Source of the DNA: a virus
IMG/VR virus record: IMGVR_UViG_3300017727_000167
Span: 1 to 23,452 of that record
DNA: 23,452 nt
Direction: 5' to 3' (one strand)
Part shown: positions 1-23,452 of the stretch, one piece after another
Numbering within the stretch: position 1 is the first letter of the stretch
Layout of the letters: the number at the start of each line of letters is the position of its first letter
Position numbers and translations under genes: made by a program
The notes under the pieces: model-generated
Told to the model about the DNA's origin: nothing
Seen by the model: only the letters and a program-made list of their open reading frames with translations
Databases searched by the model: none

Positions 1-478
1 CAAATCTACCTTCTGCGTTTTCGATATAGTCGTGACCTACATTTTTATCAAATGAGATCGATAGAGCTTTAGTTAATATTTCTGGTATTGCTCCTTCTCC
101 GAGGTGTTTATCTTTTCCATCTATAATACCAATCGATTGCATAATTGCTAAATACACGGCTCTGTCTTTACACCACTTTTCAGTAGTCTGTAACAACCAT
201 GTCATATCAACCTCGACTGGATTGTCGAGTTCTTGAATCAATTTAACTACATCATTTGTTTCTGGTCTATTTGCGTATTGAGAAGATTGAAGCTCAATAT
301 CTAAAACCGAAGATGTCGGAAGTTTATTGAATTTTCCAATAAATTGTAAGAATAAGTCATATACTGGTTTATGCTCTTTTTCGAAGTATTCTTGTTTTAA
401 GTGAGGTAATGCTTTTCGGCAATAATCCTCATTTTGTACCAGTGTCTTTAGTATTATCGTCTGTATGTTTTCCTGCAT
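1..478 (-). CDS. 41: Replicative DNA helicase gp41, N-terminal part (runs off the left edge)
   Basis: This is a DnaB-type hexameric helicase that unwinds DNA ahead of the T4-type replisome. Only the first 159 codons are present and the gene continues beyond position 1, so the RecA-like ATPase domain is not visible. The start is the ATG at 478-476, giving MQENIQTIIL. The stretch GAIPEILTKALSISFD followed by VGHDY closely matches the T4 gp41 N-terminal domain (GAIPDIMRQALSISFD, VGHDW), and EYFE near residue 26 also matches. The first 50 bases overlap the preceding 113-residue gene in another frame; no later in-frame ATG precedes conserved sequence, so this start is favoured. As in T4 it lies downstream of uvsX. 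The helicase call is secure; the exact start is less so. Confidence 0.93.
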   Translation of the reverse strand, partial: MQENIQTIILKTLVQNEDYCRKALPHLKQEYFEKEHKPVYDLFLQFIGKFNKLPTSSVLDIELQSSQYANRPETNDVVKLIQELDNPVEVDMTWLLQTTEKWCKDRAVYLAIMQSIGIIDGKDKHLGEGAIPEILTKALSISFDKNVGHDYIENAEGRF

Positions 479-770
479 CTTTTGCTTTTGCGCTTTCTTG
501 AATTAAATCTGCTAATATATCTCCAATATAATGTTGGAACTCTGTAGACTCTTCTAAAATTTCTTCTAAGGTGTCTGGCTTTTCTTCCAACTTCCAATTA
601 AAATTTATAGGTAAAGAACCATCTTCAGTTGGCTCTTTGATTTGTACTTTGCCATAAGTAAAGATTACATCTGTGTATTTTCCTTTAAGAAGTTTAACTG
701 AATAAAATTGAGAATCTTCTTTAAATACTAGTTTGTAATCTTCATCTTCTTTATTCAGAATCGTTGTCAT
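429..770 (-). CDS. Conserved-looking acidic protein between uvsX and gene 41, unknown function
   Basis: The protein has 113 residues. The N-terminal two thirds look like a small beta-rich domain (YSVKLLKGKYTDVIFTYGKV). An acidic helical stretch follows (LEEILEESTEFQHYIGDILA), then a Lys/Asp/Thr-rich tail. No signal peptide or membrane segment is seen. Its ATG lies 20 bases inside the uvsX 3' end and its own 3' end overlaps gene 41 by 50 bases, so the three genes are translationally packed. In T4 the corresponding position holds gene 40, but I see no likeness to gp40 and do not transfer that name. Position suggests a role with UvsX or the helicase; that is inference only. Confidence 0.75.
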   Translation of the reverse strand: MTTILNKEDEDYKLVFKEDSQFYSVKLLKGKYTDVIFTYGKVQIKEPTEDGSLPINFNWKLEEKPDTLEEILEESTEFQHYIGDILADLIQESAKAKDAGKHTDDNTKDTGTK

Positions 771-1791
771 TACTTAATATCGAACCAGTTGCGATCTTAT
801 ATCTTTTAATTAACCAATCACTAAAATCGGTCTTTTCAATAATGTCTGCAAAAAATGCGTCATCACATTGCTTTTGTCGTACATTGCCACTTAGCTCTTC
901 GCCTGTTGTAGGATTGTTAGCTACATACCAACCGACTTTAGGCTTTAATACATATCCGCCTTCAAGAGCCGCATCAAGCAGACCAGAAGATTTGTTGATA
1001 CCACCTTCCCAAGTTACATTGATAGGAATCTTTGATTTCTCTTTTACAAAGCGAGACTTTTCTACATTAATAACAAAATCATATCCTGTTACTTCAGTAC
1101 CGGTCTTTTCTTGTCTACGACCAATAATCCAAATATTATCTGCCGAGTAATAGATTCCCGTACCGCCGGAAACAATCTGTTTAGGGAACAGGCCAATCTC
1201 TTGGTAAGTATGATTTACAGCCAATAATGGAATATCTCTTAATGTTAACATTGGAGTTATCATACGAAATAATCCTTTAAGAGCTTTAGCTCTAGACATA
1301 TCTGCTACACTCTTTGCGTTCAGCGCGTCATCAAGTTCTTTCTTAGATGCAATATTGCCAACTGAATCGATAATAACTACCACCTTATCTTTTCTTTCAA
1401 TTTGTTCTAGCTGATTGACAATATCAAACTTCAGTTCTTCAATGTTAGTAACTGGAGTGTGTAGAACTCTGGACGTGTCAATATCAAAGCTTTCGAAATA
1501 AGATTGCGGTGAACCAAACTCTGAATCATAGAACAATAAGACAGAATCTTTATGCTTCTTTAAATATGCTGATGCCATCAACAATGCAAAGGATGTTTTG
1601 AAATGTTTACTTGGACCGGCCAAGACTGTAAGACCTGATGATAATCCACCATCAAGTGAACCAGATAGCGCGACATTAATCATGCCAACTGGTGTGGAAA
1701 CAAACTCTTTTTCATCAAAGAGCTTTGATTCGGATAGAATCGATACGCCTTTTACCTTTGACGTTTTTTGTAATTTTTCTAATAGGCTCAT
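751..1791 (-). CDS. uvsX: UvsX, RecA-like recombinase
   Basis: UvsX forms ATP-dependent filaments on single-stranded DNA and drives strand exchange for recombination-dependent replication and repair. The Walker A motif is GPSKHFKTS (residues 59-67; T4 has GPSKSFKSN) and the Walker B region is KVVVIIDSVGN (136-146). LFYDSEFG, HTPV, AINHTY-like (AVNHTYQEIG), GGTG and NVEKSRFVKEKSK all match T4 UvsX. The length of 346 residues is shorter than T4 (391), mostly through a reduced acidic C-terminal tail. A GAAAGAG ribosome-binding stretch lies just upstream of the ATG, and a perfect sigma70-like promoter (TTGACA-17-TATAAT) lies 30 to 60 bases upstream. It heads the uvsX - unknown - 41 unit. Confidence 0.97.
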   Translation of the reverse strand: MSLLEKLQKTSKVKGVSILSESKLFDEKEFVSTPVGMINVALSGSLDGGLSSGLTVLAGPSKHFKTSFALLMASAYLKKHKDSVLLFYDSEFGSPQSYFESFDIDTSRVLHTPVTNIEELKFDIVNQLEQIERKDKVVVIIDSVGNIASKKELDDALNAKSVADMSRAKALKGLFRMITPMLTLRDIPLLAVNHTYQEIGLFPKQIVSGGTGIYYSADNIWIIGRRQEKTGTEVTGYDFVINVEKSRFVKEKSKIPINVTWEGGINKSSGLLDAALEGGYVLKPKVGWYVANNPTTGEELSGNVRQKQCDDAFFADIIEKTDFSDWLIKRYKIATGSILSNDNDSE

Positions 1792-1821
1792 AGTTACTCT
1801 TTCTCTTTTTTTATACTACTC

Positions 1822-1850
1822 ATTATATAATATACTGACGTGGATGTCAA
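1822..1850 (-). promoter_or_regulatory. Consensus sigma70-type promoter for uvsX
   Basis: TTGACA (1850-1845), a 17-base spacer and TATAAT (1827-1822) form a perfect bacterial housekeeping promoter on the minus strand. The -35 box lies within the last codons of the methyltransferase gene. The predicted start point near 1815 leaves about 24 bases of leader before the uvsX ATG. Confidence 0.9.
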
Positions 1851-3061
1851 TTAATAAAACTGTCTAAACTTGCAGTAGCTTCAGCAAATTCACGACTTCT
1901 GTTTAAATTGTTTTGTCGAACAAACTCAGAATGAATAACATCAAGTTTACCATCAAGATAATCTTTAACACTCTGTGCCATATCTGTAGCAGTTGTTACG
2001 GGAACATTCTGACAAATCATATTTAAATTTTTCAATCCGCCCTGTAACTCAAAGTCACTTGGCATCTTCATAATAGATAGGGCTTCACGTATTGTAATAT
2101 ACCTATCTTCGTCGGGGTGTGCTAATTGTTTAGCAAAGTGACCAACGAATGCTGATGTGTGGCCTTTACCTAGTTCAACGCATCGCCTCATTATATTACC
2201 ACCACCTTTTAATTTGTGATACATTCTCATTGCAGAAGCTGCTGGTTTTTCTAATCCCTTTTCAGCAAACCATTCTGATGCTTGTTTAAATCCATTTACA
2301 CCACGATTGTCTTCTACCCAATTAATAGGATTTGTTGACTTCTTAAGTTTCTTATAAAATTCTTGGTGAGTAATTCCACCTTCCATTTCTTCAAGTACAT
2401 ATCGATACCAAGGGTCTTCACTTGGCTTTGTTTTATTGACGACTTCATTCATAGGGTCATCATCTGAAACAAATGCGTTGCGTATACATTCTTCAATAGG
2501 TTCTTTTTCTCTACTAAAGTAAGGAAGCTGCGGACAATGTTTATCATTCCAAAAGAAGTAAAACGATCGATTACGTACTTGACCTAGTCCGTGAAGAGTT
2601 GATTTTGTCTTATAAACAGTAAATGTATATCCAAACTTTTCTCCAATACGACGTAGCTTTTCTACTACGGGTTTACCCATATTTCCATAAAGACCAGGAG
2701 CATTCTCACCCCATAGTACCTTCGGACGTAGTTCTTTAAGAACGTGTGTGGATGATTCTAACATCCAGTCATTTGCCGCATTATCTGCAGAGGCTGAAGT
2801 ATTCAACATTGAAAGACCAGCACAAGGGCAAACTGAATTGACAACATCAACGTGTTTAACGTATTGCATGTTTTGATTATCTTCGTCTAGTAGATAATAT
2901 GGAACGGTGTTATCATAATAATTTAATAGTTGAGAATCATTTGCTTTAAATCCACTATAGGATAAAATGTATTCTGGCTTTTTACCAAATGCATTTTGCA
3001 TTGCGATTGTTTCACCACCAATAAGTGGTATGATTGAGGCATATGTATAATCTTTAGGCAT
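1847..3061 (-). CDS. DNA cytosine C5-methyltransferase homologue with atypical cofactor motif
   Basis: Most C5-MTase motifs are present: motif IV with the nucleophile (CPCAGLS, Cys80), motif VI (GENAPGL, Glu119-Asn120), motif VIII (QVRNR, 161-165), motif IX (RYITIREALSIMKMPSDF, 320-337) and motif X (QNVPVTTATDMA, 351-362). The fold and cytosine chemistry are therefore well supported. Motif I is odd. Where the family has DLFAGxGG, this protein has SIIPLIGG (9-16), lacking the F-x-G part, and the acidic residues that normally follow (as in SEID) are replaced by SYSG. The length of 404 residues is normal, with a long variable region at about 170-315. The ATG overlaps the cytidylyltransferase stop by 8 bases. 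It is the last gene of the putative hypermodification string. It may methylate residual cytosines, or use a changed cofactor or substrate. Confidence 0.88.
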   Translation of the reverse strand: MPKDYTYASIIPLIGGETIAMQNAFGKKPEYILSYSGFKANDSQLLNYYDNTVPYYLLDEDNQNMQYVKHVDVVNSVCPCAGLSMLNTSASADNAANDWMLESSTHVLKELRPKVLWGENAPGLYGNMGKPVVEKLRRIGEKFGYTFTVYKTKSTLHGLGQVRNRSFYFFWNDKHCPQLPYFSREKEPIEECIRNAFVSDDDPMNEVVNKTKPSEDPWYRYVLEEMEGGITHQEFYKKLKKSTNPINWVEDNRGVNGFKQASEWFAEKGLEKPAASAMRMYHKLKGGGNIMRRCVELGKGHTSAFVGHFAKQLAHPDEDRYITIREALSIMKMPSDFELQGGLKNLNMICQNVPVTTATDMAQSVKDYLDGKLDVIHSEFVRQNNLNRSREFAEATASLDSFIN

Positions 3062-3467
3062 TGGTCACTCTTTCTCTTAATTCACTTGTGGAAAAGGAAT
3101 GTCTGCGTTTATTATAATGAATATTACAAAGTCCTTTTCCAGTGTGCTCTTTGTCTTTATATTCTTCACCAACAATTCTAATGTCGGGGTTTATTGTTAA
3201 AATCATATCGATCAAATCTTGTTCACTTTCAAATGGTATTACTTCGTCAACATATTGACAAGAAGAAACTTGAATGTATCGTTCGAACACCGATTGAACT
3301 GGTCTATTTTTTGAATCTGGTCTATCTTTTGTCGGGTCTACTAACAATCCAACTACAAGATAATCACAAAGTGACTTAGCTTCTTTTAGCATAACTATAT
3401 GACCCGAATGAAATAAATCAAAGGTAGATGCAGTTAGTCCTACTTTTCGTTTTTCACTTTCTCGCAT
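3054..3467 (-). CDS. Cytidylyltransferase-like nucleotidyltransferase (TagD/GCT family)
   Basis: The family couples a phosphorylated small molecule to CTP (for example glycerol-3-phosphate to CDP-glycerol) with release of pyrophosphate. Visible signatures are TASTFDLFHSGH, holding the HxGH motif, then GLLVDPTKDRP and, near the end, RRHSFSTSELRERV, matching the ISTTxxR-type motif. I chose the ATG at 3467 (MRESEKRKVGL), which has a good Shine-Dalgarno AAAGGA 4 bases upstream. An ATG at 3503 would add 12 residues but overlaps the upstream gene by 64 bases. The product is 137 residues, normal for single-domain GCT enzymes. It sits directly after the HAD-kinase gene, suggesting a phosphorylate-then-activate pathway. 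The real substrate (polyol, amino alcohol or sugar phosphate) cannot be read from sequence. Confidence 0.88.
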   Translation of the reverse strand: MRESEKRKVGLTASTFDLFHSGHIVMLKEAKSLCDYLVVGLLVDPTKDRPDSKNRPVQSVFERYIQVSSCQYVDEVIPFESEQDLIDMILTINPDIRIVGEEYKDKEHTGKGLCNIHYNKRRHSFSTSELRERVTNA

Positions 3468-4528
3468 AATTCCTTTATTAAATTTAAAATTTTCAATTGC
3501 CAATCTTTATTGGCATAGGGGTACATTCTGCAAAGATTTGCGATTGCGTGTACCTGTATTGTCTTTATATTTATGCCTTGATAAAGATGATTTTTTACAA
3601 GGTTTCTTTCAATAACTCGAGGGTTTATAATTTCTCTTTTAAGAGCGTATGACGCATAGTACTTTGAAAAGTCAATAACCCAAGAAGAATATAAACCAGG
3701 TTCTTGAATAGGGTCAATAAAGTAAACTTCATCGCCATAGCTATCACTCATAATATTTTCAAATGAGGCATCGCCATGACCAAATGTATATGGAGTATTT
3801 GGATATTCTTTTCTCATACGCTTATCAAGAAAATCATCTAACTCTTTGTTATCTATTCTGCCTTTACATCTTTCCATATAGTCTCTATAAAGAGCAACTT
3901 GCATTTTTGGTTCTTGATAACCTTCAAGCGGTACTCGACCATCAAACTTCATAATTTTTTGTAAGATAGCATCAATACTACCATAATAGTCTGAACCATA
4001 CGGGTGAAGTCTTTCCATTCTAATTGTATTACCAATTACGGAACGAATCTTTGGTACTTTAAATCCTCGGTCTTCTGCTGCTTCATACCATTCAATTACT
4101 TTACCTGGATATTCGTTGTGAACTTTTACCACATCGCCTGATGCATTATCAATATAAACTCTGTCACCACTCCAGCCCTCAAGCTCTTCTTGTCCAAAAG
4201 ACTTTACAAAATCATCTGGTGTTATACCTTTGTCATCAATGTAATAGAGTCCTAGCTTTTTCTGAAAACACAATGAAGTATATTTTACTAAATTGTTATC
4301 TAACCAGTCTTCAATTTGTGGTCGGTATGTTTTTTCTGCCTCTTCTCGATTTTTGCATGAGAGTGTACCTCGTGCAGTTACTATATGAATATCCCACCCT
4401 TTATTATAAAGGTTGTTTAGTTTATCAATCAAAGGTCGATTGGGTAATGCATTATACCAATCACGCTTTTTAGTAAACGCAATCGTATCATCAAAATCTA
4501 CCACTAATGTTTCTTCCCATTTAGCCAT
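3440..4528 (-). CDS. Fusion of HAD-family phosphatase and aminoglycoside/choline-kinase-like kinase
   Basis: This is a two-domain protein of 362 residues. Residues 1 to about 115 form a small HAD hydrolase: VVDFDDT (nucleophile Asp11, Asp13), the motif II Thr in IVTARG (Thr51) and YYIDDKG (Asp98-Asp99). Residues from about 120 to 362 form an APH/choline-kinase-like fold: a lysine in DVVKVH, the catalytic loop FGHGDASFENI (His251, Asp253, Asn258) and the metal-binding YFIDPI (Asp272). Catalytic residues of both halves look intact. It overlaps both neighbours (the glycosyltransferase-like gene by 8 bases, the cytidylyltransferase by 28). Known gene pairs such as licA-licC join this kinase type to a cytidylyltransferase in surface-glycan biosynthesis. 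Here the neighbouring hydroxymethylase suggests DNA decoration instead; that is inference. Confidence 0.85.
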   Translation of the reverse strand: MAKWEETLVVDFDDTIAFTKKRDWYNALPNRPLIDKLNNLYNKGWDIHIVTARGTLSCKNREEAEKTYRPQIEDWLDNNLVKYTSLCFQKKLGLYYIDDKGITPDDFVKSFGQEELEGWSGDRVYIDNASGDVVKVHNEYPGKVIEWYEAAEDRGFKVPKIRSVIGNTIRMERLHPYGSDYYGSIDAILQKIMKFDGRVPLEGYQEPKMQVALYRDYMERCKGRIDNKELDDFLDKRMRKEYPNTPYTFGHGDASFENIMSDSYGDEVYFIDPIQEPGLYSSWVIDFSKYYASYALKREIINPRVIERNLVKNHLYQGINIKTIQVHAIANLCRMYPYANKDWQLKILNLIKELCEKVKNEK

Positions 4529-5747
4529 ATTGTTTCATTATCTCTCTAAGTGTTGTCATTGCTATTCCATTTAATCTTGTACCATCATAATACGACAATT
4601 TTAACATATTGTCAAGAAGATTCTTTTTATGCATATATTCTGTATGGTCATTTTCTAATAGTTCAATTTTATCGTGGAGGTCTTTTGAGTCTTTAATTCT
4701 AAAAAAGTCGTCAACATTTAAGTGGTCTTCTGAATCATAGTCTGGGTGAAGAAACGGAATAATTCCATAATGTGCCATTTCCCAAAACTTAGCGGTTGCC
4801 CAACCTTTTTTGATTGGAATACAAAAAGTATATTTAACTCTTTCCAACATTGATTGAAGCTCATTAAATTTTTTAGGTCCTTTAAAGCGAGGGTCTTCAT
4901 TTATTCTTTTTGCTTTAAAGTTCCACTTACCATAAATGTCTACATCTTGAACGTGGTCAAGAACATAGTGTTTTAAATCTTTATATCGTGATGGGTTACC
5001 TTCATTACAAACAACCATCATTTTAATATCTTTTTCAACTCGATCAAGAAAACGCATTATTCCTTGAGATTCTTGTTTACCGATGAGAAAGGTTGTTTCT
5101 ACTTCAGAGTATATTGCTTCAATTTTAGTTACGACTTTTGTTGTATCTTTATAAGACTTTTGGTGTTTAAATTCTATAGTTTCATCATATTGACTTAATA
5201 CAACCTTTGGCGGGTTAAATAAGTCATACATTGAGCCTGGCCATAATCTTGGGTCATTTAAAATAAATGCGTGTGGTATATTTGTTTTGTTTAAAAATTC
5301 CATGTATGGACCAGTGTATGTGTTATGACAACATAGTGGTTTTGCTAATACACCTTCTGACTTATACGTCTTTCCGACAACATTGTGTTGGCCCGCAAAT
5401 CCTACCATAAACAATCCGCAATCTATTTTAGGAAGGTTAGGCAAAATCTTCTCATTCATAAAAGTAATACGATGAGAACAGTTTTCTTTATATTTTGGAT
5501 TGGCCGCATTCCATTGCGAGAAACCATCCATCAAATCATATACATTACCGTGTTTATTAATTTTAGCTCTGTGAGAAGGGTGAAGCCTGCAATAGTCAGA
5601 TGCACCAACTATATAGAAGTTTTGTTTAGGGTTCTTATGAAACAAATTTTCATAAAACACTGGAGCGTCAATGTCTCCGCCATGAGCACCCCATTTCGTT
5701 GAGTCAAATAAAATTGACTTGCCTATTTTTCCTATTGCTATATTCAT
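4521..5747 (-). CDS. GT-B glycosyltransferase resembling T4 DNA beta-glucosyltransferase
   Basis: The protein has 408 residues. Likeness to T4 beta-GT, judged by eye, is spread along the chain. The start MNIAIGKIG matches MKIAIINMG. FILNDPRLWP (161-170) matches LFTDIRLPF, whose Asp100 is the proposed catalytic base of beta-GT. VDIYGKW (269-275) matches IEFFGN. ATAKFWEMAHYGIIPFLHPD (317-336) matches ITLRVWETMASDAVMLIDEE, keeping the Glu that contacts the donor ribose (Glu323) while Lys320 replaces Arg. The role would be transferring a sugar or other group from an activated nucleotide to 5-hydroxymethylcytosine in phage DNA. The gene lies in the same overlapping string as dCMP hydroxymethylase. 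It could instead modify a glycan; identity is low and no donor is proven. Confidence 0.72.
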   Translation of the reverse strand: MNIAIGKIGKSILFDSTKWGAHGGDIDAPVFYENLFHKNPKQNFYIVGASDYCRLHPSHRAKINKHGNVYDLMDGFSQWNAANPKYKENCSHRITFMNEKILPNLPKIDCGLFMVGFAGQHNVVGKTYKSEGVLAKPLCCHNTYTGPYMEFLNKTNIPHAFILNDPRLWPGSMYDLFNPPKVVLSQYDETIEFKHQKSYKDTTKVVTKIEAIYSEVETTFLIGKQESQGIMRFLDRVEKDIKMMVVCNEGNPSRYKDLKHYVLDHVQDVDIYGKWNFKAKRINEDPRFKGPKKFNELQSMLERVKYTFCIPIKKGWATAKFWEMAHYGIIPFLHPDYDSEDHLNVDDFFRIKDSKDLHDKIELLENDHTEYMHKKNLLDNMLKLSYYDGTRLNGIAMTTLREIMKQYG

Positions 5748-5950
5748 TGTAATAAACTTGCCACGTACGCCAACACAAATAGTAAACTAATAAGTATTGC
5801 GTATAAAAGCATTGATTGCCAAAAGTCTACATTTTTCCAAAAAGTCATTGATCCGTACGAGGCGGATTGTGTAATACTGCTTTTTATTCGTTTGTTTTGT
5901 TTATCAACCATCTGTCCTGGTTTACGTTCTCTAGTTTTCCAATTTGCCAT
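5744..5950 (-). CDS. Small C-terminally anchored membrane protein
   Basis: The protein has 68 residues. The first 45 are polar and basic, and the end (SMLLYAILISLLFVLAYVAS) is one strong membrane segment, so it is probably tail-anchored with a cytoplasmic N terminus. Its TGA overlaps the next gene's ATG in an ATGA junction, and its start lies 20 bases inside a 52-residue gene. The family is not recognised. Confidence 0.65.
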   Translation of the reverse strand: MANWKTRERKPGQMVDKQNKRIKSSITQSASYGSMTFWKNVDFWQSMLLYAILISLLFVLAYVASLLQ

Positions 5951-6089
5951 ATTCTCTTACTCTTATGCCATCTTTATTTATGTAGTCTTTTACTGGCACT
6001 CTTAGTTTTTTCTTACCACTTTTGACATCAGCTTCGAACTGAGCAGTTTTTTCTTCAAATATTTCTTTAATGCGTTCTTTAATGCTCAT
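5931..6089 (-). CDS. Small basic protein, 52 residues, unknown
   Basis: The ATG at 6089 opens a frame to a TAG at 5933-5931, giving MSIKERIKEIFEEKTAQFEA and then a Lys-rich middle and the end IRVREYGKLEN. It fills the otherwise empty gap between dCMP deaminase and the small membrane protein. It overlaps the deaminase stop by 11 bases and the next start by 20, the same overlap style as its neighbours. The composition (amphipathic helix, then a basic stretch) looks protein-like. No family or function is recognised. Confidence 0.65.
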   Translation of the reverse strand: MSIKERIKEIFEEKTAQFEADVKSGKKKLRVPVKDYINKDGIRVREYGKLEN

Positions 6090-6642
6090 GTACTTCTGAC
6101 CCGTGGTTTTTATCTCTTAAGTTATAATGGTCTTCGGCCATGTATTGATTTTGCTGATAACTATTACCAGAATAGTTTTCTTCATAATTTAATCCTGGCC
6201 ATGACATCAAATATTCTGTTACGTCTATGTTTGTCATTTCCATAAACTTTTTAGCATGGTTACAACCGGCTTTCCATGTACCACCTTCAAGTTCAATGTT
6301 AGGCATTACAACTCTGGATACTCCAGTTTGAACCAGTCCTTTCCAGCAATCTTCACATGTAGGTAATCCCCAAATATAAATGGTAGAACCTTTTAACTTA
6401 ACTCCATGTTCAACAGCATTATAGATCATATTCATTTCGCCATGAACCATAAGCTTGAGTTTTCGCTCTCTGTCATTCAACCTATTTTCGGTATCATTAA
6501 TACCTTTAGGAAATCCATTATAGCCAGTGGCAATAATTTTTTTATCCATAACAGCAATAGACCCAACCTGTGTCGAGGGGTCTTTAGACCAAGAAGCAAC
6601 TTCTCTAGCCATTCTTATAAATCTAATATCCCACTTATCCAT
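6079..6642 (-). CDS. cd: dCMP deaminase
   Basis: This zinc enzyme deaminates dCMP to dUMP, feeding dTMP synthesis and setting the balance between C and T precursors. Zinc-site motifs are MVHGEMN (the HxE motif with the catalytic Glu) and LPTCEDCWKGLVQTG (CxxC). DPSTQVGSIAVMDKKIIATG and YNGFPKGI are typical of the family. The ATG at 6642 is preferred over the TTG at 6645, giving 187 residues (T4 Cd has 193). It overlaps the hydroxymethylase stop by 8 bases. The last 35 residues are Asn/Tyr/Gln-rich and unlike the core domain. Together with gp42 it competes for dCMP, as in T4. Confidence 0.95.
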   Translation of the reverse strand: MDKWDIRFIRMAREVASWSKDPSTQVGSIAVMDKKIIATGYNGFPKGINDTENRLNDRERKLKLMVHGEMNMIYNAVEHGVKLKGSTIYIWGLPTCEDCWKGLVQTGVSRVVMPNIELEGGTWKAGCNHAKKFMEMTNIDVTEYLMSWPGLNYEENYSGNSYQQNQYMAEDHYNLRDKNHGSEVHEH

Positions 6643-7402
6643 CAAAATTAAACTCTGGTTGTTCTTCTAATTCTTTTCTTCGAGCTTCTTGTACTTCTTT
6701 TTGAATACTCTCGATTTGCTTTGTTATCTCTGCAGCAAAGCTATCTTCCCATTCTCTAATCAGATCAAAGTGTCTTTCATAAACATGAAGTGAACCAACA
6801 TTCCAATAGATAGAACCAACCTCAATCGAAAGGTCATTTGCTAGCTTTTTACTAACATACTCCTGCCATGCATAATCATTGTTGAATCCAAAGATAACAT
6901 CATTAGACCTCATATAAACTGATGTTACTAATTTATTATCTCTAATAAAATATTGAACATTGTTTGTACAAATAAAATCGCTCATACCAGAAACAAATGC
7001 ATCTGTGTGCATGCTTGGTCGAGTGTAAATCATATTAGCTCTACGAGACTCAGGGTTACTTTTGAGTTCTTTAAGAACATTATCATATTGAGAATAGTTG
7101 TTTTCACCAAATACAAGGTAGCCATAATTAGAATTAATTTGGCCATTGTCACTTGATACTGATTCCCATATAGGAGGTGTTTTACCTGGTATGTCTTTTA
7201 CATATAAAGATTGACTTTCATACCATTCGAGTTCTCGAGCAACATATTCATCATTTCGTTTACCGAAAATAGTTGGCTCTGTTACTTCAAAACCTGCGTT
7301 AATTACCTCAAGAGTTTTTACACCAGTTTTGTCCGTAACAAACTCTTCGTTATTGAGTCTGTATACAAACTCATCTCTCATATCGTCATTATTCTGATAC
7401 AT
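6635..7402 (-). CDS. 42: Deoxycytidylate 5-hydroxymethylase (T4 gp42 homologue)
   Basis: The enzyme transfers a hydroxymethyl group from methylene-tetrahydrofolate to dCMP, making hm-dCMP, the precursor of hydroxymethylcytosine DNA. It belongs to the thymidylate synthase fold but is diagnosed as gp42 by TDKTGVKT, YVKDIPGKTPPIWE, INSNYGY, RRANMIYTRPSM, the active-site GMSDFICTNNVQY (Cys145) and FGFNNDYAWQ (Asp176, where thymidylate synthases have Asn). All line up with T4 gp42. The length of 255 residues is close to T4 (246), with a charged Glu/Arg/Lys helix at the C terminus. It lies between the DUF1599-like gene and dCMP deaminase. Partner enzymes expected from T4 (hm-dCMP kinase gp1, dCTPase gp56) are not in this window. 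Confidence 0.95.
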   Translation of the reverse strand: MYQNNDDMRDEFVYRLNNEEFVTDKTGVKTLEVINAGFEVTEPTIFGKRNDEYVARELEWYESQSLYVKDIPGKTPPIWESVSSDNGQINSNYGYLVFGENNYSQYDNVLKELKSNPESRRANMIYTRPSMHTDAFVSGMSDFICTNNVQYFIRDNKLVTSVYMRSNDVIFGFNNDYAWQEYVSKKLANDLSIEVGSIYWNVGSLHVYERHFDLIREWEDSFAAEITKQIESIQKEVQEARRKELEEQPEFNFDG

Positions 7403-7736
7403 TTTTTATTTCTCTGTTTAAAAAATCTTTTGAACCATCTTGTCCATCAATGCCATTACGACAATAAGCTGCAATAAAAGAACTATAATTAATTAGGTCT
7501 TTTGCCGAGTCTTCAATAGACTCAAAATTTTGTTTATAATTAGGGTCTGACTCCATAGCTTCAATAACTGAATACATGCGGAGGACTTTTGCGTAGACAA
7601 TATCTAATATTGTAAGAACTCCACGAGGATAATAATCCGCCTGTTTGATTCTTGATTTATCATTTTGATAATCGTTTGATTTTTTAATTTGTAGTTCGGC
7701 ACATTCTTTTAGTACCTTTAATGATTCTTTATCCAT
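7389..7736 (-). CDS. DUF1599/Nmad1-like protein (nucleotide modification associated)
   Basis: The protein has 115 helical residues. The pattern KKSNDYQN...IKQADYYPRGVLTILDIVYAKVLR (taken in two parts, residues about 18-53) recalls the DUF1599 or Nmad1 family, found in phages and predicted to act with modified or metabolised nucleotides. The match is from memory of the motif and is moderate. It lies just before the dCMP hydroxymethylase gene, whose start overlaps its 3' end by 14 bases. Its promoter (7744-7772) sits inside the end of the upstream gene and predicts transcription starting at the ATG. The biochemical activity is not established. Confidence 0.7.
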   Translation of the reverse strand: MDKESLKVLKECAELQIKKSNDYQNDKSRIKQADYYPRGVLTILDIVYAKVLRMYSVIEAMESDPNYKQNFESIEDSAKDLINYSSFIAAYCRNGIDGQDGSKDFLNREIKNVSE

Positions 7737-7743
7737 AATATAT

Positions 7744-7772
7744 ACTATACACTATCTTTCTCTGTTTGTAAA
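7744..7772 (-). promoter_or_regulatory. Sigma70-type promoter predicting a leaderless mRNA
   Basis: TTTACA (7772-7767), a 17-base spacer and TATAGT (7749-7744). The expected start point, 7 bases past the -10 box, is 7737, right before the ATG at 7736. The promoter lies within the last codons and stop of the dATP/dGTP diphosphohydrolase gene. Confidence 0.78.
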
Positions 7773-8104
7773 TAATAAAATTCTAATATAAAAAATAAAC
7801 AACATAATGCATGAGCCATGTGATGTAGACCTGTTTCGGGGTCGTGAGTTTCACCTCTGAGCCATGCCCACATATGTCTACTTGCTGCAGCAAAGTATCT
7901 ATTATTTATGTCATCTAGTTTCTTCCAATTATGGCGGTCATATTTCTTAGCACCAATTGTAAGAACCTTAGCTACATCATCTAAAGCATTAGGTGGAATC
8001 AAAGAATAGTCTGGTTTATCGTCATCAAATTTGATGCCACCGTTTTTAGATTTCTTTTTAGCTACCTTAGCCTGTTCTTTCCATTCTTTTTCTAACGGTT
8101 TCAT
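7745..8104 (-). CDS. dATP/dGTP diphosphohydrolase-like protein (DUF5664 type)
   Basis: The protein has 119 residues. The stretches KPDYSLIPPNALDDVAKVLT, GAKKYDRHNWKKL, RYFAAASRHMWAWLRGE and ETGLHHMAHALCCLFFIL are typical of the phage family named dATP/dGTP diphosphohydrolase. This all-alpha nucleotide pyrophosphohydrolase would cleave purine dNTPs to dNMP and pyrophosphate. The N terminus is a Lys-rich extension. A strong promoter places its mRNA start at the ATG. Next to gp42 and dCMP deaminase it points to reshaping of the dNTP pool. No PurZ-like gene is in the window, so there is no sign of a diaminopurine pathway here. Confidence 0.82.
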   Translation of the reverse strand: MKPLEKEWKEQAKVAKKKSKNGGIKFDDDKPDYSLIPPNALDDVAKVLTIGAKKYDRHNWKKLDDINNRYFAAASRHMWAWLRGETHDPETGLHHMAHALCCLFFILEFYYLQTEKDSV

Positions 8105-8111
8105 AATATAT

Positions 8112-8140
8112 ACTATACTCTATTTAATTCAAAATGTCAA
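8112..8140 (-). promoter_or_regulatory. Sigma70-type promoter predicting a leaderless mRNA
   Basis: TTGACA (8140-8135), a 17-base spacer and TATAGT (8117-8112). The expected start point is 8105, one base before the ATG at 8104. The bases TATAGTATATATTATG from -10 box to ATG are identical at the 7736 start. Confidence 0.82.
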
Positions 8141-8288
8141 TCTTTTTTTGACCATTCTTTCTCAGCCAAATTGTTTTTACCACTAAAGGGTTATTCTTAC
8201 ATGATGGTAACATTCGCTTAAATGTCTCCCAGTCTGGTTTTGGCCAGGTAAGTTGTTCCCATGCTTTCATTCTTTCTTCTGCTTTCAT
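8124..8288 (-). CDS. Small protein, 54 residues, unknown
   Basis: The start is taken as the ATG at 8288 (MKAEERMKAWEQLTWPKPDW), immediately after the upstream 74-residue gene ends at 8296. The longer open frame to 8384 adds 32 hydrophobic residues that merely shadow that gene. The protein is short and basic with three Trp, and reads like a small conserved phage protein. The upstream bases AAATATT carry no clear Shine-Dalgarno site. The function is not recognised. The gene is followed by the 8112-8140 promoter. Confidence 0.62.
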   Translation of the reverse strand: MKAEERMKAWEQLTWPKPDWETFKRMLPSCKNNPLVVKTIWLRKNGQKKIDILN

Positions 8289-8295
8289 AATATTT

Positions 8296-8520
8296 CTAAG
8301 CGATAAGTACTTGTGGAACCGAGCGAAGAGAAACGTCGGCTTTAAAAGAGAAATAAGTATCGGTGGCATAACCATTTGCTTCACGATGTTGATTATCTAA
8401 AACATAATCCATGGCCGAATCACGATCAATTTCTGTATGCTCTCCATTACGAGTATTGGTGAGGTCAAATGTGTTTCCGTATCCTTTGTAGTCGATGATG
8501 TATTTTACTGAATTTCTCAT
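8296..8520 (-). CDS. Small protein, 74 residues, unknown
   Basis: The protein starts MRNSVKYIIDYKGYGNTFDL and has a beta-rich look with no membrane segment. It is the first gene after a strong promoter (8558-8586) and has a roughly 30-base, A-rich leader lacking a Shine-Dalgarno site close to the ATG. Early promoter and small size fit a host-takeover or regulatory protein, but nothing in the sequence proves this. Confidence 0.62.
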   Translation of the reverse strand: MRNSVKYIIDYKGYGNTFDLTNTRNGEHTEIDRDSAMDYVLDNQHREANGYATDTYFSFKADVSLRSVPQVLIA

Positions 8521-8557
8521 ATTTTTTTATTATTATTGTTAACCTTAATTCTGTTAT

Positions 8558-8586
8558 ATTATAGTATATAATAACACCAATGTAAA
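8558..8586 (-). promoter_or_regulatory. Strong sigma70-type early promoter
   Basis: TTTACA (8586-8581), a 17-base spacer and TATAAT (8563-8558). It is preceded by GCATTTTTTTCC and followed by TTGG, a context close to the promoters at 20691-20719 and 23167-23195 (CATTTT(T)GTTC-TTTACA-TTGGGCT). It drives the small-gene pair at 8520-8124. Confidence 0.85.
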
Positions 8587-8636
8587 GGAAAAAAATGCCA
8601 CATTGTGCATTTATATGTAAAAAATATGTAAAGAAA

Positions 8637-8713
8637 TGGTACTCCGAGCAGGACTTGAACCTGCGACCAATGGTTTAGAAAACCATTGCTCTATCCAGCT
8701 GAGCTATCGGAGC
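8637..8713 (-). tRNA. tRNA-Arg (anticodon UCU)
   Basis: This is a full cloverleaf on the minus strand. The acceptor stem is GCTCCGA with TCGGAGT (one G-T pair). The D arm contains AGCTCAGCTGGATAGAGC. The anticodon arm is ATGGT-TTTCTAA-ACCAT with anticodon TCT, and the T arm contains GGTTCAAGTCC. CCA is encoded at the 3' end (8639-8637). It reads AGA and AGG codons, common in AT-rich phage genes. The first 23 bases overlap the end of the upstream CDS. Confidence 0.96.
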
Positions 8714-9143
8714 ATAAAATTTGGATTCCTGCTTCTCTATATGCTTTATCAGAATCGGGTCTTTTAGACCTATATCCTAATCTAGTAAGTTCTGCATCTT
8801 CTTTACGAGTAACCCAAACAATATGAATTTCTTTTTTTAAAATTTCTTGAGTGTCCCAAGGTGTGGCGCATAGCTTTTGCCAAATTTCTTCAACAGGATT
8901 TTTGTGTTCCATCAACAATTCTTTTCTACCTTTATCATATTTGTTTTGGTTATACCAATTCATATCTAAAGGCCAATTATTGTTTAGTGCTACCTGATGA
9001 GCTTTTTTAGACCAACATTTATTTAAAACGAGCTGACGCATTAACATTTTAATACCATATTTGATTGCAGCCTTTTCTTTCTTATCTTCACACGCTAGGT
9101 ATGATGTGATGCCACTTTCTATTACATTACTAATATGATTCAT
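8691..9143 (-). CDS. Unknown protein, 150 residues, 3' end overlapping tRNA-Arg
   Basis: The protein is helical and basic, with several Trp (KCWSKKAHQVALNNNWPLDM) and the stretch ELLMEHKNPVEEIWQKL. An E/H-hx-PV pattern of this kind occurs in uncharacterised phage proteins. The C-terminal residues LCSDSSAG and the stop codon are read from the 5' half of the tRNA gene, so the last few residues are probably not conserved. Its ATG overlaps the previous stop in an ATGA junction. The family is not identified. Confidence 0.72.
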   Translation of the reverse strand: MNHISNVIESGITSYLACEDKKEKAAIKYGIKMLMRQLVLNKCWSKKAHQVALNNNWPLDMNWYNQNKYDKGRKELLMEHKNPVEEIWQKLCATPWDTQEILKKEIHIVWVTRKEDAELTRLGYRSKRPDSDKAYREAGIQILCSDSSAG

Positions 9144-9373
9144 AATTTAAAAATATTATTGTCATCACTAATTTCGTCAATAGTATTTTTTACATTTTCG
9201 TGAAATGCTTTCCAGCCAAAACCTACTCTGTGTGACAAAACAAACCACAACCATCCACGATGTATATAAGCATACCCTCTTTCTTCGCGATCATCTTCGA
9301 ACTCAAACTCCACTCTATACCATGGACGCCATTCAAACTCAGTTATATCTAAACAATATTTTCCTATATTCAT
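9140..9373 (-). CDS. Small Trp/Arg-rich protein, 77 residues, unknown
   Basis: The protein is acidic and aromatic (EFEWRPWYRVEFEFEDDREE, then HRGWLWFVLSHRVGFGW), probably a compact beta-sheet domain. The Trp-rich centre is too short and charged for a clear membrane segment. It starts 3 bases after the AEP-like gene stop and overlaps the next start by 4 bases, so it is co-translated in the operon that begins at the MazG gene. The function is not recognised. Confidence 0.68.
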   Translation of the reverse strand: MNIGKYCLDITEFEWRPWYRVEFEFEDDREERGYAYIHRGWLWFVLSHRVGFGWKAFHENVKNTIDEISDDNNIFKL

Positions 9374-9376
9374 AAT

Positions 9377-10309
9377 TTATATGTTCTTCATTGCATACTC
9401 TATTGCACGACTTGCTTCAAGTTCTAGTGGCCGATTTTTATACCAGCCACCAGTTTCTGAATCTATCTCTTTGCAAAGAGACGTTACTTCTTTAGGCGTA
9501 ATCGGATAATTTCTTTTTAGAGCCTTAGCTGAAATTGAAACCATTATCTGATACATCTTGTGATACCAACCAGTTTCTGTAATAACCTGATATTCAGTAA
9601 CCAATTGTTTATTGACAAAAGGACAATCCTTATAACCACTCCACTTAATATCGTAATTACATAGTTTATCTTTTTTAAAGTCTTCTAGCATGCTTTCTAC
9701 GGTTGCACCCCACTTACTTTCTTTATATGCCTGAAAGAAAGAATGTTTAGTCATAAGAATTTCAGCATCAATTTCCACACCTTTATTACTTCTAAAGAAA
9801 GTATAAGAATTAGGATAATTAGCGGGCACATAATACATACGAGATAAATCTTTTGTTTGTGGATCATTTATCTCACCAAATTCCTTATTAATGGCAAACC
9901 ATAGGTGTTTAATTTTTTCATTTGGAATAAACTTTGTAAGGGGTAAGACGATTCTGCATTTAGGTTTTTCTTTTGTAGAACTGGCCGATGAATACGAAAA
10001 ATACCGATAGGATTTAAATCTTTCAAATACATCATCAATGTTTCCGTTGTAGTCGTCGATGTCGAGAGCAACCCAGCTTCCCCACCCCAATACATTAGAG
10101 TTTTTTCTGGTGTCTGAAGTGTTATATGTTGCGGGTGAAATAAGCTCTGCGGTTTCTTCATTTGGTCTTTCCCCTTTCTGAGGTTTTCTTTTTACTTGAG
10201 TCTGTAGTGCACGCATAGTAGACTCAAATTCATCAAATGATTTGAGTGTCATTTGACGATGAGTCTTATTATCAAAAATTGATTTAAATATTGTTAAATT
10301 ATATTCCAC
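9377..10309 (-). CDS. Primase/polymerase-like (AEP-type) protein
   Basis: The protein has 310 residues. The stretch GSWVALDIDDYNG (77-89) gives the hDhD acidic motif of archaeo-eukaryotic primase/PrimPol proteins. FSYSSASST...KCRIVLPL (104-124) sits where the family has the motif II His, and DPQTKDLSRMYYVPA (149-163) matches the third region. The C-terminal half (SAKALKRNYPITPKEVTSLC) resembles primase-C-terminal helices. The usual sxH His is replaced by Ser in SSASST, so catalysis is uncertain. The start is a GTG at 10309, supported by GGAAAG upstream. It overlaps the MazG stop by 11 bases. The role may be priming, DNA repair or a non-catalytic replication factor. Confidence 0.62.
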   Translation of the reverse strand: MEYNLTIFKSIFDNKTHRQMTLKSFDEFESTMRALQTQVKRKPQKGERPNEETAELISPATYNTSDTRKNSNVLGWGSWVALDIDDYNGNIDDVFERFKSYRYFSYSSASSTKEKPKCRIVLPLTKFIPNEKIKHLWFAINKEFGEINDPQTKDLSRMYYVPANYPNSYTFFRSNKGVEIDAEILMTKHSFFQAYKESKWGATVESMLEDFKKDKLCNYDIKWSGYKDCPFVNKQLVTEYQVITETGWYHKMYQIMVSISAKALKRNYPITPKEVTSLCKEIDSETGGWYKNRPLELEASRAIEYAMKNI

Positions 10310-10709
10310 TTAACTTTCCGTGATTGTCTTTGTGACTTGGTGGTTTCCAACCTTCTGGTTTGATTAGGTCTGGCAATCCATATGGATTTGGTCGCTCTGG
10401 TTTGATACCAACTTCTTTATTAACGTTAGCTCGCAATACTTCGTCCCATGCGGCATTCGCATCGATGCCAAATAAATCTAAAGTACCAATTGCAAACACG
10501 CAAATATCGATTAATGCATCAACTGTTTCTTCTGCGTCGATTGGCAAATTGGCGGCGGTTGCTGACTTGAGCTCATCCACTTCTTCTTGTACACACGCTA
10601 CTCTAAATCGTAAGAAGGATTTAAGGGCGGCTTTATCCATTTTTTTAATTGCTTCATGCACTTCAAACTTTTCATGCATGCGTTTCATATCTTCTGACCA
10701 ATTACTCAT
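10299..10709 (-). CDS. MazG-type nucleotide pyrophosphohydrolase
   Basis: The family cleaves nucleoside triphosphates to monophosphate and pyrophosphate. FRVACVQEEVDELKSA (EEVDE, about residues 42-46) and DAEETVDALIDICVFAIGTL (EExxDxxxD) are the two acidic helices that bind magnesium. AWDEVLRANVNKE fits the family's following helix. The length of 136 residues is normal for single-domain MazG-like enzymes, and the tail is Pro-rich. It lies directly downstream of gp43, behind its own promoter whose predicted mRNA start coincides with the ATG. It most likely tunes dNTP or alarmone pools during replication; the exact substrate is not readable. Confidence 0.87.
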   Translation of the reverse strand: MSNWSEDMKRMHEKFEVHEAIKKMDKAALKSFLRFRVACVQEEVDELKSATAANLPIDAEETVDALIDICVFAIGTLDLFGIDANAAWDEVLRANVNKEVGIKPERPNPYGLPDLIKPEGWKPPSHKDNHGKLSGI

Positions 10710-10716
10710 TGTTTAT

Positions 10717-10745
10717 AATATATCCTATTTTGTGGTTTATGTCAA
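10717..10745 (-). promoter_or_regulatory. Sigma70-type promoter predicting a leaderless mRNA
   Basis: TTGACA (10745-10740), a 17-base spacer and TATATT (10722-10717). The -35 box begins one base after the gp43 stop codon. The expected start point is 10710 and the ATG is at 10709. Confidence 0.78.
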
Positions 10746-10746
10746 T

Positions 10747-13266
10747 TTAAAATTGAAAGAACTCTTGAAGGTTTGCCACTGGTTCTGATGTCCAGCCGAT
10801 AGAGTCAAGTATAATCTCTAGAGGTTCAAGAAAGGCCTTTTCAAATTGTTTGTCGTAATCAATATATTTATGCAACTCAAATTCCTTTGGTAATACACTA
10901 GCAAACGAAATAATGTTTTCCTGTATTGGGTTTGGTTTCATCAAATATATAAACTTGATTTTATTTCCGTTTTCTACCTTTTCATATTCATCTTCAAGGC
11001 CAAGAACTTTTAGTCGGTGATTATATAAAAGAGAACCACGAACATGTATCGGAGTACCTTTAGCATATATTGAAGACTTAGAATGAAACTTGTCAATTCC
11101 ATTACAACTTCTAGGAAAAGCAATGTCTTCTGGCTTGAGGTTTTTAAATGCTATCTTGAAATCACGGATAGCTTTTTGAGTTGCGTCTTCACCACCTTCG
11201 AGCATAATCTTGAACATACCTTTCATTGCATCTCGGCAACTCATAGGAGTAGAAGACTTGACTGCCTCAATACCCATCATCTTAATCTTAGGTTTAGCAA
11301 ATCGGACACCTTCCGAATCAAGTACATTTAATATGTATCTTTTCTTAGCAGTCCAAATAGCTCTGTCAGCAATCACTTCTCGTTTCATAACCATTCTTGG
11401 CTTGAACGCATTAGTTGTGATTTCATATTGTTTAAATGCTTTTTCTAATTCAGGCTCAATAATTCTTGTAGCAAACTTGTCAAGTAGATCGAGCGGGTCT
11501 TCATTTGGTTGAGCATTTACCACGTCATCAACATTCACATAAAGTGAATCTGTATCAATAGCAATAACTCGGTCAGCATTGTCTTTGAAAATTCTTTGAA
11601 GCAAATCGTTAACAGCTTTTTCTGAAGTCCGAATAACCGATTGACCTGTAAGAGTTACACCTTCAGCCATCTGTGGTTCATAATACTTGAACCATTTGTT
11701 GGCCATAGCTCCGTAAAGAGAGTTGAGCAAAATCTTAACCGCATGCTGAGTTGTCTCAAGTCGAGTAATTTCAATATCAATTGCTTTAGAACCTTTGATT
11801 TCTCGTTCTCGTTTTTTTGTAAGCATCTTGTCTTTTACTTCAACTCGATGGGCATATAGCTTTTCAATAATCTCGGGTATGATTCCTTGCTTTCCATTTG
11901 TAAACATTGCGCCATTACCACACATTGAGTAATGTTCTTCTGGTTTAGGGGCAGAGCCATCAAGTATAGTATCAGGGTTTACTCCAAACTTTTGTTCTTC
12001 TGCTCGCATTGTTTCGGGCGAGATATTGTTTTGTACAATAATGTTTGGATAAAGAGAGTTTAAGTCAAAAGACATTACCCAGTCATGCATACCTTCTTGA
12101 ACTTCTTTAACATATCCGCCAGCAATCTTTTCACCACCAGCAATAATCTGATAATCACTCTGTCTGATTTGTTCTATGTTTGGTACTTGTTTCTTTCGGC
12201 AAAGATTACGATAAATGATTGCATCCCATATTGCAGTTGTTCCTAGGGTATCGCCATAATTAACACCACCCATATAAGCAACAGTAGCAACTAGAGTAAT
12301 CAGACCGATCTTTTCTTCAAGTCTTTCAATTAGCTCAACGTCTTTAATATTGTAATCGATGAACTTCTGATAGTTTTCATTATGTAAATTCTTAAGGTTT
12401 CCGTATTCACCATAATCAATCTTTTGTTCTCCAAGTACAACATGAGAAATGTGGTTAAGTGAATATGATTCTTGGTTACCATATGTATAAGCAAACTTTT
12501 TGAATAGTTCCATATAGTCCAAATCTGCAACTCCTTGAATGCGATATGAGACATTCATTCGACCTTGAATAAAAATCTCTTGTCGTTCAACCAACTTCCA
12601 GGGTGAGAATTGTTTGACTATCTGACTATCAAGCAGGTGAGCAGTTCTTGCAACTAAATATGGAATATCGAAAAATCTTGAGTTCCAACCTGTAACAATG
12701 TCGGGGTGATTTTGTGACCAATGTGTTAGAAACTCGTGAAGTAATTCTTGTTCATTCTTGCACTTGTAATATTTTATATCTAAGTCAAGTTCTGATTTGT
12801 CTGGGTCATAGTCTCCCATACCCCAAACACGATAGAAAGTTTCACGAGAACTCTTTAAGGCAATTGACAGAATAGGAACAACTGGATTATCAGGGTTTGG
12901 AAAACCATATCCGTATTCAGTTTCAATATCAAAAGACCAAACATCAATTAGTCCACGATTAAAATTAATTTCATTAGGAAACACATGCTGAATAAAAGCA
13001 GGAATATGTTTTTTGTTTCCATATATTTTAGCAACACTACCATGTGTTTTGACAAAATCTTTATATTCAGCCATCGAACTTAGCTGAAGTGGTTCAACGT
13101 TTTGTCCGTCGATAGAATGCCATTCAGTTGATGGCTTTTTAGATTCTAAATAAAGAGTTGGTTTATACGGAACTCGTTTTTGAACCCGTTTGCATTCGTC
13201 GTCATATCCACGATATAACAACTTGTTTCCGTATCTTTCAACTGATGTATAAAATCCATTGCTCAT
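10747..13266 (-). CDS. 43: DNA polymerase gp43 (family B)
   Basis: This is the replicative polymerase with 3'-5' proofreading. The exonuclease motifs are SFDIETEYG (Asp113, Glu115), VTGWNSRFFDIPYL (191-204) and DYNIKDVEL (304-312). Polymerase motif A is SFDLNSLYPNII (Asp401), motif B is KILLNSLYGA (511-520) and motif C is AIDTDSLYVNV (Asp571, Asp573). The length is 839 residues (T4 gp43 has 898). The C-terminal NLQEFFQF resembles the clamp-binding peptide that ends T4 gp43. The promoter at 13275-13303 predicts a start 2 bases before the ATG. The mRNA would then lack the upstream hairpin operator through which T4 gp43 represses its own translation. Confidence 0.98.
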   Translation of the reverse strand: MSNGFYTSVERYGNKLLYRGYDDECKRVQKRVPYKPTLYLESKKPSTEWHSIDGQNVEPLQLSSMAEYKDFVKTHGSVAKIYGNKKHIPAFIQHVFPNEINFNRGLIDVWSFDIETEYGYGFPNPDNPVVPILSIALKSSRETFYRVWGMGDYDPDKSELDLDIKYYKCKNEQELLHEFLTHWSQNHPDIVTGWNSRFFDIPYLVARTAHLLDSQIVKQFSPWKLVERQEIFIQGRMNVSYRIQGVADLDYMELFKKFAYTYGNQESYSLNHISHVVLGEQKIDYGEYGNLKNLHNENYQKFIDYNIKDVELIERLEEKIGLITLVATVAYMGGVNYGDTLGTTAIWDAIIYRNLCRKKQVPNIEQIRQSDYQIIAGGEKIAGGYVKEVQEGMHDWVMSFDLNSLYPNIIVQNNISPETMRAEEQKFGVNPDTILDGSAPKPEEHYSMCGNGAMFTNGKQGIIPEIIEKLYAHRVEVKDKMLTKKREREIKGSKAIDIEITRLETTQHAVKILLNSLYGAMANKWFKYYEPQMAEGVTLTGQSVIRTSEKAVNDLLQRIFKDNADRVIAIDTDSLYVNVDDVVNAQPNEDPLDLLDKFATRIIEPELEKAFKQYEITTNAFKPRMVMKREVIADRAIWTAKKRYILNVLDSEGVRFAKPKIKMMGIEAVKSSTPMSCRDAMKGMFKIMLEGGEDATQKAIRDFKIAFKNLKPEDIAFPRSCNGIDKFHSKSSIYAKGTPIHVRGSLLYNHRLKVLGLEDEYEKVENGNKIKFIYLMKPNPIQENIISFASVLPKEFELHKYIDYDKQFEKAFLEPLEIILDSIGWTSEPVANLQEFFQF

Positions 13267-13274
13267 AATATAAT

Positions 13275-13303
13275 ATAGTACACCAACTAGGTGTAAATGT
13301 CAA
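13275..13303 (-). promoter_or_regulatory. Sigma70-type promoter for gene 43, near-leaderless
   Basis: TTGACA (13303-13298), a 17-base spacer and TACTAT (13280-13275). The expected start is 13268 and the ATG is at 13266. The upstream bases CCATTTTTATC resemble the CATTTTTGTTC block seen at other early promoters here. Confidence 0.75.
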
Positions 13304-13356
13304 GATAAAAATGGTTAGTTTAATCTCATAACCAGGAGTGTTTCTTAATCTTTTAT

Positions 13357-13380
13357 AGTAATACTATATCAGATATTACT
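13357..13380 (-). other. Hairpin at the 3' end of the Hsp20 gene
   Basis: AGTAATA and TATTACT form a perfect 7-bp stem with a 10-base loop, spanning the hsp20 stop codon. No U-run follows, so it is at best a weak terminator or an mRNA 3' protection hairpin. The rest of the gap to gene 43 holds only the polymerase promoter. Confidence 0.4.
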
Positions 13381-13849
13381 CAGTTAGTAAAGACTTTTTT
13401 TTAGTTTTCTTACTATTAATTTCGATAGTGCGTGGTTTCTTTTCTTCTGGCACTACTCTATCAATAGTAACTTTAAGTAAACCATTTTCGAACTTTGCAC
13501 CTTGTACTACAAGATATTCACCAAGGGTAAAAGACTTTTTAAACTTTCGAGTCGCAATACCTTTTGCGCGGTATTCTCTTTCGTCTTCTCCCATATCACC
13601 AATAATAGTGAGTTGGTCATCTTCTACTTTAACGTCAATCTTATCTTCAGTATAACCCGCTAATGCAAGTTCAATGATATAAGACTCTTCTCCGTCTTCG
13701 TTTTTATCGTAAACAACATTATGTGGTGGATAAGTATCCTGTGAATGTTGTAGTTGACGTTCGACTCTATCGAACATCGGTTGAAATCCCAAGATTCTTG
13801 GGTCGTTAGTTAAGGCATCGAATTGCGCCAAGATATGATTAATTGTCAT
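13376..13849 (-). CDS. hsp20: Small heat-shock protein, Hsp20/IbpA type
   Basis: This is an ATP-independent chaperone that holds unfolding proteins. It has 157 residues: an N-terminal arm (LAQFDALTNDPRILGFQPMF), an alpha-crystallin domain from about residue 40 (YIIELALAGYTEDKIDVKVE, LTIIGD, ATRKFKKSFTLG) with the typical GLLKVTIDR, and a basic tail. sHSPs of this kind are common in marine T4-like phages. The gene has a strong Shine-Dalgarno site (GAGGAG) 8 bases before the ATG and a T4-type late promoter about 70 bases upstream, behind a terminator. It is therefore expressed late, fitting a role in virion assembly rather than early host stress. Confidence 0.93.
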   Translation of the reverse strand: MTINHILAQFDALTNDPRILGFQPMFDRVERQLQHSQDTYPPHNVVYDKNEDGEESYIIELALAGYTEDKIDVKVEDDQLTIIGDMGEDEREYRAKGIATRKFKKSFTLGEYLVVQGAKFENGLLKVTIDRVVPEEKKPRTIEINSKKTKKKSLLTE

Positions 13850-13886
13850 ATTATTTTTCTCCTCTTTAAGCGAGTTATTGTTGTAT

Positions 13887-13912
13887 TGATGACCTCACCA
13901 TGAGCGCCATCA
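13887..13912 (-). promoter_or_regulatory. 5' UTR hairpin ahead of Hsp20
   Basis: TGATG and CATCA form an outer 5-bp stem. After a small internal loop, CTCA-TGG-TGAG forms an inner 4-bp stem. The element lies between the late promoter and the Shine-Dalgarno site. It could stabilise the mRNA or respond to temperature, but it does not itself cover the ribosome-binding site. Confidence 0.35.
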
Positions 13913-13916
13913 GTAT

Positions 13917-13924
13917 TATTTATA
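13917..13924 (-). promoter_or_regulatory. T4-type late promoter for hsp20
   Basis: An exact TATAAATA on the minus strand, about 70 bases before the hsp20 ATG and directly after a terminator hairpin. This is the consensus recognised by the gp55/gp33/gp45 late system in T4. Confidence 0.82.
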
Positions 13925-13931
13925 AGACAAA

Positions 13932-13961
13932 GCACCTCACTTTCCGAAAAAAATGAGGTGC
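13932..13961 (-). terminator. Intrinsic terminator upstream of hsp20
   Basis: GCACCTCA pairs with TGAGGTGC (8 bp, G/C-rich, 14-base loop). On the minus strand it is followed by TTTGTCTT. It would stop transcription arriving from the 80-residue membrane-protein gene and insulate the hsp20 late promoter 7 bases further on. Confidence 0.75.
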
Positions 13962-13987
13962 AGTTTATTTTCTATTTAATTAAGTAG

Positions 13988-14230
13988 CTATCGTCTACTA
14001 GCTTTCCACTTCTTAGCATGGTTTTTCTTCCAAGATTTCTTAGCAGATTCCATACCAATATCACGTCCAGCTTTTTCTGATTCAAGCCACTTGTGCTTTA
14101 GTACTTCGATACGCTCTAGAGCAATATCAGCAAGTTTTTTGGCTCGAGCATAAGGGTCATTTGACAATAAAAGCATTGCAAACAATCCACTAACCGCAAG
14201 CCAAATCGCAGTGTATGCTATAATTTCCAT
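13988..14230 (-). CDS. Small membrane-anchored basic protein, 80 residues
   Basis: The N-terminal stretch (IAYTAIWLAVSGLFAMLLLS) is one membrane segment or uncleaved signal anchor. A helical stretch (ADIALERIEVLKHKWLESEK) and a strongly basic tail (SWKKNHAKKWKASRR) follow. The pattern GRDIG...SWKKNH resembles small conserved proteins of marine T4-like phages, but I cannot name the family. A T4-type late promoter (14276-14283) precedes it, so it is probably made late, perhaps at the membrane during assembly or lysis. The terminator at 13932-13961 ends the unit. Confidence 0.72.
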   Translation of the reverse strand: MEIIAYTAIWLAVSGLFAMLLLSNDPYARAKKLADIALERIEVLKHKWLESEKAGRDIGMESAKKSWKKNHAKKWKASRR

Positions 14231-14254
14231 AATATTTTAATTTGAATGAACAAT

Positions 14255-14269
14255 CGTTACAACTTGTAA
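14255..14269. repeat. Perfect 15-base palindrome between late promoter and gene
   Basis: GTTACA-ACT-TGTAAC is a 6-bp inverted repeat with a 3-base centre. It lies in the leader of the 80-residue membrane-protein gene. It has the same GTnACA-N3-TGTnAC form as the palindrome at 23268-23282. It could be an operator or a short hairpin. Confidence 0.55.
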
Positions 14270-14275
14270 CAAGGT

Positions 14276-14283
14276 TATTTATA
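14276..14283 (-). promoter_or_regulatory. T4-type late promoter
   Basis: An exact TATAAATA located 46 bases before the ATG at 14230, partly within the last bases before the stop region of the preceding 80-residue gene. Confidence 0.78.
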
Positions 14284-14285
14284 TT

Positions 14286-14528
14286 CTAACCATTGCTCAC
14301 AAACTCATTAAGTTGGCGAGCTTTAGAAATTATATCGTCTTCACTAGGAAATGACAATGGTTCATAAGGAGCTGGAAGCTCTGATTCAGTTTCCATTGCA
14401 CGCTGTGTTTTTGCATTATAGTGTTCTTGTAATGCATAGTTTGTTGAATTCCATTTTTCGACTAATAAGTCTTTTGACATGTTTAAAATGTCAAGGCGGA
14501 TTTCATACGGGTTTTTTGTTTCTGGCAT
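14286..14528 (-). CDS. Small soluble protein, 80 residues, unknown
   Basis: The protein reads PETKNPYEIRLDILNMSKDL after the initiator Met, then a Glu/Pro-rich segment (ETESELPAPYEPLSFPSEDD) and the helix ISKARQLNEFVSNG. The NPYEIRLDILNM start resembles a small conserved protein of T4-like marine phages, from memory and unnamed. The 5' leader (14529-14566) contains almost no G (CACAATAACACAAACACAAAC) and offers only GAAAG as a ribosome-binding site. The likely promoter is the late box at 14719-14726, giving a long leader. Confidence 0.7.
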   Translation of the reverse strand: MPETKNPYEIRLDILNMSKDLLVEKWNSTNYALQEHYNAKTQRAMETESELPAPYEPLSFPSEDDIISKARQLNEFVSNG

Positions 14529-14582
14529 TGTGTGTGTCTTTCTATGTTTGTGTTTGTGTTATTGTGAATTATTTAATTAAAT

Positions 14583-14721
14583 CTAACAGGCTCTTCCCAT
14601 CTGCAGTGGGTCTACCTCATCTATTTCAAGAGGGGGTTGAGCTTTCTCCGCAGGAGTCCGAAGACTTTATTCCTTTGGCATAGTATTCAATTAAATGTGC
14701 AGGAAATTGTTTATGTTCTAT
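14583..14721 (-). pseudogene. Frame-broken small gene: remnant or +1 frameshift candidate
   Basis: Two protein-like open frames abut here with an offset of one base. The first (14721 down to a TGA at 14628-14626) reads EHKQFPAHLIEYYAKGIKSS and ends after 31 codons without an ATG. The second (14666 down to a TAG at 14585-14583) reads SLRTPAEKAQPPLEIDEV and ends DPLQMGRAC, with TAA just before it. Joined by a +1 shift in the 38-base overlap they give a coherent protein of about 46 residues. A perfect AGTC-TTCG-GACT hairpin (14666-14655) lies in the overlap. The missing start and the AT-rich gene directly upstream suggest a truncated relic. Programmed frameshifting or a sequence error are alternatives. 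Confidence 0.5.
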
Positions 14722-15473
14722 TTATAATTTTTTTCTTTTTTTATATCAAATATTAGATTTTCAAGCCCTCTCCAACAATCTGAACCTTCACTTCTGTTTG
14801 GTAATCTATAAAAAGGGTTTCTCTGTTCACGTGTGTTTGCGCTATAACACTTATGTAAGAAAAAATCAATGTCTTTTCCTAAGTATAAATTTAAACTTGT
14901 TAATCTGTCTGTAGCAAAATGGTGTAACAAATCTTTATGCTCTAAAATAAAAAAGTACTTTTTAGGAATAACAACAAAAGCATCACCAATAAAAAGAGTT
15001 TGGGGTTCATTGCCTAGATAATGTTTTTTGTTGTTCGGGCCCTCATGAGATTGGATTGGATGAGGATACATAATTTTATCTTTAAGCTTAAACTCTTCTA
15101 TAAATTTATCTTTTAATAATCCGTCAATTCGACAAATAAACAGAAAATCATAATCTTCAATTTGAGTGTTTTGATTTATTATATCTATTGTATAATTTGC
15201 AATTATTCGTGTACCTTGTTTTGGGTATTCACTAAATAATTCTTGATGTTTTTTGTCATCTATAAAGTTCGAACATATAAGGTGGTTTTGATATAACGAT
15301 ATTAACTCTTTTTCATATAAAGTTTTATAAGAGTTTATTAGAACATCAATCTTATAACCTTTTAAAGATTCTAAAAGCTTTATGTGAGATTGGCTTATTT
15401 CTTTTTGGACATTTAAGCTATTTTCTTTATTCCTAAAAGCTTGGCCATAAAAAACAAATAAACCTTTTCTCAT
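14718..15473 (-). CDS. Possible glycosyltransferase-like protein, 251 residues
   Basis: It starts RKGLFVFYGQAFRNKEN after the initiator Met. The stretch DYDFLFICRIDGLLKDKFIE (about 125-144) resembles the R-x-D region of nucleotide-sugar-binding proteins, and IGDAFVVIPKKYFFI is a plausible second core strand. These points suggest a GT-A-like or sugar-related fold, but no family is secure. The gene is visibly more A/T-rich than its neighbours, with many Lys, Ile, Asn and Phe codons, consistent with recent acquisition. It overlaps the parvulin stop by 4 bases. Its stop region (NYK, TAG) contains the late promoter TATAAATA used by what follows. Confidence 0.45.
   Translation of the reverse strand: MRKGLFVFYGQAFRNKENSLNVQKEISQSHIKLLESLKGYKIDVLINSYKTLYEKELISLYQNHLICSNFIDDKKHQELFSEYPKQGTRIIANYTIDIINQNTQIEDYDFLFICRIDGLLKDKFIEEFKLKDKIMYPHPIQSHEGPNNKKHYLGNEPQTLFIGDAFVVIPKKYFFILEHKDLLHHFATDRLTSLNLYLGKDIDFFLHKCYSANTREQRNPFYRLPNRSEGSDCWRGLENLIFDIKKEKNYK
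14719..14726 (-). promoter_or_regulatory. T4-type late promoter
   Basis: An exact TATAAATA, overlapping the stop of the 251-residue gene. It would transcribe the frame-broken gene and then the 80-residue protein at 14528. Confidence 0.72.
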
Positions 15474-15748
15474 GTTCTATTGGTAACTACGATTAAGTGA
15501 TATCCAAAGTCTGTTTTAATTGGACCTTGAACTTTATTTATAGGAGCTGACCAAATAACTTTATCAAATTCTGGTACCATCTGGCCAGGGCCAAAGGTTC
15601 CTAAATCTCCGCCTCTAGTACCACTTGCGCATTGTGAATATTCTGGTGCCAATACTTGAAGAGGTGTTCCGGTCTTAATCTTTTCGATTAATTGATTACA
15701 CATTTCTTCAGTCGACACTAAGATGTGTTGAGCTGATGCTTGAGCCAT
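15470..15748 (-). CDS. Parvulin-type peptidyl-prolyl cis-trans isomerase
   Basis: This is a single-domain PPIase that speeds prolyl isomerisation in protein folding. The whole 92-residue chain matches bacterial PpiC: AQHILVSTEEMCNQLIEKIK, YSQCASGTRGGDLGTFGPGQ, MVPEFDKVIWSAP and FGYHLIVVTNRT line up with E. coli PpiC (93 residues), including the active-site His of QHIL and the FGYH His. There is no signal peptide, so it acts in the cytoplasm. It is probably derived from a bacterial host. It follows the SAP/CDGSH gene with a one-base overlap. With Hsp20 nearby it suggests phage control of virion-protein folding. Confidence 0.95.
   Translation of the reverse strand: MAQASAQHILVSTEEMCNQLIEKIKTGTPLQVLAPEYSQCASGTRGGDLGTFGPGQMVPEFDKVIWSAPINKVQGPIKTDFGYHLIVVTNRT
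15535..15542 (-). promoter_or_regulatory. Possible late promoter inside the parvulin gene
   Basis: TATAAATA lies 62 bases before the 251-residue gene. It is within coding sequence, where the motif could occur by chance in AT-rich DNA. Confidence 0.4.
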
Positions 15749-16113
15749 TACTTAACTACTACAAACTTTGGTTTTTTAGAAACAACTTTACCACCATATT
15801 GGAAAGTTACTACCTTTGCTGCTCCTTCAGTTTCAAATTCAGTATTCAAAATCTGTGTATAATTGTAAGCTTTTGAATGACCATCAGTTGCTGGAACAAA
15901 CTCATATATTACTTCAGTTTCTTCTTGTACTTTTGTCTTAGCATGTGAACCATCACAGAATCCATTTTCATCTTCTGTATTACCACACTTACATAAGTAA
16001 GCTTCTAGTTCTTCAACTAAGATTGCCTTTGACTTGCGTCTGTCTAGTTCCACGCCTTTTTCACGACCCAGTTCTTCTAATTTCTTTTTTGATAGTTTGT
16101 TTAGGTTTGTCAT
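15748..16113 (-). CDS. SAP-like plus CDGSH iron-sulfur-type protein
   Basis: The protein has 121 residues in three parts. Residues 1 to about 38 (LNKLSKKKLEELGREKGVEL and then RRKSKAILVEELEAYL) look like a SAP/Rho-N-type helix-extended-helix nucleic-acid-binding fold. Residues 39-60 contain CKCGNTEDENGFCDGSHAK, matching the CDGSH motif that binds a 2Fe-2S cluster through three Cys and one His. The remainder (YEFVPATDGHSKAYNYTQIL) is a beta-rich tail. The CDGSH spacing is shortened and lacks the usual Pro, so cluster binding is likely but unproven. It lies between regA and parvulin. A Lys-rich N terminus next to a redox centre suggests a DNA- or RNA-associated redox protein. Confidence 0.72.
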   Translation of the reverse strand: MTNLNKLSKKKLEELGREKGVELDRRKSKAILVEELEAYLCKCGNTEDENGFCDGSHAKTKVQEETEVIYEFVPATDGHSKAYNYTQILNTEFETEGAAKVVTFQYGGKVVSKKPKFVVVK

Positions 16114-16114
16114 A

Positions 16115-16543
16115 TTATACTTTCTTTATATTTCCAATAGAGTACTTAGACTCTAAATTCCAGTTTCGTTTTTCTTTATGTGAAATAATTTTAATTTGTT
16201 TAAGTGGAGCAAATCGCCCTTTAATTTTGTTTTCTTCTATAATGTTGAGTAGACCCCAATCACTTAAAAGATCAGTAATGGTGTTTCTTCTTTCAATATC
16301 GTTTTCTGTTAAATTAGATGGTTTACCATCCAACAAAAAGAGTTCTTTAAAATGTACTATAAAATATCGACCTTGTTTATGAAGAATATGACACGATTGA
16401 AAAAGAGTATTTTCATCTCGTTTAGAAGATACACCTATTCGAGTAAGTGTCTCTTTTATTTTTAAAAAGTCATCGGGTTCTCTTAAAGAAACCTCCAGCA
16501 TATCAGCTGGTTCCCATTTTATGATGTCATCATTTGTATTCAT
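16115..16543 (-). CDS. regA: RegA translational repressor
   Basis: RegA binds the start regions of early T4 mRNAs and blocks their translation. LREPDDFLKIKETLTRIGVS, FQSCHILHKQGRYFIVHFKE, LFLLDGK and the end WNLESKYSIGN match T4 RegA (KKPEDFLKVKETLTRMGIA, YQSCHILQKQGKYYIVHFKE). It has 142 residues against 122 in T4, with about 17 extra at the N terminus and a small insertion near residue 110. It follows gp62 and a small membrane-protein gene, close to the T4 order 45-44-62-regA-43. A late promoter box lies 18 bases upstream. Confidence 0.95.
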   Translation of the reverse strand: MNTNDDIIKWEPADMLEVSLREPDDFLKIKETLTRIGVSSKRDENTLFQSCHILHKQGRYFIVHFKELFLLDGKPSNLTENDIERRNTITDLLSDWGLLNIIEENKIKGRFAPLKQIKIISHKEKRNWNLESKYSIGNIKKV

Positions 16544-16559
16544 TATTCAACTCAAAATA

Positions 16560-16751
16560 TTATTTATAAATATCTCGGTCTTCACTGTTTAGCCAATCGA
16601 GGCTTTGGCCAGCATTAACATCATCTGCCACCCTTGCTAATATTGAGTCTAAAGCTTTAATAGTTTCTTTACGTCCTCTGTCTCTACCAAGATACCACCC
16701 AGCAGCAACAAAAAATATATTAGATAATAATACTAAGATTTTATATTCCAT
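16560..16751 (-). CDS. Small N-terminally anchored membrane protein, 63 residues
   Basis: Residues 2-22 (EYKILVLLSNIFFVAAGWYL) form a membrane segment, followed by GRDRGRKE and an amphipathic helix (ALDSILARVADDVNAGQSLD). Its start overlaps the gp62 end by 19 bases. The last codons (Tyr-Lys-stop) contain the late promoter for regA. The family is not recognised. Confidence 0.68.
   Translation of the reverse strand: MEYKILVLLSNIFFVAAGWYLGRDRGRKETIKALDSILARVADDVNAGQSLDWLNSEDRDIYK
16561..16568 (-). promoter_or_regulatory. T4-type late promoter before regA
   Basis: An exact TATAAATA ends 18 bases before the regA ATG, so any leader is very short. It overlaps the stop codon of the preceding small gene. 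Confidence 0.6.
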
Positions 16752-17092
16752 ATTTTTTTAAGTTCTTTTATTTGTTCTTTTGTTAAAATTTCATAAACAA
16801 CTTCAGCTTTTTCTCGTGAATAATTGTATGCCTGTTTAATTACTTCGATATCAGCGGTTGGTTTTGCTGCTTTATGCCATTTCCCAAATCGCTTGCGTGG
16901 TCTGACTGAGTTTTTATAAAAGTCATATTGCATTTTATAATCAACCGACGGGTACTTATTCATTTCATTAGCAAGAAGTGCGGTGTCTTGGTGATAAGAC
17001 AAACCACGGTTTATCATAAAAGGTACATAATCTGAAGTATCAAGATTATCTTTGCCAGTATTAATTGAGTTTAAATAATCAAACGGAGTCAT
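16733..17092 (-). CDS. 62: Clamp-loader small subunit gp62
   Basis: This is the partner of gp44 in loading the gp45 sliding clamp. YVPFMINRGLSYHQDTALLA, then EMNKYPSVD and RKRFGKWHKA correspond to the T4 gp62 stretches YSKFMVENALSQ and RGKRYGKW. The protein has only 119 residues against 187 in T4, lacking most of the N-terminal extension and some of the C terminus, as in other compact T4-like phages. It lies downstream of gp44 with two tiny genes between and overlaps the 63-residue gene by 14 bases. Sequence likeness is limited, but position and motif agree. Confidence 0.88.
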   Translation of the reverse strand: MTPFDYLNSINTGKDNLDTSDYVPFMINRGLSYHQDTALLANEMNKYPSVDYKMQYDFYKNSVRPRKRFGKWHKAAKPTADIEVIKQAYNYSREKAEVVYEILTKEQIKELKKIWNIKS

Positions 17093-17270
17093 CTATTTCC
17101 TGCTTGTCAATTTTTGCTTTAATTTTTGCTCGCTGATCTTCATGCACGCGAGTCTTTGAACCCATTAATCCTTCTCGGTTCTTTCGAACGCCTGACCAAT
17201 CGATTCCGTCATAATTGGCTTTAAACTTTTTATCGTCATAGCCTTTCTTTGGTGTCATTCCTTTTCCCAT
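17079..17270 (-). CDS. Small Lys-rich protein, 63 residues, unknown
   Basis: It starts MGKGMTPKKGYDDKKFKANY, then IDWSGVRKNREGLMGSKTRV, then a charged helix. It is strongly basic in the first half and probably disordered or RNA/DNA-binding. It overlaps gp62 by 14 bases. The function is unknown. Confidence 0.62.
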   Translation of the reverse strand: MGKGMTPKKGYDDKKFKANYDGIDWSGVRKNREGLMGSKTRVHEDQRAKIKAKIDKQEIDDSV

Positions 17271-17271
17271 T

Positions 17272-17352
17272 TTAAATTGTTAGTCTTAAATAACATGCTC
17301 CGACGATAATTGCTACCATCATTGCTAATATAAATATTGAGTCTACTTCCAT
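17272..17352 (-). CDS. Tiny membrane protein, 26 residues
   Basis: The ATG at 17352 lies inside the gp44 stop region (overlap 10 bases) and the TAA at 17274-17272 falls just before the next gene's ATG at 17270. The product MEVDSIFILAMMVAIIVGAC plus YLRLTI is essentially one membrane helix. It fills exactly the gap between gp44 and the next gene, which supports it. It is too short for a firm call. Confidence 0.45.
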   Translation of the reverse strand: MEVDSIFILAMMVAIIVGACYLRLTI

Positions 17353-18281
17353 GTTGTACTTCCCATTAGTTCTGTTAGACATGCTACCATGTTTAGTTCT
17401 TTATCAGCCACAAAAGCTGCTTTATATTGATATTCACCAAGGATAATTACTGCCTGTGGAATAGAAGATGCTTCTATGTGTTCATACATTGAATCATATA
17501 TACCACGAATAATAGCAGATGAATCGATATCACTATTAAGTGCTACCCACTTTCTCATTTCACGAAAGTTTTTACCTTTGATGTGTGATGCCAATTCAGC
17601 AATCTTTTTATTGTTAAGAGTAACTAAAGCATCGCTTTCGAGCTCACCTGATGTTGAAAACTTTTGACATTCATTCAAAACTCTACGCCAATCTGGAGCA
17701 TACTTCATAATGAGTTCAGCTACAACTTTTTTGTTGTAGGAAACCTTTTCAGTATTAAGAATATACTCGAGCCTTTCTAAGAACTCAACACAGAGTTTAG
17801 AAAGATCAGTTTTATTTGTATTAAATTCAATAACAGAACACCTTGAATGTAAGGGTTCAATGATTCGATTCTTAAAATTACAAGTAAGAATAAATCTACA
17901 ACTAGCACTAAACTCTTCGATGAAAGCTCGAAGTGCAGGTTGAGTTGATTGGGCATTTAGGTAATCTGCTTCATCTAATAATACTACTTTGTGTTTTCCA
18001 CTATGCAATGATACAGAAGACGCAAATTGTTTTATCTTCGAACGTAGGGTATCAATACCACTTTCTTCTGATGCATTAATTTGTAGAACATCAAGGTCGA
18101 GCTCACTACATAAAGCTCGAGCGATTGTGGTCTTTCCTAAACCGGAGGTACCACTCAAAATCATATTTGGCAATTCACCTTGTTCAACAACCTTTAAAAA
18201 GATTTGTTTTAGTGGTGATGGTAAAATACAATCTTGGATTGTCTTTGGTCGATACTTTTCGACCCATAAAAAATTATTCAT
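17343..18281 (-). CDS. 44: Clamp-loader large subunit gp44 (AAA+ ATPase)
   Basis: This is the ATPase that opens the gp45 clamp and places it on primer ends. WVEKYRPKTIQD starts the protein as in T4 gp44 and RFC. The Walker A motif is GTSGLGKT (44-51), Walker B is LLDEAD (101-106), sensor 1 lies in FILTCNFKNRI, and the arginine finger is in SRC (146-148). The length of 312 residues is close to T4 (319). It lies downstream of gp45 and one small gene. No Shine-Dalgarno site is visible; the bases before the ATG are TTTTATATT. Confidence 0.96.
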   Translation of the reverse strand: MNNFLWVEKYRPKTIQDCILPSPLKQIFLKVVEQGELPNMILSGTSGLGKTTIARALCSELDLDVLQINASEESGIDTLRSKIKQFASSVSLHSGKHKVVLLDEADYLNAQSTQPALRAFIEEFSASCRFILTCNFKNRIIEPLHSRCSVIEFNTNKTDLSKLCVEFLERLEYILNTEKVSYNKKVVAELIMKYAPDWRRVLNECQKFSTSGELESDALVTLNNKKIAELASHIKGKNFREMRKWVALNSDIDSSAIIRGIYDSMYEHIEASSIPQAVIILGEYQYKAAFVADKELNMVACLTELMGSTTWK

Positions 18282-18297
18282 AATATAAAACTCACTT

Positions 18298-18333
18298 AAA
18301 AAAATGGAGCCTGGTTACCCTTCGCCCCACAGG
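18298..18333 (-). terminator. Weak hairpin with U-run between the 103-residue gene and gp44
   Basis: On the minus strand CC-(TG)-TGG pairs with CCAGG (5 bp with a 2-base bulge, 12-base loop), followed by CTCCA and seven T. This could be a leaky terminator that sets gp44 levels relative to gp45, or an operator for translation. The GC-rich patch stands out from its AT-rich surroundings. Confidence 0.35.
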
Positions 18334-18346
18334 GAGTCTAAGCGGA

Positions 18347-18658
18347 CTAACTATCGATTAGTTCTTCCGCTTCGTCAATATTCAGAGTTTCTGGTTCTGA
18401 TTCAGACCCAGCGACTTCTGGTCCTTCGGTCGGATTACCAGCTTCATCTTGTGGTTGATGATAGTTGATAAAGGTAACCAAACGAGTTCGAAGAGTTCCG
18501 ACATCTTGGAGCTCTTGACCTTCGAAGCCACCTCTCTTACTAACGGTATCAATAATAGCTACCATTACGGAGAAGTCTCCTAGGTTTACTTCTGGTGCTG
18601 GACCTTTGCCATTTTCGGCGGCGGCGTCAGCGTTATATGTTGTTTCTTGTTCTGCCAT
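18347..18658 (-). CDS. Acidic protein between gp45 and gp44, 103 residues
   Basis: The central part (VNLGDFSVMVAIIDTVSKRG, then GFEGQELQDVGTLRTRLVTF) is a compact helical domain, flanked by a low-complexity Ala/Glu start and a very acidic tail (SESEPETLNIDEAEELIDS). The domain resembles a small conserved protein found next to gp45 in marine T4-like phages; I know no function for it. AGGA 10 bases before the ATG may serve as its ribosome-binding site. It starts 7 bases after gp45. Confidence 0.75.
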   Translation of the reverse strand: MAEQETTYNADAAAENGKGPAPEVNLGDFSVMVAIIDTVSKRGGFEGQELQDVGTLRTRLVTFINYHQPQDEAGNPTEGPEVAGSESEPETLNIDEAEELIDS

Positions 18659-18664
18659 AATATA

Positions 18665-19333
18665 TTATTCCTGTATGGTTGATGTTTTTTCTAGCGCTAT
18701 CCAATATTCAACTATTGGACTTTTCCAACTTGAGATCAATTTGTTTGAGATGCTTACATCGTAGTCACCTGGCAACAACTTCAAGTTAGAAATTAAAAAT
18801 TGATAATCAAATGCGGCAAAATCGTCAATTCGATCTGTTGGAATAGTTTTGCTCCAAGTATTCGCAGTTGGATTATTTGGGTCACATACTTTTGCGACTA
18901 CACTATTATCTATAACCGAAAGAGAAAGTACTGGGTGTCCTAGCGCTCCGGCAGCTCGTTTAATCTGAGAAATATCATCTGCAGATAACTTTAAACACAA
19001 ATCCACATCTGGCATTGTTACTGATTTGGCTGGTTGAGTTAATATCTCAATATTAGCAAATCGATATTCAACTTGTGACGAGTTGTTTTTGATCTTCACA
19101 GCATTATCTGTGAACTCTAGTGTTGGTGAGTCAATCAGATTTAGAGCTGATAAGAACTCATTCAAGTCATATATCCCAAACCCATTATCAAATGTTTCAG
19201 ATATATCAGCAGAAGCCATAATGTTCTTTGCTTCACTGATTGTCTTTAGATTAGAACCGGCCGAAACTACTAAGTTCGGATTGACGTTGGCGAAGTTTTT
19301 CAATACTTCAATTGTTTCATTACTTAATTGCAT
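18665..19333 (-). CDS. 45: Sliding clamp gp45
   Basis: This is the trimeric processivity clamp for gp43; in T4 it is also the activator of late transcription. The start MQLSNETIEVLKNFANVNPN matches T4 (MKLSKDTTALLKNFATINSG), GIYDLNEFLSALNLID matches AIYDLNGFLGILSLVN, and LLPGDYDV and the end EYWIALE match MQPGNYKL and NYVVALE. The length is 222 residues (T4 228). It lies directly behind a terminator plus late promoter, so it can be made late as well as early. That suits its dual role, since exact late promoters are present in this genome. Confidence 0.96.
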   Translation of the reverse strand: MQLSNETIEVLKNFANVNPNLVVSAGSNLKTISEAKNIMASADISETFDNGFGIYDLNEFLSALNLIDSPTLEFTDNAVKIKNNSSQVEYRFANIEILTQPAKSVTMPDVDLCLKLSADDISQIKRAAGALGHPVLSLSVIDNSVVAKVCDPNNPTANTWSKTIPTDRIDDFAAFDYQFLISNLKLLPGDYDVSISNKLISSWKSPIVEYWIALEKTSTIQE

Positions 19334-19360
19334 AATATAATTTTCTACTTCCTGTTTATT

Positions 19361-19368
19361 TATTTATA
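19361..19368 (-). promoter_or_regulatory. T4-type late promoter for gp45
   Basis: An exact TATAAATA in an AT-rich run, 27 bases before the gp45 ATG and 9 bases after the terminator stem. Confidence 0.8.
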
Positions 19369-19377
19369 TAAAAAGTA

Positions 19378-19403
19378 CCCCGCTCTGTTTGACCAGAGCG
19401 AGG
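19378..19403 (-). terminator. Intrinsic terminator after the AAA+ gene
   Basis: CCTCGCTCTG pairs with CAGAGCGGGG (10 bp including one G-U, 6-base loop GTCAAA), then TACTTTTTAT. The mismatch pattern favours the minus strand, where the odd pair is G-U; on the plus strand it would be C-A. It separates the MoxR/VWA unit from gp45. Confidence 0.88.
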
Positions 19404-19442
19404 ATTTTTGAGGTTAGGTTAGGTTTTGCTTTCGCAAATTCA

Positions 19443-20645
19443 TTAAGGTGTATTCATTTCCTTTTCATAAAGAGACTCTGCCAGTTCTTCTGGCGTTGGG
19501 TCAACTGTTTCGGTCTCATCTCCATAGTTGACATTTTCGTCAACCTTAGAGTAGAGGTCAAGGAATGCTTCCTTGGTTTCTTCGTCGAATCGACTGATGC
19601 AGAGAGCGATACTCTTCATTCGGTCACCGAAGATTTTAAAAGTCTTAGTTATGTGGCATAACCGGCGAGTTGAGATTACCTCATCAACTCCGTCAGCTTC
19701 GAAGGTCTTTCGAATAACATTTGACCATGCGACCAATTTCTTTAGGAAATCTTCGTCGACTGAATCAAATTTCAACATGTGAGCCATGACAATCTTTTCC
19801 TCAATATTTGGAGCAGGGAAAGGTTGGTCAATCGCAGCGACAAATCGTTCTAAGAACGCATCGTCAATAATTGAAGCGGCAGAGTAACGTCCGTCATCTG
19901 AACCTCGTCCTTTGGTATTCGCAGTGGCAATCACGTTGAACCCTTCGGCAGGAGTGATAACTTCACCAGTCTTTTTAAGAAGAACTGGGTTACCCTCAAG
20001 AACGCCTTGAAGACACATGATCTTGTTAGTAGCTCGGTCAATCTCGTCAATCAAAAGAATTGCTCCTTTTTCCATTGCCTTGATAACCGGACCTTTTTGG
20101 AAAACCGTTTCTCCGTTAATCAAACGGAAGCCACCGATCAAATCGTCTTCGTCCGTTTCTGGTGAAATCTGAGCTCGGACATATTGACGTCCCGTATCAG
20201 CGCAGACTTGTTCGACCATCATAGTCTTACCATTACCAGATGGACCTGAAATATAAATCGGGTAAAACATCTTAGACTTTACCACCTTTTTGATGGTATT
20301 GAACTCACCCCACTTGATGTACTCTGGTACTTTAGATGGGACATAAATCTCATCGTCAGTCACAGATTGTACTGAGTGATAATTTACCTTTGTGGCATTT
20401 GCCATTGCGGTCACTGGAATTTCAGAAACCGAAGCCGAAGCTGGAACTGAATCGAACGAGTAGTAACCTCGTTTTGAACCGGCAGACATTGACTTGTAAA
20501 CTACATTGTAGCCTTCTGAGTCTTTCATGCCAAGAGCTTTAGCTTTAGCAATGATATCTTTACGAGAGTGTTCACCTGAACCCATCTCGGATGCCAGTTT
20601 TTTCGCATTGGCGGCGATGACTTGTTGTCTTTGTATATTATTCAT
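19443..20645 (-). CDS. MoxR/CobS-type AAA+ ATPase
   Basis: The protein has 400 residues. The N-terminal 100 hold a small helical region (SRKDIIAKAKALGMKDSEGY) and a Ser/Ala linker. The AAA+ core has Walker A SGPSGNGKT (133-141), Walker B ILLIDEID (196-203), sensor 1 VIATANTKGRG and the arginine finger FLERF. The C-terminal tail is acidic. Proteins like this are often labelled cobS in marine phages. MoxR ATPases usually act with VWA partners as metal-insertion or remodelling chaperones, and the partner is the next gene upstream. Its leader has AAGGTTAG 7 bases before the ATG, the same core as its partner, and it has its own consensus promoter. A cobaltochelatase role is unsupported here, since no other B12 gene is seen. 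Confidence 0.9.
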   Translation of the reverse strand: MNNIQRQQVIAANAKKLASEMGSGEHSRKDIIAKAKALGMKDSEGYNVVYKSMSAGSKRGYYSFDSVPASASVSEIPVTAMANATKVNYHSVQSVTDDEIYVPSKVPEYIKWGEFNTIKKVVKSKMFYPIYISGPSGNGKTMMVEQVCADTGRQYVRAQISPETDEDDLIGGFRLINGETVFQKGPVIKAMEKGAILLIDEIDRATNKIMCLQGVLEGNPVLLKKTGEVITPAEGFNVIATANTKGRGSDDGRYSAASIIDDAFLERFVAAIDQPFPAPNIEEKIVMAHMLKFDSVDEDFLKKLVAWSNVIRKTFEADGVDEVISTRRLCHITKTFKIFGDRMKSIALCISRFDEETKEAFLDLYSKVDENVNYGDETETVDPTPEELAESLYEKEMNTP

Positions 20646-20690
20646 AATCTAACCTTTTTTTGTTATGTATTCCTCAATTGTTATAATAGT

Positions 20691-20719
20691 ATTATACGAT
20701 AGTCGCAGCCCAATGTAAA
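20691..20719 (-). promoter_or_regulatory. Strong sigma70-type promoter for the AAA+ gene
   Basis: TTTACA (20719-20714), a 17-base spacer and TATAAT (20696-20691). From TTTTGTTC through TTTACA to TTGGGCT it is identical to the promoter at 23167-23195, and TCGTA recurs at the -10 edge. Confidence 0.9.
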
Positions 20720-20847
20720 GAACAAAAATGCTTTATTTTAGTAAAAAATGCATTTTTTTTCAGCCTCGAGAATGCCCTCAATGCATCTCGTGATACTGTT
20801 CCTGTCTTATCTATTTGGCTATTCATATAAAGTATGTTCTCGGGCAT
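20692..20847 (-). CDS. Possible small basic protein, 51 residues
   Basis: The ATG at 20847, 8 bases after the VWA gene stop, opens a frame reading MPENILYMNSQIDKTGTVSR, then RDALRAFSRLKKNAFFTKIK, to a TAA at 20694-20692. CAGG lies just before the ATG. The first 35 residues look protein-like. The last 15 run through the promoter of the AAA+ gene and may be accidental. This is the only candidate gene in the 209-base gap. Confidence 0.35.
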   Translation of the reverse strand: MPENILYMNSQIDKTGTVSRDALRAFSRLKKNAFFTKIKHFCSLHWAATIV

Positions 20848-20854
20848 CCTGGTC

Positions 20855-23140
20855 TTATCCGATAGTTTCAGCGAATTTTCTCATTAGGATTCGTACGTTT
20901 TTCGAAGAGTTGTGATGTTTCGCAAATTCTCTCGCCAACTTGTTCTGAGAGTTCTTTGACTCGGCCATGCTCTTTCCGCTCTTGTCTTGAATGTCAGTAA
21001 GGAAGTCACCCTCGTCTTGAATATTAACATTGGTGTCAAGAACATAGTAGGAGCTGTACCCCATAGTTGAATTAATGGAGAAGTGTTTTTCATTTCTCCA
21101 AGTTTTCATATCTTCCCTGCTTTGAGCATTTTGTTCTGAGTAGCTAAGTGAGTTCTTATTCGAACCTCGTCTTGCATGTTGAATACGATGTTTTGCAGCA
21201 CTCTTTGACTCAGGAAGAAAGAAGCCAATCATATTGACTTTGTAATGCTCAGCGATAATTTTGTTGTAAGATTCTGTTCTCACATTGTAACCACTACCTA
21301 CTTTGTACATCTTGCCATCTAGTTGAAGAGCAGGACCTGCTCCTCCACGTTTGTCGAATCTACCTTCAAAATCAACATTATGCGAGTCACCATCTGTTAG
21401 AGTAATTATGTTGAGTTTTTGAACTCTGTGGTTTGCTCTGAAAGATTTGATAATGTGTCCCATATTTGCAAGAGTCGAATCAAGTGGAGTACCGCCTAAT
21501 TGCTCTTTAGTGGGAATGTACCATGCTCCTCCGTAATAATGACCTCTTGAATTGGCTTGCATGAATAAGAACTCTCGAGCCTCTGCCTTTTCGATCTTTT
21601 TCATCTTGCTTGAAAGAATTTCATTGTGTTGAATATCATGTATGTTGATCTCGCCATCAAATGATGAATCTCGCTCATCGTCATATTCTCTACCCGAGGT
21701 GAATGAAATAACTTGGTAAGGAACTCCGACTTTGTCGCAGAATTCTGTAAGATTCAATAACTGAAGAAGAACTCCACTCAACACTTGACTCATTGAACCG
21801 GAATAGTCAACGAGAAAAATCATTCCGTGAGACTTGGCATCTGCTAGAGATGTAACTGAAGAAAAGATTTGATCATCGTATTTGTACTTGTGAAGTTTGG
21901 TCACATCGATTGAACCAGTTCGTGATTCTTGAGCTCGAGCATATTGCCATGCAGCCTTTCTTTGTTCGAACTCTCTTACGAGGATGCCAACTTTTTTCTT
22001 AGAGCTTTTCTTGAACTTGGCATAATCATCAGAGTTTTCAACTCTAGATGTTGCATAATTACAATGGTCATGGGCTTCTTCAACTTTAGCGATATGCTCT
22101 TTTCGATTTGAAAGAACCTTTTTGTAATCATTGAAATTTTTGTAGAACTTGTCTTTTCTAGTAGGGTGAATAACATAACGACCTTCATAAGACTCGCCCT
22201 CGTCTTTTTCAAGACTTGAATTAAATTTTTCTTGAGTCTCACTTTTGAACTCTTCCTGCTCACCCATTGAAGCTTCGTTACCGCCACCTTCAGCTTCGGT
22301 CTGATTGAAGTCTTCTAAATGCTCGGTTTGCTTTGCCAACTCTTCGGCCAATTTTTCCATTGCATCTTCAAGGTCTTCGTCAGTCACTCCTGTTGAAGAG
22401 TTACCCTCGTCAGACTCGCCGGAATCTTCTGATGTAGCTGAATGTGATTCTGTTCCGTCATCTGAAAAATCATCGTCCTCGTAGTTACCTGTATCAGAAG
22501 GGTCGTCAGATTCTTGAGAATCATCAGTAGAAGGTTTTGACATTTGGTGATCGCCAGACTCATCTTCTTCTAGCTCTTCTTTTTCTTTCTGACTTCTTTC
22601 AAGAACTTCGTCATAAAGAGCCAAGATGTCATCAAATGATTTGGCATTGTATGCCTTGTTGTAAATCTCAGTTTCTTCGTCATTTAAAGGAATGTCGACA
22701 ATTGAACCGACTTTAGCATGAAGATTTAATCGGTCAAGAAAAATGAGATCAGCAGGGTCTTTCTCAACGTTGAAAAATCCGTCGTTCCATAGCTCGGTAT
22801 ATCCTTGTTTGAAATAACGAGGAAGACCTGCGTATGTTTCTTGAATCATACGTTCAATACGAATATCTTCTAAAATGTTAATGATGTCGAAGTGTTTGTA
22901 CTTCTTTCTAAAATCTTCGTCCCACTCAGGAGTATAAAGAGCATGTCCGACTTCGTGGCCAAGAAGCATGTCATAAACCGACTTGGATTTGTCACTCCAG
23001 TCTGGTAGACCAAGTACCCGATTCTTAACGTCGAAATAGGCGGTCTTGTAATTTCCGTGATTGACTTGAATATTTTCTCGAGCCAATAATTTACCGAGAG
23101 CCGAGCGACTCTCTTTTTTCATCAATAATGTATCTGTCAT
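20855..23140 (-). CDS. VWA-domain protein with HExxH metallopeptidase-like motif (CobT/ViaA-like)
   Basis: This is a large soluble protein, 761 residues from the preferred ATG at 23140 (GAGG 8 bases upstream; an ATG at 23155 would add 5). Numbered from the 23155 ATG, it has GHEVGHALYTPEW (66-78, HExxH) with NILEDIRIE (93-101) as the likely third ligand, a gluzincin-like arrangement. A long acidic Ser/Asp/Glu linker (about 190-325) and helices follow. Then comes AWQYARAQESRTGSIDVTKL (402-421), typical of CobT/ViaA proteins, and a VWA domain with MIDAS FLVDYSGSM (Asp450, Ser452, Ser454) and TLTDGDSH. VWA partners bind targets for MoxR ATPases. It is the first gene behind its promoter, followed by the MoxR gene. 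Target and peptidase activity are unknown. Confidence 0.87.
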   Translation of the reverse strand: MTDTLLMKKESRSALGKLLARENIQVNHGNYKTAYFDVKNRVLGLPDWSDKSKSVYDMLLGHEVGHALYTPEWDEDFRKKYKHFDIINILEDIRIERMIQETYAGLPRYFKQGYTELWNDGFFNVEKDPADLIFLDRLNLHAKVGSIVDIPLNDEETEIYNKAYNAKSFDDILALYDEVLERSQKEKEELEEDESGDHQMSKPSTDDSQESDDPSDTGNYEDDDFSDDGTESHSATSEDSGESDEGNSSTGVTDEDLEDAMEKLAEELAKQTEHLEDFNQTEAEGGGNEASMGEQEEFKSETQEKFNSSLEKDEGESYEGRYVIHPTRKDKFYKNFNDYKKVLSNRKEHIAKVEEAHDHCNYATSRVENSDDYAKFKKSSKKKVGILVREFEQRKAAWQYARAQESRTGSIDVTKLHKYKYDDQIFSSVTSLADAKSHGMIFLVDYSGSMSQVLSGVLLQLLNLTEFCDKVGVPYQVISFTSGREYDDERDSSFDGEINIHDIQHNEILSSKMKKIEKAEAREFLFMQANSRGHYYGGAWYIPTKEQLGGTPLDSTLANMGHIIKSFRANHRVQKLNIITLTDGDSHNVDFEGRFDKRGGAGPALQLDGKMYKVGSGYNVRTESYNKIIAEHYKVNMIGFFLPESKSAAKHRIQHARRGSNKNSLSYSEQNAQSREDMKTWRNEKHFSINSTMGYSSYYVLDTNVNIQDEGDFLTDIQDKSGKSMAESKNSQNKLAREFAKHHNSSKNVRILMRKFAETIG

Positions 23141-23166
23141 ATTTGCTAACCTCATTTTGTATCTAT

Positions 23167-23195
23167 ATATTACGACATCATTAGCCCAATGTAAA
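23167..23195 (-). promoter_or_regulatory. Sigma70-type promoter for the VWA gene
   Basis: TTTACA (23195-23190), a 17-base spacer and TAATAT (23172-23167). It shares the 21-base upstream block and TTGGGCT with the AAA+ gene promoter. The expected start near 23160 gives a 20-base leader with GAGG. Confidence 0.82.
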
Positions 23196-23267
23196 GAACA
23201 AAATGACTAGAGATGCATTTTATTTTTTAGCTTTAAAGCTATATACCGCAGAGGTTTACACTAAACT

Positions 23268-23282
23268 GTGACATATTGTCAC
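23268..23282. repeat. Perfect 15-base palindrome at the end of gp46
   Basis: GTGACA-TAT-TGTCAC on the plus strand abuts the gp46 stop codon. No U-run follows on the minus strand, so it is not a standard terminator. A second inverted repeat, TAGCTTTAAAGCTA, lies at 23228-23241. The rest of the gap 23156-23281 holds the VWA promoter. Confidence 0.6.
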
Positions 23283-23452
23283 TAATTTTTTTTGATTTTA
23301 CTGAAATTATTTTGCTTTTCAAACTCGATTTTAGCTGGAAATTTGCCATCAAGAAGGTCTTGCTTATGAGATATGATAAATGTATTAGTATCTTCACCAA
23401 GAGTATATAGTATTTTTAACAGATTATCTACGCCATCTGCATCAAGTGACGA
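23282..23452 (-). CDS. 46: Recombination nuclease subunit gp46, C-terminal end (runs off the right edge)
   Basis: This is an SbcC/Rad50-like ATPase that with gp47 resects DNA ends for recombination. Only the last 56 residues are present. SSLDADGVDNLLKIL is the D-loop of ABC-type ATPases (T4: ALDADGVKGLIKIL), TFIISHKQDLLD is the H-loop with its His, and the end KIEFEKQNNFSKI fits the gp46 C terminus. The TAG at 23284-23282 ends the gene. Walker A, coiled coil and zinc hook lie outside the window. Confidence 0.92.
   Translation of the reverse strand, partial: SSLDADGVDNLLKILYTLGEDTNTFIISHKQDLLDGKFPAKIEFEKQNNFSKIKKN

Follow-up and report, generated by a model that had tools for sequence, protein, structure and literature searches.

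A 2021 report on jumbo phages of group 2.2 described pairs of a MoxR ATPase and a vWA protein with an N-terminal metallopeptidase and, likening them to the tail of the archaeal ATV, proposed a role in virion assembly (PMC7824862). In marine T4-like phages, cobS belongs to the core genes; surveys count it among the auxiliary metabolic genes for vitamin B12, and it also serves as a community marker (PMC9983427). In published work, the accompanying 'peptidase' has been viewed as a misannotated CobT (PMC8651126), and other papers treat cobS as an auxiliary metabolic gene.

The window analyzed here is the whole stretch of 23,452 nucleotides from IMG/VR virus record IMGVR_UViG_3300017727_000167, in which a pair of this kind is formed by the following genes:

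19443..20645, minus strand: MoxR-type AAA+ ATPase gene (400 aa; PHROG 249, labelled cobS / porphyrin biosynthesis)
20855..23140, minus strand: VWA/zincin protein gene (761 aa; PHROG 459 'peptidase')

Both had full-length family matches, the VWA protein to PHROG 459 (E=1e-159, residues 12-765) and the ATPase to PHROG 249 (E=2.7e-108, residues 81-373). The two are already-known core genes of marine T4-like phages, and the pair is a widespread member of a kind known from some jumbo phages, MoxR plus metallopeptidase-VWA. In the Rfam search, a tRNA was the sole match.

The ATPase possesses a Walker A motif (GPSGNGKT, 134-141), a Walker B motif (ILLIDEID) and ERF, and its matches to AAA_5 (E=1.6e-21) and CbbQ_C (E=4.5e-5) indicate an intact AAA+ protein of the dynein-related/MoxR group. 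The high score of midasin in the PDB (E 5e-49) was not read as closest kinship, since it adds up multiple AAA domains within a single chain. The open reading frame of the VWA protein spans 20855-23155 on the minus strand (766 aa counted from the first ATG, the form used for all residue numbers here). The start at 23140, as taken in the first-pass annotation, is better supported than that at 23155, since its ATG is preceded by GAGG and one relative (L004) lacks a start codon where the VWA gene has that at 23155 but shares AGGTTAGCAAAT-ATG with it. The protein consists of a zincin-like N-domain (about 18-203), an acidic disordered linker (about 202-325), long helices (about 344-412), a VWA domain (about 440-710) and a C-terminal helix (734-765), and the codons of its three motifs are located as follows:

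22943..22957, minus strand: HExxH (H67-E68-V-G-H71), invariant
22853..22876, minus strand: downstream motif ILEDIRIE (94-101)
21794..21808, minus strand: MIDAS DxSGS (D450-S454), completed by T556 and D588

The MIDAS (D450, S452, S454, T556, D588) was complete and invariant in 71 sequences, and the VWA domain gave significant structural matches to the NorD VWA bound to NorQ (9qh6_G, E 1.4e-4) and the MDN1 MIDAS (8ql1_C, E 2.4e-4). Together with the AAA+ motifs and profiles, this bears out the MoxR-VWA architecture that had been read from the sequence. Whether the query was the VWA protein, its alignment or the N-domain, sequence searches of the PDB returned low-complexity or chance matches only, with no relatives.

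The first-pass annotation had further pointed to GHEVGHAL and a downstream ILEDIRIE as a possible zinc site, and both motifs are present as described. HExxH was conserved among homologues, being invariant in all 39 loci of the first scan, which were gathered with search peptides outside the motif, so that it is not a chance occurrence; this is the only unbiased count, because the pattern of the second viral scan included GHE (biasing its HExxH counts) and that of the Rhizobium scan included NIVED (biasing its D97 counts). HExxH was also found in 71/71 aligned sequences and, at very low identity, in five of six other phage lineages, while N93, E96, D97, R99, I100 and E101 were invariant among the T4-like relatives. 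Position 97 was Asp in every sequence with HExxH and Ser or Gln in those without it. HExxH and D97 were absent from two lineages, one of them the true cobaltochelatase CobT (9uka); nickie-like phages (Pseudomonas phage nickie) keep the ATPase-VWA pair and have lost the zinc site, which is therefore dispensable to some such pairs. From its covariation with HExxH across phage lineages, D97 would be the likeliest third metal ligand; E96 and E101 were ranked below it because both persist in sequences without HExxH.

The structure model of the N-domain was confident (pLDDT 88.9, pTM 0.83), and its ten best PDB matches were all zincin metallopeptidases, including ArdC (antirestriction), the top fold match, as well as selecase, abylysin and jannalysin, each individually weak (E 0.08-0.4, prob 0.84-0.97, none below E 0.05). 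In profile comparison, the N-domain matched a CobT-like phage N-domain (96.5% probability, E 9e-10). The predicted zincin fold and the covariation of D97 thus support the suggested zinc site as a zinc-site-like HExxH domain, and we predict that the domain, which looks like an intact zinc peptidase, binds zinc and has peptidase activity.

A 38-nt repeat, 79% identical between its two copies, lies upstream of both genes and forms their promoters:

23166..23203, minus strand: repeat 5' of the VWA gene, with -35 TTTACA (23195-23190), 17-nt spacer and -10 TAATAT (23172-23167)
20690..20727, minus strand: repeat 5' of the ATPase gene, with -35 TTTACA (20719-20714), 17-nt spacer and -10 TATAAT (20696-20691)

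The copies hold the exact 17-mer GTTCTTTACATTGGGCT (23183-23199 and 20707-20723), for which 0.07 matches were expected even when three mismatches were allowed. Two strong promoters had been claimed; by sigma-70 match, that of the ATPase gene is indeed strong (11/12) and that of the VWA gene only moderate (9/12). An exact promoter 16-mer had 17 scattered matches in IMG/VR and gave no general rule. Sigma-70-like promoters were present upstream of 54 of 100 VWA genes (4.2 expected) and 46 of 61 ATPase genes (3.5 expected), and the T4-type late motif upstream of none of either (0/100 and 0/61), as against 15 of 18 neighbouring hsp20 genes, which agrees with the early expression originally proposed.

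The ATPase gene does not usually occur without its partner: wherever a locus extended at least 1.2 kb beyond the VWA gene on its downstream side, the ATPase gene was present (103/103), and record tallies for the two genes were the same (Synechococcus 365, Cyanophage 61, Prochlorococcus 24). The pair is also adjacent in the unrelated phages SSU5, Rhizobium, nickie, ICP2, CRP-810 and Woes; the CRP-810 protein, used as a search query, retrieved no further relatives. The neighbours of the pair are replication genes, either gp46/47, gp45, gp44 and gp43 or DNA polymerase/primase genes.

We therefore favour, as reasonably probable, the reading that the two genes form one early or replication-phase machine of T4-like marine phages, a motor plus a zincin, and not a B12 enzyme. 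The ATPase would assemble as a ring, on which the VWA protein would dock through its C-terminal VWA domain; the MIDAS metal site would grip a partner protein, and ATP cycles would twist or pull it as in NorQ-NorD, following the mechanism modelled for MoxR-VWA machines (PMC13036017, PMC9976466). The zincin-type N-domain (H67, E68, H71, D97) would probably cleave the segment exposed by the motor, or at least recognise it via bound zinc. The machine would most likely act on a protein complex of the host or the phage, in takeover or in DNA replication, and not on a corrin ring.

The published alternative is that the pair is CobS-CobT, which borrows CobN from the host and raises B12 for nucleotide synthesis. 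Distant homology is real: the ATPase matches CobS in the PDB (E=4e-15) and TIGR01650 (CobS), the related SSU5 phage protein matches CobT Pfam models (2e-37 and 2.5e-112), and CobN-type proteins were found in a Synechococcus genome. However, the ATPase reaches 59.3 bits against an equivalog cut-off of 558.55, the VWA protein of the window matched none of the CobT models TIGR01651, PF06213 and PF11775, and the phage proteins keep the HExxH and D97 that true CobT lacks. The pair is also carried by E. coli/Klebsiella phage-plasmids, and E. coli has no de novo B12 synthesis. It occurs as well in a T4-like contig from the assembly of a Nonlabens isolate, a genome with no CobN match, and in HTVC008M, a phage of SAR11, which is auxotrophic for B12, as are 99% of marine Flavobacteria (PMC9296465). 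Taken together, these points lead us to consider the cobaltochelatase reading quite unlikely and, as had been suspected, the cobS label misleading. We would tentatively go further, to a proposal that we find plausible though short of probable: the phage 'CobT' set (PHROGs 459, 1576, 17276 and 5298) may be one ancient class of early AAA+-driven zincin proteases, of which bacterial CobT would be a degenerate offshoot without the zinc site.

Other roles can be assigned to the same architecture, and the first-pass annotation had named action on a host or virion protein, or against a defence, as candidates. A chaperone-protease acting late in infection to remodel and process structural proteins would fit the jumbo-phage pair of the same design, the service of MoxR-VWA pairs as assembly chaperones and the proteolytic head processing that occurs in phages; yet a purely late role is argued against by promoters that are sigma-70-type and never T4-type late and by the location among replication genes, and the heads of T4-like phages are already served by a dedicated prohead protease, which leaves virion assembly rather unlikely. 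Metal insertion is the task of the best-studied MoxR-VWA pairs (iron for NorQD, cobalt for CobST; PMC13036017), and expression in the replication phase would suit a nucleotide enzyme, so that the pair might load a metalloenzyme of the phage or host, such as ribonucleotide reductase, with its metal, the N-domain site serving delivery or recognition instead of proteolysis. The conserved catalytic-type Glu of HExxH and the zincin-like fold exceed the needs of delivery, however, and no particular metalloenzyme gene was seen linked next to the pair, which makes metal insertion distinctly improbable. Least of all do we expect a counter-defence role, in which the zincin would cleave or remodel a host defence protein: the fold match to ArdC and the early-type promoters speak for it, but these genes, unlike those of variable anti-defence islands, belong to the syntenic and conserved core of a large phage family, and PADLOC gave faint matches for the ATPase only, with no noteworthy defence family.

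If the pair is a motor-protease, ecological readings based on B12 would be mistaken, and this highly abundant phage machine would act on some other target; if the protease reading of phage 'CobT' is true, the cobS counted in surveys encodes the motor that drives a protease of host takeover or replication, and is no B12 gene. The residues for a direct test are defined (H67, E68, H71, D97, MIDAS D450 and the Walker residues), and Pseudomonas phage nickie provides a usable natural variant without the zinc site.

Among the closest known systems, the pair of Kyanoviridae (PHROG 459 'peptidase' and PHROG 249 'cobS', core in cyanophages and numbered T4-GC146 and T4-GC150 in P-SSM2) is alike in families, order and neighbourhood and has no structural difference, the VWA protein being about 30% identical to its isolate relatives. 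The bacterial DUF2201_N/DUF2201 proteins (putative metallopeptidase and VWA-like) have the VWA-like C-terminus in common and, in one member (L163), HExxH followed by N-x3-D; they are shorter than the phage protein, and profile comparison, with few sequences compared, gave no significant match. The group 2.2 jumbo-phage pair (ASV44728/ASV44729), likened here by its published description only, has the same domain architecture, and the purely late assembly role proposed there does not fit our promoter data. Both subunits of CobS-CobT are distant homologues; CobT retains the E96/E101-type positions of the N-domain helix without HExxH and D97, and the scores obtained here lie far under the family cut-offs. 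NorQ-NorD likewise combines a MoxR ATPase with a C-terminal MIDAS VWA, an N-domain and a disordered linker, whereas the phage protein has a zincin site in its N-domain and would differ in its substrate.

The window derives from a T4-like marine phage, and every recognisable gene in this 23,452-bp fragment (IMG/VR record) lies on the minus strand, including homologues of uvsX, gp43, hsp20, regA, gp44 and gp45. The first-pass annotation had proposed a MoxR-type ATPase paired with a VWA protein, and both genes were indeed found at the right end. Features of the window include:

8637-8713, minus strand, tRNA-Arg (TCT) gene
13376-13924, minus strand, hsp20; a late promoter motif of T4 type, TATAAATA, spans 13917-13924 (likewise in 15/18 relatives)
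19443-20645, minus strand, complete MoxR/CbbQ-type AAA+ ATPase (PHROG 249, labelled porphyrin biosynthesis, 2.7e-108)
20855-23140, minus strand, VWA protein (PHROG 459, labelled peptidase, 1e-159, entire length covered)

No Pfam or NCBIfam model recognised the VWA protein. By reading of the sequence, a small protein (15748-16113, minus) has, after a SAP-like N-terminus, CKCGNTEDENGFCDGSH, which resembles a CDGSH iron-sulfur motif, and a 92-aa protein (15470-15748, minus) resembles a parvulin (PpiC) peptidyl-prolyl isomerase. Weak Pfam hints point, at 3054-4528 (minus), to a cytidylyltransferase-like protein that overlaps a HAD/phosphotransferase-like fusion; together they may form a small cassette for surface modification.

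Conservation of the HExxH motif, on which the suggested zinc site depended, was complete: H67, E68 and H71 were unchanged in 39/39 loci, gathered with search peptides located outside the motif, and throughout a wider alignment of 71 sequences (mean column identity 34%), where N93, E96, D97, R99, I100, E101 and the MIDAS residues of the VWA domain were likewise invariant. Structure prediction, the check proposed for this site, gave a confident AlphaFold model of the N-domain (pLDDT 88.9, pTM 0.83), with strands 30-34, 40-42 and 47-51 followed by the HExxH helix (58-74) and a helix (89-107) carrying the second motif, ILEDIRIE. Its top ten PDB matches were all zincins, including ArdC, selecase, abylysin and jannalysin, though each was weak (E 0.08-0.4, probability 0.84-0.97). 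Against a viral structure library it matched many CobT/VWFA phage proteins, with the haloarchaeal viruses HHTV-2 and HCTV-2 among their sources; SprT and M48 peptidases came next.

On co-occurrence, the analysis first suggested, ATPase genes were present in 103/103 fetched loci with at least 1.2 kb past the VWA gene. The phage collection gave 463 records with the VWA query and 570 with the ATPase query, and both queries hit the same number of records for Synechococcus (365), Cyanophage (61) and Prochlorococcus (24). The gene order in isolates is gp47-gp46-peptidase-cobS-gp45-gp44. Adjoining pairs, in either order, also occur in the unrelated phages SSU5, Rhizobium RHph_Y2_17_1, Pseudomonas nickie, Vibrio ICP2, Gordonia Woes and Roseobacter CRP-810; in one T4-like contig (L129) the ATPase precedes the VWA gene, reversing the order.

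Directly upstream of each of the two genes is a 38-nt repeat that includes an exact 17-mer, and no further copy of the 17-mer was found in the window. In the VWA upstream regions (160 nt), TATAAATA was present at 0/100 loci and a sigma-70-like site at 54/100 (4.2 expected); upstream of the ATPase gene the counts were 0/61 and 46/61 (3.5 expected). The late motif and sigma-70-like site preceded hsp20 at 15/18 and 1/18 loci, and gp43 at 0/12 and 10/12. The sequences are related and the counts not independent, yet within the same phages the genes differ widely, so the pair is probably expressed with the replication genes. This survey is a new contribution. The window has 8 copies of TATAAATA against 2.7 expected; 6 lie on the coding (minus) strand, several shortly upstream of starts such as gp45 (19361-19368) and, unexpectedly, regA (16561-16568).

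Previous studies disagree on such proteins: the cyanophage 'peptidase' was regarded as a mistaken CobT (PMC8651126), and jumbo phages with a MoxR and metallopeptidase-vWA pair led to a proposal of virion assembly (PMC7824862). A relation to CobT is real, since the SSU5 VWA protein matches Pfam CobT (2e-37) and CobT_C (2.5e-112), its residues 75-140 (HExxH region) match PHROG 459, and profile comparison joined its N-domain to that of the window (probability 96.5, E 9e-10). HExxH is present in the VWA proteins of SSU5, its E. coli relative, and the Rhizobium, CRP-810, ICP2 and Gordonia phages. The solved CobT 9uka reads RGLGDSMALRQ at this place, where the alignment is marginal but agrees with the Pfam relation. 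Among aligned lineages, all HExxH-bearing proteins have Asp at position 97, which is Ser or Gln in both lineages lacking the motif (nickie-like phages and CobT), whereas E96 and E101 persist there, which makes D97 the best candidate third metal ligand. This covariation, read from the alignment, and the unification of phage CobT-like families by a predicted intact zincin domain are both new.

The hosts also bear on a B12 role. The pair fell outside CobS and CobT by a wide margin in membership tests. It is carried by the SAR11 phage HTVC008M; SAR11 bacteria are B12 auxotrophs, as are 99% of marine Flavobacteria (PMC9296465). A 188-kb T4-like contig (L130, NZ_RMVE01000006.1) with VWA, ATPase, gp45 and gp44 lies within the Nonlabens xiamenensis 1Q3 isolate assembly, which suggests a carried or co-sequenced phage; a CobN search of this isolate genome gave no match. 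Enterobacterial plasmid records with an SSU5-type VWA gene number in the hundreds, and de novo B12 synthesis is absent from E. coli. This host argument against the B12 label is new. The evidence favours the metallopeptidase reading (PMC7824862) over the CobT reading (PMC8651126), and the promoters argue against what would be a purely late role. Nickie-like Pseudomonas phages (L048, L166-L168) keep the pair without HExxH (SEISK/SEVSK) or the D97 equivalent; they are a natural variant without the zinc site, so some such pairs persist without it, and a non-proteolytic role, or one in metal insertion, is conceivable.

The initial observation is confirmed and its interpretation supported in the main points. 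The best-supported model is a NorQD-like AAA+ twisting machine with a zincin-bearing cochaperone, for which we infer zinc binding, proteolysis, complex formation and the target. Both gene families were known before, and the same architecture has been described once, in jumbo phages. Significant matches of the full-length VWA model include the NorQ-bound NorD VWA and the midasin MIDAS domain, and the VWA protein, like NorD (PMC13036017, PMC9976466), has a disordered linker, here acidic, between its N-domain and VWA domain.
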